From Clostridia bacterium (GTDB taxonomy: Bacteria > Bacillota > Clostridia > Christensenellales > Borkfalkiaceae), in contig JAFQWV010000019.1 in NCBI GenBank assembly GCA_017407325.1, positions 1-64,000 of the forward strand: a stretch of DNA of 64,000 nucleotides, read 5' to 3'. The notes under the pieces are model-generated. The model did not search any database. It was not told the origin of the DNA and saw only the letters and a list, made by a program, of their open reading frames with translations. Shown here piece by piece: positions 1 through 64,000 of the stretch. Both the position numbers and the translations under genes were made by a program. Numbering within the stretch: position 1 is the stretch's first letter; the number at the start of each line of letters is the position of its first letter.

Positions 1-141
1 TCTCGCTTGGAATACGTTGAGTAGCAAGGTGTATGCCGCTGCTGCCCCTAACATTACCATTCCACTGAATAGCAATGCCTTTAAAAGCGATTCTTTGGCT
101 ACCCTTGCCCTGAATTTTTGAAGAGAATCGTTATTTGCCAT
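1..141 (-). CDS. N-terminus of a membrane protein, cut by the window edge
   Basis: The first 47 codons of a gene that continues past the left edge. The start is ATG at 139-141, preceded by a GGAGGAGA ribosome binding site 4 nt away. The short basic N-terminus (MANNDSLQKFRARVAKES) leads into a hydrophobic stretch (LLKALLFSGMVMLGAAAAYTLLL), so the protein is probably membrane-inserted. A sigma-A promoter lies at 326-354, giving a leader of about 180 nt. The family cannot be assigned from this fragment. Confidence 0.7.
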   Translation of the reverse strand, partial: MANNDSLQKFRARVAKESLLKALLFSGMVMLGAAAAYTLLLNVFQAR

Positions 142-325
142 TTATTCTCCTCCTTTATATTTTCCACGATAATATTTCGTGGAATAAGGCTTTTATCAGA
201 AATCTGCGAAAAAATTTTGGAAAGCGTCATAATTATATATATGATAACGCTCGCGCGAAAATTAATTGAGTTTTTGGTCGATCTTCGACACAAAAACACC
301 ATATCCGCAAATCACCAGCGATAAC

Positions 326-354
326 ATTATAATTTCATTTGTCAAATAAGTCAA
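326..354 (-). promoter_or_regulatory. sigma-A type promoter
   Basis: On the minus strand TTGACT, a 17-nt spacer and TATAAT. It points at the membrane-protein gene starting at 141. The rest of 142-617 is AT-rich and I see no gene or structured RNA in it. Confidence 0.6.
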
Positions 355-617
355 TCTTTAATTAAACAAAAGCACAAAAAATACATAAACAGTCATATAT
401 TTTACATAAACATTTTTTTACAATTGTCCAATTTTTACATATTTTTATCTGTTTTGTAAAAGCCTTCCATCAATTAACCGTCTTATTAGCTGATAAACGA
501 ATTTTTCTCCCATATCCTTAATTATCCATTTTATCTTCAACGTTTGTTCATTTTTGCAACCGTCCTTGCTTAGGTTCGTTTTTTACGGAAATATTAACAA
601 ATGCACATAGAAAGCAT

Positions 618-646
618 AAAAAAAGACCGACTTTTCGGTCTTTTTT
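618..646. terminator. bidirectional-looking terminator
   Basis: GACCGA and TCGGTC form a 6-bp stem with a 4-nt loop, flanked by an A-run on one side and a T-run on the other. On the minus strand it follows the ferritin-like gene within a few bases of its stop codon. Confidence 0.75.
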
Positions 647-648
647 GT

Positions 649-1893
649 TTATTTTCCTTTTACTCTTGCAATTTCAATATTATCGCTCTTTCTATCCTTT
701 AATTCTTTTATTGGGTGTGGAGAAACTTCAAATCTAAGATCTGTCCCGTTTTTAGCGATATACTTATCAATTACCATATGGCTAGGCATATTTTTAGCAT
801 TTCCGACTACTTTCTTCTGATATTTAAAGAAATCCGCGCCGTCATCTAATTCGTTTACAGACTTATAGCCCTCTTTTATCGAAGTATTTCTTACCGTTCT
901 TAAAACGTCGCGAACGTAGTCGATATTTTCGCCAAACTTCATAAGCTCAGGGAATTGACCGATAGGTATTACCTTACACCAAGGCTTTCCTTCATATTTT
1001 TCAAGCAGCGCGCATACGTGATGCAAATGCGCAACTTCTTCTTCAAAACAGCTTTCAAAAAGTCTTTTTACCATAGGGTCGCTTTCGTCTTCATATAACG
1101 AATAGTAAACGTAGCACTCGGTATATTCGTGCATTAATAAGCACTCAAGGTGCGTTAAATCCGGATCTTTTAAACTGCCGTAGCCGGATACGTGCTGTTC
1201 TTCAATCATAGCAATTTCACTGAACAATTTTCTACCTAAATCAGAGTGATAGTACGCACCCAAATTCATATAGAAATTCATTGTCTGTTGCTCTGCAGCA
1301 GTAATAATTCCAATCTGTAAGTTAGTCAATACGTCGTTTAACGCCGCTTTTTGAGCAAATCTAATGTCGTCGTTTGGATGTCTAGGTTCTGAAACGGTAG
1401 GTCTTCCCGGCATTACTTCTGTGTAATTTCCGATAACTTCTTCAAACTTTGTATTTTCTTCAAGATCAATAAGATTGCTAAAACGATATAAGTGATCAAA
1501 ATCTTCTAAAAGTGCAAAATCAAGTTGCTCGCGAACGACTGCGTTCTTTTCGCGCTTTGCTAGCATTGCAGTCAAGTCTACAGCAACCTGTTCGTAAGTT
1601 AAGGTCGTTTCCAAAATAGTTTCATCGATCGGCTTTAATGACGCAAGCTTTTTGTGTTGTTGCTGTTCAATTCTTCTAATCATCGCAAGCTCTCGCCTTA
1701 AGTCGTTATTGTAAGTCATACGTTGCATATTGTGAGAATACCAATTTGCTTCAAATTCAGTTCCTGAGGCTAAAATAATTCTGACCTTCGTATACGGACT
1801 TACTTGATGCTTGTCGTACGCCTTAAGCGCAAGTGACGAGTTTGATGAAATGTAATTTTCTAACTTTTTTGGTTTTAATTCAAACGGATTCAT
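649..1893 (-). CDS. ferritin-like diiron-type protein
   Basis: A 414-residue soluble, mostly helical protein. Carboxylate/histidine pairs typical of the ferritin-like superfamily are visible on several predicted helices: E130/H134 (EDFDHLYRF), E201, E231/H234 (IEEQH), H255/E256 (HEYTECYVYY) and E286/H289 (EEEVAHLHH). That pattern suggests a metal-binding four-helix bundle around residues 100-300; the flanking parts are not assignable. A GGAGG ribosome binding site precedes the ATG. It lies 68 nt downstream of the DeoC-like gene on the same strand and may be cotranscribed with it. The substrate (iron storage, peroxide or other oxidation) cannot be decided from sequence alone. Confidence 0.65.
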   Translation of the reverse strand: MNPFELKPKKLENYISSNSSLALKAYDKHQVSPYTKVRIILASGTEFEANWYSHNMQRMTYNNDLRRELAMIRRIEQQQHKKLASLKPIDETILETTLTYEQVAVDLTAMLAKREKNAVVREQLDFALLEDFDHLYRFSNLIDLEENTKFEEVIGNYTEVMPGRPTVSEPRHPNDDIRFAQKAALNDVLTNLQIGIITAAEQQTMNFYMNLGAYYHSDLGRKLFSEIAMIEEQHVSGYGSLKDPDLTHLECLLMHEYTECYVYYSLYEDESDPMVKRLFESCFEEEVAHLHHVCALLEKYEGKPWCKVIPIGQFPELMKFGENIDYVRDVLRTVRNTSIKEGYKSVNELDDGADFFKYQKKVVGNAKNMPSHMVIDKYIAKNGTDLRFEVSPHPIKELKDRKSDNIEIARVKGK

Positions 1894-1961
1894 TTATACC
1901 TCCTATCGTTTAATTTTATCCAAATTTTATAAAAAAGTGCTCTATAAGACGATTAACGACA

Positions 1962-2774
1962 TTATGCTTTTAACTTTGTTATAAGTTCGTCACATAATTT
2001 TTCGGCAAAACGTGCCGATAATTTTTGACATCCTAAATTTAAAAGTGAAATACCCGTTTTTAAGTTTATATCACCCATTGCTTCTATTTTAATTTTCCCA
2101 GCACATAGATTAAAAAGCGTTTTTACGTTAATTAAATCGTCACTTTCTATTTTTACGACTACGGTATTTATTTTAGTTTGCACTAAAAGTTTTACCAGTG
2201 CAGTAAGCGCGCTTTGAGAAAAATCGTTAGCATTAACTATTGCTTTAAGTTGTTTTTTTCCAACTGCTCTTTTTATTTTTACAAGTTCTCTTTCAGTATT
2301 TTTAATTCTGTAATAATTAAGCATTACAGGAATAATCGGTGTCAAAACAGAACTAATTTCAGTTTTTGCACAAAGCTTTGCTGACAAAACTTTAACGCGC
2401 GTAAAATCCTCACCATGTGGGTATGCAATTAATGCGTTTAACCCAATTTTTTTGTCTTTAGCAAGCTTTGATGCGTTCGAAAGCCTTGTTGGCATTACCG
2501 TAATTGATGAAAATCCGTTTTTTCGCGCGGCTAATATTTTTTCTTTTAAACCTATCTCGCTAAAATTGTCTTCAAGTAGATAGTCAATCTTTGATTTGAG
2601 TTTTTCAACTTTAAAATCAATAAATTCGCTTTCAAGCTCTAGTAAAGATTTTCCAAATATTTCAGCAGATTTTTGAAATTTAGAAATTTCTTGTTTTTCT
2701 TGTTCAATCGTTTGGTTCTCGTTTATCGGTTTTTCAATCTTAGGTAATTGAGTCAACAATTTAATATCTTCCAT
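1962..2774 (-). CDS. diverged DeoC/aldolase-like TIM-barrel protein
   Basis: A 270-residue protein. After a charged, possibly coiled N-terminus (residues 1-60), residues 63-265 follow the layout of deoxyribose-phosphate aldolase: a strand with ITVMPTRL, then the AYPHGED segment (117-123) in the place of the DeoC FPhG motif, VVVKIESDD (K208 where the Schiff-base lysine of KTSTG sits), and KIEAMGDI (K229 near the KASGGI lysine). The TSTGF and SGGI signatures themselves are lost, so aldolase activity is doubtful. A GAGGTGG ribosome binding site precedes the ATG. It probably shares a transcript with the ferritin-like gene. The call rests on motif layout and is moderate. Confidence 0.5.
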   Translation of the reverse strand: MEDIKLLTQLPKIEKPINENQTIEQEKQEISKFQKSAEIFGKSLLELESEFIDFKVEKLKSKIDYLLEDNFSEIGLKEKILAARKNGFSSITVMPTRLSNASKLAKDKKIGLNALIAYPHGEDFTRVKVLSAKLCAKTEISSVLTPIIPVMLNYYRIKNTERELVKIKRAVGKKQLKAIVNANDFSQSALTALVKLLVQTKINTVVVKIESDDLINVKTLFNLCAGKIKIEAMGDINLKTGISLLNLGCQKLSARFAEKLCDELITKLKA

Positions 2775-2914
2775 AACGCCACCTCGCTTTAAGTTTATCC
2801 ATTACTTAAGTTTTTAATCGCAAAATTTTGGTTTTTACAAAATAAACTGTTTTGTCTTTTTTTTCGACAATTTTTTTTAACTTATATAAGTTACAATTTA
2901 TTTAAGGTGTAATT

Positions 2915-3184
2915 ATGATATTTTTTATTGGTTTATTAGTAACAGCAAGTTTATTTTCTGTATGTTTAATAATTTGTTATATTGTACTTAATACGAAAAA
3001 GAGCAAAAAAATAACGTCGCCCAAAAATGACGACGCTAAAATTTTTTACATAACAAATTTTCAAAAGCCTAAGAAAAAGCCTAAAAAATTAGAACCCGAT
3101 ATCGCAATTAGAGGTGCTATAATCAGTCCAAAAGAGTTTCATCACCTTTACACTGATACGGACACTGAAAACTTTAAAAATTAG
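2915..3184 (+). CDS. small single-pass membrane protein, unknown
   Basis: An 89-residue protein, start ATG with AAGGTG 5-6 nt upstream. Residues 2-26 form one hydrophobic membrane segment (FFIGLLVTASLFSVCLIICYIV). A lysine-rich stretch with KPKKKPKK follows and then a polar tail, so the C-terminus is probably cytoplasmic. It is divergent from the DeoC-like gene and convergent with rsfS. I do not recognise a family. Confidence 0.5.
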   Translation: MIFFIGLLVTASLFSVCLIICYIVLNTKKSKKITSPKNDDAKIFYITNFQKPKKKPKKLEPDIAIRGAIISPKEFHHLYTDTDTENFKN

Positions 3185-3223
3185 AAAAGTATATATTAAT
3201 CGACTTATATAAAGCCTTTTTAA

Positions 3224-3562
3224 TTAATCTTCGTACTTTTCACCATCACCCCAAAGTCTTTCAAGGTGATAAAAATAACGTTGCTCATCATTAAAAATAT
3301 GAACTAAAACGTCAACGGCATCAATAACAGCCCATCTACCTTCTTGGGCACCTTCGATGCTTTTTACTTCACCACCCATCTTTTCGATGTATTCTTCAAC
3401 AAGTTCACAAAGTGCTTTAACTTGAGTTTGAGAACGCGCGCTAGCTATAACGAAATAGTCAGCTACGATAGTTTTATCGGCTACGTAAATCTTCGTTATA
3501 TCTTGCGCCTTTTTTTCTGATAAAAATTTACAAATTGAAAGTGCTAATTCATTTGGTTGCAT
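3224..3562 (-). CDS. rsfS: ribosomal silencing factor RsfS (YbeB/Iojap family)
   Basis: A 112-residue protein of the usual RsfS length. Family hallmarks are visible: ADYFVIASARSQTQVKAL near residues 34-51, the EGAQEGRWAVIDAVDVLVHIF core and the RYFYHLERLWGD end. In the known family the protein binds L14 and blocks subunit joining under starvation. It is the last gene of a three-gene operon with the 63-residue protein and the nadD-yqeK fusion, 15 nt downstream of the latter. That gene order (nadD, yqeK, rsfS) is common in Bacillota. Confidence 0.93.
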   Translation of the reverse strand: MQPNELALSICKFLSEKKAQDITKIYVADKTIVADYFVIASARSQTQVKALCELVEEYIEKMGGEVKSIEGAQEGRWAVIDAVDVLVHIFNDEQRYFYHLERLWGDGEKYED

Positions 3563-3577
3563 ATATTTTTTCTCCTA

Positions 3578-4702
3578 TTAGTTATAGTATTTTTGACATT
3601 CTATTGTAAGTGGATAAATTTCTTCGCTTGTGTTTCCTAAAAACTCGACGAGTTTTGTCACAGCAAAGGAAAAACCTTCGTGGAAATTTTTAAACACATT
3701 CTGTCTGATTTCGTCAACGTGAGGATAATTTCTGTCTTCTTCTATCAAGTCTGCTATAAAAACGACTTTTTCTAAATCGCTCATATGCGCCCGACCTGTC
3801 GTATGAAATCTTATTGCATTTAAAATATCTTCGTCTTTTATGTTTAGAATTTCTTCTGCAACGTATGCGCCTAAAAATTGATGCATAACTTTATCAGTAA
3901 TTTCTTTTGGAATGAACGACGGTATTTTAAAGTTTGGAAAATCTTTCGTGCTTTTGTATTTAGCTGCGTCGTGAAGTAGGCTTGCAAGCTCTGCTTTTTT
4001 TATATCAACTCCTATCATCTTTGCAAGCTTTATGGCACAAACAATTACGTTTGCTGTATGTCGAAGCCGTTTTTGTGGCAATTCGTTTTTTACGTGAATA
4101 TAATAGTTATTCGACTTATATAAAGCCTTTTTCTCAATATATTCTAAAATTTGACTTGGCAAAAACTCTGTTGTATCAATAGAAAGCTTAATATAAGTCT
4201 TAATTTTCGTGCTTGATAAATTTGTTCCGTTGTATGACGAAAATAATATTTTTTTAGAAAAGTGATCGTAGTAATTTTCGATTGCTTTTTTCTGATCTTC
4301 ACCGGCTCTTGAAGTTACGATTAAACTTGCGCTATGCAAAATCTTATCGGGATTTTTCCAAGTAGGAAAATCAAGTAGCATATCTGTGCCAACTAAAAAA
4401 TAAAATTCGCTATCCTTATACACGTTTTTAAAATGCTCGATTGTCAAATAGGTGTAGCTCGTACCTTTTGATACTTTTTCAAAATCGCTTATCTCAACTT
4501 TGTCACAATCTTTAAACGCAAGTTTAAGCATATTATACCTATCGTCAAAGTCAGAAAGCGTCTGCCCAATTTTATGCGGTGGAATAAACGCAGGGCAAAT
4601 TATAAGCTTATCAAGCGAAAATTCGTTTATTATATTTTCAGCAAGCTTTATATGTTCGTTATGAACAGGATCAAACGACCCACCAAATATACCTATCTTC
4701 AT
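3578..4702 (-). CDS. nadD: NadD-YqeK fusion: nicotinate-nucleotide adenylyltransferase plus HD-domain Ap4A hydrolase
   Basis: A 374-residue two-domain protein. Residues 1-195 are NadD: GIFGGSFDPVH, the HNEH version of the nucleotidyl-transferase HxGH motif (14-17) and SSTKIK (163-168). Residues 205-370 are an HD domain of the YqeK type, with RH215T, LLHD (H244, D245), H274, H300 and D318 as likely metal ligands. NadD makes deamido-NAD from nicotinate mononucleotide and ATP; YqeK-type proteins split diadenosine tetraphosphate. The two are usually separate neighbouring genes, and here they form one reading frame with no internal stop. It lies between the 63-residue gene (14 nt upstream) and rsfS. 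Confidence 0.92.
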   Translation of the reverse strand: MKIGIFGGSFDPVHNEHIKLAENIINEFSLDKLIICPAFIPPHKIGQTLSDFDDRYNMLKLAFKDCDKVEISDFEKVSKGTSYTYLTIEHFKNVYKDSEFYFLVGTDMLLDFPTWKNPDKILHSASLIVTSRAGEDQKKAIENYYDHFSKKILFSSYNGTNLSSTKIKTYIKLSIDTTEFLPSQILEYIEKKALYKSNNYYIHVKNELPQKRLRHTANVIVCAIKLAKMIGVDIKKAELASLLHDAAKYKSTKDFPNFKIPSFIPKEITDKVMHQFLGAYVAEEILNIKDEDILNAIRFHTTGRAHMSDLEKVVFIADLIEEDRNYPHVDEIRQNVFKNFHEGFSFAVTKLVEFLGNTSEEIYPLTIECQKYYN

Positions 4703-4716
4703 AAATTAACGTAGTA

Positions 4717-4908
4717 CTATTTATTTCTTCTTGTTTTTTCGCGCTCTAAGTCTTGTAATATCTCATCTAACATTTTTGAAAATTCTTCTTCAAATTCTTC
4801 TTCAGTCAAATTTTCAAATCTTTCATTAAACTCTTTTCTTACTTCTTCAACTTCGTCAAGCCCGTCTTGATATTCTTTAGCAAGTTTTTTTAATTCTTCT
4901 TCAGTCAT
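4717..4908 (-). CDS. small acidic helical protein, unknown
   Basis: A 63-residue protein with very high Glu content (for example EEEFEEEFSKMLDEIL). It is predicted to be entirely alpha-helical, possibly coiled coil, and ends in a basic KTRRNK tail. A GGGAG ribosome binding site precedes the ATG. It is the first gene of the nadD-yqeK/rsfS operon and has its own sigma-A promoter at 4944-4972. I do not recognise a family; the position suggests a housekeeping role. Confidence 0.6.
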   Translation of the reverse strand: MTEEELKKLAKEYQDGLDEVEEVRKEFNERFENLTEEEFEEEFSKMLDEILQDLEREKTRRNK

Positions 4909-4943
4909 AAAAAGATGCTCCCAAGAAAAATTACTTTTTTATT

Positions 4944-4972
4944 ATTTTAACATAAAAAAAGTAATATTTCAA
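4944..4972 (-). promoter_or_regulatory. sigma-A type promoter of the nadD-rsfS operon
   Basis: On the minus strand TTGAAA, 17-nt spacer, TAAAAT. Just upstream, at 4983-4996, is the palindrome TGACATTTTTGTCA. It sits between this promoter and the divergent gene at 5008 and could be an operator. Confidence 0.6.
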
Positions 4973-5007
4973 GAATAAATAATGACATTTTTGTCAATAT
5001 TTCTAAT

Positions 5008-5802
5008 ATGAAAAAAGTATCATTAATTTTAGACGGCATAATTGCGTTTTCAGGGTGCTTATTGCTTAGTTTTTGTATATTCAGAATTATTAATACACCT
5101 AAAATAATAGCAATAATTTCATCGCTTATTTTTTCTGTTTGTATCCTATTAGCGTTCATTTTAAAAAAGCGAGAAAAAAGTATTTTTATAAGTAATACTA
5201 TATGGCAAAATAAACGGATGCTTGCTTTGAAATTTAAACTTTCACTTATGAAAAACGATGAGATAATCGACTTATTCAAAGGTTTAATTAAAAACTGTGC
5301 AAATAAAGACTTTTATTTAGAAAGTGAAAAATATATCTATTTATTCTGTTTTTTACCCGACGAATTATCCACAGGCGATGCGCTTTCTTTGATTAAAAAA
5401 GTCGATTATTCTTCTAAACAAATCGTGCTTTTTTCGAACGCTTTTTCTAAAAATTTGATTGATATATCAAACGCGTTAAAGATATCTTTAATAAGCACAG
5501 AAAAAATTTATTCTAACCTTAAAGAAGTTTATCCTGAATTTTTAGACAATCTTGAAATTCTCGATACGAAAAAATTTAAACTTAGTGGTCTTTTTCAAAA
5601 GAAAAATGGTATTCGGTTTATCCTTTACGGCTCGATTTTAGAACTGCTTAGCCTTATTACGTTTTTCCCTATTTACTACGTTTTATGTGGTGCTGTGTTT
5701 ATTATTTATGGACTTATTACTTTATTTTTTGGAAATACCGTAAAACAACCTTCTATCGACCTTGACGATATATTAAATGAAAAGCCGAAAAGCATTTCAT
5801 AA
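5008..5802 (+). CDS. membrane protein with four hydrophobic segments, unknown
   Basis: A 264-residue protein with two membrane segments at the N-terminus (about 8-26 and 32-51) and two at the C-terminus (about 205-247). They enclose a polar domain of about 150 residues that should be cytoplasmic. Part of that domain (KQIVLFSNAFSKNLID through ISLISTEKIYSNL) faintly recalls the last strands of Mrr-like nuclease folds, but I see no catalytic PD-ExK residues, so this is only a hint. The ATG has no clear Shine-Dalgarno sequence. A strong terminator overlaps its final codons. Confidence 0.55.
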   Translation: MKKVSLILDGIIAFSGCLLLSFCIFRIINTPKIIAIISSLIFSVCILLAFILKKREKSIFISNTIWQNKRMLALKFKLSLMKNDEIIDLFKGLIKNCANKDFYLESEKYIYLFCFLPDELSTGDALSLIKKVDYSSKQIVLFSNAFSKNLIDISNALKISLISTEKIYSNLKEVYPEFLDNLEILDTKKFKLSGLFQKKNGIRFILYGSILELLSLITFFPIYYVLCGAVFIIYGLITLFFGNTVKQPSIDLDDILNEKPKSIS

Positions 5803-5814
5803 TGCTTTTCGGCT
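5783..5814. terminator. terminator between convergent genes
   Basis: A 14-bp perfect stem (AGCCGAAAAGCATT and its complement) with a TCAT loop. It starts inside the last codons of the plus-strand membrane-protein gene. It lies between that gene and the convergent pectate lyase, and is AT-flanked on both sides, so it may serve both. Confidence 0.75.
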
Positions 5815-5829
5815 AAATTATTTTGTTAA

Positions 5830-7548
5830 TTATTTAACAGGGTTTGCTTTGCAAGGACCAGCGTATTTTTCGCAGTCACTCTTTGCGGTGTTAGCATCTG
5901 TTACGTAGCTTTGAGTGTAGTTGAAGGTCGTATCGTATTTACAACTGTTCGAAACTGATGCCGTTCTTGAAGATACGGTTGTTGCACCCTTTATACCTAC
6001 GTCGTTATAAGATTTTACTTTACCGCTGTTTTTCAATTCTACAGTTTTAGAACAACTTGCAAAATAGTTACATTCAGAGAATACAAAGCCTGTTCCGCGA
6101 ATACTCATACAAGTTCCTACTTTATTATAGTAGTTGTTGTAGTAGTGCATATTTGCGTTTCTACCTAGCGGTACGCGTGACGATACGCCGTTATAGTAGT
6201 TGTGGTGAGCAGTTATATTCCATTGAATATCGCTATCACTTCCGCCGATAAGACCTGTTTTATGACAAGCGTTATAAACGTTATAAGAATAAGTTGCGCT
6301 GTTTACACGCTTAATATCCGTTGCGCCGTCGCCTTTGCCCTTATCTTGTTCGCTTGTTTCGTCGAAAGCGTTCTTACCTGCGTTAAAGCAGTTATTGTGT
6401 ATCCAGTAGTTTTTATACTTGCTTTCGCTACCAGATGAACCTTCAAATGCGCAAGCATCTTCAGGGTAGTTAGTGAAAGTAAGGTTTCTAACTTCAACAG
6501 AGTTTGAATTCTTAAAAGTCATACCCCATTGATAAATTTCAGCATCTTCACCTACACCTTCTAAAGTTAAATACTTAATAGAAGATAAGTTAAACATATT
6601 ATAATAAGAATTGTCGCCGTTACCACTCTTGTCGGTTAAACCTGATAACTGAGTTTCAGAACCAGTCCATTTACCACTGCTATTCTTAGTTTGGGTTGCA
6701 ATTCTACCGATAATTCTAACAACTACAGGCTTAGAACCCGTTGCAGATGCTAAAATATTTCCAAGACCAGTCTTTCCGTTTCCAGAAACAGAATTTTTAT
6801 TGCTATCGTTAACGTAAACGACTACTGCACCTGATTTTAAAGTACCGTCGTCTTTATACGCACCGACACCTTCAGTGTATTGATAGTGAGCGTAACCAGA
6901 ACGGTCGTAAGGTGTAACCTTAACACTCTTAACTTCAATATCTTTGTTTTGACCACCTACGTGAACTCTTAAGTCGTAAGTTCCAGCCTTTAAGCCCAAT
7001 ATATCAACTCTAGCTTTTCCAGAAGCCGTTTCACGAATAAGCTCTTTATCTACTTCGGTATAATTAGAGTCAGAAGAAAGTTTATAGTATGCTTTTGCAC
7101 TTGCAACGCTCGTTTCATTCCACGTAACGTAAGCTGCTTCGCTTAAACCACCGTAAGATAGAGGCTTAATATCAGAACTTACTTCACCTGAAGGTTGTTC
7201 TGAAGCACCGCCACCGTTTCCTCCGCCAGTTGACGTTTGAGTGTTGTTTCCGCCACCGCTTGAAGTTTGGGTATTGTTACCGCCACCGTTTGACGTTTGG
7301 GTGTTGTTTCCCGTAGAATTTTGAGTATTATTTCCACCACCGTTTGACGTTTGGGTATTGTTACCACCACCGCTTGACGTTGTTGGTGTATTTGTATTAG
7401 ATTTGTTTCCAACACCGGAAATCGTAGGTAAATCAGATTTGTAAATCCCGCCCTCGTTTACGTGTACTCCGTTACCGAGATTAATAGTACATCCCGCGAA
7501 AGACAACATCAACAAGGCACAAGTTACGATTAATAGTAATTTTTTCAT
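5830..7548 (-). CDS. pectate lyase, polysaccharide lyase family 1, lipoprotein
   Basis: A 572-residue lipoprotein. The start is MKKLLL at 7548, because a GGGGGAGTGTGAG ribosome binding site precedes it; an ATG 15 nt upstream overlaps that site. The signal sequence ends in a lipobox (LSFAGC, Cys20), so the enzyme should be tethered outside the cell. Residues about 45-115 are a low-complexity linker of NNTQTSNGGG-type 10-residue repeats. A short beta domain follows, then the PL1 parallel beta-helix with WIHNNCF, GDGATDIKR, and SSRVPLGR with HYYNNYY, matching the RxPxxR region that carries the catalytic arginine. It would cleave polygalacturonate by Ca-dependent beta-elimination. It is divergent from the pectinesterase gene. 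Confidence 0.88.
   Translation of the reverse strand: MKKLLLIVTCALLMLSFAGCTINLGNGVHVNEGGIYKSDLPTISGVGNKSNTNTPTTSSGGGNNTQTSNGGGNNTQNSTGNNTQTSNGGGNNTQTSSGGGNNTQTSTGGGNGGGASEQPSGEVSSDIKPLSYGGLSEAAYVTWNETSVASAKAYYKLSSDSNYTEVDKELIRETASGKARVDILGLKAGTYDLRVHVGGQNKDIEVKSVKVTPYDRSGYAHYQYTEGVGAYKDDGTLKSGAVVVYVNDSNKNSVSGNGKTGLGNILASATGSKPVVVRIIGRIATQTKNSSGKWTGSETQLSGLTDKSGNGDNSYYNMFNLSSIKYLTLEGVGEDAEIYQWGMTFKNSNSVEVRNLTFTNYPEDACAFEGSSGSESKYKNYWIHNNCFNAGKNAFDETSEQDKGKGDGATDIKRVNSATYSYNVYNACHKTGLIGGSDSDIQWNITAHHNYYNGVSSRVPLGRNANMHYYNNYYNKVGTCMSIRGTGFVFSECNYFASCSKTVELKNSGKVKSYNDVGIKGATTVSSRTASVSNSCKYDTTFNYTQSYVTDANTAKSDCEKYAGPCKANPVK
7200..7395 (-). repeat. in-frame tandem repeat coding the Asn/Gly/Thr linker of the pectate lyase
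   Basis: About six imperfect 24-30-nt units encode NNTQTS(N/S)GGG. This is a hypervariable linker between the lipid anchor and the catalytic domain; slippage here would change tether length. Confidence 0.7.
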
Positions 7549-7577
7549 CTCACACTCCCCCATTTTGAGTATAACTA

Positions 7578-7606
7578 ATTTTACTACTTACAAAATAAAT
7601 TGTCAA
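7578..7606 (-). promoter_or_regulatory. sigma-A promoter of the pectate lyase gene
   Basis: TTGACA, exactly 17 nt, TAAAAT on the minus strand, about 30 nt before the pectate lyase start codon. It is close and divergent to the pectinesterase promoter at 7696-7724, so the two could share a regulator. Confidence 0.75.
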
Positions 7607-7695
7607 CGATATAAAAAAAACAGGTCCAAAAAATCAAGATAAAGAACTGTTTAATGTATACCCATAACTTTTGTATTAAAAAAATTAAATTTAGA

Positions 7696-7724
7696 TTGAC
7701 AAAACTTAAAATGTATTTTATCAT
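7696..7724 (+). promoter_or_regulatory. sigma-A promoter of the pectinesterase gene
   Basis: TTGACA, exactly 17 nt, TATCAT on the plus strand, 27 nt before the TTG start codon. Confidence 0.75.
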
Positions 7725-7751
7725 TATAAAAAAAGAAAAGGAATTATTATT

Positions 7752-8678
7752 TTGCAAAAAATTCATCTTAAAAACGGCGAAAGCTTGCAAAAAGCAATAG
7801 ATAACGCGCCTGAAAATTCAACGATTATATTAGAAGCGCGAAAGTACCGTGAAAAAATTAAAGTGTCCGTTAACGGCTTGACCATTGAAGGCGTAAACGG
7901 TTCTAAAATAGTTTACGGTGATTACGCTAATAACGTCCACGCTGACGGACTTGAATACAATACTTTTAGAACGTATACTTTAATAATTACAGCAAGTAAC
8001 GTTACCTTAAAAAATTTAGAAATTGAAAATGATGCGTATTCTCCTAAAACAAAAGGTCAAGCTGTTGCGCTTTCTGTTTACGGCGATAACTTCGTCGGTG
8101 AAAATCTTGTATTAAAGTCTATGCAAGACACCCTATTTTTAGGTCCACTTCCAGACGATTTAATTCACCGCTACGACGGTTTTTTAAAAGATGACGAAAG
8201 ATACGTTGAAGGCGACCTTTTATCCGTTTTTAAAAACTGCAAAATCTACGGAAGCGTTGACTATATATTTGGATGTGGAAAAGCCTATTTTTACGCGTGC
8301 GATTTTATAAATATTGACGATAACCGTCCTATAGCCTACGTTACAGCGCCTGCACACTCTCTAAAACAAAAAGACGGCTTTACTTTTTATAAATGTAATT
8401 TTCTATCTGATAAAGATTGCTTGGCAGAAGTTTTTCTTGCTAGGCCTTGGCGGGACTACGGTAAATGTGTGTTTATTGATTGTGAAATTTCCGAACGAAT
8501 TTCACCTTTTGGTTTTGACCGCTGGAACGACACGCACAGAAATTTAACAGCAAGATTTTTATATAGTGGCGTAGATATTAAAAATCCAGTCGACTGGTCT
8601 AAAGAATTATCTGAGCGAGATAAAACACAATCTATTTCAAAGATTATGAGTTTGCTAGAAGATTTTAATTTAAAGTAA
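7752..8678 (+). CDS. pectinesterase (carbohydrate esterase family 8), no signal peptide
   Basis: A 308-residue right-handed beta-helix enzyme that removes methyl esters from pectin. Conserved CE8 residues are visible: QAVALSV (Q103), QDTLF (Q125, D126), GSVDYIFG (D170) and ARPWRDYG (R231, W233). These cover the catalytic Asp pair and the Arg. The start is a TTG with AAAGGAA about 8 nt upstream. No upstream in-frame signal sequence exists and the N-terminus (MQKIHLKNGESLQKAI) enters the fold directly, so the enzyme should be cytoplasmic. This fits de-esterification of imported oligogalacturonides after outside cleavage by the neighbouring lyase. Confidence 0.9.
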   Translation: MQKIHLKNGESLQKAIDNAPENSTIILEARKYREKIKVSVNGLTIEGVNGSKIVYGDYANNVHADGLEYNTFRTYTLIITASNVTLKNLEIENDAYSPKTKGQAVALSVYGDNFVGENLVLKSMQDTLFLGPLPDDLIHRYDGFLKDDERYVEGDLLSVFKNCKIYGSVDYIFGCGKAYFYACDFINIDDNRPIAYVTAPAHSLKQKDGFTFYKCNFLSDKDCLAEVFLARPWRDYGKCVFIDCEISERISPFGFDRWNDTHRNLTARFLYSGVDIKNPVDWSKELSERDKTQSISKIMSLLEDFNLK

Positions 8679-8703
8679 AAAACGGCTTCTAAAAGCCGTT
8701 TTT
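8677..8703. terminator. terminator between pectinesterase and AEC permease genes
   Basis: AACGGCTT and AAGCCGTT pair with a 4-nt loop; A-run before, T-run after. It overlaps the pectinesterase stop codon and lies a few bases from the convergent permease stop. Confidence 0.75.
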
Positions 8704-8709
8704 GTTTTA

Positions 8710-9690
8710 TTAAATTATCGCAAGTGCCTTAACTATTGCAATTATAAGCGTAAGCGAGAATACCGAGCCTATTGTCGTCGACACGACGAGCGAGCCAGCA
8801 AGTTCGCCGTCAGCACCCATTTCTTGAGCCATAATCGCGCTAGACACCGCTATCGGCGAGCCGAACGCTGCAATGAACGCAACGACTGACGCCCCCCTGA
8901 AACCAAACGCAAGACAAGCAACCGTAAGCACAAAGGCAGGAACGACGATTAACCTTGTAAAGGTTGCGATAATGATTGACTTTTTAGAATTTTTAAACGA
9001 GCTAAACTCGAACTGACCGCCTAGAACGATAAGAGAAAGCGGAGTGGTTACGTTTCCGATATAAGTTAAACTCTTATACAAGAAATCGACTTCGGAAATT
9101 CTGAACGATACGTTCGTTTTTACGAAAATAAATCTTATAAGTAGCGCGACGATTCCTAAAAGTACGCCGTGAATAAGTGGGTTTTTGCAAATATCAAGAC
9201 ATACTTTCTTAAACTGCGGTTTTTCGCCGTTGCCACGGAAAATGCTTAGCGCAATTACCGCTAAAATATTGAATGCAGGAACGACTACAGCAGATAAAAT
9301 TGACGCCACACTCGTTCCTTCCTCGCCAAAGATAAGACCTGCTAGCGGAATACCTAAAATTGCGTAGTTAGAACGGAAAACGCCCTGCCAAACAGCACCC
9401 CTTTCGCGACCGTCTTTAAAGAAGATTAAAGCGACGATAAGACCTAAGAAAAATACTGCAATAACCGCGCCGAGCGCGAATAACGGCGTTTTTAAGTCGA
9501 TATTAGCAATACTTTCTATCTTATAAATATTAAGAAAAAGAGTAACAGGTAAGAACAGTTTAAAAACAAGCTTGTTTGCTTGTTTAAAAAAGTCGCCACT
9601 GACGATTTTAGTGCATTTTAATAAGTATCCAAGCGCTATGAGTATAACGAGCGGTAAAACCGCGTTTAGCGCAAATAAAAAAGTATCCAT
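8710..9690 (-). CDS. auxin efflux carrier (AEC) family permease
   Basis: A 326-residue protein with about ten hydrophobic segments in the two five-helix halves of the AEC fold, beginning FALNAVLPLVILIALGYLL. The mid-protein SNYAILGIPLAGLIFGEEG is the conserved N-P-x-I/G-x-P type crossover region of the family. The C-terminal half contains TPLSLIVLGGQF and ASVVAFIAAFGSPIAVSSAIMA. In bacteria these proteins often carry malate or other small carboxylates. No operon partner is visible; the substrate is unknown. A promoter at 9710-9738 drives it alone. Confidence 0.85.
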   Translation of the reverse strand: MDTFLFALNAVLPLVILIALGYLLKCTKIVSGDFFKQANKLVFKLFLPVTLFLNIYKIESIANIDLKTPLFALGAVIAVFFLGLIVALIFFKDGRERGAVWQGVFRSNYAILGIPLAGLIFGEEGTSVASILSAVVVPAFNILAVIALSIFRGNGEKPQFKKVCLDICKNPLIHGVLLGIVALLIRFIFVKTNVSFRISEVDFLYKSLTYIGNVTTPLSLIVLGGQFEFSSFKNSKKSIIIATFTRLIVVPAFVLTVACLAFGFRGASVVAFIAAFGSPIAVSSAIMAQEMGADGELAGSLVVSTTIGSVFSLTLIIAIVKALAII

Positions 9691-9709
9691 ATCTTCACCT
9701 ACTTAACTA

Positions 9710-9738
9710 ATTTTAGCACAACGCAAGGAAAATTACAA
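9710..9738 (-). promoter_or_regulatory. probable sigma-A promoter of the AEC permease
   Basis: TTGTAA, 17 nt, TAAAAT on the minus strand, about 20 nt from the start codon. Confidence 0.5.
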
Positions 9739-9808
9739 TAAATGAATAAATAAATCGAGTAAATTTTTACAAAAATTTATAAACTTGAATAAATGGCTTT
9801 AAAATTTA

Positions 9809-9838
9809 TTGACAAATTGCGTTTTTTTGGAGTAAAAT
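9809..9838 (+). promoter_or_regulatory. sigma-A promoter of gdhA
   Basis: TTGACA, 18 nt, TAAAAT on the plus strand, about 33 nt before the gdhA start. Confidence 0.6.
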
Positions 9839-9871
9839 TTATTCATTAAAAACTTTAATGGAGAATTCGTT

Positions 9872-11215
9872 ATGGATTACATTGAACAGATTATTTTAGA
9901 CACAGAAAAAAGAAACCCTAATCAACCAGAGTTTATGCAAACTGTAAGAGAAGTTTTAAACTCACTTCGCCCTGCAGTTGAGAAAAACGAAGAACTTTAC
10001 AGAGCAAACGGTATTTTGGAAAGACTCGTTGAGCCTGAAAGAATTATCTGCTTTAGAGTTGCTTGGCGCGACGATAAGGGTGCAACTCACGTAAACAAGG
10101 GTTACAGAGTACAATTCAACAGCGCAATCGGACCTTACAAGGGCGGTTTAAGATTCCACCCATCAGTAAACCTTTCAATCATGAAATTCCTTGCGTTCGA
10201 ACAAACCTTTAAAAACAGTTTAACTTCACTCCCTATGGGCGGTGGTAAAGGTGGCGCAGACTTCGATCCACGCGGAAAGAGTGACAACGAAATTATGAGC
10301 TTCTGTCAAGCGTTTATGACTGAACTTTATCGTCATATCGGACCTAACCTTGACGTTCCTGCTGGTGACATCGGCGTTGGCGCAAGAGAAGTTGGTTATA
10401 TGTTCGGTCAATACAAGAGAATTAAAAACGCTTACGAAAACGGCGTATTAACCGGTAAAGGTCTTTCTTTCGGCGGTAGTTTAATTCGTCCAGAAGCAAC
10501 CGGCTTTGGCTCTATCTACTTCTTAAACGAAGTATTAAAGCACGAAAACGACAAAATCGAAGGCAAAGTATTTGCTCTTTCTGGTTTTGGTAACGTTGCT
10601 TGGGGTGCTTCTAAAAAGATTATCGAACTTGGCGGTAAGGTTATCACTCTATCTGGTCAAGACGGTTATATGTACTTCGAAAACGGTATGACTGCTGAAA
10701 TGGTTGACGATATGCTCGAAAGCCGTAAAAACAGAGAAAGCAAGGCTGACTTTGCAAAGCGCCACGGAGCAATCTGGTACGAAGGTCAAAAGCCTTGGGG
10801 AATCGTTAAGGCTGACGTTTATATGCCTTGTGCTACTCAAAACGAAATCAATCTTGACGATGCTAAAAAGTTTATCGCTCTCGGCGTTAAATACGTAAAC
10901 GAAGCGGCTAACATGCCAACCACTAACGAAGCAGTTGACTTCTTAATGGAAAACGGTATTATCGTATGCCCTGCTAAAGCTTCTAACGCCGGCGGTGTTG
11001 CTGTAAGCGGTCTTGAAATGACTCAAAACAGCGAAAGACTTGCTTGGACTCGCGAAGAAGTTGACGCTAAACTCGGTTGGATTATGAAAAATATCCACGA
11101 CCAAATCGTTGACGCATGCAAGGCTTACGGTATCGAATATAACCTTGTTAAGGGCGCTAACCTTGCAGGCTTTAAGAAAGTTTGCGAAGCAATGATCGCT
11201 CAAGGTATTTACTAA
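9872..11215 (+). CDS. gdhA: NADP-type glutamate dehydrogenase
   Basis: A 447-residue hexameric-type glutamate dehydrogenase, the usual length of the small bacterial class. Visible are FNSAIGPYKGGLRFHP, the catalytic lysine in PMGGGKGG (K126), the catalytic aspartate in VPAGDIGVG (D166), the nucleotide-binding ALSGFGNVAWG near 237 and the PAKASNAGGVAVSGLEM end region. It makes glutamate from 2-oxoglutarate and ammonium in the cytoplasm. TGGAG precedes the ATG. It is monocistronic, with promoter and strong terminator at either end. Glutamate from this enzyme feeds the proline pathway encoded at 24-27 kb. Confidence 0.97.
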   Translation: MDYIEQIILDTEKRNPNQPEFMQTVREVLNSLRPAVEKNEELYRANGILERLVEPERIICFRVAWRDDKGATHVNKGYRVQFNSAIGPYKGGLRFHPSVNLSIMKFLAFEQTFKNSLTSLPMGGGKGGADFDPRGKSDNEIMSFCQAFMTELYRHIGPNLDVPAGDIGVGAREVGYMFGQYKRIKNAYENGVLTGKGLSFGGSLIRPEATGFGSIYFLNEVLKHENDKIEGKVFALSGFGNVAWGASKKIIELGGKVITLSGQDGYMYFENGMTAEMVDDMLESRKNRESKADFAKRHGAIWYEGQKPWGIVKADVYMPCATQNEINLDDAKKFIALGVKYVNEAANMPTTNEAVDFLMENGIIVCPAKASNAGGVAVSGLEMTQNSERLAWTREEVDAKLGWIMKNIHDQIVDACKAYGIEYNLVKGANLAGFKKVCEAMIAQGIY

Positions 11216-11234
11216 GATTAAAAAATAAAATTTA

Positions 11235-11270
11235 CAAGTCGCAAACTTTCGTTTGCGACTTGATTTTTTG
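11235..11270 (+). terminator. gdhA terminator
   Basis: A 12-bp stem CAAGTCGCAAAC/GTTTGCGACTTG with TTTC loop, followed by ATTTTTTG. Confidence 0.9.
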
Positions 11271-11288
11271 CTCTAAATGTTCTATAAT
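11260..11288 (+). promoter_or_regulatory. sigma-A promoter of the phosphoribosyltransferase gene
   Basis: TTGATT, 17 nt, TATAAT. It overlaps the descending arm of the gdhA terminator, so the two transcription units are packed end to end. Confidence 0.6.
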
Positions 11289-11316
11289 TGATTTAAGATT
11301 TATTAAGGAGTTATTT

Positions 11317-11862
11317 ATGCAAAAGACTTATACTGTAAACTTAGACGGATATAAAGAAGAATTACCCGTAATGAAATTACCTAGCGGTGTTGGTATCGCG
11401 TTTTTCAACTTGCACGGAAACGTCAAAATGACCGAGCACTGCGGAAAAGCACTTTCTAAATATCTAGCCGACTGCGACGTATTAATTACCGCAGAATCAA
11501 AAGGCTTGCAACTTTGCCACGTTACGGCAAGAGAACTTGGTCACGACTACTACGCAGTAGTCAGAAAAAGCAAAAAGCTTTATATGCAAGACGGCGTTGA
11601 AGTTCAGATTGAATCGTCTATAACGACGGGAAAACCACAGAGTTATTATCTTTCAAAACACGACGTTGACCTTATTAAAGGCAAAAAGGTCGGAATCGTT
11701 GACGACGTCGTATCGAGTGGAGCAAGCTTAAAAGGACTTGTCGCTATAGTTGAAAAGGCTGGTGGAATCGTTTACAAAAAAGCGTTCTGCTTAGCAGAAG
11801 ATACCGCTAAAGATTTAAAAGATATTTATTATCTTGACACTCTCCCACTATTCTTTGATTAA
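11317..11862 (+). CDS. adenine-phosphoribosyltransferase-like PRTase
   Basis: A 181-residue type I phosphoribosyltransferase. The ATG at 11317 is chosen because AAGGAG lies 6 nt upstream and the frame above it runs into gdhA. The PRPP-binding loop is VGIVDDVVSSGASLKGL, and the second loop region is ITAESKGLQLCH, where Apt proteins have ESRGF. The overall order is that of Apt/Xpt, so it probably salvages a purine base into the nucleotide. The base preference is not readable. It is a single gene between the gdhA terminator and its own. Confidence 0.8.
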   Translation: MQKTYTVNLDGYKEELPVMKLPSGVGIAFFNLHGNVKMTEHCGKALSKYLADCDVLITAESKGLQLCHVTARELGHDYYAVVRKSKKLYMQDGVEVQIESSITTGKPQSYYLSKHDVDLIKGKKVGIVDDVVSSGASLKGLVAIVEKAGGIVYKKAFCLAEDTAKDLKDIYYLDTLPLFFD

Positions 11863-11870
11863 AAAACATC

Positions 11871-11900
11871 AAAAAAACCGTGCTATAGCACGGTTTTTTT
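11871..11900. terminator. terminator between convergent genes
   Basis: AAAAAAACCGTGC and GCACGGTTTTTTT pair with a TATA loop. It serves the phosphoribosyltransferase gene on plus and the sipW-like gene ending at 11899 on minus. Confidence 0.85.
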
Positions 11901-12558
11901 ATTTTTCTTCATTATTTGGCGTAGGATTGTTTTTTAAATATTCTTCAATCGCCTGCTTTTTAAGTTCTTCAATTTTTTCGTTGTCGGCACTTTCTTCCTG
12001 CGCGGTTTTTAGCGAAACACTCGCTTTAGCCATAGAGATAATATAAGAAATCAAAAGCGCTAAAGATGGTAAGATTATTAAAACTAAAAATCCCCAGAAA
12101 CTTGATAAAACTTTATATAAAAAAGTAAGAATAGTAAACTTAAAGCAATATTTTGCTACGACACGAGAATATTCAATTTCGCCATCGTCGCTTGCATTTG
12201 CATCACCCTGAGTTATAAGATAGCAATCTTCTTGGTTATTTTCGATAACTCTGTGAGTAACGGTTACGGGAATACCCTTAATTTCCGATTTAAAAACAAC
12301 AATCTCGCCAACTTCAATATCTTTAACGTCGTCAAAATCAACGTTTTTAACTAGAATTATCGCACCTTTAGGGATATTAGGCTCCATACTCTCCGTTTTG
12401 ACGTTCAGTATAGAATAACCGAAAAACGACGGGGTTTTGCCACGCGCGACGGACACACCGACAAAAACTAAAAGCACGCAAAGAATAACGAATACTATAA
12501 TAAATATTCCGTCAACAATTTTACGCGCTTTTGATTTTTGTTTTTTTACATTACTCAT
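11899..12558 (-). CDS. SipW-type (ER-like) signal peptidase I, first copy
   Basis: A 219-residue membrane signal peptidase. A membrane helix at about 14-37 is followed by the catalytic serine in KTESMEPNIPKG (S57). The general base is a histidine in THRVI (H102), not the lysine of ordinary bacterial SPase I; this Ser/His arrangement is the SipW/eukaryotic ER class. An acidic GDANASDD motif follows (D119). A second membrane region is at about 145-175, with a charged C-tail. SipW enzymes process TasA-like fibre subunits, and such subunits are encoded at 20-23.6 kb. Its ATG overlaps the stop of the DUF2357-like gene by 4 nt, so translation is probably coupled to that gene. Confidence 0.85.
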   Translation of the reverse strand: MSNVKKQKSKARKIVDGIFIIVFVILCVLLVFVGVSVARGKTPSFFGYSILNVKTESMEPNIPKGAIILVKNVDFDDVKDIEVGEIVVFKSEIKGIPVTVTHRVIENNQEDCYLITQGDANASDDGEIEYSRVVAKYCFKFTILTFLYKVLSSFWGFLVLIILPSLALLISYIISMAKASVSLKTAQEESADNEKIEELKKQAIEEYLKNNPTPNNEEK

Positions 12559-14123
12559 AAGTTTACGTTAAAGATTTTTGGGATTTCTTTAATCATTTCG
12601 TCAATTTGCTCGTCAACAAACTTAATCATTTCTGATTTTAATTTAGCGCGCAAGGTATTACAGTGAATAATTTCACGAGCAATTTTAGCGCGATTAGCAT
12701 GCATTTGTTCGTTTCGAGTTTCCATAATTGCCATATTGACAGCTTCTTCGTCAAGGCGATTCATTTCAAGTTCGAGTTCTTTTAAAACTTTATCTTGTTT
12801 TTTCTTGTCAAGTGCTTCTTGTCTTTCACGCTTTTTGCGTTCAAGTTCAATCTTCTTTAATTCATTTTCTTGGCGAAGTTTTTCGCGTTCTTTTTGCTTT
12901 TCAAGTTTAGCAAGTTGTTCGCGTTCTCTCTTTCTAAGTTTTAAAATACGCTCTTTTTGTTCGTTTTCCTTACGGCGTTGAGCGGCAAGTCTACGCTCGT
13001 AAAGTTTAGTTTCAACGTTAGTATCGTTAATTTTAATCTGTTCTAAACAGCGATCGATTGCGCCGAGAATTTCAGCGCGATGAACTTCTTTTAGCAAACT
13101 ATCGTACATAGAAGGAACTGCGATAGTTTTGACTTCTTCGACAGGGATATCACTTTTTGGGAAGTCGTCGATATTGATAATATCTTCAGCACGAACGCGA
13201 GCGCGAGTGCTTTTAACTTTAAAGTCTTCGTTTGCAAGGTTTTGCATGAAAACAGAGTTAAAGAATACCATCAAGCGATATTGGTTTTTGAGTTCGTCGT
13301 CCATTTCTTCGCTTTCGGTGACGGCGCGAATTTCATAACCTTCGTCGTCGTAACCTTGCAAGAATTCCCATAGCGCGAGTGCTTTTTTGAAGTTTTGGTT
13401 TTTCAAAATTGCATTCGTTCTTTGAATAGGAGGTCTAACAGGTTCGCTGTGAATCATTTCTTTCGCAAACGGCGTTACCATAAAGCCTGAAACGATATTA
13501 TGAATTTTAGCAAGTCTTTCGATCGGGCCGAGTTCTTCCGAATTCATTTTCATTGCTTCTTCGAAAGGCATTTTAACAATACTGTCAAGGCGCATAGTAA
13601 CTTGCGCAACACCTACTTTAAGTCGTTTGTCAACGACGATTTCGATTTGCTCGTTCTTTTTAGCAGCGTCTTTTACAGCGTCATAACGCTTTTTAACGAA
13701 TGCTTGCAAACGGCGTAAAAGTGTGTAAATAAAGCGATTTTCGTATACTTCGTAGCTTTCTTCTTTAGTTGAGTTTAAAAGTTTGCTTGGTAAAACCATA
13801 TCCCCGTCGATACCGTGGATATAGTTAGTGTGCTGAGCGAGATATTTAACAGCTTCTTCGTTTACAGAACGCGCACGTGAAGTGTCAATCAGGTCTTCTT
13901 CGACGACGATAAAACGGCGTGGATTACGAACGATAACGTCAAGACTGATAAGAGCGTCTTCGATAACGTCAATCCAAGTAGTGTCTAGAACTTTACGCGA
14001 GAATTTTCTGAAAATTCGCCACTCGCTTAAAGTGTCGTCAGAGCCGACACACGCCCTATATAAATCGTCGTTTTTGAACATATCAATAACTTGATTGATA
14101 CGCTTTGAATATTCATTAGCCAT
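12555..14123 (-). CDS. DUF2357-like protein with C-terminal coiled coil, partner of the McrB-like ATPase
   Basis: A 522-residue soluble protein, starting at the MANEYSKR methionine (14123), which has AAAGG upstream; an in-frame TTG lies 9 nt earlier. Residues 1-300 contain the segment YEVYENRFIYTLLRRL, the kind of conserved core seen in DUF2357 proteins encoded beside McrB-type ATPases. Residues about 380-480 are an almost uninterrupted Glu/Lys/Arg coiled coil (KENEQKERILKLRKRERE onward). No PD-(D/E)xK nuclease motif is evident. It stands between the membrane AAA+ gene (83 nt upstream, with a hairpin in the gap) and the signal peptidase (4-nt overlap). The DUF2357 assignment is from motif memory and is moderate; the role is unknown. 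Confidence 0.6.
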   Translation of the reverse strand: MANEYSKRINQVIDMFKNDDLYRACVGSDDTLSEWRIFRKFSRKVLDTTWIDVIEDALISLDVIVRNPRRFIVVEEDLIDTSRARSVNEEAVKYLAQHTNYIHGIDGDMVLPSKLLNSTKEESYEVYENRFIYTLLRRLQAFVKKRYDAVKDAAKKNEQIEIVVDKRLKVGVAQVTMRLDSIVKMPFEEAMKMNSEELGPIERLAKIHNIVSGFMVTPFAKEMIHSEPVRPPIQRTNAILKNQNFKKALALWEFLQGYDDEGYEIRAVTESEEMDDELKNQYRLMVFFNSVFMQNLANEDFKVKSTRARVRAEDIINIDDFPKSDIPVEEVKTIAVPSMYDSLLKEVHRAEILGAIDRCLEQIKINDTNVETKLYERRLAAQRRKENEQKERILKLRKREREQLAKLEKQKEREKLRQENELKKIELERKKRERQEALDKKKQDKVLKELELEMNRLDEEAVNMAIMETRNEQMHANRAKIAREIIHCNTLRAKLKSEMIKFVDEQIDEMIKEIPKIFNVNL

Positions 14124-14157
14124 AAAAAACAACCTTTAAACAGTTTTTATTAGTGTT

Positions 14158-14182
14158 AGTCGAGCGGAGAAACCGCTCGACT
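14158..14182 (-). other. intercistronic hairpin inside the AAA+/DUF2357/SipW operon
   Basis: A 10-bp perfect stem AGTCGAGCGG/CCGCTCGACT with AGAAA loop, without a following T-run. It may be a processing or attenuation structure between the two genes. Confidence 0.6.
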
Positions 14183-14206
14183 AAATAAAATGTATAACAG
14201 TTAAAA

Positions 14207-15895
14207 TTAGAACAACTTTTTAAGTCTTAAGAGATATTCCTTACTTTCGGTCATATTCTCTTCGCCAAAGTGAGTGTTAAGATATTCGATATAACCGTCA
14301 ACTTCGTCACGGATGTAGTTAAGGTTGAGCGATTCGAACTTACGTAAAATCTTGTTACATAATACGTAGTCAAGACCGTCGATTTCAGTACCACCACAAG
14401 CAACGTAAACAGGAACGAATTCATTAAGTTGTTTAACGATACGGTTACCAAACGCCAAACGGAAGTGTTCGATAACGTAGTCGTCCATCTTGTTGAACTT
14501 GTCGATATTTTCTTGAGAAACCTTGTATTTTTCTTGAGCTTCCTTGAACATTTCTTCAAGGTGCTTGTAAGAAAGTCTGTAAGATTTAGCCTTTTCTTCG
14601 TCAGCTTCGAACGGAATACCTTTCGAGTTAATATTGATAGGAATAGCACGGTCGTAAACCTTATCTGATACGGAGAACGTACTATCGTCGTTGTTGATTG
14701 TTGCTATATACCACATATTATCAGGAAGTTTCATTCTGCCCTTCTTAATAAAGTGTGGGTCTGTATCCCAACCGCTACTTGTCAAGTCAACGCACCAGTT
14801 GTCGCGTGACGGTAATTCGTAGATAGATAAAAGTTCTGCAAAGTAATATTCGATACGGGAGATGTTCGCTTCGTCAATAACCGTTAAGTAAACGTTATCG
14901 TTCCAAAGCGCTTCGTACATAGCACGCAAGATTTCCGTTTCGTTATAACGCTTAGTAAATTCGTTGAAGTAACCGAAAATTTCTGTTCTATCACGCCAAG
15001 ACGGTTGAACCGGAGCAATAGTTGCAGGGTTATTCAAGAACAAACCGAGAGCATATGGAAGCGACGTTTTACCTGTACCGGAAATACCTTGTAAAATAAT
15101 TAAACGAGTAGTTGCGAGCGCAGAAACGAACAAACGAATAACTCTTGGTTCGTAGAAAAGTCTGCGTTCTTTACAAGCCCAGTGACGAATATTATCACAG
15201 ATTTCTTCTAGCGAAACGTCATTATTGAATTCGTATTGAGGTGGTTCTTCGCCTTGGAAAAGCTCGTCAATTTCAATAAGCTTGTAATAACGGTTACCCG
15301 TAGGATTGCTAAGTGAAGAAGTTTGTGGAGCAGCGCTAACAACGATATTGCTAGGAACAGCTGCAGCAACGGCTACACCACCACCGGCAGCAACCATACC
15401 ACCTGACATACCAGCGGCAACACCTTGCGGAGCGCCGATAACGGATTCGTCATATTCGCTTTCAGCCATTTCCTGAGCAGCGCGTTGACCAATCGTTCCG
15501 CCCATACGAGATTGAAGGTCTAAAAGTCTTTCTCTTGAACGGTGAACGCGGGTAAGTTCTGCATTAAGTCTTGCAATTTCATCTAAAAGGTCGTCGTTAA
15601 GCGGTTTTTTAGAGAAATATCTGCGAACGAGTCTTGAAATAAGTCGATACAAAACAAAGAAGAAACCAACTATTAAGGCAAGTAGAACAATTATGCCTAA
15701 TACTGCAACAATCCAGTCGCCTACGCCAAAACTTTGTTTATACGAATTTAAAATTTCTATATACTTAGTAATGTCAATAATTCTGAACAACCCACCGAAA
15801 ATACCACCTACTTCGTTTTGAGTTGAAAAGAAAATATTAAGTATACCTTTGACGAATTCAAGAAGTAATTCGCCTAAAAATTGAAAAGCTACCAT
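14207..15895 (-). CDS. membrane-anchored McrB-like AAA+ ATPase
   Basis: A 562-residue protein. An amphipathic N-terminus precedes a strong membrane segment at 61-85 (WIVAVLGIIVLLALIVGFFF). Then come a short coiled coil (100-130, LLDEIARLNAELTRVHRSRE), an Ala/Gly/Val low-complexity stretch (150-185) and the AAA+ module: Walker A GISGTGKTS (270-278), Walker B VYLTVIDEAN (335-343) and sensor-1 IATINNDD (397-404). The ATPase resembles the McrB/dynein-like branch. True McrB is soluble and DNA-linked; this one should be anchored with its ATPase inside the cell. AGAGGAA precedes the ATG. It is the second gene of a four-gene operon. Confidence 0.8.
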   Translation of the reverse strand: MVAFQFLGELLLEFVKGILNIFFSTQNEVGGIFGGLFRIIDITKYIEILNSYKQSFGVGDWIVAVLGIIVLLALIVGFFFVLYRLISRLVRRYFSKKPLNDDLLDEIARLNAELTRVHRSRERLLDLQSRMGGTIGQRAAQEMAESEYDESVIGAPQGVAAGMSGGMVAAGGGVAVAAAVPSNIVVSAAPQTSSLSNPTGNRYYKLIEIDELFQGEEPPQYEFNNDVSLEEICDNIRHWACKERRLFYEPRVIRLFVSALATTRLIILQGISGTGKTSLPYALGLFLNNPATIAPVQPSWRDRTEIFGYFNEFTKRYNETEILRAMYEALWNDNVYLTVIDEANISRIEYYFAELLSIYELPSRDNWCVDLTSSGWDTDPHFIKKGRMKLPDNMWYIATINNDDSTFSVSDKVYDRAIPININSKGIPFEADEEKAKSYRLSYKHLEEMFKEAQEKYKVSQENIDKFNKMDDYVIEHFRLAFGNRIVKQLNEFVPVYVACGGTEIDGLDYVLCNKILRKFESLNLNYIRDEVDGYIEYLNTHFGEENMTESKEYLLRLKKLF

Positions 15896-15954
15896 TAAAG
15901 TTTCCTCTTATATTTTATTTGTAAGTACGCCATTAGCGCGATTAATTAACTTTT

Positions 15955-16839
15955 TTAATTTTTCTTATCGTCTTTTAATTTAAAATCTTTTAAAATTGAC
16001 GTTACAAGTTTTTTAGGTGTGTAAACACCGTTACCTTCAACGATGTCAGCTCCGTTATTTAAGAAATAATTTTTCAAAACTTCGTCTTTTATGTTTCTGA
16101 CAACAAGCTTTATGCCTTGCGCTTTAAGATAATCGCGCATGAACTTAAGAACTTGAGTATAAGTTTCGTCACCCTTGTCAATAAAACGAGCATCAAGTCT
16201 AACGTAGTCAGGATGATAACCGATAAGCTGACTTAGGTTTTGGAATTCTACGTTATCGAACAAAATTTTAAAGTGATAATCTTTAGATAATTTCTTTAAC
16301 GCGTCTTTTGCTTTCGGACCTTGCTTTACAAGCGTTACCGAGTCAAACGATAAAATAACGTTCTCGCCAAAAAGTGAAATATAATCAAATAGTGCTTGAG
16401 TGTCGCGAACAGTTGCGAACCACTTAGCAGAAATTTGAATTAAGAATTTAACTTTTTGATACTTTAAGCAATCGTCTGCCACGCGCTCGAACATCATTTT
16501 GTTAAGCTGGAAAATGCGCTTTGACTGTTCTGCAATAGGAAAATACATCATTTGAGTAATTTTACCGTTAAACTTGTCGTTTAAAACTTGCTGAACGTCA
16601 ATATATTCGATAAAGTTCGTTTTTGTTTTACCTACAACGTAATAATATTCAACAGGACGGCTTATTCCAAGTTGAACACGCGCTTTATCCTGCTTAATTT
16701 CTCTTTCGCTCTTTTTCGGTTCTACTTTTTTAGAAGCCGATTTCTTTGCAGTCGATTTAGCCGTTGACTTTTTCGCCGTCGATTTTGCAGTAGCAGTTTT
16801 TTTAGTTGTCGCTGTTTTAGTTTTCTTTTCGTTTTCCAT
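15955..16839 (-). CDS. degenerate EAL-like domain protein with Lys/Ala-rich tail
   Basis: A 294-residue protein. Residues 1-50 are a Lys/Ala/Thr/Ser repeat tail (KKTATAKSTAKKSTAKST), a basic extension that could bind nucleic acid or acidic surfaces. Residues about 60-285 follow the EAL phosphodiesterase layout: FLIQISAKWF, an ILFDNVEF strand in the place of DDFG, DYVRLDARFI for the KID strand, GIKLVVRNI for the AEGVE strand and NNGADIVEGNGVYTP for the GxxxxQGY region. The EAL motif and most metal ligands are missing, so it is probably a c-di-GMP sensor or scaffold, not an enzyme. It lies 59 nt upstream of the AAA+ gene. A repeat element ends 12 bp before its start, and no good ribosome binding site is visible. 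Confidence 0.6.
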   Translation of the reverse strand: MENEKKTKTATTKKTATAKSTAKKSTAKSTAKKSASKKVEPKKSEREIKQDKARVQLGISRPVEYYYVVGKTKTNFIEYIDVQQVLNDKFNGKITQMMYFPIAEQSKRIFQLNKMMFERVADDCLKYQKVKFLIQISAKWFATVRDTQALFDYISLFGENVILSFDSVTLVKQGPKAKDALKKLSKDYHFKILFDNVEFQNLSQLIGYHPDYVRLDARFIDKGDETYTQVLKFMRDYLKAQGIKLVVRNIKDEVLKNYFLNNGADIVEGNGVYTPKKLVTSILKDFKLKDDKKN

Positions 16840-16850
16840 ATATTATCAGA

Positions 16851-16976
16851 TTTGCCTTCCCCTCGAGGGGAAGGTGTCACATTAGTGACGGATGAGGTGT
16901 AAAATCATAAATTTATTCCTAACTTAGTTAATATATCTTGACAAACACCTTCAAAATTTTTATTTATTTCGTAATT
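16851..16976 (-). pseudogene. truncated DUF559 element: hairpin end plus last ~26 codons
   Basis: About 126 nt nearly identical to 18671-18795: the CCTTCCCCTCGAGGGGAAGG palindrome, the GTCACATTAGTGAC stem, GGATGAGG and the 3' end of the DUF559 reading frame. Identity stops at GTAATT (16976). It is a fragment of a second copy, lying 12 bp upstream of the EAL-like start codon and 19 nt from the GIY-YIG element. Confidence 0.8.
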
Positions 16977-16995
16977 AAATTAATCTTTGCCAATA

Positions 16996-17447
16996 TGTCA
17001 TTGCGAGCATCGAAAAACGATGCGTGGCAATCTCAAAAGAACTGACTATGCTTTAATAAACTTAATAACTGTTGTACTAATTAAAATCCAAACTCAAATC
17101 TTTCCAAGCGGGATTATTTTCATTAATTAATTGATTTTTCTTTGCTCTTTTCCAACTCTTTATTTGTTTTTCTCTTGCTATTGCTGAATAACTATCGGTT
17201 GTAATTTCGTAATAAACAAGAACATCTACGTTATATCTGCTTGTAAACCCTTCAATTAATTTATGTTTATGTTCATACAGCCTTCTTTCAAGGTTATTTG
17301 TAACACCAACGTATAGAGTAGTACAATTTTTATTAGTTAAAATATATACGTAATACTGCATTTGTTCTTTATATTTTTTGTTTTTTAATAAATTCCGCTA
17401 ATTCTTTAGAGATTGCCACGCGTTACTGTGTAACGCTCGCAATGACA
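16996..17447 (-). mobile_element. GIY-YIG nuclease gene bounded by 39-nt inverted hairpin repeats
   Basis: The ends are 16996-17034 and 17409-17447, inverted relative to each other. Both read, from outside in, TGTCATTGCGAG, a variable stem-loop, then GTGGCAATCTC. The internal stem differs between the ends (GCATCG/CGATGC against GCGTTAC/GTAACGC) while the arms are constant. Only one gene, the GIY-YIG protein, lies inside. No transposase is present. Confidence 0.65.
17077..17361 (-). CDS. GIY-YIG nuclease family protein (UPF0213-like)
   Basis: A 94-residue single-domain GIY-YIG protein. The YVYILTNKN start with TLYVGVTNNLERRLYEHK gives the family's Y...YVG core, with R and H in place; EKQIKSWKRAKK carries the conserved Glu and the basic end. 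The length is the usual one for stand-alone members. Family enzymes nick or cut DNA, but the targets of these short ones are unknown. It is the only gene in the inverted-repeat element described at 16996-17447, which suggests the gene moves or is kept together with those repeats. Confidence 0.85.
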   Translation of the reverse strand: MQYYVYILTNKNCTTLYVGVTNNLERRLYEHKHKLIEGFTSRYNVDVLVYYEITTDSYSAIAREKQIKSWKRAKKNQLINENNPAWKDLSLDFN

Positions 17448-17575
17448 AATAAGAATATCAAGTAACGCTCGCAATGACAAATAAGAATATCAAGTAACGC
17501 TCGCAATGACAAATAAGAATATCAAGTAACGCTCGCAATGACAAATAAGAATATCAAATAACGCTCGCAATGACA
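17431..17575. repeat. five tandem copies of a 32-nt piece of the GIY-YIG element end
   Basis: The period is 32 nt with starts at 17431, 17463, 17495, 17527 and 17559. Each copy begins TAACGCTCGCAATGACA and most continue AATAAGAATATCAAG; the last one diverges. Only the outer arm of the inverted repeat is repeated. A further divergent end (TGTCATTTGAG ... AATCTC) lies at 17585-17611. Confidence 0.85.
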
Positions 17576-17640
17576 CCACCTTTTGTCATTTGAGTGAAAC
17601 GAAGAATCTCTAAAGTACGCTCTTAGTTGTTTAACCTTAA

Positions 17641-17692
17641 TGCAAAAAATTGTTTTTGCAATTTATGAAAACCGAAAGGTTTTCAATTCATT
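17641..17692. repeat. short hairpin array, downstream side of the anchored surface protein
   Basis: Two perfect stems, TGCAAAAA/TTTTTGCA (17641-17660, ATTG-type loop) and GAAAACC/GGTTTTC (17666-17683, GAAA loop). They are separated by ATTTAT and followed by AATTCAT. It begins 4 nt past the stop codon of the gene ending at 17697, in the same style as the other arrays of this locus. Confidence 0.7.
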
Positions 17693-17696
17693 ATCT

Positions 17697-18563
17697 TTAC
17701 TCCACTTCAGCAAACGTTACGTTAAACGTAATATATCCACCGAGTATGTCGTTGGTGTGCTCTGGATCGCTTCCTTCGTACCATACGCAAACGCAGTAAC
17801 CTACTACTTCTTGTGGAGCTAACTCAAAAACGATAGAGTCAGTTTCGTTAGTATCGTAGAACCAGTTGTTATTTTCAGATAGTTGTAACGACGTGCAGAG
17901 CCAATCTTTAGTTTCGTCTTTTGGATCAGAAACGTAAGTTGACGAACCGCGATATTTTGTAGCCGCCTTTTCTTGCGTGCCGTCACTAGCAGGCTGAGCG
18001 TACATAGTTTTATTTTTTTCGCCTTCTGTGTCAGAAATTACTAAAAATCTAACGGCAGAAAGCGCGTTTTTGCTGTTTTCTAAAATGTTGATACGCATGC
18101 GGTATTTTATTGGATCGGAACCAAGATCCGCAACGTTTTTAAGGTAAAATTTACTTGCAATATATTCATCAGTTCCGCTAGCTGCCGCTTTTCCTTCTTG
18201 GTTATTCGGCTGAATTTCCATAGGAATTTCACCGCTTGCAACTTTGTCGATATAGTCGGCAATTCCTTCGGTGTAACCGGTACCTTCGTTATGTTCAGCG
18301 TTTTGAACGCCTAAACCTTTCAATACTGAAAAACCGCTATCGGAAAATTCGGGGTCAAAACTTAAAGATAGAACGCCGTCGCGTTTACCTGATACGACAA
18401 TTCTATAACTGTTTACGTCTGCCGACGAATAAATCGCACCCCACAAAAGCAAAAGCAAAACAATCGCCAAAATAATGGTAATAACAATTTTAAACTTACC
18501 ATGGCGTTCGATTTGCTTTTTCGCATCGAGCTTATTTAATTGTGATTGATCAAATTCTGCCAT
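17697..18563 (-). CDS. membrane-anchored TasA-like surface protein
   Basis: A 288-residue protein, start at the MAEFDQSQ methionine (18563) because AAAGG lies 5 nt upstream and the frame above runs through hairpin repeats. A short cytoplasmic N-terminus is followed by a membrane helix at about 25-47 and a beta-rich extracellular domain. There is no TFAWY signal motif, so it should stay attached to the membrane. Its C-terminus, VGYCVCVWYEG ... GYITFNVTFAEVE, matches the VW(F/L/Y)(D/E)G ... F pattern at the ends of the three TasA-like proteins at 20.2-23.6 kb. It may be the anchor of a fibre made by them. Hairpin arrays flank it on both sides. Confidence 0.6.
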   Translation of the reverse strand: MAEFDQSQLNKLDAKKQIERHGKFKIVITIILAIVLLLLLWGAIYSSADVNSYRIVVSGKRDGVLSLSFDPEFSDSGFSVLKGLGVQNAEHNEGTGYTEGIADYIDKVASGEIPMEIQPNNQEGKAAASGTDEYIASKFYLKNVADLGSDPIKYRMRINILENSKNALSAVRFLVISDTEGEKNKTMYAQPASDGTQEKAATKYRGSSTYVSDPKDETKDWLCTSLQLSENNNWFYDTNETDSIVFELAPQEVVGYCVCVWYEGSDPEHTNDILGGYITFNVTFAEVE

Positions 18564-18575
18564 TTTTACCTTTTT

Positions 18576-18674
18576 GTAGCCATAAAGGCTACTTGATATG
18601 CTATCAAGGATGATTTGAAAACTTTTCAAGTTTTCATGATTTGAACGGCTTGCCGTTCATGAAATGCAACTTGC
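18576..18674. repeat. hairpin array A
   Basis: Consecutive stems: GTAGCC/GGCTAC (18576-18592), TTGATA/TATCAA (18593-18607), GAAAACTT/AAGTTTTC (18617-18635), GAACGGC/GCCGTTC (18643-18658) and GCAA/TTGC (18666-18674). ATGATTT follows the third stem and ATGAAAT the fourth. The array runs straight into the left end of the DUF559 element. Confidence 0.8.
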
Positions 18675-19130
18675 CTTCCCCTCGAGGGGAAGGTGTCACA
18701 TTAGTGACGGATGAGGTGTAAATCATAAATTTATTCTTAACTTAGTTAATATATCTTGACAAACACCTTCAAAATTTTTATTTATTTCGTAATTTGAATA
18801 TCTTAAAACTGTTATACCTTTACTATTTAAGTAACAGTCTCTAATTCTATCTTCTTTTTCGTTTTCTTCTTGATAATGTTGTGAACCGTCTAGTTCTATA
18901 ACAGTTTTAGGTTTTGCACAATAAAAATCAACTATATAATTTCCAATTGTTTTTTGACGATAGAAATTTATCGGTAATCTTTTTAAAAAATCATACCACA
19001 ACTTTCTTTCTTCTTTCGTCATGCTTTTTCTTAGGCTTTGAGAGAGTGTAATAAGGTCTTTATTGTATAAGTCGTTCATTTTACACCTCATCCACCGCAA
19101 GCGGTCCCCCTTCCCCTCAAGGTGAAGGCT
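18671..19130 (-). mobile_element. DUF559 nuclease gene bounded by inverted double-hairpin repeats
   Basis: The left end (18671-18720) and inverted right end (19080-19130) each have a CCTTCCCC/GGGGAAGG-type palindrome, then a variable stem, then GGATGAGGTGTAAA at the gene side. The variable stem is GTCAC/GTGAC on the left and ACCGC/GCGGT on the right. The DUF559 gene fills the interior exactly, its start and stop touching the repeats. A truncated second copy is at 16851-16976. No transposase is present. Confidence 0.7.
18723..19079 (-). CDS. DUF559 family endonuclease-like protein
   Basis: A 118-residue protein of the DUF559/Vsr-like PD-(D/E)xK group; start at the MNDLYNKD methionine (19079), since the frame above it is repeat sequence. 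SMTKEERKLWYDFLKRLP is the typical N-terminal part. YIVDFYCAKPKTVIELDGSQH supplies the D ... E-x-D catalytic residues, and VLRYSNYEINKNFEGV is the usual end. The stand-alone family is common in Bacteria without a proven role. Here it is packaged between inverted repeats and inserted among surface-protein genes, with a 3' fragment of a sister copy at 16.9 kb. Confidence 0.85.
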   Translation of the reverse strand: MNDLYNKDLITLSQSLRKSMTKEERKLWYDFLKRLPINFYRQKTIGNYIVDFYCAKPKTVIELDGSQHYQEENEKEDRIRDCYLNSKGITVLRYSNYEINKNFEGVCQDILTKLRINL

Positions 19131-19145
19131 AAACCCGACCGAAAT

Positions 19146-19236
19146 GCAAACGATAGTTTGCAAATCATGCAATCTGTGATTGCAAATCATGACGAATTTA
19201 TTCGTCAAATCATGCAAAATTTATTTTGCAAATCAT
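19146..19236. repeat. hairpin array B
   Basis: Four stems, each followed by the identical linker AAATCAT (ATGATTT on the minus strand): GCAAAC/GTTTGC, GCAATC/GATTGC, GACGAA/TTCGTC and GCAAAAT/ATTTTGC. Loops are 2-4 nt. It fills the gap between the DUF559 element and the stop codon of the second SipW gene, ending 3 nt from that stop. Confidence 0.88.
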
Positions 19237-19239
19237 CTA

Positions 19240-20178
19240 TTATTCGCCAGAACCTTCGGTCCCTTCAGCGCTTGTTTCTTCTTTAACTTCTTCAGCGCTA
19301 GTCTCCTTAGGCTCTTCAGCGCTTGTCTCTGCGCTTTCTGCTGTATTTTGCGACTTGAGATATTCTTCTATTGCGCGACGCTTGATTTCTTCTTCGTCGA
19401 GTTTAGTTTCTTCTTTTGCTTTCTTTACTTTTAATTGAATAATAATTTTAACTACGCCGTATGCGTTATATAAGAATAACAAGATAAGTGGTATTAAAAT
19501 AACTATAAAGAAATGTGTTGGTTGCATAAACCAAGTAAGTACAGCACCTATTCCGTTTACGTGCGTTTTGTAAATTGCAGTAAAAGTTACGTTTGAAACA
19601 GGGTGGTCGTAGTTATCGTCAAATTGCGTAACGCTCAAAACAACATCACCTTCTCTTAAATACGGAGAAGTTAGACCGATTTTTTCAGGTTGAGTGTAAC
19701 CGAAATCGTCCATACTGCCGTATTCGGTGGTATATTTATCACCACGCGTTACGTACGATTTAATTTGATAATTAGGATATAGTTGGGCAAAGTCAGATGC
19801 ATTTTCAATTTCGCCCTTTTTATAGTAAGCAATTTGAGTTGCATTGTTTTCGTCTTTATAACTGTAACCAACGATACGGTGGGTATCTAAATATTGTAAA
19901 CCACCTGAAGATGCTACGAAGGTTACGATAGTTCCTAAATCGTAAACTTTATTATCCGTTTCGTCAGTAATAACAAGCGCGCCAACCGGTATCGTTGGCG
20001 TCATAGAGTCAGTCTGAACGGGCAAAAACTTCGTAGTGCCGTTTTTGCCCACTTCTCCAGGCTGAGCGATGACGAATATGGAAAAAATTATACATACCGC
20101 AATAACAACACACTCGATAGTGAGTAAAATATTATTTAATATTTTTTTGTTTTTCGATATAGGTTTCTTTTCTTCCAT
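19240..20178 (-). CDS. SipW-type signal peptidase I, second copy
   Basis: A 312-residue membrane peptidase. The N-terminal helix is at about 16-38; catalytic serine in TDSMTPTIPVG (S58); histidine in DTHRIVGY (H100), again the Ser/His class; acidic TRGDKYTTEYGS downstream. A large insert (about 105-200) separates these from a second membrane segment at about 222-245. The C-tail is acidic and repetitive (ETSAEE, KETSAEE, EETSAEG). It lies 69 nt downstream of the tasA-like gene at 20247-20930 and most likely removes the TFAWY-type signals of the three secreted proteins. It is longer than the first copy and not closely similar outside the catalytic blocks. Confidence 0.85.
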   Translation of the reverse strand: MEEKKPISKNKKILNNILLTIECVVIAVCIIFSIFVIAQPGEVGKNGTTKFLPVQTDSMTPTIPVGALVITDETDNKVYDLGTIVTFVASSGGLQYLDTHRIVGYSYKDENNATQIAYYKKGEIENASDFAQLYPNYQIKSYVTRGDKYTTEYGSMDDFGYTQPEKIGLTSPYLREGDVVLSVTQFDDNYDHPVSNVTFTAIYKTHVNGIGAVLTWFMQPTHFFIVILIPLILLFLYNAYGVVKIIIQLKVKKAKEETKLDEEEIKRRAIEEYLKSQNTAESAETSAEEPKETSAEEVKEETSAEGTEGSGE

Positions 20179-20246
20179 ATTCTTCCGTCACCTTACGTTT
20201 TTAATTTTTAATTACTATGTAGTAATTTTAGTTTTTTGCTTAATTA

Positions 20247-20930
20247 TTATGATTGAGCTTGAGTTGCTGTTCCATTAAATGTTAAAGCAAATTGCACTGT
20301 CTCGCCTTGGTCAGTGTTTACAGTATCCCAACCATCAAACCAAACAATAATTTGTAACACTACTTTTTCAGTTTGATTATTAAGCGCAGAAATTGTTGTT
20401 GCGCCTGCATCAGGTGTAATAGTTTGAGCCGCACCTTTTGTTAAACCATCAGCAACTGTAAGGTTATAGCCTTTACCTGCAACAATCTTAGCATTTGTAG
20501 CATCATAAAGAATATAAGAATAAGTATCAGATGATCCAGTTGGTGTAATACCGATTGTTACATCTAATCCTTCAGCAGCATCATTTCTAATCCAAAATTC
20601 TCCATAAAGAACTTCAGATGCAGCAGCCAGTGTTAAATTACCTTCATTTCCAGTTGCCCAGTTTGCTGCTTTAAACGCAGCCATGTCGCCAGCAAATGCA
20701 ACAGTTGGTGAAGTAGGGTCTAATATGTCACCAGTAATCGTTGCTGTATTACTCCAATTTGCACCTGAATCTGAACTAATTTGCAAGTTACCAGCAGCAG
20801 TATTTGCTGTAATAGTGGAAACAGACGCTGTAGCACTATTGTTAGCAGTGTACCATGCAAATGTTGCCGTAGACATTGAAATTACTAATACCAATGTCAT
20901 AACGATTGATAAAATAAGTGATTTTTTCAT
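20247..20930 (-). CDS. TasA-like secreted fibre subunit 1
   Basis: A 227-residue secreted protein. The N-terminal signal ends with STATFAWYTANNSATA, the A-x-A/T-F-A-W-Y motif of SipW-dependent signal peptides; cleavage probably lies near the FA-W junction. The mature part is beta-rich, Thr/Ala-rich and low in charge, and ends VVLQIIVWFDGWDT ... QFALTFNGTA. A strong AAAGGAGAG ribosome binding site precedes the ATG. This is the plainest candidate for a major fibre subunit, having its own good ribosome binding site and the most compact body. Array C lies directly upstream. Confidence 0.75.
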   Translation of the reverse strand: MKKSLILSIVMTLVLVISMSTATFAWYTANNSATASVSTITANTAAGNLQISSDSGANWSNTATITGDILDPTSPTVAFAGDMAAFKAANWATGNEGNLTLAAASEVLYGEFWIRNDAAEGLDVTIGITPTGSSDTYSYILYDATNAKIVAGKGYNLTVADGLTKGAAQTITPDAGATTISALNNQTEKVVLQIIVWFDGWDTVNTDQGETVQFALTFNGTATQAQS

Positions 20931-20996
20931 GTTTTTTACTCTCCTTTACATGAATTTTTTTATTATTTTTGTCTTTTTACAAGACTAAAAACCAAA

Positions 20997-21305
20997 ATTG
21001 ATGAAATGAAACTATCGTTTCATGAAATGAACAACTGTCATTGTTCATGAAATGCAAGCCTACTTTTTGCGTACGCCTTGCATGAAATGCAAAACTCGTT
21101 TTGCATTATTGTCGCGAACGCTTTTAGCGTTCCGTAATTAACATATAAATTTTTTCTAATGAATACTTAATTATATAATTTTGTTCGGCAAATTTTAATT
21201 TGCTCGACCACAATGCAATCAACGATTGCATTTCATGATTTTTTAAAAATCATTTCATGGCGTATGCCATTTCACGAAAAGTCAAAAGACTTTTCATTTC
21301 ATTGC
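20997..21305. repeat. hairpin array C (309 nt), mirrored around a conserved core
   Basis: On plus, the left half has stems GAAAC/GTTTC, GAACAA/TTGTTC, GCAAG/CTTGC and GCAAAA/TTTTGC joined by ATGAAAT. The core (about 21105-21210) has GAACGC/GCGTTC, an AT-rich stretch and GCAAATT/AATTTGC. The right half has GCAATC/GATTGC, GATTTTT/AAAAATC, GGC/GCC and GAAAAGTC/GACTTTTC joined by the inverted linker ATTTCAT. The stop codon of the gene ending at 21299 lies in the outermost linker. Near-identical to array D. Confidence 0.9.
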
Positions 21306-22006
21306 TCTGCTTCTACAAAGTCCACGTGTAGATTAAGTTCGAAATTCTGTAACTTTGCGCCTTCTGCCTGTGAATCAGTGTCAAACCATACGTATAAAGT
21401 TAATACTTCGTGATATTCGATTGTGTTCTTCTCTATATCTACTTGGGTACCAGTAAACGAACAAATTGAAACGCCGTCGATTTCCATATCAGAAGAAAAT
21501 CTAATTGTTCCGTCGCTTGATACAAGCGCGTATTTTAAATACTGGGTAAAATCTCCTAAAGTAGTATCTTCTTGAATTATAGTTTTCGTTACTTGTAAAT
21601 CAAATGTATGTGTGTTTTGATTTTCTTCAATTTCGCCCGAATAAATTAAACCGAGCTCGTAACTGTTCGTGTATGCAGGCGTATCGAGCAACGTTTCGTC
21701 GTTACCGTCTGAATAATCGACAAGACCTAGAGGGCTTTTTACCTGCCATTTATCAATTATACCGTCTTCGTTATTGTCAACAAGTTTAGCAAACGGTGGG
21801 TTTGAAAGAGTAAAGGTATCACCCGAACCTTCTATCGTTTCGTCACCATATCCGCCTGCTGTAATTTGTCCAACATTTGCAGTTGCCCTATCGTTTGCGA
21901 CGTACCAAGCAAAGGTTGCCGCGACGATTGATAATACTATAGACAACGCAACTACGATAGATACGACGAAGTGTTTTTTTAAGTTTTGGTCAGTGGTTTG
22001 TTTCAT
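21299..22006 (-). CDS. TasA-like secreted fibre subunit 2
   Basis: A 235-residue secreted protein whose signal ends VAATFAWYVANDRATANVG, closely like subunit 1 (TATFAWYTANNSATASVS). The mature beta-rich domain is more acidic than subunit 1 and ends LTLYVWFDTDSQ ... FELNLHVDFVEAEQ. The ATG (22006) has no Shine-Dalgarno sequence: the upstream bases are the edge of hairpin array D. The stop TGA is embedded in the first linker of array C. Translation may depend on coupling to the gene upstream or on the array. A minor or adaptor subunit is a reasonable guess. Confidence 0.72.
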   Translation of the reverse strand: MKQTTDQNLKKHFVVSIVVALSIVLSIVAATFAWYVANDRATANVGQITAGGYGDETIEGSGDTFTLSNPPFAKLVDNNEDGIIDKWQVKSPLGLVDYSDGNDETLLDTPAYTNSYELGLIYSGEIEENQNTHTFDLQVTKTIIQEDTTLGDFTQYLKYALVSSDGTIRFSSDMEIDGVSICSFTGTQVDIEKNTIEYHEVLTLYVWFDTDSQAEGAKLQNFELNLHVDFVEAEQ

Positions 22007-22013
22007 AGATTTT

Positions 22014-22320
22014 ATTGATGAAATGAAACTGTCGTTTCATGAAATGAACAACTGTCATTGTTCATGAAATGCAAGCCTACTTTTTGCGTACGCCTTGCAT
22101 GAAATGCAAAACTCGTTTTGCATTATTGTCGCGAACGCTTATGCGTTCCGTGATTAACGTATAATTTCTTTCTAAGGAATACTTGATTATATAATTTTGT
22201 TCGGCAAATTTTAATTTGCCCGACCACAATGCAATCAACGATTGCATTTCATGATTTTATAAAAATCATTTCATGGCGAAAGCCATTTCATGAAAAGTCA
22301 AAGACTTTTCATTTCATTGC
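22014..22320. repeat. hairpin array D (307 nt), sister of array C
   Basis: Same order of stems and linkers as array C. Several differences fall in loops: TATC/TGTC, TTTTA/TTAT, GTAT/GAAA, AAAA/AAA. The arms of those stems are unchanged. The AT-rich core also varies, at several positions. It separates the tasA-like genes at 21299 and 22314 and contains the stop codon of the latter. Confidence 0.9.
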
Positions 22321-23642
22321 TTACTCCAAACGCTCAACTGATTCTTTAACAAATCTGCTATTTCTACAGGTGTCATTTCTAATATGTCAGGAGTCCAGCC
22401 GTATGGGTTTGCAAAGGTTGCGCTTGTTAAATTTGTGTTTGTAAATGCAAATTGGTCTATTTCTTCTAGCTTATTACCAAAGTGAACAGTTTGTAAATTC
22501 TTACAGCCATAAAATGCCATTTCGCCTATGGTTGTTACTGTGTCAGGGATAACGACTGAATTAAGATAATCTTTATCTCTGAACGCGCCGGCTGCTATTT
22601 TTGTAATTTGAACAGTTTCCGTTCCACTGTAAAAAGCACCCGGAATAATTAAGTCTTCAGTTTCTATCGAGTTTAGAATTTCACCGTTTACAACGTTATT
22701 TGTGCCGATGCTTGAAGTTATGTTTGCTAAGTCGTTAAAGTGTGCGTCAAACGTAAACGCCCCGGACTCTGCTTTAGCATCGCCAAAACCGTCGAGCCAA
22801 ACGACTGCAACAACGCTGTACGTTGCGCCTTCTTCCGCAAGGAAGTATCCGTTTTGAGAAACCGCTATTTTAGAAGTTCCGTCAGCAATATACTTAAATG
22901 CGTTGTTTGCAAAAACAATTTTTTCGTTCGAGCCGTCGGTTATTTCCACGGCATCTTGATGAGTTTTTTGATAGTAGATTGCGTAATTTACGTTTTTTGC
23001 AGCAATAACGTCATATTCGTTTTCGCTATCTTTTGGTGTTATACTTACCGTCACACCGACGAGCTTATCTTCTTCTGCACTAAAGTTACCCGTGATATTG
23101 AAGCGATTGTCGCTTTCACCTGACGGAACGGATATATCGTAATCTTCAATTGGGGTTACGTCTGAAAGTGGCGTCACCACTGAAACGTTGCTACTGTTAA
23201 AAGGAATATTGTTATCTTGTGGATCTTCTGGGTCGGTTTCTTCTACCTGATCACCTGCACCCCCACCAGAGCCGGTTACTATATCACCAAATTGACCTTG
23301 TAAAATTACTGCGCCTTCGCTTAAAGCAATATTGCTAATAGTTACGGTTGCGCCGTCGTTATTTTTAGCCCAATCCGTTTCACTTGCAAAATTTGTTGCA
23401 TCTTCGATAGCAACTTCGCCAAAATCGTTGTTAGGTGCGATACCAAGTAGCGTAGTGCTTTCTTCGTCCATATCGCGAAGTGCGTAAGAAATTTTAAAGT
23501 CGCTGTCAACTTTCTTTGAGATATTGTTATTTAAGTCTGCGTACAAATAGCCGTTAATTTCGTACCAAGCAAAAGTCGGCGCTACTATTACAAGCACCAA
23601 AGCAAAAATCAATATTAAACTGAGTTTTGATTTATACTTCAT
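22314..23642 (-). CDS. TasA-like/leucine-rich-repeat secreted protein 3
   Basis: A 442-residue secreted protein, first gene of the surface locus. The signal ends VIVAPTFAWYEINGYLYAD, again the TFAWY motif. Residues about 35-310 form a beta-rich domain with a Gly/Asp/Glu linker near 125-145, ending SVVAVVWLDGFGDAKA ... FTFDAHF, as in the other subunits. Residues about 330-425 are BspA-type leucine-rich repeats (ITKIAAGAFRDKDYLNSVVIP, TTIGEMAFYGCKNLQTVHF, LEEIDQFAFTNTNLTSATF). Such LRRs often bind host or surface ligands, so this may be a tip adhesin. The stop codon lies in array D. A consensus promoter is at 23736-23764. Confidence 0.75.
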   Translation of the reverse strand: MKYKSKLSLILIFALVLVIVAPTFAWYEINGYLYADLNNNISKKVDSDFKISYALRDMDEESTTLLGIAPNNDFGEVAIEDATNFASETDWAKNNDGATVTISNIALSEGAVILQGQFGDIVTGSGGGAGDQVEETDPEDPQDNNIPFNSSNVSVVTPLSDVTPIEDYDISVPSGESDNRFNITGNFSAEEDKLVGVTVSITPKDSENEYDVIAAKNVNYAIYYQKTHQDAVEITDGSNEKIVFANNAFKYIADGTSKIAVSQNGYFLAEEGATYSVVAVVWLDGFGDAKAESGAFTFDAHFNDLANITSSIGTNNVVNGEILNSIETEDLIIPGAFYSGTETVQITKIAAGAFRDKDYLNSVVIPDTVTTIGEMAFYGCKNLQTVHFGNKLEEIDQFAFTNTNLTSATFANPYGWTPDILEMTPVEIADLLKNQLSVWSKQ

Positions 23643-23735
23643 TTGACTTTTCCTAAATACAAATTACGCAAAAAAATGGGCTTGTATTTACAAAATAAAT
23701 TATCGCACGCGTATGTGTGCCCTATTAATATGATG

Positions 23736-23764
23736 ATTATAGCACTTTATCACGCCATTGTCAA
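23736..23764 (-). promoter_or_regulatory. consensus sigma-A promoter of the surface-protein locus
   Basis: A perfect TTGACA, 17 nt, TATAAT on the minus strand, about 94 nt before the LRR protein start. Of the promoters I could find here it is the only one with both boxes exact. The remainder of 23643-23919 is AT-rich with no gene visible. Confidence 0.85.
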
Positions 23765-23919
23765 TACCCAATATTAAAAATATTTATTCTTTAATTATTA
23801 AATATGCAAATTGCTTAGTTTTCTTTACCTTTTTTATTGCAATTTGACTATTGATTTTTGCATTTTTTTGTGATTTTAGATTTTTTTATGCTTTTTGAAT
23901 AATTTTTACTTAGTTTTAG

Positions 23920-23948
23920 TTGTTTAAAAATTCCTAAAGTGTTATCAT
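23920..23948 (+). promoter_or_regulatory. probable promoter of proBAC
   Basis: TTGTTT, 17 nt, TATCAT on the plus strand, 30 nt upstream of the proB start. Confidence 0.5.
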
Positions 23949-23978
23949 TATTCTAGCATTTTTATTAGGGTGAAAGTT

Positions 23979-25049
23979 ATGAAACGCATTACCGTCAAAG
24001 TTGGCAGTTCCTTTTTTATTGATTCTAACGGAAACGTCAACGTTTCTCAAATTAAAAAACTTGTCGCTGAAATTTGCGAACTTAAAAAACTCGGCTTTGA
24101 CGTCTGTTTAGTATCAAGTGGGGCTATCGCGGTCGGTATTAAGAAAATGAAGCTTAAGCGCAAGCCTAGCGCGACGAATAAAAAACAAGCGCTTGCCGCT
24201 ATCGGACAAATGTCGCTTATGCAGGTCTACGAACAGATTTTTGACGAGTTCGACCTTAAGTGCGCCCAAATTCTTCTTTCGCACGACGATTTTGGCAACC
24301 GTACGCGTATTAATAACCTTAAAACCACCTTAAACGCTTTATTCGATTTTGGTGTAGTTCCCGTAATCAATGAAAACGATGCAGTTGCTACTACCGAAAT
24401 AAAAGTTGGCGACAACGATACTTTATCTGCTATGAGTTCGCTCGTAACAGAGTCCAGTCTTTTAATCTTAGTTTCTGACGTTGACGGACTTTATACGGCT
24501 AACCCTAACGTTGACGAAAATGCAAAACTTATTTCTCGCGTTGAAAATATCGACGAAAATATTATCAATCTTTCGCGTGGTTCGTCTGGAGAGTTTGGAA
24601 CTGGCGGTATGTTTACTAAAGTTCGCGCTGCTCAAATTGCAACTTGTGCAGGAATCCCTATGGTTATCACAAATGCTACAAAGGTTGATAAGCTAACGGA
24701 AATCGCACTCGGAAAAGAGATCGGAACATATTTTTGCCAAAGTAAAAATCCACAAAGCCTAAAAAAATGTTGGCTTAAGTTTTGCGCTAATATAAGTGGT
24801 CAAATTTTTGTCGATAACGGTGCAGAAGTTGCCCTATATGCGCGTAAAAGCCTACTTTCTTGTGGTGTAACTAAAGTTAGTGGCGAGTTTTCTGCCGGCT
24901 CTGTCGTGTCAGTTTTAACAGAAGACGGAAAAGAAATTGCGCGTGGAAGTTCTGCCTTTTCATCTTCAACCTTGAAGCACGTATTGAAAAATAAAACGAA
25001 TTCACAAATTATAATTCACGCTAACAACGTCGTTTTGACAAAGGAATAA
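23979..25049 (+). CDS. proB: glutamate 5-kinase
   Basis: A 356-residue ProB. The start is the ATG at 23979 (MKRITVKVGSS), because AGGG lies 9 nt upstream; an in-frame GTG 9 nt earlier overlaps that site. The amino-acid kinase domain shows VKVGSS, LVSSGAIAVG, NENDAVATTEIKVGDND and the GTGGMFTKVRAA loop. A C-terminal PUA domain follows (about 270-345). It phosphorylates glutamate, the first committed step to proline, and is normally inhibited by proline through that kinase domain. It lies 2 nt before proA. Confidence 0.95.
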   Translation: MKRITVKVGSSFFIDSNGNVNVSQIKKLVAEICELKKLGFDVCLVSSGAIAVGIKKMKLKRKPSATNKKQALAAIGQMSLMQVYEQIFDEFDLKCAQILLSHDDFGNRTRINNLKTTLNALFDFGVVPVINENDAVATTEIKVGDNDTLSAMSSLVTESSLLILVSDVDGLYTANPNVDENAKLISRVENIDENIINLSRGSSGEFGTGGMFTKVRAAQIATCAGIPMVITNATKVDKLTEIALGKEIGTYFCQSKNPQSLKKCWLKFCANISGQIFVDNGAEVALYARKSLLSCGVTKVSGEFSAGSVVSVLTEDGKEIARGSSAFSSSTLKHVLKNKTNSQIIIHANNVVLTKE

Positions 25050-25051
25050 TT

Positions 25052-26272
25052 ATGAATATTTTTTTAAAAGCAAAAGACGCGTCGTTCGCTTTAAAAAACG
25101 CTACGACCGAACAAAAAAACTCTGCCATCGTTGCAGTTTCTAACGCTTTAAGACAAAACGCAGACGATATTCTAAAAGCTAACGAGTTAGACGTTGCCGA
25201 TCAAATTGCGCTCGGCACGAAATCGTCAACTATCGACAGACTTCGCCTTGACAAATCTCGCATTAATGCTATTTGCGCTGATATGATTAGTGTTGCAAAT
25301 CTTGAAGATCCCGTCGGCGTTGTCATTGACGAATGGACGGCTTCAAGCGGTATATTGATTAAAAAGGTAAGCGTTCCGTTCGGCGTTATCGGCGTTATTT
25401 ACGAGGCACGTCCTAACGTAACCGTAGACGTGTTTACTCTCTGCTTAAAAACGGGTAACGCTTGTATACTTAAAGGTGGTAGCGATGCTTCAAGAACCAA
25501 CGCAAAAATTGTCGAAATTATACAAAAAACGCTCTATAGCACGGCTATTCCACAAGATGCTGTACAACTTATGCCGAGCGACCGTTCTAGCGCACAAGCT
25601 CTTATCACAGCTCGTGGCTACGTCGATTTAATCGTTCCACGTGGTAGTAAGTCGCTTATTGAATACGTTGTTTCTAACTCTCTAGTCCCCGTTATTGAAA
25701 CGGGCGCAGGCGTTTGCCACACGTACGTATCTAAAAACGCAGACCTTAATCTATCGTTCGAAGTTTTGAAAAATGCTAAAATGAGTAGACCGTCCGTTTG
25801 TAACGCGTGCGAAACTTTACTTGTCGACAGAGAAATTGCCGTTGAGTTTATAAATACCATTAAAACTAATATTCCTGACCTCGTTTTACACGGTGGCGCA
25901 GAAGAAATTGAATTACTTTCAATCTTGCCACTCTTAGAAAAAGGATATTACACCGAATACGGCGACTATCACCTATCTGTAAAAATAGTTGACGGCGTAA
26001 AGCAAGCTGTTTTACATATTAACGAACACGGCACTCACCACTCTGACTGTATTTGCACTAAAAACGATGAAGAAGCAGAATATTTCTTATCTAACGTTGA
26101 CAGCGCTTGCGTTTACCACAACGCGTCTACTCGCTTTAGCGACGGTGGTTGCTTTGGCTTTGGTGCAGAGCTTGGAATTTCCACCCAAAAAAGCCACGCG
26201 CGCGGTCCGTTTGCTCTAAAAGAAATGACGACTTATCAATATAAAATTTACGGAAAAGGTCAGGTCAGATAA
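25052..26272 (+). CDS. proA: gamma-glutamyl phosphate reductase
   Basis: A 406-residue ProA of the aldehyde-dehydrogenase superfamily. VIYEARPNVTVDVFTLCLKTGNA and the KGGSDASRTN cofactor region are typical. The catalytic cysteine lies in SVCNACETLLV (about residue 251), and ESTQKSHARGP-like GISTQKSHARGPFAL closes the family pattern. It reduces glutamyl phosphate to glutamate semialdehyde with NADPH. The gene is packed between proB (2-nt gap) and proC (2-nt gap) in one operon. Confidence 0.96.
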   Translation: MNIFLKAKDASFALKNATTEQKNSAIVAVSNALRQNADDILKANELDVADQIALGTKSSTIDRLRLDKSRINAICADMISVANLEDPVGVVIDEWTASSGILIKKVSVPFGVIGVIYEARPNVTVDVFTLCLKTGNACILKGGSDASRTNAKIVEIIQKTLYSTAIPQDAVQLMPSDRSSAQALITARGYVDLIVPRGSKSLIEYVVSNSLVPVIETGAGVCHTYVSKNADLNLSFEVLKNAKMSRPSVCNACETLLVDREIAVEFINTIKTNIPDLVLHGGAEEIELLSILPLLEKGYYTEYGDYHLSVKIVDGVKQAVLHINEHGTHHSDCICTKNDEEAEYFLSNVDSACVYHNASTRFSDGGCFGFGAELGISTQKSHARGPFALKEMTTYQYKIYGKGQVR

Positions 26273-26274
26273 TT

Positions 26275-27066
26275 ATGAAATTCGGTATTATTGGTTGTGG
26301 TAAAATGGGATATGCTATTATATCAAAAATATCTCAAAATCTATTCAAAAAGAATGATATCTTTGTTTTTGACGTAAATAATCGACTTATTGCCGAGCTT
26401 TTAGGTGAAGGTTTTAACGCAGTAGACGATTACAACAAGCTTTTTGAAGTTTGCGACGTGGTTTTATTTGCTGTAAAGCCACAAGAAATTAAAACAGTTT
26501 TAGACAGCATCAAATCGACCTATTCTTGTAAACTAATCCTTTCTATTATGGCTGGCGTCACTATTGAAACTTTATCTTCAATCAACCCTGAAATTGCTAT
26601 TGCACGCATTATGCCAAACACTTGCGCAGTTATCGGTGAAAGCGCATCTTCAATTTGTTATAACGATAAAGTTACCGACCAACTTAAAAAAGTTACTCGC
26701 GATATTTTCTCAAGCGTTGGAACTTTTGTCGAAATAGACGAAAGTTTAATGGATGATGTTATTCCTATCGGTGGAAGTTTTACAGCGTATGCCTACTCTT
26801 TTATGCGCGCGTTTATTAATTCGAGCGTAGCTCGTGGAATTGACAGACAAACTGCCACCGACCTTGTTATACAAAGTATGATAGGATCTAGCAAAATGGT
26901 TCAAATTTACGGCGATATCGACACACTTATATCTAACGTTTGTTCTAAGGGCGGTACGACATTAGCAGGCTTAGAAAAACTCGAAAACGCAGAGTTTGAT
27001 AGAATTATTGACGATTGTGCTAAAGCGTGCGCAAACCGCTCTAAAGAACTCGGAAAATTATCTTAA
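26275..27066 (+). CDS. proC: pyrroline-5-carboxylate reductase
   Basis: A 263-residue ProC. The Rossmann N-terminus is KFGIIGCGKMGYAI; FAVKPQEIKTVL, SIMAGVTIETL and IARIMPNTCAVIGESAS are family blocks. The C-terminal dimer domain has GGSFTAYAYSFMRAF and SKGGTTLAGLEKLE. It reduces P5C to proline and completes the glutamate-to-proline route encoded by this operon. A strong terminator follows. Confidence 0.96.
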   Translation: MKFGIIGCGKMGYAIISKISQNLFKKNDIFVFDVNNRLIAELLGEGFNAVDDYNKLFEVCDVVLFAVKPQEIKTVLDSIKSTYSCKLILSIMAGVTIETLSSINPEIAIARIMPNTCAVIGESASSICYNDKVTDQLKKVTRDIFSSVGTFVEIDESLMDDVIPIGGSFTAYAYSFMRAFINSSVARGIDRQTATDLVIQSMIGSSKMVQIYGDIDTLISNVCSKGGTTLAGLEKLENAEFDRIIDDCAKACANRSKELGKLS

Positions 27067-27106
27067 ACGAGAACAACTCAACCTATAACACGATTAAAAG
27101 CATAAA

Positions 27107-27137
27107 GGGGCTGTCGCAACTAAGTTGCGACAGCCCC
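27107..27137. terminator. terminator between proC and the ABC operon
   Basis: A 14-bp perfect GC-rich stem (GGGGCTGTCGCAAC and complement) with TAA loop, followed on plus by TATTTTATAC. It lies between the convergent proC and the last gene of the ABC operon. Confidence 0.85.
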
Positions 27138-27155
27138 TATTTTATACTAAAATTA

Positions 27156-29564
27156 TTAGTCAATTTCGTTGTAGTATGCCTCGAGGCTGTTCCATGCAAC
27201 AGTCTTAACTACTAAGTAAGTAGTGCCTGACCAAGACGAAGAAACAGTCGTTACAGCAGTTGCACCGTCAGTAATTCCAGTACCAGCAAATGCAGCATCA
27301 GTATAACCACCAGCGATAAGGCTGCAGAATAAGCTTGTGCCGCCCTTAGCTTGAGAGAACTTACCGTTTGAAGAAAGTTCAGTTAATCCGTTAATGATTG
27401 AGTTTTGTTGATCTGTTGTTGGAATAATTGTAGGAATAGACGTGTACCACATATTCTCACAAACATCAAGTTCTGGGTGCTTAATTACGCCAAACCCAAC
27501 CGCGTTAGACACTTTTAACACACCTTCCTTACCTACTTCGTGAGTGCATTGAATTTCAAATGCTTGTGACTTTGCAAATGAAAGAGTAGAACCTAAGAAG
27601 TGACGAGCAAAGTTAGAGTAATTACCAGCAGTATACTTTTTAAGATCTTCTTTACAACCCTCAGAAATTTCTGGCCATTGCTCGCCATTGAAGTTAAATG
27701 TTTGATATTTTTCTTCAATAGTAGTTGCGTTAGCATTCTTAACTTTGATGAACGCGTCAGGACCGTAACTTAATAAGATTTGACCTTCGAGTGAGTAAGC
27801 GTAATCTATTAGCGAAAGTGCCGCGTTAAGTTTGTTAACGTCGTTACCGATACCAGCCTTAGAAAGAGCCCAACCATCAGTCTTAACTGATCTCCAGCTT
27901 TCGGTGAATCTGAAGTAATCAGGAGTTGCGCTGTCGCCGTCATCCCATTTAGCAACTGGGGTAATAACTGCCATGTACTTTTCACCAGCAGCATTATCAA
28001 GCTTAGTTGCGTTGTAGAGAGTTTGAGTTTGGCTATAGTCGTAAGACATAAAACCAGAGTCGTTCTTCAAGTATTCATCACTCTTTGCAATCTGTTTAGT
28101 AGTATCGTTATAAGCAGAAGATATAAGACCTTCTTGCTTTAAAGCGTTCATTTTTTCAAGAGCTAAGTAAGTGTCAAGTTCTTGACGAGCGTCATGAAGT
28201 TCGCCGTTTGAATCGAAGTATAAGTATTCTTGTCTAGATTCAAGACCACGAACACCGAATAATGAACCAGCAAATCTGAAAGCGTCTACAGTACGTTGAA
28301 GGTTGAAGTCTTCACGACAGTAGAAACCTTCGATAGAATCAGTTCCGTTTAAAGTTTGTGGGTTAGCAACCACACAACGAAGAAGCGCTACTAATTCGTC
28401 AGCATCCCACGCAGCGTTTTGACCTATGAAAAGATCAGCACGGTTTGTACCGTAGTAGCCACTGTATGTCTTGTCGATGTATTCACGTAGCATGTTAACA
28501 GCTTGAACACCTGTTAAAGATGATTCAGCATTCATATTAGCAATAATATTGCCGTATTGAGAGTAGTCTTTTGTAATTATTTCAACGCCAGAAGCTTTAG
28601 GATTAACAACTTCAACTTCAATAGAACCTGTAGTTGGCATATACGGCGTATAATAAGAAGTATTTACAGACTTAGACTCTGCAGCAGTAAATTGACCTGC
28701 GCCGTTGAGAAGTTTTTCAACAAAGTCAACACGCATAAGTGGCATACGCTCAATATCGTTTACGCCATCATAGTAAGGCGAGTAATAAATCGCACCTTTA
28801 TTTGTACCTTGAATACTTCCAGTAATAGATAAACGAACGATAGGGTTAGCATCTAAAAATGCTTTAAAATTAGGCATTTTGTCAAGGTACTCGGCAATAT
28901 TAATAACTTTGCCTTGAGCCCCTGCTACTTGAAGTTTTGCTTGAGAACCAGAAATCATATCAACTTCACCAAGTTTGTTTTCACTTTCCCACTTAGTGAA
29001 TTCTTTTTCTGCAGAACCAGCACCGGTCCACTTATCTTCAAAATTAATATTAAGGCGTTTTTGAACTTCTGCCCAAGTAGGCTTTAGATCTCCAACTTTG
29101 TAAGTTACACCGTCTGAAAGAGTAATACCATTTTCGTCTTTGATATCTGTGTCGTCAAAAGTGATACCTTGGTTTGATTTTTGATAACCCGTAGCCATAC
29201 GTAAAACAGTATTTGAAGCATACGGTAATTGACCAGAAACTCCAATGATTGGTGTTACCGTACTGACAGGTGGCGTTGACGCACTAACGCTCGGTATAGG
29301 TCTACTACTTTTTTGACCTTCCGAAGTAGGATTAGCCGTAGAATAGTTTGGTAACTCGCTGCTTCCTGTGCTGTTTTGAACAGAACTAAATTCAGTTGAA
29401 ACCGACGAAGCACTAGGACGTACAGTTTCTACACTGTTAATTGAATTCGAAGTTATTACGTTTATGATATCATCAGTTAAATCGCCCCCACAGCCTGTAA
29501 TCACAAACGCAAACGACAAAAGCAAAACAAATAAAACAAACAATAAACTATGTTTCTTTTTCAT
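27156..29564 (-). CDS. ABC transporter extracellular solute-binding lipoprotein, second paralog
   Basis: An 802-residue lipoprotein. The signal ends in FAFVITGC, so Cys26 would be lipidated; a Ser/Thr/Val-rich linker covers about 40-115. The rest is a large solute-binding protein of the sugar-oligomer type (long LplA/YtcQ-like class). It is closely related to the paralog at 33144-35552 over nearly the whole mature length, with many identical runs (for example KVGDLKPTW, EDKWTGAGSAEKEFT). It ends the operon, 3 nt after the membrane protein at 29567. A terminator-like hairpin at 30259-30296 may lower its expression relative to the first paralog. The ligand is unknown. Confidence 0.82.
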   Translation of the reverse strand: MKKKHSLLFVLFVLLLSFAFVITGCGGDLTDDIINVITSNSINSVETVRPSASSVSTEFSSVQNSTGSSELPNYSTANPTSEGQKSSRPIPSVSASTPPVSTVTPIIGVSGQLPYASNTVLRMATGYQKSNQGITFDDTDIKDENGITLSDGVTYKVGDLKPTWAEVQKRLNINFEDKWTGAGSAEKEFTKWESENKLGEVDMISGSQAKLQVAGAQGKVINIAEYLDKMPNFKAFLDANPIVRLSITGSIQGTNKGAIYYSPYYDGVNDIERMPLMRVDFVEKLLNGAGQFTAAESKSVNTSYYTPYMPTTGSIEVEVVNPKASGVEIITKDYSQYGNIIANMNAESSLTGVQAVNMLREYIDKTYSGYYGTNRADLFIGQNAAWDADELVALLRCVVANPQTLNGTDSIEGFYCREDFNLQRTVDAFRFAGSLFGVRGLESRQEYLYFDSNGELHDARQELDTYLALEKMNALKQEGLISSAYNDTTKQIAKSDEYLKNDSGFMSYDYSQTQTLYNATKLDNAAGEKYMAVITPVAKWDDGDSATPDYFRFTESWRSVKTDGWALSKAGIGNDVNKLNAALSLIDYAYSLEGQILLSYGPDAFIKVKNANATTIEEKYQTFNFNGEQWPEISEGCKEDLKKYTAGNYSNFARHFLGSTLSFAKSQAFEIQCTHEVGKEGVLKVSNAVGFGVIKHPELDVCENMWYTSIPTIIPTTDQQNSIINGLTELSSNGKFSQAKGGTSLFCSLIAGGYTDAAFAGTGITDGATAVTTVSSSWSGTTYLVVKTVAWNSLEAYYNEID

Positions 29565-29566
29565 TT

Positions 29567-30244
29567 TTACTCTAATCCTTCATTATTTATTTTATCTTTC
29601 TCTGTTAATTTCTTATTTGCATCATATATAAGTTTTTTGATAAAAATCTTAGCACCGACAAACATTAAATCAACTATTAAATATAGTAAACCAAATAAAA
29701 TTGGCTCTACACCTAAAACAACTTGGTCAAGATTGCCAGACTTTATAGCAACCAGAAAGTTTGATCCTTCATATACAAGCGTTACCAAAAACATTATAAC
29801 AAAAGCGTATAAAATGTTTGCAAAAAACGTCCAGAACTTCTTTTGCGGAAATAGCGTCCACCTTAAATATTCACCGTCGACGTCAAAAAATCTAAAAGCA
29901 TTATTTACCAATAGGTCGGTTACTATACCCATAACTATTGCAGTTACAACAAGAACGTCTAAAGTGCTTGGGATTAAGATACCTAATCCCCATATAATAA
30001 AGTAACACACTGCACCGTTAAACCAAAACTTTATAAACAGTGCTTTAATCCATGCGGGAATTTTACTAAGCCCGTCAGAACGGTATTTTTTTAATTCTTG
30101 TTCGCTAACTTCAGGAGCAGTTTCATCACTTGCATTTACAAGTTTTTCTACCGCCTCTGTATGAAGATTATAGTAATTTTCTTGTTTAGATTTGTCGTTC
30201 GAATTGTCTTTTAAAATTTCTTTTTTAGAAAACTTTTTAGCCAT
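29567..30244 (-). CDS. membrane protein of the ABC operon, unknown (I)
   Basis: A 225-residue protein. About 65 polar residues precede four membrane segments (about 75-93, 97-117, 140-162, 183-207), and a charged tail follows. It contains KFWFNGAVCYFIIWGLGILIP. I do not recognise the family. It sits 3 nt upstream of the second binding-protein gene and downstream of a terminator-like hairpin. Its fixed place in the operon suggests an accessory role for the transporter, but nothing in the sequence shows one. Confidence 0.6.
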   Translation of the reverse strand: MAKKFSKKEILKDNSNDKSKQENYYNLHTEAVEKLVNASDETAPEVSEQELKKYRSDGLSKIPAWIKALFIKFWFNGAVCYFIIWGLGILIPSTLDVLVVTAIVMGIVTDLLVNNAFRFFDVDGEYLRWTLFPQKKFWTFFANILYAFVIMFLVTLVYEGSNFLVAIKSGNLDQVVLGVEPILFGLLYLIVDLMFVGAKIFIKKLIYDANKKLTEKDKINNEGLE

Positions 30245-30258
30245 TTTATCCTTGTTTT

Positions 30259-30296
30259 AAAAAAGCAACAAAGCATAACCTTTGTTGCTTTTTTTT
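30259..30296 (-). terminator. internal terminator/attenuator in the ABC operon
   Basis: AAAAAAGCAACAAAG pairs with CTTTGTTGCTTTTTT, loop CATAAC, with T-runs on both strands. It separates the genes at 30301 and 29567-30244, so the last two genes should be transcribed only by read-through or from their own promoter. Confidence 0.75.
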
Positions 30297-30300
30297 AATT

Positions 30301-30867
30301 TTAATCTTCGCTTTCAATTTCAACTTCAGCAATATCGTCGTTGCCTTCAACTTCAATGCTGGTATTAATCTTACGTAAAAGTTTACTATATACTGGAAGT
30401 AACGCTACTAATAATGCAACTAATAGCATTAAACAGCCGTGAACTATTGAGATAACTCTTGCTTGTCTGATGTAGGCAAATTTCTCGTCAACAAGATATC
30501 TGTTGTCTGCTAAAATAAGTTCTGAAACCTTATTGCCATAGAAGAAATCAGCAACGACAACGCAAGCAACTAACACAAAAAATACTACGAGCATAGGTAT
30601 TTTTACTTTTTCACGCTTTGGAAATGCGTTTAAAAACGCTACAAATGAAAGTATTGAGAACAAAAATACTACGAACGCGCATTGACCAAGCAAGAAACCT
30701 TGCGTGTTAACCGTTGTATCTGATATGTTGGTTAGGTTAAGTGAATAATACAAGAAAGCAATAACCCAAACTAACAAAGGAATATTATGAGGTCTACGCT
30801 TGATTGATACCATTGTCTTACGAAGCCACTCTTTGATGCCAAGTCCAATTTTCTTAAAAAACATCAC
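30301..30867 (-). CDS. membrane protein of the ABC operon, unknown (II)
   Basis: A 188-residue protein with a basic N-terminus, four membrane segments (about 28-45, 58-80, 92-110, 142-163) and an acidic tail (VEGNDDIAEVEIESED). It follows the ATPase gene by 10 nt. No family recognised. It shares the four-helix layout with the other small membrane proteins in this operon, but I see no clear sequence similarity by eye. Confidence 0.6.
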   Translation of the reverse strand: MMFFKKIGLGIKEWLRKTMVSIKRRPHNIPLLVWVIAFLYYSLNLTNISDTTVNTQGFLLGQCAFVVFLFSILSFVAFLNAFPKREKVKIPMLVVFFVLVACVVVADFFYGNKVSELILADNRYLVDEKFAYIRQARVISIVHGCLMLLVALLVALLPVYSKLLRKINTSIEVEGNDDIAEVEIESED

Positions 30868-30877
30868 TCTAGCCCCC

Positions 30878-31936
30878 TTATCTTATTGCGTTAGTCGTTT
30901 CTTTATCAAAGAAGTGCATCTTGTTAAAAGAAACGGTAATTTCTTCATTAATATTATACTTACACCAACCGCGGAATTTACCTACGACACGCTTTGCACC
31001 AACATGCATGTGAACGAGCGTGTTTTGTCCAAGGTTTTCTACGTTTACAACGGTTGCTTTAACGTCGCTACCCGGTTCAATGTTTTCAGGACGAACGCCT
31101 AATACTATTTCTTTACCAACGTAATCTTTAAGTAAATTTTGTTGTTCGCTATCAAGACTTACTTCAAATAAGTCGTTCTTAAGTTTTCCGTCTTCAACCT
31201 TTACGTCAAATAAGTTCATTGGTGGTAGTCCAATAAAGCTTGCAACGAAAATATTTGCCGGTGTATTGTAAAGTTCAAGTGGAGTTCCTACTTGTTGAAC
31301 GTAACCCATTGACATACAAACGATTCTGTCAGCAAGCGTTAAAGCTTCGGTTTGGTCGTGTGTTACGTAAATCATAGTTGCCTTTAAGCGCTTATGAAGT
31401 AACATAATCTCACGACGGGTTGAGCCACGAAGTTTAGCGTCAAGGTTAGAAAGTGGTTCGTCAAACAAGAAAACTTTTGGGTTACGAACAATTGCTCTAC
31501 CCATTGCAACACGTTGGCGTTGACCACCTGAAAGTTGTCCAGGTTTTTTGTTTAATTGATCCGTTAGCCCTAAAATTTCAGCAGCTGCCAAAACTTTTTG
31601 GTGTATAACGTTTTTACTTTCTTTTCTTAAAACAAGCGAGAACGCCATGTTTTCATATACTGACATATGTCCGTAAAGTGCGTAGTTTTGGAATACCATT
31701 GCGATATCTCTATCCTTTGGTGGCATTCTAGTAACGTCATTACCGTCGATTATAAGTTGACCGTTAGATATATCTTCAAGTCCCGCTACCATTCTGAGCG
31801 TTGTAGATTTACCGCAACCTGACGGGCCAACTAAAACGATAAACTCGCCGTCTTTTACGTCAAGATTAAAACCAAAAACCGCTTGAACGTTGTTATCATA
31901 TATTTTATCAAGGTTTCTTAAACTAAGTTCTGCCAT
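30878..31936 (-). CDS. sugar ABC transporter ATPase, MsmX/UgpC type, first of two
   Basis: A 352-residue ATPase. Walker A GPSGCGKSTT (about 38-47), Q-loop VFQNYALY, signature LSGGQRQRVAMGRA, Walker B VFLFDEPLSNLD and switch histidine YVTHDQTEA are all intact. The C-terminal 110 residues form the MalK-type OB/TOBE regulatory domain (VLGVRPENIE). It powers uptake of oligosaccharides with a permease pair. A second ATPase of the same class is encoded at 38317-39426; it is unusual to have two in one operon. Confidence 0.93.
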   Translation of the reverse strand: MAELSLRNLDKIYDNNVQAVFGFNLDVKDGEFIVLVGPSGCGKSTTLRMVAGLEDISNGQLIIDGNDVTRMPPKDRDIAMVFQNYALYGHMSVYENMAFSLVLRKESKNVIHQKVLAAAEILGLTDQLNKKPGQLSGGQRQRVAMGRAIVRNPKVFLFDEPLSNLDAKLRGSTRREIMLLHKRLKATMIYVTHDQTEALTLADRIVCMSMGYVQQVGTPLELYNTPANIFVASFIGLPPMNLFDVKVEDGKLKNDLFEVSLDSEQQNLLKDYVGKEIVLGVRPENIEPGSDVKATVVNVENLGQNTLVHMHVGAKRVVGKFRGWCKYNINEEITVSFNKMHFFDKETTNAIR

Positions 31937-31947
31937 AATAAAACTCC

Positions 31948-32445
31948 TTACGCATTATTCTTTTCTGCTTCGATTTCAGCGTAACGCGACTTTAATTGAA
32001 GAGTTCTAATAACCCCAAATGCGCCAGCAACTACTGCTGATACGCATGATGCGATTAAGCATAGAACTTCAAAGATAAACTGACCTGTAAGCATAACTGG
32101 TCTTTCAACTTGATCAATAATAACCATAGTTGAGTGTGCTTGTAACGGAATGTAGAATATTCTTACAATCTGTAACACACCTATTACTATCAATATTATT
32201 GACATGTTTATTTTATAATTCTTAACACCTTCGCTTGATAAGAAGGCGAATAACAAGAATAATAAATTATAAACGATTGACGCGCCAATCTTTATATTAT
32301 AATAATAGTTGTTATTGTAAAAAGCATATAAATTAACGAAATAAAAAACGTTAAATAAAATTGCTAAATAGGTAAGTCCTGACGACAACTTGTTCTTTTC
32401 AAATCTCAACCTGTCTTTTCGGATAATTTTATCTTCGTTAGTCAT
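31948..32445 (-). CDS. membrane protein of the ABC operon, unknown (III)
   Basis: A 165-residue protein with four membrane segments (about 23-44, 50-68, 78-98, 122-146) and charged ends. It overlaps the preceding gene by 8 nt and precedes the ATPase gene by 11 nt, so it is likely made together with both. No family recognised. Confidence 0.6.
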   Translation of the reverse strand: MTNEDKIIRKDRLRFEKNKLSSGLTYLAILFNVFYFVNLYAFYNNNYYYNIKIGASIVYNLLFLLFAFLSSEGVKNYKINMSIILIVIGVLQIVRIFYIPLQAHSTMVIIDQVERPVMLTGQFIFEVLCLIASCVSAVVAGAFGVIRTLQLKSRYAEIEAEKNNA

Positions 32446-33061
32446 GATTTACCTCCTCTACTATAGAAAGGGCTTTTTGTTCGTTTTTCATTACGAATAT
32501 TTTCCAAATTAAATTAAAAACGAGTAATGCAGTCACTAGCACTAATATACCAAATGCCAGATATGCAACTTCTAGTGATGCAGTTGACTGATGGAATTTC
32601 ATACCAGCCATTTCTGCGACCTCTTTTAACTTATCAAACTCTATATTTTGATATTCACGTACGTATTTAGCAACGTTTATAAATGCCCAAATTGACACAC
32701 CTATATTTGCAACTGTAGTTAAACCAGTTGCAACGTAGTTGCTAATATAATATCTCCTGCGGCTATTCGTGCAGGTAATAAACAATGTAAGACTTATCAC
32801 TATCAACGCAATTGATAACATTACTAATTGATTGTTAAAATCTTGAAAGTTATAATAATAACTTGCACAGTAATACGTATTACCGTCTAAACCCATACTT
32901 TCTTTAAAACCGTTTACATCTTCGAAAGTTAAAATAAAAGATGGAAATACAGTGTCAAAAATATCAGTAACGACACCAAGTGATACGATAAAGCAAAATG
33001 CGCAAGCAATTAAAATTGCTATACATATTATGCGTTGAAATAGCATTTGTTTTTTATACAT
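32438..33061 (-). CDS. membrane protein of the ABC operon, unknown (IV)
   Basis: A 207-residue protein with four membrane segments (about 9-30, 74-94, 106-128, 163-187). The loop between the first two (about 31-73, GFKESMGLDGNTYYCASYYYN) should lie outside. It is the first gene after the hairpin that follows the first binding-protein gene and overlaps the next gene by 8 nt. No family recognised. Confidence 0.6.
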   Translation of the reverse strand: MYKKQMLFQRIICIAILIACAFCFIVSLGVVTDIFDTVFPSFILTFEDVNGFKESMGLDGNTYYCASYYYNFQDFNNQLVMLSIALIVISLTLFITCTNSRRRYYISNYVATGLTTVANIGVSIWAFINVAKYVREYQNIEFDKLKEVAEMAGMKFHQSTASLEVAYLAFGILVLVTALLVFNLIWKIFVMKNEQKALSIVEEVNHD

Positions 33062-33089
33062 TGTCTGCCTCCTAAGAAAGCGAAATTTT

Positions 33090-33121
33090 GTTATCTGGGG
33101 GAGAAAATCTCCCCCGATAAC
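33090..33121 (-). terminator. hairpin after the first binding-protein gene
   Basis: GTTATC-T-GGGGGAGA pairs with TCTCCCCC-GATAAC; on the minus strand it is followed by AAAATTTCG. It probably marks partial termination or protects the mRNA 3' end, giving extra binding protein relative to downstream genes. Confidence 0.65.
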
Positions 33122-33143
33122 TTTTAATTTTGTTTAACGAAAA

Positions 33144-35552
33144 TTATTTGTTAATTTCGTTGTAGTATGCTTTAAGAGAGTTCCAAGCACCAGTCTTAGC
33201 CATTAAGTAAGTTGCGCCACCCCAACCGTCTTGAGCATTTTTAACTTTTGCTACTGCTGAAGCAGCATCAGTAATACCAGCATTAGCAATGTCAGTATGA
33301 GCGTAACCAGCTGCGATTAATTGACAAAGGATGTTTGTCTTACCTTTTGCTTGAGAGAACTTACCGTTAGAACCTAATTCACTTAAACCACTGATAATTG
33401 TATTTTGTTCTGCAGTTTGTGGTAAAACTGTAGGAATAGAAGTATACCACATATTTTCACAGATAGCAAGTTCTGGGTGCTTAATAATTCCAAATCCAAT
33501 AGCGTTAGAGATTTGTTGAGCACCTTCTTTACCTACTTCGTGAGTACATTGAATTTCAAATGCTTGTGATTTAGCAAATGAAAGTGTAGAACCTAATACG
33601 TGACGAGCAAAGTTAGTGTAGTTACCTGCTGCTAATGTTTGAAGATCTTCAGCACAACCGTCAGAAATTACTGGCCATTGTTGTCCGTTGAAGTTGAAAG
33701 TTTCATACTTTTCTTCGACAGTAGTAGCGTTAGCGTTCTTAACTTTGATGAAAGAATCAGGACCGTAGCTCATTAAGATTTGACCTTCCATAGAGTAAGC
33801 GTAGTCGATAAGCTTTAATGCAGCGTTAAGCTTGTTAACGTCGTTACCGATACCTGCCTTAGAAAGAGCCCAACCATCAGTCTTAACTGATCTCCAGCTT
33901 TCTGTAAATCTGAAGTAATCAGGAGTTGCAGTATCACCGTCGTCCCATTTAGCAACTGGAACTAAGATAGCCATGTACTTTTCGCCAGTATCAGTAGCGT
34001 CAGCACCCTTAGCGTTTAACTTAGTACCGTTGTAGATAGTTTGAGTTTGGTTGTAGTCGTAAGACATTAAACCAGCGTCGTTCTTAAGGTATTCGTCACT
34101 CTTAGCACTCGTTTGAGCAGTATCGCCGAATGCGCTTGAAATAAGACCTTCTTTCTTCATAGCGCTCATTTTTTCGATTGCTTCGTAAGTAGCAAGTTCT
34201 TGACGAGCATCGTGGAGAACGCCTGCTTTATCGAAGTATAAGTAATCTTGTCTAGATTCAAGACCACGAACACCGAATAAAGTACCAGCAAATCTGAAAG
34301 CGTCAACAGCACGTTGGTTGTTGAAGTCTTCACGAGTATAGAAACCTTGGATAGTATCAGTTCCGTTTAAAGTTTGTGGGTTAGCAACTACGCAACGAAG
34401 AAGAGCTACTAATTCGTCAGCGTCCCATGCAGCGTTTTGACCTACGAATAAGTCAGCACGTTTTGTACCGTAGTAACCACCGTAAGTTTTGTCGATGTAT
34501 TCACGGAGCATGTTAACTGCTTGAACACCAGTTAAAGAAGCTTCAGCGTTCATCTTAGCGATGATGTTGCCGTACTTAGAGTAATCTTTAGTAACTTTTT
34601 CAGTGCCAGAAGCGTCTTTCTTAACAACGTCAACTTCTACAGTACCAGTAGTTGGCATGTAAGGAGTGTACGCAGAAGTATTTACAGCCTTAGATTCAGT
34701 TGCAGTAAATTCGCCTTCGCCGTTGAGAAGTTTTTCAACGAAGTCAATACGCATAAGTGGCATACGTTCGATATCGTTTACACCGTCAAAGTAAGGTGAG
34801 AAGTAGATAGCACCCTTATTAGCACCTTGAACGCTACCAGTGATTGATAAACGAACGATTGGGTTAGCCTCTAAGTATGCTTTGAAGTTAGGCATTTTGT
34901 CAAGATATTGAGCAATATCAATAACTTTACCTTCTTGACCAGCAACTTGAAGTTTAGAAGCAGAACCAGAAACCATGTCAACTTCTGCTAATTTTTCTTC
35001 CCAGTAAGTGAATTCTTTTTCAGCAGAACCAGCACCAGTCCACTTATCTTCGAACTTCATACCAAGTCTGTTTTGAACTTCTACCCAAGTAGGCTTAAGA
35101 TCGCCAACCTTGTAAGTCTTGCCGTCAGAAAGCTTTAAACCTTCTTCTTTCTTAGATGTAAGTTGTTGGTTATAAGCAGCTAAAGCTTCTTTATAGGCAG
35201 GATCATCTTCCCCTTGTGGATACTTTGTAGTATCTTTAGCATCTGGTGCCTTAATACCAAAAACTTCAGTAAAAACTGAATCGTTTACAGAGATACCTTG
35301 GTGTGGCTTTTGATAACCAGTAGCCATACGTAAAGTAGTGTTAGCTGCAAACGGTAATAAATCTACGTTTTCAGTATTTGAACCCGCAGAGTCACCTGTT
35401 GAAGTACCAGGAGCAGTAGTAGAAGTGCTACCATTGTCAGAAGATGAACCAGCTGATGAAGTATCACCAGAAGGCTTACATCCAACTAAAACCATTGATA
35501 AGCAAAGTACTAAAGCAACTAATACCATTACCAATTTAGAATTTCTTTTCAT
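33144..35552 (-). CDS. ABC transporter extracellular solute-binding lipoprotein, first paralog
   Basis: An 802-residue lipoprotein; the start is MKRNSK (35552), preceded by GGAGG; an ATG 15 nt upstream overlaps that site. The signal ends LSMVLVGC, giving a lipidated Cys near residue 24. A Ser/Thr/Gly linker (about 27-60) precedes the binding domain. It has an insert near residues 85-125 (EVFGIKAPDAKDTTKYPQ) absent from the paralog at 27156. Two hairpins lie between it and the permease gene upstream. As the first-expressed copy with a strong ribosome binding site, it is probably the main receptor. The ligand, likely an oligosaccharide, is not known. Confidence 0.85.
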   Translation of the reverse strand: MKRNSKLVMVLVALVLCLSMVLVGCKPSGDTSSAGSSSDNGSTSTTAPGTSTGDSAGSNTENVDLLPFAANTTLRMATGYQKPHQGISVNDSVFTEVFGIKAPDAKDTTKYPQGEDDPAYKEALAAYNQQLTSKKEEGLKLSDGKTYKVGDLKPTWVEVQNRLGMKFEDKWTGAGSAEKEFTYWEEKLAEVDMVSGSASKLQVAGQEGKVIDIAQYLDKMPNFKAYLEANPIVRLSITGSVQGANKGAIYFSPYFDGVNDIERMPLMRIDFVEKLLNGEGEFTATESKAVNTSAYTPYMPTTGTVEVDVVKKDASGTEKVTKDYSKYGNIIAKMNAEASLTGVQAVNMLREYIDKTYGGYYGTKRADLFVGQNAAWDADELVALLRCVVANPQTLNGTDTIQGFYTREDFNNQRAVDAFRFAGTLFGVRGLESRQDYLYFDKAGVLHDARQELATYEAIEKMSAMKKEGLISSAFGDTAQTSAKSDEYLKNDAGLMSYDYNQTQTIYNGTKLNAKGADATDTGEKYMAILVPVAKWDDGDTATPDYFRFTESWRSVKTDGWALSKAGIGNDVNKLNAALKLIDYAYSMEGQILMSYGPDSFIKVKNANATTVEEKYETFNFNGQQWPVISDGCAEDLQTLAAGNYTNFARHVLGSTLSFAKSQAFEIQCTHEVGKEGAQQISNAIGFGIIKHPELAICENMWYTSIPTVLPQTAEQNTIISGLSELGSNGKFSQAKGKTNILCQLIAAGYAHTDIANAGITDAASAVAKVKNAQDGWGGATYLMAKTGAWNSLKAYYNEINK

Positions 35553-35640
35553 TTTTTTTACCTCCATATTATTTTAAAAAGAAATCTTGTTAAGCGCGGA
35601 GTCCGCGTAATAACCATAATGATCGCTTAAAGCGAATTTT

Positions 35641-36528
35641 TTATTCTTTTACACCACCCATATTTACGCCTTTAGCGAAATACTTTTGAATAAACGGATA
35701 GATAATAAGAATAGGTATAATAGCACAAACGATAAGTGCGTATAAGCCTGAATAAACTGCGTAAGGCTTACTCCAAACGCTGTCTGTCAAGTTAAGGCTT
35801 GATTCAAGTTTTAAACGAATATAAACTTGTAACGGATGTTCGTTAGAGTTTTGAATCATTTGTCTTGCCCAGAAATAACCGTTCCAACGTGAAATCGCAA
35901 AGAACAACGTTACCGTTGCAATAGTTGACTTTGACATAGGAATATAAACTTTTGTCAAAATTTGAGTTTCAGTAGCACCGTCAACGCGGGCAGCTTCCTC
36001 AATTTCAGACGGAACGCCTTCGAAAGCGTTTCTTAAAAGAATTATATTCATTGCCGCCATACCCATAGCGATAACGACGAGCCATTTATCGTCGGTAATA
36101 CCTATAGCGTCAAAAATAATATTCGTGTTGATATAGTTTATGTATTGTGGAACGATACCAGCAGAGAACCACATCGTAAATACTAAGAAGAAGTTAAAAC
36201 CTTTTCTAAAGAGCAATCTTTTCTTAGATAGTGCATAAGCACCTAAGATTGAAGTAATAACCGAGAAAAGCGTACCAAAAACCGTTAAGAACAACGTGTT
36301 TGTATAAGAGTTCCAGAAAGAGTTATCAAAGAAGAATTCTTTAAACGCATACCATTGAATATCTTTTGGAAGTAATACGATTTGATTTGCTTCTACGACG
36401 TCTCTTCCGCTTATTGCCGCAGAAACTGCGTACAAGAACGGATATAGACAACAGATTGCGAATATCGTTAAGAAAGTGTAACTGATAATTTTAAATATAA
36501 GTTCAGAGACTTCAAGTTTTCTTTTCAT
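35641..36528 (-). CDS. carbohydrate ABC transporter permease, MalG/LplC type
   Basis: A 295-residue permease with six membrane segments. The EAA loop reads EIEEAARVDGATETQILTKVY, which docks on the ATPase. The family end ...KYFAKGVNMGGVKE is typical of the YtcP/LplC branch that works with long binding proteins. It is encoded 18 nt downstream of its partner permease. Confidence 0.92.
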   Translation of the reverse strand: MKRKLEVSELIFKIISYTFLTIFAICCLYPFLYAVSAAISGRDVVEANQIVLLPKDIQWYAFKEFFFDNSFWNSYTNTLFLTVFGTLFSVITSILGAYALSKKRLLFRKGFNFFLVFTMWFSAGIVPQYINYINTNIIFDAIGITDDKWLVVIAMGMAAMNIILLRNAFEGVPSEIEEAARVDGATETQILTKVYIPMSKSTIATVTLFFAISRWNGYFWARQMIQNSNEHPLQVYIRLKLESSLNLTDSVWSKPYAVYSGLYALIVCAIIPILIIYPFIQKYFAKGVNMGGVKE

Positions 36529-36546
36529 ATCTGATTACACCCCCTT

Positions 36547-37614
36547 TTAATATAATGATACGTTAGATGCTTTCTTAGCAATCGTGTTAGCACCGATAAC
36601 GAGCAACATACCGATAATATTGTTCATCATTTCAGCAGCAGAGGCAATTGCAGTGTCCCCGTTTTCAAGACCTAATCTTTGAGAGAAGGTTGAAATAACG
36701 TCTGCCGTTGCATACGTTCTTGAATCGTATAAAAGCAAGACTTTTTCATATCCAACGTTAAGAAGCGAACCAATTCTCGTTATAAGCATAATAACGATGG
36801 TTGATAAAATACTTGGTAAAACTACGTAGCGCATTTGAGCCATCTTGCCTGCACCGTCGATTTGAGCCGCTTCGTAGCTTGTAGGAGAAACGGCAATAAC
36901 GGCAGCAAAGAATACGATACTGTCGTAACCTGCAGTTTCCCAAATACCTGAAATTTCGTAAATTGCACGGAAATATTTCGGATCAAACAACAAACCTGCA
37001 TCTGCAGTTTCTTGAGAAATAAGACCTATTGCCGCTAATAAACGAGACACAACGCCAGGATCTGCTTCAGTAGCACCCGTTTGTCTTGCTTGCAATAAAA
37101 GCGTAATTAACGAAGTCATAACTACGGTCGACATAAACTTAGGAAGATAAGTCAATACTTGATATATACTTCTCATTACGTTTGATTTGATTTCGTTAAA
37201 GAACAACGCCAAAATAATAGGCATAGGAAAACCAAAACATAAACCGTAAAAACTTATTACGAAGGTATTTCTGAACGCTTGCCAGAAAGTTAACGATAAT
37301 TCCGAACCGCCAGTCGTAAACAACAAACGTTTGAAATGATAGAAACCAACGAATAATTGATCTGCTACTTTTGATGCCGTTTCGTTGTTTTTAAAACAAC
37401 CTAAAAGTTCGTACATCGGGAAATAACGCCAGAACAAGAATATTAAAATCATAGGAATAAGCATTAAATACAAACGCCAGTCCTTAATAACGATTTTTAA
37501 TACGTGTAGCCAATGATGCTTTTCAACGTCGTCACGAACTCTTTGCTCGGGATTTTCAGAATAAGTCCCAGTCGCTTCGTCGTATACGAGATAATCCGTT
37601 GCTTTAGCCTTCAT
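36547..37614 (-). CDS. carbohydrate ABC transporter permease, LplB/UgpA type
   Basis: A 355-residue permease. It has a 45-residue polar N-terminal extension, then six membrane segments. The EAA loop is TSYEAAQIDGAGKMAQMRYV and the NVGYEKVLLLYDSRTYATADVISTF block is typical of LplB proteins. It forms the channel together with the product of the downstream gene. Confidence 0.92.
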   Translation of the reverse strand: MKAKATDYLVYDEATGTYSENPEQRVRDDVEKHHWLHVLKIVIKDWRLYLMLIPMILIFLFWRYFPMYELLGCFKNNETASKVADQLFVGFYHFKRLLFTTGGSELSLTFWQAFRNTFVISFYGLCFGFPMPIILALFFNEIKSNVMRSIYQVLTYLPKFMSTVVMTSLITLLLQARQTGATEADPGVVSRLLAAIGLISQETADAGLLFDPKYFRAIYEISGIWETAGYDSIVFFAAVIAVSPTSYEAAQIDGAGKMAQMRYVVLPSILSTIVIMLITRIGSLLNVGYEKVLLLYDSRTYATADVISTFSQRLGLENGDTAIASAAEMMNNIIGMLLVIGANTIAKKASNVSLY

Positions 37615-37637
37615 AAAATTTCCTCCCTAAAGTTAGG

Positions 37638-38264
37638 TTACTTTTTATTTTTCGGTTCGATAGGTCTGCCTTCGTAACCGTCACTATTTTGTTCTTTTCT
37701 CGCCTTTTCTTGGCGGAATAAGTAGTTTTTTTGGTCTTCAAACATACCGTCTAGCCGTCTTGTAATAAAAACTGCAAGACAGGCAAAAAGTAATGAAACC
37801 ACGTCGCTTGATATAAAACTCAAAAGCAAAAAGCCTTTTTGATATATAAGAGCCACGACTGCGCGCCCTACCTGCGCGAGTATATATACTATGATAGCGA
37901 AAAGCAGTGATAAAAGTGTATTATCCCTAATTTTTTGCTTTCCTATAATTTTAAATAACACGAGCGATATTGCGGTAAACAAATTTCCAACGATATACAT
38001 TGCGTACTCTTTTACACCAACGTCACTACCACACAAACGGTAGACAAGCGCATAAACGAAACCGCCTAAAATCGCGTGTATTATTCCGAACGCGCTCCAG
38101 CGCATATACACTATTGCTAAAATCGCGTAGGTTATCGACACCGTAAAAAGTCCTGCGTCAATCCATTTATTGGCAACGACTACACACACGATTTCAAATA
38201 TACAAAGCAATACCGCAAACAGCACTAAATCAATCGTTCTGTATTTTTTAAAAGTTAATTGCAT
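37638..38264 (-). CDS. membrane protein of the ABC operon, ECF S-component-like (V)
   Basis: A 208-residue protein with about six membrane segments, starting at the ATG at 38264; an in-frame TTG 21 nt upstream is possible, and neither has a good ribosome binding site. The hydrophobic layout (IDLVLFAVLLCIFEIVCVVVA, then a GGFVYALVYRL loop) resembles ECF-type S components or MptD-like proteins, but no diagnostic residue is clear. It lies between the ATPase at 38317 and the permease at 37614, an unusual place for such a protein. The C-tail is strongly basic. Confidence 0.55.
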   Translation of the reverse strand: MQLTFKKYRTIDLVLFAVLLCIFEIVCVVVANKWIDAGLFTVSITYAILAIVYMRWSAFGIIHAILGGFVYALVYRLCGSDVGVKEYAMYIVGNLFTAISLVLFKIIGKQKIRDNTLLSLLFAIIVYILAQVGRAVVALIYQKGFLLLSFISSDVVSLLFACLAVFITRRLDGMFEDQKNYLFRQEKARKEQNSDGYEGRPIEPKNKK

Positions 38265-38316
38265 GTTTACTGTCTCAACCGCCAAAAAATCAAATTAACC
38301 GAACTATATCGCCATT

Positions 38317-39426
38317 TTATTCTTGAACGTCTTTTTGTTCAATGATATTTTCAGTAGTCTTATCAAACCAGTAAACCGATTCGTAAGGGATCGCAAACGA
38401 CCACTCTTTATCTTCTTCAGGAGTGTCAAGCGGTTCAACTTTTAATACCGTATTTACGTCACCAAGCTTAGCGTAAACGTTTGTGTTGTCACCAAGAAGC
38501 TCAGTAAGTTCTACAACGCAATCCATTTTGTATCCGCTTGAAGCAGTTTCCTCGTTTAAAAGTTTAATTGCTTCAGGTCTGAAGCCCATGACGATTTCTT
38601 TACCTTCGTACGCATCAACCTTATCTTTCGCAAGACTCTTTGAAGCGTCGATTGAAATTTGACCGGAAACGAATTGACCGTTTTCGATTTTACCGTTTAT
38701 AAAGTTCATCGGCGGTTCACCGATAAAGCCAGCTACGAACATATTTACAGGCTTAAAGTACAATTCAAACGGAGAACCGACTTGTTGAATATAACCCGCT
38801 TTCATGACAACTATTCTATCAGCCATCGTCATAGCTTCAATTTGGTCGTGTGTTACGTAAATCGTAGTCGCTTTAGTCTCACGGTGTATTTGCGTAATTT
38901 CCGAACGCATCGTAACACGTTGCTTTGCGTCAAGGTTAGAAAGCGGTTCGTCCATAAGGAAGATATCAACCTTACGAATAATTGCACGACCTACCGCAAC
39001 ACGTTGGCGTTGACCACCTGATAGCGCACGTGGCTTTCTGTCAAGATAATCGGTAAGACCTAAAATCTTAGCAGTCTTAAGCACCTTTTCTTCGATAACC
39101 TCTTCGTCTACGCCTTGAAGCGACAAACCGAACGCCATATTGTCGTAAACACTAAGGTGTGGATAGAGCGCGTACGATTGGAAAACCATCGCGATACCAC
39201 GTTCTCTTGGACCCTTGTCGTTAGCACGAACGCCGTCGATGTTGAAATCACCCTTACTGATGTCTTCAAGACCAGCAATCATTCTTAGCGTAGTCGATTT
39301 TCCGCAACCTGACGGACCAACGAAAATAATAAACTCTCCACGCTCAATTTCAAGGTTGAAATCGTGCACCGCGTGAAAGCCGTTTGGGTAAATCTTATTG
39401 ATGTCTTTCAGAGTTAAGTATGCCAT
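38317..39426 (-). CDS. sugar ABC transporter ATPase, MsmX/UgpC type, second of two
   Basis: A 369-residue ATPase and the first gene of the operon. GPSGCGKSTT, VFQSYALYPHLS, LSGGQRQRVAVGRA, IFLMDEPLSNLD and YVTHDQIEAMT are intact. The regulatory domain (FRPEAIKLL, ELLGDNTNVYAKLG) follows. It is clearly homologous to, but distinct from, the ATPase at 30878-31936. Either both pair with the same permeases, or one also serves other transporters, as MsmX does in Bacillus. Confidence 0.93.
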   Translation of the reverse strand: MAYLTLKDINKIYPNGFHAVHDFNLEIERGEFIIFVGPSGCGKSTTLRMIAGLEDISKGDFNIDGVRANDKGPRERGIAMVFQSYALYPHLSVYDNMAFGLSLQGVDEEVIEEKVLKTAKILGLTDYLDRKPRALSGGQRQRVAVGRAIIRKVDIFLMDEPLSNLDAKQRVTMRSEITQIHRETKATTIYVTHDQIEAMTMADRIVVMKAGYIQQVGSPFELYFKPVNMFVAGFIGEPPMNFINGKIENGQFVSGQISIDASKSLAKDKVDAYEGKEIVMGFRPEAIKLLNEETASSGYKMDCVVELTELLGDNTNVYAKLGDVNTVLKVEPLDTPEEDKEWSFAIPYESVYWFDKTTENIIEQKDVQE

Positions 39427-39646
39427 TTGACTATCTCTCTTTGATATTATTTCAATTCAAATTTTCGGTACCTTGTGCCAAACACCTAAAAGGGTATAAT
39501 ACGCCCAAAGTCCAATATATTATTATAATACATCATTTCACATTTAATCGCAATTACTTTAAACGCACTACAAATGCACAATACGGACATTACTCAGAAA
39601 AACAATATCGCGCTAAACATCGCTACTTTTGCAAATTATTCACCAC

Positions 39647-39687
39647 AAAAAATCGCAAAAAGGGACAAGCTCTTTTTGCGATTTTTT
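39647..39687. terminator. terminator downstream of the alanine symporter
   Basis: AAAAAATCGCAAAAAG pairs with CTTTTTGCGATTTTTT, loop of about 9 nt. On minus it follows the symporter gene ending at 39730. The stretch 39427-39646 upstream of the ABC operon is AT-rich; I found no convincing promoter in it. Confidence 0.75.
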
Positions 39688-39729
39688 AATTGTTTTTTGC
39701 CAATAATCGACCTATAGCTTGATAAGTGA

Positions 39730-41259
39730 TTAATTTTCGTCACTTTCATATTTTAATTCAGAACTTAATTCAGCCTTCAGCCGTTCGTTCTCCTCTGGGT
39801 ACGCCGACAGCATCGGTTCGACTTCTTTTCCTTTTTTTCTGTCGAAATAGTTTTTGGTAATATCTTTTATTAAACCACTTAAGAAGATGAGCGCGACAAG
39901 GTTAGGAAGTGCCATAAGCGCGTTAAACATATCGTCAAGCTGCCATACGATTTCAGAACTTGCAATAGCGCCTACGATAAGCAAGCCTACGTAAAGAACT
40001 TTAAAAATAGTGCTAGCAAGCTTTTCGTGTTTTTCACCAACTAAGAATCCGACAGCCTTTTCACCGTAGTAAGACCACGCTAAAATTGTAGTAAACGCAA
40101 AAAGCGGTAAAATTATCGTAAATACCATTTGCCCGAACGTTCCGAACGTTTCAGTAAACGCAAACGGTGCAATAGTCGACTTAGAAATACCAGAGTTTGC
40201 TACGATTTGTGTAAAGTCGTACGCACCTGTTTTAATAGATACGGTCAAAACGGATAAAGCTGTTAAAGTACAAATAACAAAAGTATCGATGAATACTTCA
40301 AAAATACCCCAAAGTCCTTGCTTTACAGGTTCTTTTGTGTCAGATGCTGAGTGAGCAATAACCGACGAACCAAGGCCGGCTTCGTTAGAGAACACGCCCC
40401 TTGCAAATCCGTAGCGCATTGCCTTCATTATGATATATCCGAAGAAACCGCCCGAAACTGACCTAATGTTAAACGCGTTGACGAAAATCAGTCTAAACGC
40501 TTCAGGAACTGCAGTCGCGTTGATAATAACGATAATAATCGCCATTACGATAAACAATAACGCCATAAACGGCACGATTACTGATGCAACCTTACCTATT
40601 CTCTTTATGCCCCCAATAACGATAAGACCGATTAAGAATGCGACAACCACGCCAACGATAATGGAAGTGATAAGCGCTTTATTCGCATCTCCACCCGCCA
40701 CCACTTCCTGTATCGTTCCAGAAATTGAATTAGCTTGAACCATGCCCATACCGATTGCCGCAAGCGAGCAGCATAGGGCAAATATTAACGCGAGCCATCT
40801 CCAGCCAAGACCGTTTGATATGTAATACATAGGTCCACCAGAAACTTCGCCTTCTGCATTTTTTCTGCGATAGTAAATACCTAAAACGTTTTCAGAATAG
40901 TTTGTTAATAGCCCGAAAAATGCAGAAACCCACATCCATAAAATGGCGCCCGGGCCACCTGATAGAAGCGCGCCACAAACGCCGACTATGTTACCTGTTC
41001 CAACCGTACCCGATATAGCAGCTGAGAAGGCTTCAAATTGTGAAATGGTCTTTTCCCCATCTTTCTTAACCTTTTTCTTTCCGATAGACTTTACAGTAGG
41101 CACGATTGTAGTTGAAAGGGATTCTTTAAACTTTCTTACTTGCAAAAAGCGCATTCTGATAGTTAACAAAATACCCGTTCCTAAAATTGCAATAATTAGT
41201 GGGATACCCCACAAAATATTGTCGTTGATAAACGTGATAATTTTAGTTATCTGTTCCAT
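39730..41259 (-). CDS. sodium:alanine/glycine symporter (AGCS family)
   Basis: A 509-residue transporter with about eleven membrane segments. Family signatures are GTVGTGNIVGVCGALLSGGPGAILWMW, MYYISNGLGWRW, RYGFARGVFSNEAGLGSSVIAHS and AWSYYGEKAVGFL. It takes up alanine or glycine with sodium. GGAGAATT precedes the ATG. A glycine riboswitch with terminator lies directly upstream, so glycine is a likely substrate or signal. Confidence 0.94.
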   Translation of the reverse strand: MEQITKIITFINDNILWGIPLIIAILGTGILLTIRMRFLQVRKFKESLSTTIVPTVKSIGKKKVKKDGEKTISQFEAFSAAISGTVGTGNIVGVCGALLSGGPGAILWMWVSAFFGLLTNYSENVLGIYYRRKNAEGEVSGGPMYYISNGLGWRWLALIFALCCSLAAIGMGMVQANSISGTIQEVVAGGDANKALITSIIVGVVVAFLIGLIVIGGIKRIGKVASVIVPFMALLFIVMAIIIVIINATAVPEAFRLIFVNAFNIRSVSGGFFGYIIMKAMRYGFARGVFSNEAGLGSSVIAHSASDTKEPVKQGLWGIFEVFIDTFVICTLTALSVLTVSIKTGAYDFTQIVANSGISKSTIAPFAFTETFGTFGQMVFTIILPLFAFTTILAWSYYGEKAVGFLVGEKHEKLASTIFKVLYVGLLIVGAIASSEIVWQLDDMFNALMALPNLVALIFLSGLIKDITKNYFDRKKGKEVEPMLSAYPEENERLKAELSSELKYESDEN

Positions 41260-41273
41260 AATTCTCCTTACAA

Positions 41274-41305
41274 AACAAAAAAAAACGGAGAGTAAAAACT
41301 CTCCG
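41274..41305 (-). terminator. expression-platform terminator of the glycine riboswitch
   Basis: CGGAGAG and CTCTCCG pair with a TTTTTA loop; a long T-run follows on the minus strand, just before the symporter ribosome binding site. Alternative pairing with the aptamer's P1 side (GGAGAAATTT) could control it. Confidence 0.85.
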
Positions 41306-41325
41306 AAAAATAGCGTGATTTCGCA

Positions 41326-41425
41326 AATTTCTCCATCCTTTTACCTGAGAGATTAGGAATTTCTTCCCTTGCCCCTTCGGTACTCGGTCGCTAAAAATTT
41401 AGCTTGAGATTCTCCGGAGTGCCAT
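41326..41425 (-). promoter_or_regulatory. glycine riboswitch aptamer
   Basis: Read on minus, the hallmark blocks occur in order: CTCCGGAGA, ACCGAAGGGGCAAG, then CTCTCAGGTAAAAGGATGGAG. CTCC and GGAG close P1. Only one full aptamer is evident; a second, degenerate hairpin of the singlet type could lie on its 5' side (to about 41470). With the terminator it controls the symporter. Confidence 0.93.
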
Positions 41426-41482
41426 CTGATAACAGTCCTTTCGTTCTGCTATCTTCGACTGACTAATAATTTTTGTATTTAA

Positions 41483-42016
41483 TTAAACGATTTCGTCAAA
41501 AAGTTCAATCTTGAAATTTCTGACAGCGCTTACGTCTGCATTAAACGAATAAACGTAGGTATAACTGTCGCCAATCATCATTAAGTCTTTTGTTGACTTA
41601 ACGGTTTCACATCTAACGAACTCTTTTACGCCGTTGATTTCTTCTTCTCTAAAAAGCTTTAGAAGGAAGGAACAAGTTTGAGACGCGCCTTCACCCTTAC
41701 TGTCTTCTATTTTCGTAAAAGCAAACGTAACTTCAATTTTAGCGACGCCAGATGACGCCATAGTCTTAACTACGCTCGTTTTGTCGAGCTTAATCTTAGT
41801 AGTTATAACACCATTTGAATTCTTTCTTGAAAGCTCCGTTCCGTCAGTTGGTAGCGTTAAATTAACGTTACCCGTTAAGTCGGTTACTGCCGTATCGCTT
41901 GACGACGAGTTCTTTTCGTAAGAATAATTAAACGATTGAGAACCGCATCCTGTAAGCATTATAAAACACAAACAAGAAAGTATTACGAGTATAAGACTGA
42001 TTGATTTTTTTAACAT
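41483..42016 (-). CDS. small lipoprotein, unknown
   Basis: A 177-residue lipoprotein. The signal sequence ends in FIMLTGC (Cys24), followed by a Ser-rich linker. The mature domain is about 120 residues, predicted mostly beta. Nothing else is recognisable. It has its own consensus-like promoter (42056-42084). It ends just upstream of the glycine riboswitch and need not be linked in function to the symporter. Confidence 0.65.
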   Translation of the reverse strand: MLKKSISLILVILSCLCFIMLTGCGSQSFNYSYEKNSSSSDTAVTDLTGNVNLTLPTDGTELSRKNSNGVITTKIKLDKTSVVKTMASSGVAKIEVTFAFTKIEDSKGEGASQTCSFLLKLFREEEINGVKEFVRCETVKSTKDLMMIGDSYTYVYSFNADVSAVRNFKIELFDEIV

Positions 42017-42055
42017 TTTCTAACCACCGTTAAAATCGTAATCCTATTTTATTAC

Positions 42056-42084
42056 ATTTTATACGAAAGCAAAATTTTTGTCAA
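42056..42084 (-). promoter_or_regulatory. sigma-A promoter of the lipoprotein gene
   Basis: TTGACA, 17 nt, TAAAAT on the minus strand, 40 nt from the start codon. Confidence 0.75.
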
Positions 42085-42150
42085 GCCATTACGCGACAAA
42101 TATTAATTTTGTTTTTTCGCAAAGAAAAACCGTCGCATTGACGAAACTAT

Positions 42151-42360
42151 GTAGCCATTGGCTACATGATATGCGAAACAAGTTTCGCTCGATATGCAAA
42201 GCGTTGCTTTGCTCGATATGCGCGAACTTTGTTCGCGCTCGATATGTTGCTTACGCAACTCGATAGCAAGTTTCCAACTTGCATAAAGGTCGTGAACGCT
42301 TGCGCGTTCCGAAATTAATATATAATTTTTTCTAAGGATTTTATTAATTGTGATAAAATT
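42151..42360. repeat. hairpin array E with conserved core
   Basis: Stems: GTAGCC/GGCTAC, GCGAAAC/GTTTCGC, GCAAAGC/GCTTTGC, GCGCGAAC/GTTCGCGC, GTTGC/GCAAC and GCAAGTT/AACTTGC, joined by ATGATAT and then TCGATAT linkers. Then comes the same core as arrays C and D: GGTCGTGAACGC, loop, GCGTTCCG, AATTAAnATATAA, TTTTTTCTAA. The mirrored right half seen in C and D is absent here; tandem repeats take its place. Confidence 0.85.
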
Positions 42361-42366
42361 TGCCTA

Positions 42367-42547
42367 TTATATGTAAATAAAGCCTTAGAAACAAGGTCGA
42401 GCAACTCGACGGTTATGTATTGCTTTTTCATACGCTCCGCCCTTTTATATGCAATAAAGCCTTAGAAACAAGTTAGGCTAGGCTCGAAAAAGCCCTTCGG
42501 ATTGGATAGACCTTGCTTATTTTATGTAATAAAGCCTTAGAAACAAG
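42367..42547. repeat. three ~28-nt direct repeats spaced 75-78 nt
   Basis: Copies at 42367-42395, 42445-42472 and 42520-42547 share AATAAAGCCTTAGAAACAAG. The stretches after the second and third copies also resemble each other (GGATTGGATAGACCTTG against GGATTAGATAGACCTTG). It is thus a decayed tandem duplication of a ~75-nt unit that includes one arm of the terminator at 42562. Confidence 0.7.
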
Positions 42548-42561
42548 CAGTTCAAGGCTCT

Positions 42562-42617
42562 AAAAAAGCGTTTGGATTAGATAGACCTTGTTGGTCATCT
42601 AAGTCAAACGCTTTTTT
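42562..42617. terminator. long terminator hairpin downstream of the SPFH gene
   Basis: AAAAAAGCGTTTG and CAAACGCTTTTTT form the base; TTAGAT/ATCTAA and GACC/GGTC continue the stem to a TTGTT loop. It looks able to end transcription from either side; on minus it follows the gene ending at 42650. Confidence 0.8.
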
Positions 42618-42649
42618 AAGAAACGCAGAAATGCGCCGTTTATAAGGTT

Positions 42650-43561
42650 TTATTTTGCTTCTTTAATAGTATTAACTAAACCCACTATCCCCTGCAAATC
42701 GCTTGGAATAACGATTTTAGTTGCTTGACCGTCGGAAACTTTTTCCATTGCTTCAAGCTTTTTGAGCAAGAGATATTGTTCACCTGGGAGTGCCTCGTTG
42801 ATGAGTCTAATAGATTCTGCTTGCGCTTGGTAAAGTCTTAAAATTGCTTCAGATTCACCTTCAGCTTCTCTGATACGCGCCTCTTTAATAGCTTCTGCCT
42901 TTAGTATAGCAGCTTGCTTTTCAGCTTCTGCGCTTAAAATCATACTTTCTTTTTTACCTTGAGCAACCAAGATATTACTTGCCTTTTCACCCTCTGCGCG
43001 CAAAATTTCTTCACGGCGTTGGCGTTCTGCTTTCATTTGCTTTTCCATAGCGTCTTGAATTTCTGAAGGCGGTTTAATGTTTTTAAGCTCTACACGGTTA
43101 ATCTTAATACCCCAAGGGTCGGTTGCTTCGTCCAAAATGTTGCGAATTTTCGCGTTGATAGTATCTCTTGAAGTTAATGTGTGGTCAAGTTCAAGTTCAC
43201 CAATGATATTACGCAAAGTCGTTGCAGTTAAGTTTTCAATCGCCATAATAGGAGATTCTACACCGTAAGCGTAAAGCTTAGCATCGGTAATTTGATAGAA
43301 AACGACGGTATCAATTTGCATCGTTACGTTGTCTTTTGTAATAACAGGTTGTGGATCAAAGTCAACGACTTGCTCCTTCATTGAAACAACTTTAGCAATA
43401 CGGTCAATAAACGGCCACTTAAAGTGAATTCCCGTTTGCCACGTCTTATGGTAAGCGCCAAGTCTTTCAACGACGTAAACGCTCGCTTGCGGAACGATTT
43501 TTATTCCTGCAATAACTAATGCAAGAACGATAATCAAAACGACTACGATAGCAATAATCAT
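42650..43561 (-). CDS. SPFH/band 7 domain membrane protein (slipin/QmcA type)
   Basis: A 303-residue protein. One N-terminal membrane segment (1-22) is followed by the SPFH domain (KIVPQASVYVVERLGAYHKT to about 190) and a long Glu/Ala/Arg coiled coil (about 185-265, RAEGEKASNILVAQGKKES). Such proteins form large membrane-associated oligomers linked to membrane organisation and quality control. It is encoded 2 nt downstream of an NfeD gene, the classic partner pair. Confidence 0.92.
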   Translation of the reverse strand: MIIAIVVVLIIVLALVIAGIKIVPQASVYVVERLGAYHKTWQTGIHFKWPFIDRIAKVVSMKEQVVDFDPQPVITKDNVTMQIDTVVFYQITDAKLYAYGVESPIMAIENLTATTLRNIIGELELDHTLTSRDTINAKIRNILDEATDPWGIKINRVELKNIKPPSEIQDAMEKQMKAERQRREEILRAEGEKASNILVAQGKKESMILSAEAEKQAAILKAEAIKEARIREAEGESEAILRLYQAQAESIRLINEALPGEQYLLLKKLEAMEKVSDGQATKIVIPSDLQGIVGLVNTIKEAK

Positions 43562-43563
43562 AA

Positions 43564-44001
43564 CTAATTCTCCTTTTTCTCAACTATTAATTTATTGCCA
43601 ATAATTTCCTTGACTATAACAAGCGTATCTTGGTCAATAACGCTGTTATCGCTTGATCTTGCGGTCCATACAAGCCCGTTAATCTTTACCGAGCCTTGAG
43701 ATAAATCGTTTTCAATTTTTTCGGTAACGATTGCGGTATGCCCTAAAATCAATTCGAGATTAGTCTCAGAATTTTTCGCCTTTTTCAAAAACTTCTTAAC
43801 AAGCGGTCTCGTCGCAACAAGTAGCACTGACGCAAGCAGTAAGAATATAAGAATTTGCCACCAAACGTCAAGTTCTGGAAAAATGGAAGCAACAATCCCC
43901 ATAACGAGCGAAGATACTGCAAACCAAACTGCTACAAGGTCGACTGTAAAACACTCAACGACGATAAGCGCTATTGCAAGTCCAAACCATACCCATTGCA
44001 T
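43564..44001 (-). CDS. NfeD family membrane protein (short form)
   Basis: A 145-residue protein with two to three membrane segments in the first 70 residues and a C-terminal OB fold (about 85-143, GHTAIVTEKIENDLSQGSVKING). This is the short NfeD lacking the ClpP-like protease domain. It partners SPFH proteins. It is the first gene of the pair, with a promoter at 44042-44070. Confidence 0.9.
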   Translation of the reverse strand: MQWVWFGLAIALIVVECFTVDLVAVWFAVSSLVMGIVASIFPELDVWWQILIFLLLASVLLVATRPLVKKFLKKAKNSETNLELILGHTAIVTEKIENDLSQGSVKINGLVWTARSSDNSVIDQDTLVIVKEIIGNKLIVEKKEN

Positions 44002-44041
44002 AATTTTTTCTCCTTGTTCTTATTTTATGTCTTTTTATTAA

Positions 44042-44070
44042 ATTTTACTACATTTTACTATTGTTGTCAA
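44042..44070 (-). promoter_or_regulatory. sigma-A promoter of the NfeD/SPFH operon
   Basis: TTGACA, 17 nt, TAAAAT on minus. It overlaps the region just beyond the stop codon of the GNAT pseudogene. Confidence 0.75.
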
Positions 44071-44074
44071 ATGG

Positions 44075-44523
44075 TTATAAGTAAGTTTTTCTGTGATATC
44101 CCCTGACGATATTCCCGTCGTTTTCTTCTATATCACAATAATAATCAAAACCGCACTTTTCATAAAACGACGTGTGCGTAGTTATAAGATAGACGTCTTT
44201 AATTCCTTTTTCCGCTAAGTCCTTACAAACAAAATCAAGCATTTTTCGTGCTATACCCCTATTTCTGTAATTTTCTTTAACGAAAACGGCGCAAATATTA
44301 GGCGTTAAATCTTTACGCTTATGGAAGTCGTTTTAATCACCCCCAGCCCTGCGACAAACTCGCCGTTAACACGTACGTAATACCAACTTGGAACGCCCGT
44401 TTCAGACTTTAAACCGTCTTGCATACTCTCAACGTACGCACGAACGGGAACCTTCCATTTATTATGAAAAAACACCGCAAGGTCTTGTATTAAATTTTCG
44501 TCAACAAGTTTTTGCACTTCCAT
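44075..44523 (-). pseudogene. GNAT acetyltransferase broken by a frameshift
   Basis: The first frame (start ATG 44523 with AGGTG upstream) runs to a stop at 44305-44307, ending VAGLGVIKTTSISVKI. A different frame then continues DFHKRKDLTPNICAVFV, NYRNRGIARKML (the acetyl-CoA binding R-x-x-G-x-A/G motif) and TSFYEKCGFDYYCDIE to a stop at 44075. Joined with one extra A in the AAAAC run near 44324-44330 (restoring I-K-N-D-F-H), it gives an intact GNAT of about 150 residues. The break could be a real mutation or a base error. Confidence 0.8.
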
Positions 44524-44530
44524 ATTGCAC

Positions 44531-45040
44531 CTATTCAATTATATGCACTCTTTTTTCGCTATATTGGTCACGCTCTGGCTGTTCTTCTTTCGGATATCCT
44601 ATATAAATAATATTTAGTGGAATATGCTTTTCGGGAAGATTTAAGCACTTTTTAACTCTTTCAACTACGCGCTTTTGCGGATAAACTCCGCACCAAACAG
44701 CGCCAAGTCCAAGATCTGTTACGGCAAGCAAAACGTTTTCAGTCGCAGCGCTACAGTCTTGTACCCAAAATTCAGCAAGCTGAACTGGTAACGCCCTACT
44801 CAAATTTCCGCAAACTACAATCGCGAGAGGTGCTTCGTATTTTGAAAACGTAGCAACAGATTTTAGTTCTTTCAGTTTTACGGCACTTTTTACAACGTAA
44901 AATTCCCAAGGCGTTCTGTTGCAAGCACTCGGTCCACTCATACCGGCGTGTAAAAGTTTTTGAATAACGTCGTCAGAAACGGCTTTTTCTTCAAACCTTC
45001 TGACACTTCTTCTTTTTAACAAAACTTCGCTTAGTTCCAT
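44531..45040 (-). CDS. nitroreductase family FMN oxidoreductase
   Basis: A 169-residue protein; the start is the MELSEV ATG (45040) with AAAGG upstream; a TTG nine nt earlier overlaps it. RRSVRRFEEKAV, GPSACNRTPWEFYVV, DCSAATENVLLAVTDLGLGAVWCGVYP and IPLNIIYIGYPKE are standard for the family. It reduces nitro groups or quinones with NAD(P)H. The frameshifted GNAT gene starts 7 nt downstream. Confidence 0.9.
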   Translation of the reverse strand: MELSEVLLKRRSVRRFEEKAVSDDVIQKLLHAGMSGPSACNRTPWEFYVVKSAVKLKELKSVATFSKYEAPLAIVVCGNLSRALPVQLAEFWVQDCSAATENVLLAVTDLGLGAVWCGVYPQKRVVERVKKCLNLPEKHIPLNIIYIGYPKEEQPERDQYSEKRVHIIE

Positions 45041-45077
45041 AGTTTTCAACCTTTATTTTGTAATGATTGTTAATTAA

Positions 45078-45106
45078 ATTATAGCATAAAATGCAAAATC
45101 GGGCAA
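45078..45106 (-). promoter_or_regulatory. probable promoter of the nitroreductase gene
   Basis: TTGCCC, 17 nt, TATAAT on the minus strand, 38 nt from the start codon. Confidence 0.5.
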
Positions 45107-45161
45107 TAGATAAGATAAAATTTTACTAAAGAAAAAAGTTTTTTAAAAATCGCACCAAAAC

Positions 45162-45189
45162 AAAAAAGGCGTCAAAAACGCCTTTTTTT
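45162..45189. terminator. terminator downstream of the XRE gene
   Basis: AAAAAAGGCGT and ACGCCTTTTTTT pair with a CAAAA loop; it lies directly beyond the XRE gene stop at 45193. Confidence 0.85.
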
Positions 45190-45192
45190 GGT

Positions 45193-45633
45193 TTACAATT
45201 TTAACGCGAAACCTATAATCATTAACGCTGTTAACGTTAATGAAAATAGTGTTCCTAATATAGATAAGCCTATATGTAGACTGTTTTTCATGCGTTTTAG
45301 TTGAAAGTTAAGAGAGATAATACCAACAATCCAACCAAATAAAGGCGGAAAAGATAGATAAGTTAATAATATTGCACGAGTTTTATCGTATTTAACATCT
45401 TCAGTTGACGATGCTAAATTGATATCCATCTTTTCTATCTCGTCTTTTAAAAGATAGTCTAAAGAACAATTAAACAGTTTACTGATTTTTATCAACTTAT
45501 CTGTTTCAGGATAAGCACTATCAAGTTCCCACTTTGAAACCGATTGTCTTGAAACCTTCAAAAGTTCAGCAAACTGCTCTTGAGTTAAATTTTGCTCTTT
45601 TCTTAATTTTGTTAATTTTTCACCAATTGTCAT
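45193..45633 (-). CDS. XRE-family regulator with membrane tail
   Basis: A 146-residue protein starting at MTIGEKLTKLRKEQ (45633), where AAAGGAGG lies 9 nt upstream. Residues 4-58 are a Cro/cI-type helix-turn-helix (LTQEQFAELLKVSRQSVSKWE). A charged linker follows, then two membrane segments (about 88-108 and 122-145). Membrane-linked XRE regulators of this size are common in Bacillota and their signals are mostly unknown. It is a single gene. Confidence 0.85.
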   Translation of the reverse strand: MTIGEKLTKLRKEQNLTQEQFAELLKVSRQSVSKWELDSAYPETDKLIKISKLFNCSLDYLLKDEIEKMDINLASSTEDVKYDKTRAILLTYLSFPPLFGWIVGIISLNFQLKRMKNSLHIGLSILGTLFSLTLTALMIIGFALKL

Positions 45634-45808
45634 ATAACGAATCCTCCTTTGTTTGACGATATCATTATAATGCATAATACTTCGTTTTTCCACCACCCCT
45701 AAGTTGCAAATTGACAAATTTAGGTTGCTATTTGTAATTATGACCCAAATTTATTTTGGTAAATATATTATAACATATTTCTTATGATAATTCAAGTTCT
45801 TTCTATGG

Positions 45809-45995
45809 CGTTCGATTCCCACCACAAACAATTTTCCACCAAAACAAAAGGGCGTTAGAAAATCAAACAAGTGGGAATCGCTCCGCAAAACAAGTTTTGC
45901 TATCACGCCTGTCTGGCAAAAGTGCCACTGGCACTTTTGGTCGCAAATTTCCGTAAATAAACTCAAACTACGTGTTAATTTGCGACTTCCCAGCC
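45809..45995. repeat. tmRNA-flank repeat, copy 1
   Basis: 187 nt nearly identical to 46316-46503. It begins CGTTCGATTCCCACCACAAA and ends GCGACTTCCCAGCC. Inside are GCAAAAC/GTTTTGC and CAAAAGTGCC/GGCACTTTTG hairpins. The first part resembles the tmRNA terminator region at 46503-46560. No gene is visible in it. Confidence 0.85.
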
Positions 45996-46023
45996 GAAAG
46001 AGTGTGAATTAAACCAGATTTTA

Positions 46024-46163
46024 AGTGGCTAATATTGTCTATTTCAGCGTTAAAGCCCTTGTTAATAGCAACACTATTAACTTCGGTCTTTGCCTTGAAA
46101 TATACAATATTTTCTCGCTTAAAATAAACCCTAAGGCTTATTTTCCTTTCAATATTAGCCACT
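46024..46163. repeat. 140-nt element with 14-bp inverted ends
   Basis: AGTGGCTAATATTG at 46024-46037 and its exact complement at 46150-46163 enclose about 112 nt with no convincing gene. It lies between the two tmRNA-flank repeats. It could be a MITE-like insert or a structured RNA. Confidence 0.6.
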
Positions 46164-46315
46164 AAAAATTGCGTTAGCAACCTTAAGCGGGATTATTTAG
46201 ATGATTTTTTTAGTTTTTGGTTGAAGTCGAATATTAATTCTACAAAATCAAAAACTGATAAAGCGCTAAATAGGCGCGCCTTAAGGGCTGGTTTAGCCCG
46301 CACCCTTTCGGCTGA

Positions 46316-46503
46316 CGTTCGATTCCCACCACAAACAATTTTACACCAAAGCAAAAAGGGCGTTAAAAAATCAAACAAGTGGGAATCGCTCCGCAAAACA
46401 AGTTTTGCTATCACGCCTGTCTGGCAAAAGTGCCACTGGCACTTTTGGTCGCAAATTTCCGTAAATAAACTCAAACTACGTGTTAATTTGCGACTTCCCA
46501 GCC
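46316..46503. repeat. tmRNA-flank repeat, copy 2
   Basis: 188 nt, sister of 45809-45995. It joins directly to the third, partial copy (46503-46560), which carries the real tmRNA terminator. Confidence 0.85.
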
Positions 46504-46532
46504 GTTCGATTCCCGCCACAGACAATTTTGCA

Positions 46533-46565
46533 CCAAAACAAAAGGGCGTTAGAAAACGCCCTTTT
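46533..46565 (-). terminator. tmRNA terminator
   Basis: AAAGGGCGTT/AACGCCCTTT with TTCT loop, followed on minus by TTGTTTTGG, a few bases beyond the tmRNA 3' end. Confidence 0.75.
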
Positions 46566-46569
46566 CTTT

Positions 46570-46924
46570 TGGTGGAATAGGTGGGAATCGAACCCACGTT
46601 TTGCGTGAAAACCGAAAAGTCTTCTACATGCTTAGCCTTAGCTTATTCCCTTCTCAATTCTATGGTAAGGCACAAATAATTGAGCGTGAACTTTTAAAAT
46701 TTCGCACTGCGCGCCAAAGTTAAAACACGCGTTGCTTTTTCGCCTGATTGACGCCCTATCGCAAGTCGGCGAAAAACTTGCGTAGAACGGCTACTGTAAT
46801 TAAGCAGCTAAAGCTAATTTTTGATCAGCATTTAAATTTAATTACCGCCTATTTAACGAAGCGACGATAACTTCGGCATGCTTACACCGTCCCTTTCTCA
46901 CCCAGTCGAATCCAGTGCTACCCC
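46570..46924 (-). ncRNA. ssrA: transfer-messenger RNA (tmRNA)
   Basis: Read on minus, the 5' end GGGGTAGCACTGGATTCGAC and the 3' end GGTTCGATTCCCACC then CTATTCCACCA are both typical. GGGGTAG pairs with CTATTCC and CCA is encoded. The tag reading frame ends in ADQKLALAA followed by TAA (about 46808-46838). Length is about 355 nt. It rescues stalled ribosomes with SmpB, which is encoded just upstream. Confidence 0.95.
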
Positions 46925-46981
46925 AAATTTAGCCCGCTTTATTGTCGGACTAAATAATTATCGACGTATAAGTCGATTATC

Positions 46982-47179
46982 TTAGTATTTTTGTTTTCTG
47001 ATTGAACCGTCTTCTTTGTGAATAACGATAGAACCTTCTTGATTGCCGGCAACTTGCTTAGCGTAGTCGATTGCTTCTTTTTGAGTATCGAAAAGCTTTA
47101 ATGCTTTTTCAGCGCCTTCGCACTTAACTTGCCATTTTCCGTCGTCTTTGCGTTTTGAGATGTGGTATCTTTTTGCCAT
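46982..47179 (-). CDS. DUF2188 family protein
   Basis: A 65-residue protein with the DUF2188 pattern: KRYHISKRKDDGKWQVKCEGAEKA, then LFDTQKEAIDYAKQVAGNQ and SIVIHKEDGSIRKQ. The role of the family is unknown. It lies between smpB and ssrA, 48 nt after smpB, and ends 58 nt before the tmRNA 5' end. Confidence 0.8.
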   Translation of the reverse strand: MAKRYHISKRKDDGKWQVKCEGAEKALKLFDTQKEAIDYAKQVAGNQEGSIVIHKEDGSIRKQKY

Positions 47180-47227
47180 TTTTTAAAAACTCCTTTTGTG
47201 TTTATATTTTCGGCTTTTTGCCGATAG

Positions 47228-47683
47228 TTACTTGATATAGTTTTTAATTTCGCGCGCCGTTTCTCTGTCTAAATCACGCTCTTTTATAGTGTTTTTCTTA
47301 TCGTAAGTATGCTTACCTTTACAAACGCCAACTTCAATTTTTATAAGCGATTTATTAAAGTACATTTTAAGCGGTACTAGCGTATAACCTTTCTGTTCTG
47401 CTTTTTGCAAAAGTTTGTTAATTTCATTTCTGTGCAAAAGCAGTCGTCTATCACGCTTAGCGTCCTTTATATTATATGCACCAGCCTTGTCGTATACCGC
47501 AATATGCATATTTTTTATAAAAATACTGCGCTTATATATCGAGCAATACGCATCTTTTAAAGAAACTTGACCTTGACGAACGGATTTTACTTCTCCCCCG
47601 TCAAGACTAATTCCTGCTTCAATCGTATCTTCAATGACGTACTCAAAGCGCGCGGACCTATTTTCAGCAATAATTTTCATCAT
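47228..47683 (-). CDS. smpB: SsrA-binding protein SmpB
   Basis: A 151-residue SmpB. KIIAENRSARFEYVIEDTIEAGISL, GGEVKSVRQGQVSLKDAY, AYNIKDAKRDRRLLLHRNEI and KCKGKHTYDKK-like VCKGKHTYDKKNTIKERD cover the family. ATGATG begins at 47683 and 47680; neither has a clear ribosome binding site. It carries tmRNA into the ribosome A site. The gene follows rnr by 59 nt, the common rnr-smpB-ssrA order. Confidence 0.95.
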   Translation of the reverse strand: MMKIIAENRSARFEYVIEDTIEAGISLDGGEVKSVRQGQVSLKDAYCSIYKRSIFIKNMHIAVYDKAGAYNIKDAKRDRRLLLHRNEINKLLQKAEQKGYTLVPLKMYFNKSLIKIEVGVCKGKHTYDKKNTIKERDLDRETAREIKNYIK

Positions 47684-47742
47684 AATAATACTACCACAGT
47701 TTTTTTTAAAAATCAATACCTATTTTTAAATTTCTTTATTAA

Positions 47743-49839
47743 TTATACAGATTTTTTAGAAATATACGCAAACTCTACCTTTCTCGTCGCAATATCTGCA
47801 CCAATTACGACAATTTTTACACTGTCGCCTAGAGTTAACGAAAATTTACCACATTCTAGGCGCATCTTCTCTTCTACGAATTGATAATTTCTTCTTGGCA
47901 AGTTTTCAAGCCTAATAATTCCTTCGACTGTATTTTCAAGTTCAACGAACACACCAAAACTTGTAACGCCACTAATAACACCATCAAATTCTTGACCGAC
48001 GTAATCTTGCATATAAAAGACTTTGTACAAATCGTCGACGTCCCTTTCGCAAAGAGCAGCAAGTTTTTCTTTCTCTGACGAATTTAGCGACGCTTTTTTA
48101 ACAAAATCGCCGTATAAGTCGGTTAACTCACCAATTTTACCGTCAAGCGCGTCTTTTAAAATTCTGTGAACTACTAAATCGGGATATCTTCTAATTGGTG
48201 ACGTAAAATGCAAATAGCAGTCTGAAGCTAAGCCAAAGTGACCTATATTTTCAAACGAATACTCAGCCTTTTGCATAGATCTAAGCATCATTTTATTAAC
48301 AGCTGAATAAGTTTTTTCACCTTTTAGCATATCTAAAAGTTTTTTATACTCAATAGGCTCTTTTCCCCTGATGCTTTCGCTAATTCCAAGCGAGTTCAAG
48401 AAAATATTAAAGTTTGCAACTTTTTCTAAACTTGGCTTATCGTGGACGCGGTAAACACAAGGAAGTTCTCTCTCGAAAAGATATTCAGCAACGCGCTCGT
48501 TTGCAAAAATCATAAATTGCTCGATAAGCTTCGTCGCGTCGTTGACTTTATGCTCGGACACGCACACTTTTCCATTATCGTAAAATACGTCTGCTTCTTT
48601 GACGGATAAATCAATTTCACCGTTTTCTAGTCTATTTTTAGCCAAAATATTCTTAAGCGTAAACATATTGTCAATAGTTTTAACAATATCTGGATAGCGT
48701 TTTAATTCTTCTTCATCACGCTCGATAATTTTTTGAACGCTCGTATAAGTCAATCGGTGTGACGAACGAATTACACTTTTGAAAAATTCAGTATTTACCG
48801 TTTTTCCGTATTTATCAATTTCTGAAATTACGGATAAAGTAAGTCTATCTACCCCTTCAGAAAGCGAGCAAATTCCGTTTGATAATTCAAACGGTAGCAT
48901 AGGAATTACTTTATCGGGAAGATAAACGCTTGTACAACGCTCGTATGCGTCTTTGTCAAGTGGACTATTAAAAGTTACGTACTCAGATACGTCGGCAATA
49001 TGAACGCCTAAAAGATAATTTCCGTTTTCTAAAATTTTTAGCGACACAGCATCGTCATAATCGCGCGCAGTTTCACCGTCTATTGTGAAAATTAGCTCAT
49101 TTCTTAAGTCTAATCTGCCGTTAATCGCGCTATCGGGCACTTTTTGTGAAATATTTTTTGCCTCGTCTATTGCTTTTTTAGAAAACTCTTCTTCGATTTT
49201 ATTAGTTAAAATAATGGCTTTTTCTTCGGCAAAAATCTCTAAACTTTTACCTAAAATCTGAACGACTTTTCCTTTTGGGTTTTCATTTTTAGGAAAGTCG
49301 GTAATTTCCACCAAAACTTTATCGCCAAAATCTGCGCCCATTGTATGATAAAGAACAACGTCGTAGATATAGCCTTTATCATCCGGTCTTAAAAAATCAA
49401 CTTTACCGTCGTTATAGAAAGTTCCACAAAGTTTAGTAATTCCGCGTTTTAAAATTTTGACGACTTCAACTTCGTCGCCTTTTTCTCCACCAACAAGCTT
49501 ACAAATAACAGTATCACCGTTAAAAGCGTTACCCATTTTTTTTGCAGGAATAAAAAAGTCGCTATTAAATCCTTCAACGGTTAAAAAGCCGTACCCGCGT
49601 TCGTTGATACGGACTATACCCGTCAAATAGTTCTCCTTTTTAGACTTTTTCGTCTTTAGATAATATTTTCCGTTGGAAAAATAGATAACCTTTTCCCTTT
49701 CAAGTTTTTCAAGTGCTAAACGAAGTTCGTTTTTCTCTTGCTTAGTCGTCAGAAAAAAGAGTTCTGCAATCTGCAAAAAAGTCTTTCCATCTAAAAATTT
49801 CTTGTTAAATTGTTCTTTTAATCTATAATATTTACTCAT
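47743..49839 (-). CDS. rnr: ribonuclease R
   Basis: A 698-residue RNase R. Domains in order: winged-helix N-terminus (1-65), cold-shock OB folds (about 70-215), RNB catalytic domain (from about 240, with TIDGETARDYDDAVSL and HIADVSEYV holding the metal aspartates), and S1 domain (about 615-695). It degrades structured RNA 3'-5' and works with tmRNA. The ATG at 49839 is chosen; an in-frame TTG lies 6 nt upstream. Neither has a clear ribosome binding site because the secG terminator lies directly ahead. Confidence 0.95.
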   Translation of the reverse strand: MSKYYRLKEQFNKKFLDGKTFLQIAELFFLTTKQEKNELRLALEKLEREKVIYFSNGKYYLKTKKSKKENYLTGIVRINERGYGFLTVEGFNSDFFIPAKKMGNAFNGDTVICKLVGGEKGDEVEVVKILKRGITKLCGTFYNDGKVDFLRPDDKGYIYDVVLYHTMGADFGDKVLVEITDFPKNENPKGKVVQILGKSLEIFAEEKAIILTNKIEEEFSKKAIDEAKNISQKVPDSAINGRLDLRNELIFTIDGETARDYDDAVSLKILENGNYLLGVHIADVSEYVTFNSPLDKDAYERCTSVYLPDKVIPMLPFELSNGICSLSEGVDRLTLSVISEIDKYGKTVNTEFFKSVIRSSHRLTYTSVQKIIERDEEELKRYPDIVKTIDNMFTLKNILAKNRLENGEIDLSVKEADVFYDNGKVCVSEHKVNDATKLIEQFMIFANERVAEYLFERELPCVYRVHDKPSLEKVANFNIFLNSLGISESIRGKEPIEYKKLLDMLKGEKTYSAVNKMMLRSMQKAEYSFENIGHFGLASDCYLHFTSPIRRYPDLVVHRILKDALDGKIGELTDLYGDFVKKASLNSSEKEKLAALCERDVDDLYKVFYMQDYVGQEFDGVISGVTSFGVFVELENTVEGIIRLENLPRRNYQFVEEKMRLECGKFSLTLGDSVKIVVIGADIATRKVEFAYISKKSV

Positions 49840-49850
49840 AATCAAAAATA

Positions 49851-49876
49851 AAGCGACTACAAGAAGTAGTCGCTTA
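49851..49876 (-). terminator. hairpin between secG and rnr
   Basis: AAGCGACTAC and GTAGTCGCTT pair with a 5-nt loop; TTTATTTTT follows on the minus strand. It sits only about 12 nt before the rnr start codon, so read-through would be needed for rnr unless it has its own promoter. Confidence 0.7.
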
Positions 49877-49889
49877 AAAAACCTTTTTA

Positions 49890-50189
49890 TTAACCAACGA
49901 TAACTGTACCGAAGTATGATAATACAAAGAAAGCAATCATCAATAACGCCATAATAACAACACAGAAAACGGTTAATTTTCTAAGTTTGCTTTCTAACGT
50001 TTTTGCCTTGTTCTTTCCATAGAACGTGTCGGTTGTTCCACCACTGATTGCGCTAATTCCATTTGAATTACCTGGTTGAATTAAAACGACAAATATAACG
50101 AATAACGCACAAATAGCAGTCACTATTAAAATAGCAAGCTGTATTTTGCTGTAAACCTCATATGGTATTGCTAATAAAGTATTTAACAT
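49890..50189 (-). CDS. secG: preprotein translocase subunit SecG
   Basis: A 99-residue SecG with two membrane segments (about 17-36 and 73-95). The family core FVVLIQPGNSNGISAISGG lies between them, followed by a charged loop. It helps SecYE export. It lies between gpmI and rnr, as in many Bacillota. Confidence 0.92.
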   Translation of the reverse strand: MLNTLLAIPYEVYSKIQLAILIVTAICALFVIFVVLIQPGNSNGISAISGGTTDTFYGKNKAKTLESKLRKLTVFCVVIMALLMIAFFVLSYFGTVIVG

Positions 50190-50307
50190 ATCGTATTTCT
50201 CCGATTAATTTTTATGCCTATAAATTGTAACACATATAAAAATTTTTTACAAGCGTTTTTAAGCAAAATTTATATTCAATGTAATTTTTTAGCAATTTTT
50301 TACTACT

Positions 50308-51858
50308 TTATTTAATAATTAAACTGCTTCCTGTCATTTCCGACGGCTTTTCTTCGTTTAAAACGTCAATTAAAGTTGGTGCAATGTCCGCAAGTATTCC
50401 ACCGTCGCGAAGTTTTTTACCTTCGTAATCTTTTCCAACCAAGATAAACGGAACAGGGTTTGTCGTATGCGCAGTAAACGGCGCGCCATCGTTTTCAGTC
50501 ATTTTGTCTGCGTTGCCATGATCTGCCGTAATTGCAGCCGTGCCACCTTTAGATAAGACTTTATCAACAATTTTTTGAACGCAAGACTCAACCGTTTGAA
50601 CGGCTTTTACCGCAGCGTCGACGACGCCCGTGTGCCCTACCATATCGCAGTTAGCAAAGTTTAGAATAATAACGTCAAACTTATCACTGTCAATTTCTTC
50701 TAAAACTTTGTCGGTAACTTCGATCGCACTCATCTCAGGAAGTAAGTCGTAAGTTGCAACCTTCGGAGAATTAATTAAATCTCTATATTCGCCGTCTTCC
50801 GGTTTTTCTACGCCACCGTTAAAGAAAAAAGTTACGTGCGCGTATTTTTCAGTTTCGGCTATTCTTAATTGAGTATACCCCTTTTTAGATAAAAACACAC
50901 CGAAAGTATTGTCTAAGCTTTGTGGTTTGAAAGCAACCTTAACACCTTGAAGCGTTGCGTCGTATTGAGTAAAGCAAACGTAATCAACGCCCAAAAAGCC
51001 CGTCTTTCTTTCAAATCCGTTAAAGTCGGCTTGACTTATCGCACGAGTAATTTCTCTTGCTCTATCTGGACGGAAGTTAAAGCAAATTACGCTATCGCCA
51101 CTAGCAATCCCACCGATAGGTTTTCCACAACGAGTGATAGTAGTAGGCTCGACAAATTCGTCGGTTACGCCGTTATCATAACTTGCTTTTACCACGTTAA
51201 CCGCGTTATTTGCCGACTTTTCAGAAAGTCCAATCATCGCGTTATAGCCTTTTTCTACTCTGTCCCAGCGGTTATCTCTGTCCATTGCATAGTATCTACC
51301 TGAAACGGTTGCAATTTTACCAACACCGATTTCTTTTAGCTTGTCATCAAGTTCTTTGACAAAATCAATACCACTTGTAGGAGAAACGTCTCTACCGTCT
51401 AAAAACGCGTGAACGAAAACCTTCTTCGCACCACGACGCTTTGCAAGTTCAACTAGTGCGTATAAATGAGTATTATGACTGTGAACGCCACCGTTTGATA
51501 AAAGTCCAATAAAGTGAACTTTCTTATTTTTTGCAACTGCGTTATCTATCGAGCGAACGAGTTCTTCATTTTCAAAGAAGTCGCCGTCATTGATTTCTTT
51601 AGTAATTCTAGTAAGCTCTTGATATACTATTCTACCTGCGCCCATATTAAGGTGTCCAACTTCACTGTTGCCCATTTGACCGTCAGGAAGTCCTACGCTA
51701 AGTCCACTTGCACCTAAATAGGTTGACGGATATTTTTGCATAAGCCCTTCTATAACACCGCTATTTGCAAGTTTTATAGCGCTTATAGTATTTTCGTCGC
51801 TCTTAGCGTAACCGTCCATTATAATAAGACAAACAGGTCTTGTTTTCATATCTTTCAT
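50308..51858 (-). CDS. gpmI: 2,3-bisphosphoglycerate-independent phosphoglycerate mutase
   Basis: A 516-residue GpmI. The catalytic serine is in QMGNSEVGHLNMGAGR (S65). VHIIGLLS-like VHFIGLLSNGGVHSH, HAFLDGRDVSPTSG, GRYYAMDRDNRWDRV and TADHGNAD supply the substrate and metal ligands. AAAGGAT precedes the ATG. It interconverts 3- and 2-phosphoglycerate. It is cotranscribed with tpiA (74 nt upstream, with a hairpin in the gap). Confidence 0.96.
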   Translation of the reverse strand: MKDMKTRPVCLIIMDGYAKSDENTISAIKLANSGVIEGLMQKYPSTYLGASGLSVGLPDGQMGNSEVGHLNMGAGRIVYQELTRITKEINDGDFFENEELVRSIDNAVAKNKKVHFIGLLSNGGVHSHNTHLYALVELAKRRGAKKVFVHAFLDGRDVSPTSGIDFVKELDDKLKEIGVGKIATVSGRYYAMDRDNRWDRVEKGYNAMIGLSEKSANNAVNVVKASYDNGVTDEFVEPTTITRCGKPIGGIASGDSVICFNFRPDRAREITRAISQADFNGFERKTGFLGVDYVCFTQYDATLQGVKVAFKPQSLDNTFGVFLSKKGYTQLRIAETEKYAHVTFFFNGGVEKPEDGEYRDLINSPKVATYDLLPEMSAIEVTDKVLEEIDSDKFDVIILNFANCDMVGHTGVVDAAVKAVQTVESCVQKIVDKVLSKGGTAAITADHGNADKMTENDGAPFTAHTTNPVPFILVGKDYEGKKLRDGGILADIAPTLIDVLNEEKPSEMTGSSLIIK

Positions 51859-51894
51859 AATATTTATCCTTTATAAGTTAATTTCCTAAAATAC

Positions 51895-51916
51895 GCTCCG
51901 AGAAAAAACTCGGAGC
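51895..51916 (-). other. intercistronic hairpin tpiA-gpmI
   Basis: GCTCCGAG/CTCGGAGC with a 6-nt loop; on the minus strand GTATTTTAGG follows. It is a weak terminator or an mRNA processing structure. Confidence 0.6.
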
Positions 51917-51932
51917 ATATATCTTTTTAATG

Positions 51933-52679
51933 TTACTTTGCTGCTTTTACAATTTCAGCAAATTGTTGCGGTTTTAAGCTTGCGCCACCGATAAGTCCAC
52001 CGTCTACGTCAAGCAGTGAGAAAATTTCTTCTGCATTTGACGGATTTACACTACCACCGTAAAGAATACGGCAACTTTCAGAATTCTTTTCACCATAAAG
52101 TTGACCAATCGTATCTCTTATAAAACTAATAACGATTGCAATTTGGTCGAGTGTTGGTGTCTTACCCGTACCGATTGCCCAATACGGCTCGTAAGCAACG
52201 ACTACTTGAGAAAAGTCTTCAACGCCTTCAAGTCCGTCTCTTAACGCAGTGGTTAAGACTTGACCGGTTTGCTCAGATTTCTTTTCGTAAAGAGTTTCGC
52301 CTATACAAACAATAGGCTTAATGCCGTGCTTAACCGCAGTTAGAGTGCGCTTGTTTACAGAGTGATTATTTTCTGCAAAGAAGGTTCTTCTCTCGCTGTG
52401 ACCGAGTATTACGTACTCAACGCCTAACTCTTTAAGCATAAGCGCAGAAATTTCACCAGTGTACGCGCCAAATTCTGCGTGGTGAACGTTTTGCGCGCCA
52501 AGTTTAAGATTAGAGCCTTGTAAATGTTGTCCTAAAGGATATAAGGAAGTAGACGGTACGCATAGTACTGTTTCTGCGCTCGCGCCTTCAACGAGTGGTC
52601 TAATCTCGTTGATAAGCTCGATGCCTTCTTGCACCGTCTTATTCATTTTCCAGTTTCCTGCTACTAATGGTTTTCTCAT
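51933..52679 (-). CDS. tpiA: triosephosphate isomerase
   Basis: A 248-residue TIM barrel. GNWKMNKT (Lys), ILGHSERR (His) and VVAYEPYWAIGTGKTP (Glu) are the catalytic residues; IGGASLKPQQF binds phosphate. The length is normal. It is 37 nt downstream of pgk in the glycolytic operon. Confidence 0.97.
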   Translation of the reverse strand: MRKPLVAGNWKMNKTVQEGIELINEIRPLVEGASAETVLCVPSTSLYPLGQHLQGSNLKLGAQNVHHAEFGAYTGEISALMLKELGVEYVILGHSERRTFFAENNHSVNKRTLTAVKHGIKPIVCIGETLYEKKSEQTGQVLTTALRDGLEGVEDFSQVVVAYEPYWAIGTGKTPTLDQIAIVISFIRDTIGQLYGEKNSESCRILYGGSVNPSNAEEIFSLLDVDGGLIGGASLKPQQFAEIVKAAK

Positions 52680-52716
52680 AAAACCATCTCCTTGATGTTT
52701 ATTTAGTAAGATTAGA

Positions 52717-54030
52717 TTATTTTTCGTTTAAACACTCAATACCAGGCAATTTTTTACCTTCGAAAAGTTCTAATGATGCACCACCACCTGTTGAGATGTG
52801 TGACATTTTATCAGCATATCCAAGTTGAGCAACTGCAGCCGCGCTATCACCGCCACCGATAATAGTCGTTGCATCGCTTTCAGCGAGTGCTTTAGCAACT
52901 TGATTAGTACCTTTAGCAAGTATTGGGTTTTCGAAAACGCCCATAGGACCGTTCCAGATAACGGTTTTTGCATTTTTAACTTCTTGGCTGTAAAGCTCAG
53001 CAGTCTTTTCTCCGATATCAAGTCCCATCTTTTCGTTTGGAATTTCAGAAACCAAAACCGTTTCAACCGCAATTTGGGCATCAATAGGATTTGGGAATTC
53101 AGAAGCAACGACAGCGTCGATAGGAAGAAGTAATTTCTTGCCTAAATCTTCTGCCTTTTTCATCATTTCCTTGCAGTAATCAATCTTTTCGTCGTCAACG
53201 AGCGAAGTACCTACTTCATAACCTTTTGCCTTTAAGAAGGTGTAAGCCATACCACCACCGATAATAAGCGTGTCGCACTTTTCTAAAAGGTTAGAAATAA
53301 CGTTTAACTTATCTGCAACCTTAGCACCACCCAAGATAGCCGTGAACGGGCGAACAGGGTTTTCTAATGCGTCAGCCATAACAGAAAGCTCTTTTTCAAT
53401 CAAGAAACCACAAACTGCATCTTTAACAAAGCCGTATTCTACGATAGCAGCAGTTGATGCGTGCGAACGGTGTGCCGTTCCAAATGCGTCGTTTACGAAG
53501 ATGTCTGCAAAACTTGCAAGCTCCTTACAGAAGTTTTCTTCTCTCTTTTCTTCGCCAGCGTTAAAACGAGTATTTTCTAAAATAACGATTTCACCAAAGT
53601 TCATTTCGCTAACTTTTTTCTTAGCGTCTGCGCCAACCGTATCAGTTGCAAATACAACCTTAACTTCAGGTAAAAGTTCTGCGATTCTGTCAGCAACAGG
53701 CTTTAATGTAAACTTCTTAACGTCGCCCTTAGCCTTTTCAATAAGTTTAGCTGTTTCTGCTGCTTGTTCGCTTTCAGGAAGCTTAGCAACAGCTGCTTTT
53801 TCCTTTTTATTTAAAGCAATTTTTTCATCCAAAACGTTGTGTGGCTTGCCAAGGTGAGAGCAAAGAATAACCTTTGCGCCGTTTTCAAGCAAATATTTAA
53901 TAGTTGGCATTGCGCCGTTTATACGGTTTTCGTCAGTGATAACACCGTCTTTAATAGGAACGTTTAAGTCAACGCGAACTAAACAACGCTTGTTCTTAAC
54001 GTCAATATCCTTGATAGATTTTTTGTTCAT
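52717..54030 (-). CDS. pgk: phosphoglycerate kinase with a lysine/alanine-rich insert
   Basis: A 437-residue PGK, about 40 longer than usual. The start is MNKKSIKD (54030) with AAGGAG upstream. [19 protein letters not shown], the catalytic region [25 protein letters not shown], and [15 protein letters not shown] are present. The extra residues lie after SHLGKP (about 74-112, [19 protein letters not shown]), forming a helical insert in the N-domain. It makes ATP from 1,3-bisphosphoglycerate. It is first in the pgk-tpiA-gpmI operon. Confidence 0.96.
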
Positions 54031-54070
54031 AACATAGCTCCTTAGTTTTGTTAATCTTTTAATATGTATA

Positions 54071-54099
54071 ATGATATAACTAAATTGCATTTTTGTCAA
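54071..54099 (-). promoter_or_regulatory. sigma-A promoter of the glycolytic operon
   Basis: TTGACA, 17 nt, TATCAT on the minus strand, about 40 nt before pgk. Confidence 0.75.
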
Positions 54100-54131
54100 T
54101 AGTTATGCGAAAATTTCTTGTCAAATTTTGG

Positions 54132-55109
54132 TTATTTATTTTGCGCGTATTCTTTTTTTGAAAGTTTATTCGGCTTTACTATTAACTGACACAGTTTTAC
54201 GAAAACGTTTAAAAGTGGCAGAGAAATTAGACCTGTTGTAAGATTAAAAAAAGTGTGAAAGTTTGCAATTTGTCGAGAAACTGACGTGCTTGTTGACGTT
54301 AATAAATCGGTAAGCCAACCGCCCGTTTGAAATAGAAAAAAGAAAATTGCTCCACCGAATATATTGAACAAAATGTTAAAAAGCGCAACCTGTCTTTCAC
54401 TTTCAGATAACTTGATAGTTGCGAAAATTACGGGCATACAAGTTCCTATGTTTGCACCTAAAAGAAGGTAAACGCTTGTTGAAAAGCCTATGATATGCTG
54501 GCTTGCAAGAACGACAAGCATACTAGAAACAACTGACGAGCTTTGGCATATTGCAGTAATAAAAAAGCCGTTTAATAGAAGTATAGGCGCACTTTTTATC
54601 AAAAACAGTCTGTTAAACCACTCGTATTCTTTAAAGCTCTCTACTGAATTTGACAGTATTTCTATCCCAATAAAAATAAGTCCGAACCCTAAAAGTGAAT
54701 ATCCAAGACTTGAAATTTTACCGTCTTTTCCACTTATTAAAAAACCAATAAAAGCAACCGTAAAGCCGATTGACGAAAAATCAAAAAAGCCAGCAAACTT
54801 TAGCGAAACAATCTGTGCGGTAATAGTCGTTCCGATATTTGTGCCAATTACCATAGCGCAAGCACCGGTTAACGTTATTGCGCCTGTTGACAAAAAGCTT
54901 ATCGCTACCATATTTGTTGCAACGCTACTTTGTGCAATGCAGGTTGAAAATGCGCCAAGCCCACAAGACACCAATCTGTTTTTGCTTGCTTTTAAAAGCA
55001 AACTCTTAAATCCATCACCTACAGCTTTTTCCGTATAAACACTTATAAAACGTAAACCTAACAAAAAAACCGTTATACCTGACAATATTTTTGCAATATC
55101 AAAAAACAA
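54132..55109 (-). CDS. Na/Pi cotransporter family protein (NptA-like)
   Basis: A 325-residue membrane protein with two repeated halves, each with a QSS motif and a GTNIGTT-type motif: AQSSVATNM and GTNIGTTITAQ in the first, CQSSSVVSSM and GANIGTCMPVIF in the second. It imports phosphate with sodium or moves another anion. The C-terminal PhoU-like domain of longer members is absent. It is a single gene. Confidence 0.88.
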   Translation of the reverse strand: MFFDIAKILSGITVFLLGLRFISVYTEKAVGDGFKSLLLKASKNRLVSCGLGAFSTCIAQSSVATNMVAISFLSTGAITLTGACAMVIGTNIGTTITAQIVSLKFAGFFDFSSIGFTVAFIGFLISGKDGKISSLGYSLLGFGLIFIGIEILSNSVESFKEYEWFNRLFLIKSAPILLLNGFFITAICQSSSVVSSMLVVLASQHIIGFSTSVYLLLGANIGTCMPVIFATIKLSESERQVALFNILFNIFGGAIFFFLFQTGGWLTDLLTSTSTSVSRQIANFHTFFNLTTGLISLPLLNVFVKLCQLIVKPNKLSKKEYAQNK

Positions 55110-55221
55110 AATTATACCACCGAATAATTACTAGTATAATTTTATTAAACATTGGTTTATTTTAGAATATAAAGAACGTTAAAACTATTAAAAACAACAA
55201 ATAATCGACTTATACACGAAC

Positions 55222-55452
55222 TTATTTTAAAATGTTAAAACTCTTTACACTTTTTGCAACAGCTGTTATATTTATTTCAACATGTGTTTTGTCACCGTCA
55301 ATTATTACTTCAGGGCGTTTTTTAAGATAAAAATACTCTGAAAGTAAACTTTCAATATCTCTTTTTATAACGTTTTCAGCGTCGTAAGATATACCTAGTC
55401 TGTCACTTTCAAGCATTTTTTGCGCGCGTTTATTAACTACACTTTTTTTCAT
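55222..55452 (-). CDS. minE: cell division topological specificity factor MinE
   Basis: A 76-residue MinE. AQKMLESDRLGISYD carries the MinD-binding part; IKRDIESLLSEYFYL and VEINITAVA match the beta-rich dimer domain. It stimulates the MinD ATPase and sets the division site. Its ATG overlaps the minD stop by 4 nt. Confidence 0.88.
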   Translation of the reverse strand: MKKSVVNKRAQKMLESDRLGISYDAENVIKRDIESLLSEYFYLKKRPEVIIDGDKTHVEINITAVAKSVKSFNILK

Positions 55453-56207
55453 TTCTTTTCTTTAAACAATCCCCCATAAACAGAAGTATAATCTCTCGCG
55501 TTCTGAGCGTTATTGATTACGCTTTCGGCAAGCTTTTTGAAATATTTTAATGCGCGCGATTTCGTCGCACAGCAATTTTTTGATAAAAGTATTTCATCGC
55601 TTTCGTACACGGTTGATAATATCGGTGTTTTTAATATATTTTCAATTTCCTTAGAATTAACCGTAAGTCCTTTTCTCATAAGGTCGCGCCTAGCGCGATT
55701 AACGACCAAATTGACAGCGTCAAGCTCATAGCTTTTTAAAATCGTCAAAACCTTATCTGCATCTCTCAAGCTTTGAAGCGTAGGATTTACCACGACAATC
55801 GCTTCGTTTGCGCAGGATATCGACCTTGTAAACCCACTGTCTATCCCTGCTGGACAGTCTATTAAAATAAAATCAAAGCTTGAAGATAAACCTTCGATTA
55901 AAAGTTTTACGCTTTGCGCGTTTATTCCAAGCGAAAAAGTGTGACAAGAAGGTATTACGAACAAGTTTTTTTGCGCGCAATCTATTATTGCTTGCTTTAC
56001 ACGACATCTGCCTTCAACTGCATCAATTATATCGTAAATCACCTTATCTTCAACGCCTACGCTAACGTCAAGATTATTAAGACCAAAATCTAAATCAAGC
56101 AGTACGACGCGCTTACCCTTACTAGCCAAATACGCGCCTAAAAATGCCGTTACAGTCGTTTTTCCTACCCCACCTTTTCCACTTGTTATAACTATTCGTC
56201 TTGCCAT
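55449..56207 (-). CDS. minD: septum site-determining ATPase MinD
   Basis: A 252-residue MinD. Deviant Walker A GKGGVGKTT, LLDLDFGLNNLDVSVG, FILIDCPAGIDSGFTRSI and VNPTLQSLRDADKVLTIL are standard. The C-terminal DYTSVYGGLFKEKK fits the amphipathic membrane-targeting helix. It forms the Min oscillator with MinE. No minC is adjacent. Confidence 0.95.
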   Translation of the reverse strand: MARRIVITSGKGGVGKTTVTAFLGAYLASKGKRVVLLDLDFGLNNLDVSVGVEDKVIYDIIDAVEGRCRVKQAIIDCAQKNLFVIPSCHTFSLGINAQSVKLLIEGLSSSFDFILIDCPAGIDSGFTRSISCANEAIVVVNPTLQSLRDADKVLTILKSYELDAVNLVVNRARRDLMRKGLTVNSKEIENILKTPILSTVYESDEILLSKNCCATKSRALKYFKKLAESVINNAQNARDYTSVYGGLFKEKK

Positions 56208-56300
56208 TTTATACCCCTTTTTAGAAATTTTAACATAAATTAAATTTATAAAAATGACGAGATAAATAGCATATTGACCTATTTTGTCAAAAAAAGCATA

Positions 56301-56327
56301 AAAAAACAGCCCTTAGGGCTGTTTTTT
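56301..56327 (-). terminator. terminator of the ribosomal/rpoA operon
   Basis: AAAAAACAGCCC pairs with GGGCTGTTTTTT, loop TTA. It lies just beyond the rplQ stop. Confidence 0.9.
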
Positions 56328-56334
56328 AAGTTAA

Positions 56335-56841
56335 TTAAACTAATTCAATAATTGCTCTTTCGGTTGCGTCGCCACGGCGTTCACCTAAAAGGTAAATACG
56401 GGTGTAGCCACCGCCTTGACCTAACTCTTTGGCTCTGTCAGCGTATTTTGGAGCAAGTTCGTTGAAGATTTTTTCAACTAATGGGTGGTTGATACCCTTA
56501 GTTCTTTCTTTGTACGAGCTCTTTGATTCGCCTTTAGCTTTAACTTCTTGTAAGTCGTAAATTTTAGACATAATTTTTCTTCTTGCAGCTAATTTCTTAG
56601 TGCCGTCTTTTACGACTTTAACGCTTGTTTCCTTACCTTTAACGTCAGTCTTCTTAACAACGACTTCAACTGTATCTTCGTAAGAATTGATAGCAAGAGT
56701 TAAAATTTTCTCAACGTAAGAACGAAGTTCTTTAGCCTTTGCTTGAGTGGTTTCAATCTTGCCGTACCATAACAAGTTAGAAGCTTGGTTTTTTAAAATA
56801 GCCATTCTGTGAGCGGTTTTCATACCTAATTTTCTTGGCAT
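56335..56841 (-). CDS. rplQ: 50S ribosomal protein L17, long form
   Basis: 168 residues, about 50 more than usual. The N-terminus KLGMKTAHRMAILKNQASNLL and the C-terminus GGGYTRIYLLGERRGDATERAIIELV are normal. The extra residues are in the middle (about 55-125) and are rich in Lys and Val. It is the last gene of the operon, 3 nt after rpoA. Confidence 0.95.
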   Translation of the reverse strand: MPRKLGMKTAHRMAILKNQASNLLWYGKIETTQAKAKELRSYVEKILTLAINSYEDTVEVVVKKTDVKGKETSVKVVKDGTKKLAARRKIMSKIYDLQEVKAKGESKSSYKERTKGINHPLVEKIFNELAPKYADRAKELGQGGGYTRIYLLGERRGDATERAIIELV

Positions 56842-56844
56842 TTC

Positions 56845-57801
56845 TTAGTCCTCCTGTTCCTTAAGCGATAAGCCGTAACTTGCAAGTTTTAAGATAACCT
56901 CATCAAGTGATTTCTTGCCGAGATTGCGCACCTTTAGCATATCGTCTTCGGTCTTTTTAGTAATGTCTTCTACTGTGTGAATGTTCGCACGCTTTAAGCA
57001 GTTGTATGAACGAACTGATAAATCCATATCTTCGATACTCATTTCCAAAATTTTTGGTAATGGATCGGTTGGTTGTTGAACCAAGATACCTAAGCCACCC
57101 ATTGCATCGCTTAAGCCTACGACTATGTGAATGTGTTCTTCAATGATTTTAGCAGCAAGGCTGATAATTTCTCTGCCTGAGAAAGCACCGTTAGTCCAAA
57201 CTTCTAAAACGAGTTTATCAAAGTTTGAATCTTGTCCAACGCGCTTTGGCTCAACAGTGTAGCTAACCTTTTTAACAGGTGAGTACTTAGAGTCAACAGG
57301 GATATAATCGATTTCGTCAGTCTTGTTGTTTTCTGCGCCCTTGTAGCCACGTCCCTTACCTACGGTAATTTCCATATCGAGAACGCCACCTTCATCAACG
57401 GTGCAGATATAGCTTTCTGGATTTAAAACTTCAACTTCGCCAGTAAGCTCGATATCGCCTGCAGTAATAACGCAAGGACCTTGCTTATTGATTAAAACCT
57501 TAGTTTTAAAGTTAGGATCAGAAGATTGAACCTTGAAAGCCACGTCTTTGATATTTAAAACGATTTCCGTAACGTCTTCTTTAACGCCGGGGATTGTTGA
57601 GAATTCATGTCTTACTCCAAGAGCTGGCGCAAACTTAATGCCTTGCGCAGCAGCACCCGGTAAAGACGAGAGAAGAGTTCTTCTTAAGCAGTTACCTAAA
57701 GTCAAACCAAAACCCTTTTCTAAAGGTTCTAAAGTTATTTTAGCATAACTTCTCGATTCGTTCTCTTCGACTTCGATCTTTGGCATTTCTATTTCCATCA
57801 T
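56845..57801 (-). CDS. rpoA: RNA polymerase alpha subunit
   Basis: 318 residues. The N-terminal dimer domain has GFGLTLGNCLRRTLLSSLPG; the C-terminal domain (about 245-312) has the helix-hairpin-helix SVRSYNCLKRANIHTVEDI and LRNLGKKSLDE-like VRNLGKKSLDEV. AGGAGG precedes the ATG. It lies between rpsD and rplQ as usual. Confidence 0.97.
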   Translation of the reverse strand: MMEIEMPKIEVEENESRSYAKITLEPLEKGFGLTLGNCLRRTLLSSLPGAAAQGIKFAPALGVRHEFSTIPGVKEDVTEIVLNIKDVAFKVQSSDPNFKTKVLINKQGPCVITAGDIELTGEVEVLNPESYICTVDEGGVLDMEITVGKGRGYKGAENNKTDEIDYIPVDSKYSPVKKVSYTVEPKRVGQDSNFDKLVLEVWTNGAFSGREIISLAAKIIEEHIHIVVGLSDAMGGLGILVQQPTDPLPKILEMSIEDMDLSVRSYNCLKRANIHTVEDITKKTEDDMLKVRNLGKKSLDEVILKLASYGLSLKEQED

Positions 57802-57839
57802 AGAAAAATCTACCTCCTAAATTTAGTTGTTAGTCGGTA

Positions 57840-58466
57840 TTACTTAGAATACAATTCGACAATCATGTGTTCTGCGATTTGAGAATCGATATCTTCTCTC
57901 GTCGGCAAAGCAATTACCTTTCCTGAAAGCGTTTCTGTGTTGAACTCAAGCCACTTTGGAATTGAGTTACTCTTTTCTAAGCCTTTGATGGCAGTGAAAT
58001 ATTTGTTGTCTTTTTTGTTTTCTTTAACGGCAATAACGTCACCAAGCTTAATGCTGTATGATGCGATATTAACCTTTTTACCGTTTACGGTGAAGTGTCC
58101 GTGAGTTACTAATTGACGAGCTTGTGAACGCGAACTAGCAAGACCAAGGCGGAAAATTACGTTATCAAGACGTCTTTCTAAGAGTGATAACATGTTTTCA
58201 CCGGTGATACCCTTCATTCTATCAGCCTTTTCATAGTAATCTCTGAATTGACCTTCTAATACGCCGTAAATTCTCTTCGTCTTTTGCTTTTCACGAAGTT
58301 GTAAGCCGTATTCTGAAACTTTCTTTCTAGTCGTTGCGTGAACGCCTGGAGCGACCGGTCTTCTTTCGAACGGACAAGAAGTTTTATAACATCTGTCGCC
58401 CTTTAAGAAAAGTTTTGCGCCTTCGCGTCTGCATAGACGACATTTTGAACCTGTATATTTAGCCAT
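57840..58466 (-). CDS. rpsD: 30S ribosomal protein S4, zinc-binding form
   Basis: 208 residues. The N-terminus has C9-x2-C12 and C26-x4-C31 ([18 protein letters not shown]), the zinc-binding C+ form. The S4 RNA-binding domain [27 protein letters not shown] follows. Confidence 0.97.
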
Positions 58467-58485
58467 ATTCTAATCTTATCCTCCT

Positions 58486-58875
58486 TTATACTCTACGACG
58501 CTTTGGTGGGCGACAACCGTTGTGTGGGATTGGAGAAACGTCTTGAATTAATGTTACTTCAATACCGCAAACGCCAAGTGCTCTGATAGCAGATTCTCTG
58601 CCTTGACCAGGACCTTTAACGAATACTTCAACAGATCTTAAACCGTGCTCCATTGCTGCTTTTGCTGCAACTTCACAAGCTTGTTGCGCTGCAAACGGAG
58701 TAGATTTTCTGCTACCACGGAAACCTAAAGCACCGCTTGAGCAGTGAGATATCGTGTTACCGTTAGTATCGGTAATTGTGATAATCGTGTTGTTGAAAGA
58801 AGATTTAATATGAACTTGACCTTTATCAATTTTCTTAAGTTCTCTGCGTTTTTTAACAACTTTTTTAACAGCCAT
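58486..58875 (-). CDS. rpsK: 30S ribosomal protein S11
   Basis: 129 residues with [29 protein letters not shown] and the C-terminal [15 protein letters not shown]. Platform protein of the small subunit; 15 nt after rpsM. Confidence 0.97.
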
Positions 58876-58890
58876 TTTCTATTAACCTCC

Positions 58891-59268
58891 TTATCTTCCT
58901 GCGGTCTTCTTCTTAGCGACCGTACGACGAGGACCTTTACGAGTTCTCGCATTTCTCTTAGTGCTTTGTCCACGAACTGGCAAGCCCTTTCTGTGACGAA
59001 CACCACGATAGCAACCAATTTCGATTAAACGCTTAATGTTAAGGTTTACTTCCGCTTTTAATTCACCTTCAACGCGAAGGTTGTGTTCGATATATTCTCT
59101 TAATTTAGAGACGTCTTCTTCTGTTAAATCCTTAACTCTAGTGTCAGGATTAACGCCTGTTTCTTTCAAAATCTTTTGAGCGGTAGGTCTGCCGATACCG
59201 TAAATGTAAGTGATACCGATTTCTACACGCTTTTCTCTTGGTAAATCAACACCGGCAATACGTGCCAT
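58891..59268 (-). CDS. rpsM: 30S ribosomal protein S13
   Basis: 125 residues: [25 protein letters not shown] at the start and [25 protein letters not shown] near the end. Head protein of the small subunit. Confidence 0.97.
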
Positions 59269-59385
59269 TTGCTTTTCGCACCTCCAAAAAAATAGTGTTT
59301 ATTTGATTTAAGATAATTTTATATGTTCACCGAAAAGCGATTGGCTTGGAATGTAACCAAAAAACTTTTCGAATATTTTTCTGCA

Positions 59386-59502
59386 TTAACCTTGTTTTTG
59401 CTTGTGACTTTTATTTTTAGAGCAGATTACCATTACTTTGCCTTCTCTTTTTATAACTCTGCACTTGTCGCACATTGGTTTTACAGACGGTCTTACCTTC
59501 AT
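59386..59502 (-). CDS. rpmJ: 50S ribosomal protein L36
   Basis: 38 residues found by translating the gap between infA and rps[21 protein letters not shown] then [19 protein letters not shown]11, C14, C27 and H33 form the zinc knuckle. GGAGG lies 8-9 nt before the ATG. Confidence 0.96.
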
Positions 59503-59544
59503 AATTAATATTCCTCCGAATTTTTATAGAAACTAAATAAATTT

Positions 59545-59766
59545 TTAGGTTTTGCTACGCCATACTATTCTTCCTCTGGTTAAATCGTACGGACTCATTT
59601 CAAGCTTTACGGTATCTCCCGGAATTATTTTAATATAATTCATACGAAGTTTACCTGAAATATACGCCGTGATTACGAAACCATTAGATAACTTGACCTT
59701 AAACTCTGCTTTCGGCAAGGCTTCTAAGATAACGCCTTCAGCCTCGATTACGTCGTTCTTTGACAC
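59545..59766 (-). CDS. infA: translation initiation factor IF-1
   Basis: 73 residues, single OB fold: [37 protein letters not shown] and [23 protein letters not shown] lies ahead of the start. Confidence 0.96.
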
Positions 59767-59788
59767 AGTCTATCCTCCAAATTTATTT

Positions 59789-60529
59789 TTATCTTAAGGT
59801 GAGAATTTCTACACCTTCGTCAGTGATTACAACAGTGTTTTCGTAGTGCGCGCTAGGCATTTTGTCCTTAGTTACGCAACTCCAACCGTCAATCACTACT
59901 TCGCTCCTGCCCATGTTAATCATAGGCTCGATGGCAAGCGCCATTCCACGTCTTAATCTTATACCCGTTCTTCTTCTGCCGTAGTTTGGAACTGCAGGGT
60001 CTTCGTGTAGATTTCTTCCTATCCCGTGACCAACCATTTCCCTTACGACTGAATAGCCGTTAGATTCGGCGTGTTCTTGAATTGCTCCGCCTATATCGCC
60101 GAGTGTGCTACCTACCATAAGATTTTCAATTCCCTTGAAAAAACATTCTTTGGTAACTTCGACGAGTCTTTTCTTTTCAGGTGATACGCTTCCTACCAAA
60201 AAGGTTCTTGCAGCGTCGCCGTGATAGCCGTTTAATAGCGCACCAACGTCGATTGAAACGATTTCCCCGTCTTTAAGCACTCTTTCTGACGGAAAGCCGT
60301 GAACGACTTCTTCGTCAATAGATACGCAAATTGTTCCCGGAAAACCACCGTAACCTAAAAAGGAAGGTTTTGCTCCACACCCTACTATGTAGTCATAAGC
60401 TAATTTGTCTAAGTAGCGAGTTTTTACCCCTACTTTAACGTTGTCTTCAATGAGCTTTAGAACGTCAGCTACAATTTGTCCCGACTTTCTCATAAGTTCA
60501 ATTTCAGACGGATTTTTAATGTAAATCAT
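59789..60529 (-). CDS. map: methionine aminopeptidase, type I
   Basis: 246 residues. The metal site residues are in [20 protein letters not shown] (two Asp), [12 protein letters not shown] (His), and the two C-terminal Glu in [10 protein letters not shown] and HYENTVVI. It removes the initiator methionine. It overlaps adk by 4 nt. Confidence 0.96.
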
Positions 60530-61143
60530 TTAAGCGCCTCGACTATATCACTAAATACGTCTTCAGAATCTTTGCTGCCGTCAACGGTCACTAAGACTCC
60601 AGCTTTTTTGTAGTATTTAATAAGTGGCGCGGTTTGTCTTTTATAAACGTTAAGTCTAAGTCCCACCGTTTCTTCGTTGTCGTCGTCTCTTTGAATTAAA
60701 GTTTCCCCACACGAAGAACAATTTTTATCATTATAAAAATCTACGTGGTAACTTGCCCCGCAATTTGGACAAACCCGTCTACCTGTAAGTCTGTGTAATA
60801 ACAATTCAAAAGGAACGTCAATGTCGATGACTCTATCAATTATGCAAAAATCTTCAAGCGCTTCGGCTTGGGCAACCGTTCTTGGAAAACCGTCTAAAAG
60901 ATAACCGTTTTTACAGTCGTCTTTACTAATTCTTTCCTTAACGATATCAACGGTAACTTCGTCAGGTACGAGTTGACCTTTGTCTATATAAGTTTTTGCA
61001 ACGATTCCAAGCGGTGTTTTTTCAGCAATATGCTTTCTGAAAATATCACCCGTCGATATATGACATATACCGAGCTTTTCACATATTTTAGACGACTGGG
61101 TGCCTTTTCCGGCACCCGGTGCGCCAAGTAATACAACGTTCAT
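60526..61143 (-). CDS. adk: adenylate kinase, zinc-LID form
   Basis: 205 residues. P-loop [33 protein letters not shown]. The LID has C-x2-C ... C-x2-C (VCPNCG, NCSSCGE), the zinc-binding form. It lies between secY and map. Confidence 0.96.
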
Positions 61144-61177
61144 TGATTTCCTCTTGTTGTTATAATCTAAAATTATT

Positions 61178-62488
61178 TTATTTTAAGAAACCTTTGTATT
61201 GCTTCATCATAATTTGAGATTCAAGCGCGTTGTTAAATTCGAGCGCGATTGATACGCAAATCAACAATCCCGTTGCACTGAACATTGCAGAGCTTCCTTT
61301 ATCTATAAGCGAGAATGCTATCGCTGGTAAAAGCGCCATAAGCGCAAGGAAGATTGCACCAAAGAGAGTAATTCTCTTTTGAATCTTTGATAAGTATTCA
61401 GTGGTTGGTTTACCAGGTCTGATACCGATAATGTTACCACCGTTTTGTTGAATACTTCTTGAGATTTCTTCAGGCTTGAATTGAATTGAAGCATAGAAGA
61501 ACGCAAAGCCAAAAATGAGTAAGCAAAGAACTACCATATAAAGCCATGAGCTTGTGCCCATCCATCTTTGCCACCAAACTACGAAACCGCTGTTTGGCCA
61601 GAACATTGTTGCAATCATTTCAGGGAATGAAAGGATTGAGAAAGAGAAGATAAGTGGCATAACACCAGATGCGTTAACCTTGATAGGAATAACGGTTGAT
61701 TGTCCGCCGTACATCTTTCTTCCTTGTACGCGCTTTGCGTATTGAACAGGTATTCTTCTTTCTGCTAAATCGACAAATACGATAAAGAAGAAAATTACAA
61801 TAATTACTGCTACGTATCCTACGAGCTTCCAGAAATATTCTAAACTTCCACCACTTCCGAATGCGTTAGTAACCATACTAACAAAGGTTTGACCTGCTGT
61901 CGCAAGTACACCAACGAAGATGAGAAGTGAAATACCGTTTGATACACCGTAATCGGTAATTCTTTCACCGAGCCAGATGGTTGCCATAGTACCTGATGCG
62001 AATAAAATTACGCATACAGTGTAAACAAGCCATCTTTGTCCGAAGAAGAACTTAATAATTGCAGAACCTTCCGCAATAGCTGTTGGTCCAAAATTAACCA
62101 AGATACCGATTGATTGGATAATAGCGAGTAATAAAGCACCTACTCTTGTGTATTTCGCAATTTTCTTTTGACCTTCTTCACCCATGCGGGTAAGTCTTTC
62201 AAGTTGCGGAATAGCAACAGTTAAGAGTTGTATGATAATTGATGCGTTAATGTACGGTCCGATACCCATAGCAAACCAAGTACCGTTAGAGAGCGCACCA
62301 CCGGTCATCATACTCATAATGTTAAGGTAAGAAACGTTTGTTAAATCAGTTCCAGCAATAAGTCCTTCACCAATACCAGGTACAGGGATATAACATCCAA
62401 GACGGTATACTAAAACGATAAGCAAGGTGAATAGAATTTTGTTTCTTATCTCTTTAATTTTAAATGCTTTCTTTAAAGTTTCAAACAT
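61178..62488 (-). CDS. secY: preprotein translocase subunit SecY
   Basis: 436 residues with ten membrane segments. [12 protein letters not shown] in TM1, [16 protein letters not shown] in the plug/TM2 region and [11 protein letters not shown] on the cytoplasmic loop are diagnostic. It forms the Sec channel and works with the SecG encoded at 49.9 kb. Confidence 0.97.
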
Positions 62489-62528
62489 TTCAACCTCCGC
62501 TTAGAAAAATGTAGTTTTTGGTTAAAAA

Positions 62529-62975
62529 TTATACGATTTCGCAAGTACCGCCAGCTTTTTCAATCGCTTCTTTTGCAGATGCGGTGAAAGCGCGTGCTTT
62601 TACGTTTAACTTAACCTTTAACTCGCCATTTCCTAAAACTTTAAGGCCGAGTGTGTTTTTAACGTCTTTAATAAGACCTGCAGCAAATAAAACTTCGTAA
62701 GTTACTTCAGTACCTTCTTCTAAACCGTTTAAAGCAGAAACGTTTACGATAGTGTAAATTTTCTTGAAGAAGTTATTGAAACCGCGTTTAGGTACGCGAC
62801 GAGTTAAAGGCATTTGACCACCTTCAAAACCCGGACGAACGCCACCGCCACTTCTAGCCCATTGACCTTTGTGACCTTTCGTACTCGTCTTACCGGTACC
62901 AGAACCGATACCGCGACCAACTCTCTTTTTAGAAGTTCTAGCGCCTTCTGCAGGTGATAATGTTTCTAATCTCAT
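62529..62975 (-). CDS. rplO: 50S ribosomal protein L15
   Basis: 148 residues, start at [12 protein letters not shown] (62975) with AGAGGTG upstream. [22 protein letters not shown] and [18 protein letters not shown] are standard. Confidence 0.97.
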
Positions 62976-62985
62976 TTTACACCTC

Positions 62986-63165
62986 TTATAACGCTTCAAC
63001 TTTTACAAGGTGAGAAACTTTTGCGAGCTTTCCTTGTAAAGCTGGACTGTCGTTGTGAATTTTAAATTGATTGATTTTTTTAAGACCAAGCGATTCAACC
63101 GTTGCCTTTTGATCTTTTAAGCAACCGATTGTGCTTTTGATAAGAGTGATTTTTAATTGAGCCAT
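62986..63165 (-). CDS. rpmD: 50S ribosomal protein L30
   Basis: 59 residues, found by translating the gap between rplO and rps[16 protein letters not shown], then [12 protein letters not shown] and [15 protein letters not shown]. The ATG has GGGGGAC upstream. It stands in its normal place in the operon. Confidence 0.95.
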
Positions 63166-63178
63166 TTGTCCGTCCCCC

Positions 63179-63697
63179 TTATCCTAAAATCTCTTCAACG
63201 GTTTTTCCGCGAAGTGCTGCAATTTCTTCAGCTGATCTAAGCTCTTTAAGTCCTTCAACAACAGCTTTTACCATGTTGATTGGATTGTTTGTGCCGTGAG
63301 ATTTAGTTCTGATGTTTTTAATACCACAAGCTTCCATAACCGCACGTACAGGTCCACCTGCGATAACACCGGTACCTTCTTCAGCAGGCATCATTAATAC
63401 TGAACCTCTGCTAAATTTACCAACTACGCTGTATGGAATTGTGTTGTTTACAAGAGCAACCTTAATCATGCTCTTCTTAGCTTGTTGAGTAGCCTTTTCG
63501 ATTGCTTCTGGAACTTCGTTTGCTTTACCCATTCCGTAACCTACTCTGCCGTTTTCGTCGCCGATAACAACGAGAGCAGAGAAACGCATTTTACGACCAC
63601 CCTTAACAACCTTAGTTACACGGTTAACCGCGATTAACTTTTTATTAAGACCGTCTTTTTCTTCTGGTCTTCTGTTAGGTCTGTTTTCTCTTGCCAT
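63179..63697 (-). CDS. rpsE: 30S ribosomal protein S5
   Basis: 172 residues. [41 protein letters not shown] and [13 protein letters not shown] are typical. A GGAGGAACG site precedes the ATG. Confidence 0.97.
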
Positions 63698-63716
63698 AAT
63701 TTAACGTTCCTCCTTC

Positions 63717-64000
63717 TTAGAAATCAAGACCGGCTTCTCTTGCGCCGTCAGCGAGTGCTTTTACTCTTCCGGTGTAAAGATATCCACCTCTGTCGAATAC
63801 TACTTGCTTAATGCCCTTTGCGAGTGCTTTTTCAGCAAGCTTCTTACCAACAACAACAGCAACTTCGCTCTTTGACTTGCCTTTAATTTCTTTAGCAAGT
63901 GCTTTTTCTACTGTTGAACAAGCAACTAAAGTGTTTCCTGCTACGTCGTCAATGATTTGAGCGTAAATGTGGTTAAGACTTCTGTAAACCGAAAGTCTTG
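63717..64000 (-). CDS. rplR: 50S ribosomal protein L18, C-terminal part cut by the window edge
   Basis: The last 93 residues: [56 protein letters not shown] and [20 protein letters not shown]. The N-terminus is beyond position 64000. Confidence 0.95.

Follow-up and report, generated by a model that had tools for sequence, protein, structure and literature searches.

The two long hairpin arrays, C and D, in the 64-kb stretch of DNA analysed here (the window) raise the question of what kind of element they are and how they came to lie between protein-coding genes. The window belongs to a genome assembly of 1.59 Mb that is 95% complete (G000, the analysed genome). An earlier note had described C and D as hairpins set on a constant ATGAAAT linker and its complement, with mirrored halves around an AT-rich core; their positions and this layout were confirmed, with 10 hairpins in each array (4 outer hairpins and 1 core hairpin on each side).

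Array C spans positions 20997 to 21304 (no strand), where its identity with D and with a third copy stops. Its left half (21001-21106, + strand) holds four hairpins (21006-21023, 21027-21048, 21052-21083, and 21087-21106) and ATGAAAT linkers at 21001, 21022, 21047, and 21082 on the + strand, and leads to the left core (21111-21132, +), which consists of a GTCGC tag and the core hairpin GAACGC..GCGTTC (21116-21132). The AT-rich centre (21133-21186, no strand) is of the GATTAACATATAATTTTTTCTAAKGA type, a sequence related across all linker families. Beyond it lie the right core (21187-21209, −), with its hairpin (21187-21204) and a CGACC tag (21205-21209), and the right half (21213-21302, −), with hairpins at 21213-21231, 21235-21253, 21257-21270, and 21276-21295 and ATTTCAT linkers (−) at 21230, 21252, and 21296, a fourth copy being mutated to ATTTCAC. 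Array D (22014-22319, no strand; edges set by identity with C) comprises a left half at 22018-22123 (+) with ATGAAAT linkers at 22018, 22039, 22064, and 22099, a left core at 22128-22148 (+) with the GTCGC tag and the hairpin GAACGC..GCGTTC, a right core at 22203-22225 (−) with the hairpin GGCAAAT..ATTTGCC and a CGACC tag, and a right half at 22229-22317 (−) with ATTTCAT linkers at 22246, 22268, 22285, and 22311. Both arrays are located in intergenes, and their right ends overlap the stop codons of the adjoining ORFs. The surrounding region (17697-23642) encodes a run of small secreted-type proteins with alike N-termini (ATFAWY motif), probably exported proteins of the SipW type.

C and D are 95% identical, and the identity begins and stops at the array boundaries. 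A different contig holds a third copy (G000:C3:16388) with 91% identity and the same edges, while the genes next to C and D show weak similarity, confined to the N-terminal part. The arrays are thus younger than the surrounding gene family, and a segmental duplication or a recent assembly duplication, the latter named in the earlier note as one finding that would undo its reading, is ruled out by the array-bounded identity, the third copy with equal edges, and the differing neighbour genes. Among the 15 differences between C and D, 1 falls within the 144 stem positions compared to about 7 expected (binomial P = 0.0011), and this one turns a G.T pair into G-C, so that the pair is kept; the remaining ones are distributed over loops, AT core, and a single linker, in agreement with what had been seen by eye. 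Folding of both copies, proposed earlier as a check, showed both strands to be far more stable than dinucleotide shuffles, by 8 to 9 standard deviations (z = −9.2 for C as DNA; for D, z = −8.7 as RNA and −8.1 as DNA). Rfam searches of the window at gathering score returned a tmRNA and a glycine riboswitch, with no rRNA and no match at the arrays. Inspection by eye of the flanks of C, D, and the third copy, whose ends are not sharply defined, revealed no target-site duplication, and no empty array sites were found.

DNA searches of the analysed genome demonstrated that C and D belong to a larger family, with 35 matches to C and 66 matches to an array at 42149. The stretches matching either query, to which our census applies, contain at least 65 arrays with a minimum of three hairpins each, totalling 8.5 kb; 1 of the 65 lies entirely inside a long ORF and 13 overlap one in part. 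The linkers fall into the families ATGAAAT, ATGATTT, ATAAATT/ATGAATT, GTGAAAT, and TCGATAT, and all of them share the inner part GGTCG-hairpin-CG-AT-rich-CG-hairpin-CGACC; in more detail, (G)GTCG(N) is followed by a core hairpin (for example GAACGC..GCGTTC), CG, and the AT-rich centre, after which the order is mirrored. Full elements carry four outer hairpins per side in the ATGAAAT, ATGATTT, and ATAAATT types and about five or six in the TCGATAT type. The halves are modular, as seen at locus L074, which combines a left half of the GTGAAAT type with a right half carrying ATATCGA. Gene-less GTGAAAT arrays are scattered through the genome. Within the window, the TCGATAT family is represented by an element at 42149-42359 (+) with six hairpins, GGTCGT, a core hairpin, and the AT-rich centre, the right half not being recognised. 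An ATGATTT array has its left half at 18592-18660 (+) and its right half, with the linker AAATCAT, at 19144-19236 (−), the two being separated by a DUF559 insertion. Two hairpins with ATTTA/ATTCA linkers at 17640-17692 (−), identified by eye, are probably a short remnant of the ATAAATT/ATGAATT family.

The DUF559 gene inserted into the ATGATTT array (18660-19143) has inverted flanks of its own (CTTCCCCTCGAGGGGAAG, GGATGAGGTGTAAA), and at 16855-16960, near 16.9 kb, there is a second remnant of this gene's end. A GIY-YIG ORF (17077-17361, in the region 17000-17575) sits between ATTGCGAGC..GGCAATCTC repeats and is followed by a 32-bp tandem repeat in 4.6 copies. We rejected both as the cognate gene of the arrays: DUF559 occurs once in the genome, within an array yet with its own inverted flanks, and the GIY-YIG nuclease is a single small ORF with different repeats. 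After the TCGATAT array, the region 42448-42590 contains 75-bp direct repeats starting AATAAAGCCTTAGAAACAAG, of which further copies exist elsewhere in the genome.

To avoid circularity in assessing the stems, units were cut out via the linkers alone. A terminal stem of at least 5 was present in 73% of the distinct units with TCGATAT linkers, 81% with GTGAAAT, 48% with ATGATTT, 37% with ATGAAAT, and 34% with ATAAATT, compared to at most 1% of shuffled units and 2% to 11% of chimeric halves. In the two inner hairpins, aligned over 24 half-elements, 97.1% of the cells were paired and 9 of the 13 pairs were altered on both sides. Two-sided changes occupied 60 cells, against a mean of 15.0 after shuffling and 6 to 18 with slid partners (covariation score 0.57 versus 0.17); the copy at C20:124741, which aligns poorly with C, D, and the third copy, was left out of the pair counts. 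Selection on array structure, be it as RNA or as a DNA cruciform, as proposed in the earlier note, is the simplest reading of this covariation, and we grade it as likely and no higher because template-switch correction of palindromes can also produce perfect stems.

BLASTN searches with array C against 60 relatives and against phages gave no match. Since the stems differ among species, BLASTN is blind to such relatives, and linker patterns alone detect them. Two TCGATAT linkers in register were matched 70 times in the analysed genome and showed a patchy distribution over the order (9 of 396 genomes); the reversed pattern, used as a control, matched nowhere. Three TCGATAT linkers were found in more than 100 stretches of GTDB genomes, mostly metagenome-assembled genomes (MAGs) of gut Clostridia. 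ATGAAAT arrays had a sole carrier, the analysed genome, among the 101 genomes of the family. The TCGATAT pattern was also present in six viral contigs, two of which (L081 and L082) appear to hold true arrays, the remainder being chance matches. The first of these, L081 (IMG/VR 3300029305_012123; predicted to be viral), has hairpin arrays with ATATCGA and with ACTTCAC at 4700-5000, a possible route for horizontal spread.

Clustering of the ORFs near TCGATAT arrays yielded a four-helix-bundle protein, PF05635 (S23/IVP, the 23S rRNA intervening-sequence protein), in nine MAG loci, in which the array adjoins the gene, often straight upstream of it or on both sides. In the reverse test, which started from loci fetched by the protein family alone, 25 of 48 PF05635 loci had significant inverted heptamers, compared to 2 of 72 anchors shifted within these loci (Fisher P = 1.5e-10); about half of the PF05635 loci had no significant heptamers in this exact-match test. 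Periodicity in the flanks appeared only at lags 7, 14, and 21, with values per thousand of 161, 142, and 125 for plasmid copies, 44, 31, and 22 for the others, and 4.7, 3.4, and 3.2 for the controls. A second, independent set of plasmid PF05635 genes (Treponema, Nostoc, Bernardetia, Aulosira, Dolichospermum, Chlorohelix, Planktothrix, Gloeocapsa, and Monoglobus) had heptamers in 9 of 10 cases, Monoglobus being the exception; the positive copies come from Spirochaetota, Cyanobacteriota, Bacteroidota, and Chloroflexota. Their flanks consist of contiguous heptamers, for example (TTAGTGA)n in Bernardetia and (AATTGCG)n in Nostoc, and in other phyla these lie on both sides of the gene. A stricter detector of hairpin arrays was positive at 12 of 50 PF05635 loci; the low number arises because heptamers are mostly contiguous outside the order of the window, and the heptamer statistic was used instead. 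Within that order, heptamers at PF05635 genes are often separated by hairpins, as in C and D.

The window, including C, D, and their immediate surroundings, contains no PF05635 gene; three are found elsewhere in the analysed genome, with the heptamers GTGAAAT (the gene on contig C17), ATGAAGT, and ATGTAAT. Exact ATGAAAT is the main heptamer at none of these three and flanks a PF05635 gene in a genome of the same genus (G006). Other heptamers at PF05635 genes of the order are ATGAATT (G099), ATGATAT (G256), and ACGATA/ACGATG (G005 and G278). PF05635 was present in 7 of 9 array-bearing genomes compared to 14 of 46 other genomes, the comparison genomes being hand-picked. BLASTN matches of plasmids to the G006 element covered about a quarter of the query, likely stem from tRNA genes in it, and were discarded. 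Several PF05635 elements lie near tRNA genes (L239, L246, L249, L250, L254, L218, L220, and L222), which are possibly a preferred landing place. The plasmid genes at L303, L305, and L306 are placed between DUF1156 and Swt1-HEPN, or beside HsdS and HsdR, in defence-like operons.

Short extragenic hairpins in inverted pairs and in high copy number would also be expected of REP/BIME-like repeats moved by a Y1 (RAYT) transposase, present or since lost, that recognises linker plus hairpin. In Oscillospiraceae SIG450 a TCGATAT array lies 3 nt from an ORF that by eye resembles a truncated C-terminal part of RAYT (L161, 5825-6256; L133, 1136-1260), and two genomes with arrays and no detected PF05635 gene (G064 and G267) both have Y1 genes. 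Against this, Y1 (PF01797) had no match in the analysed genome at its 95% completeness, was not associated with arrays (4 of 9 array-bearing versus 22 of 46 other genomes), and had such arrays at 0 of 13 of its loci; the GTAG or CGTC foot is absent as well. We regard a Y1 origin as improbable. Copying by a reverse transcriptase, of the diversity-generating retroelement (DGR) or retron-like kind, was rejected since PF00078 is absent in the nine array-bearing genomes.

The position of the arrays could instead point to cis-acting RNA in the form of structured 5' or 3' UTRs with a role in transcription termination, in the protection of mRNA ends, or in control of the S23 gene, with dispersal as a by-product. 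Nearly all arrays lie outside genes, the overlap of C and D with neighbouring stop codons and their strong folding as RNA agree with such a role, and in Clostridia the arrays often stand immediately upstream of the S23 gene's ribosome-binding site. However, a UTR function requires neither mirror symmetry nor chimeric halves, a good promoter between array and gene at L246 indicates that this array is probably not co-transcribed, and in other phyla the heptamers flank both sides of the gene. An RNA function as the reason for the arrays therefore appears unlikely.

We compared the heptamers with the descent of the proteins in a maximum-likelihood tree of 57 PF05635 proteins. The TCGATAT genes, drawn from several genomes, formed one clade (support 99/94), which holds one G099 gene, the other PF05635 genes of G099 being placed elsewhere; genes with ATGAAAT, GTGAAAT, ATGAAGT, and ATGAATT, heptamers 1 to 2 letters apart, also grouped together. 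Protein distance correlated with heptamer distance (Mantel r = 0.47, P = 1e-4; 14 rows, excluding a TCGATAT duplicate with an identical heptamer). These results demonstrate that the heptamer tracks the PF05635 protein lineage and not the host. A gene inherited with its flanks as a unit would give a correlation anyway, so that the match supports recognition of the heptamer by the protein and cannot prove it.

A neutral origin would have the heptamers expand by polymerase slippage and the palindromes be perfected by template switching, neither being selected nor read by S23 proteins. A proposal that polymerases slip at 7-nt units in bacteria is quoted in a passage of PMC4679880, and template switching gives perfect stems with free loops, as seen here. 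Neutrality leaves unexplained that inverted heptamers are tied to one protein family and its lineage, that the two halves have equal numbers of hairpins, and that the core is common to different linker families; we consider it a doubtful account.

To our knowledge, no catalytic site or function has been described for the S23/IVP protein, despite solved structures. An AlphaFold model of the L117 protein (mean pLDDT 92.9) matched 2RLD (TM 0.86), 2GSC (0.84), and the DGR protein Avd (4DWL, about 0.8). The 2RLD structure has five chains, the Xanthomonas relative forms a ring of five (PMC4990558), and PF05635 and Avd are homologous (PMC10053308).

Taking together the scattered copies, the two-sided architecture with its common core, the covarying stems, and the heptamer flanks of PF05635 genes across phyla, we favour, with a probability of roughly 0.6, the interpretation that C and D represent dispersed copies, lacking the gene, of a class of mobile elements whose heptamers are read by S23-type proteins. 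Such elements would be built on inverted heptanucleotide arrays, here of ATGAAAT, in which each heptamer is separated from the next by a small hairpin, and gene-carrying members would encode the PF05635 four-helix-bundle protein. This protein, probably a pentameric ring like its solved relatives, may bind one strand at its heptamers, and the intervening hairpins would then fold out and keep the heptamer ladder in register; the two array halves could also pair linker to linker. The arrays might spread at the DNA level through strand transfer in replication or repair by host enzymes, which we invoke because the genome has neither a reverse transcriptase nor a Y1 transposase. This is the weakest part of the proposal. 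The S23 protein has no known catalytic site, which leaves the transfer step without an enzyme of its own. Gene-less copies would be spread by an S23 protein encoded elsewhere in the genome, such as one of the three in the analysed genome.

More tentatively, S23/IVP proteins in general could be lineage-specific heptamer readers that form, with their inverted repeats, a mobile class in many phyla, which would explain at least part of the STRR/TAACTGA-type repeats and make the hairpin arrays an elaborated form. If so, S23/IVP proteins, heptanucleotide repeats, and the palindrome arrays of gut Clostridia would be parts of one system, possibly a REP-like one with a non-enzymatic partner protein, raising the question of how such an element spreads. 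In the open literature, outside which most subscription journals lie, we found no paper linking PF05635 and heptamer repeats as a class.

The earlier note knew of no class with this layout. The known families compared here (REP, CRISPR, and those of Rfam) indeed do not match it, and the layout nevertheless has kin in the heptamer repeats that flank PF05635 genes. REP and BIME elements are defined by an unpaired GTAG or CGTC tetranucleotide at the hairpin foot (PMC3733652). Like the REP/BIME/REPIN and RAYT system, C and D are palindromes dispersed outside genes and grouped as mirror images, and their class has a cognate gene with the repeat in its flanks. In contrast to REP, the linkers (TGAAA, TGATT, TAAAT, TCGATAT, and GTGAAAT) carry no GTAG/CGTC tag, ten different stems stand on a constant heptamer in place of one repeated stem, and the genome lacks Y1. 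With two defining REP tests negative, the C and D arrays are not REP/RAYT elements. CRISPR arrays have identical repeats of 20-50 nt and unique non-palindromic spacers, whereas here the constant part is 7 nt and the variable units are palindromic. The mirrored linker arrays are comparable to the terminal inverted repeats of MITEs, though the stems differ between halves. Avd of the DGRs has the same four-helix fold as PF05635, but a reverse transcriptase was absent from all nine array-bearing genomes searched. Dispersed heptanucleotide repeats, namely the cyanobacterial STRR, TAACTGA in Beggiatoaceae, GGGAATC in Xanthomonas, and GGGACCG in Geobacter, are described in passages of PMC4679880, PMC4692102, and PMC2700814. 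As portrayed there they share the 7-nt unit, the intergenic position, and the tandem arrangement, but are contiguous and without hairpins, while the heptamers of C and D are separated by hairpins. The same passages name no protein partner that we could find, and one author suggests that a repeat-binding protein might be the mobile element itself (PMC4679880).

A further close comparison is with the intervening sequences (IVS) of 23S rRNA. In the Coxiella burnetii IVS, one published case with heptamers, tandem units (GACAGAT) precede the S23p ORF (PMC4990558), and L270, judged by eye, resembles an insertion in 23S rRNA whose heptamers are of the GGTTAGA type. The element class shares with the 23S rRNA IVS the PF05635 gene, inverted terminal repeats, and heptamers beside the gene. 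Unlike them, C and D have no gene, lie between protein genes, and carry hairpins between the heptamers, and because they are gene-less and hairpin-bearing we do not count them as 23S rRNA IVS members. C and D have the inverted heptamers of an S23/IVP element (ATGAAAT four times and ATTTCAT three to four times) and no PF05635 gene in or beside them, and could therefore only be gene-less derivatives of such an element. The inverted heptamer repeats beside PF05635 genes also occur with hairpins, and C and D have this hairpin-bearing layout.
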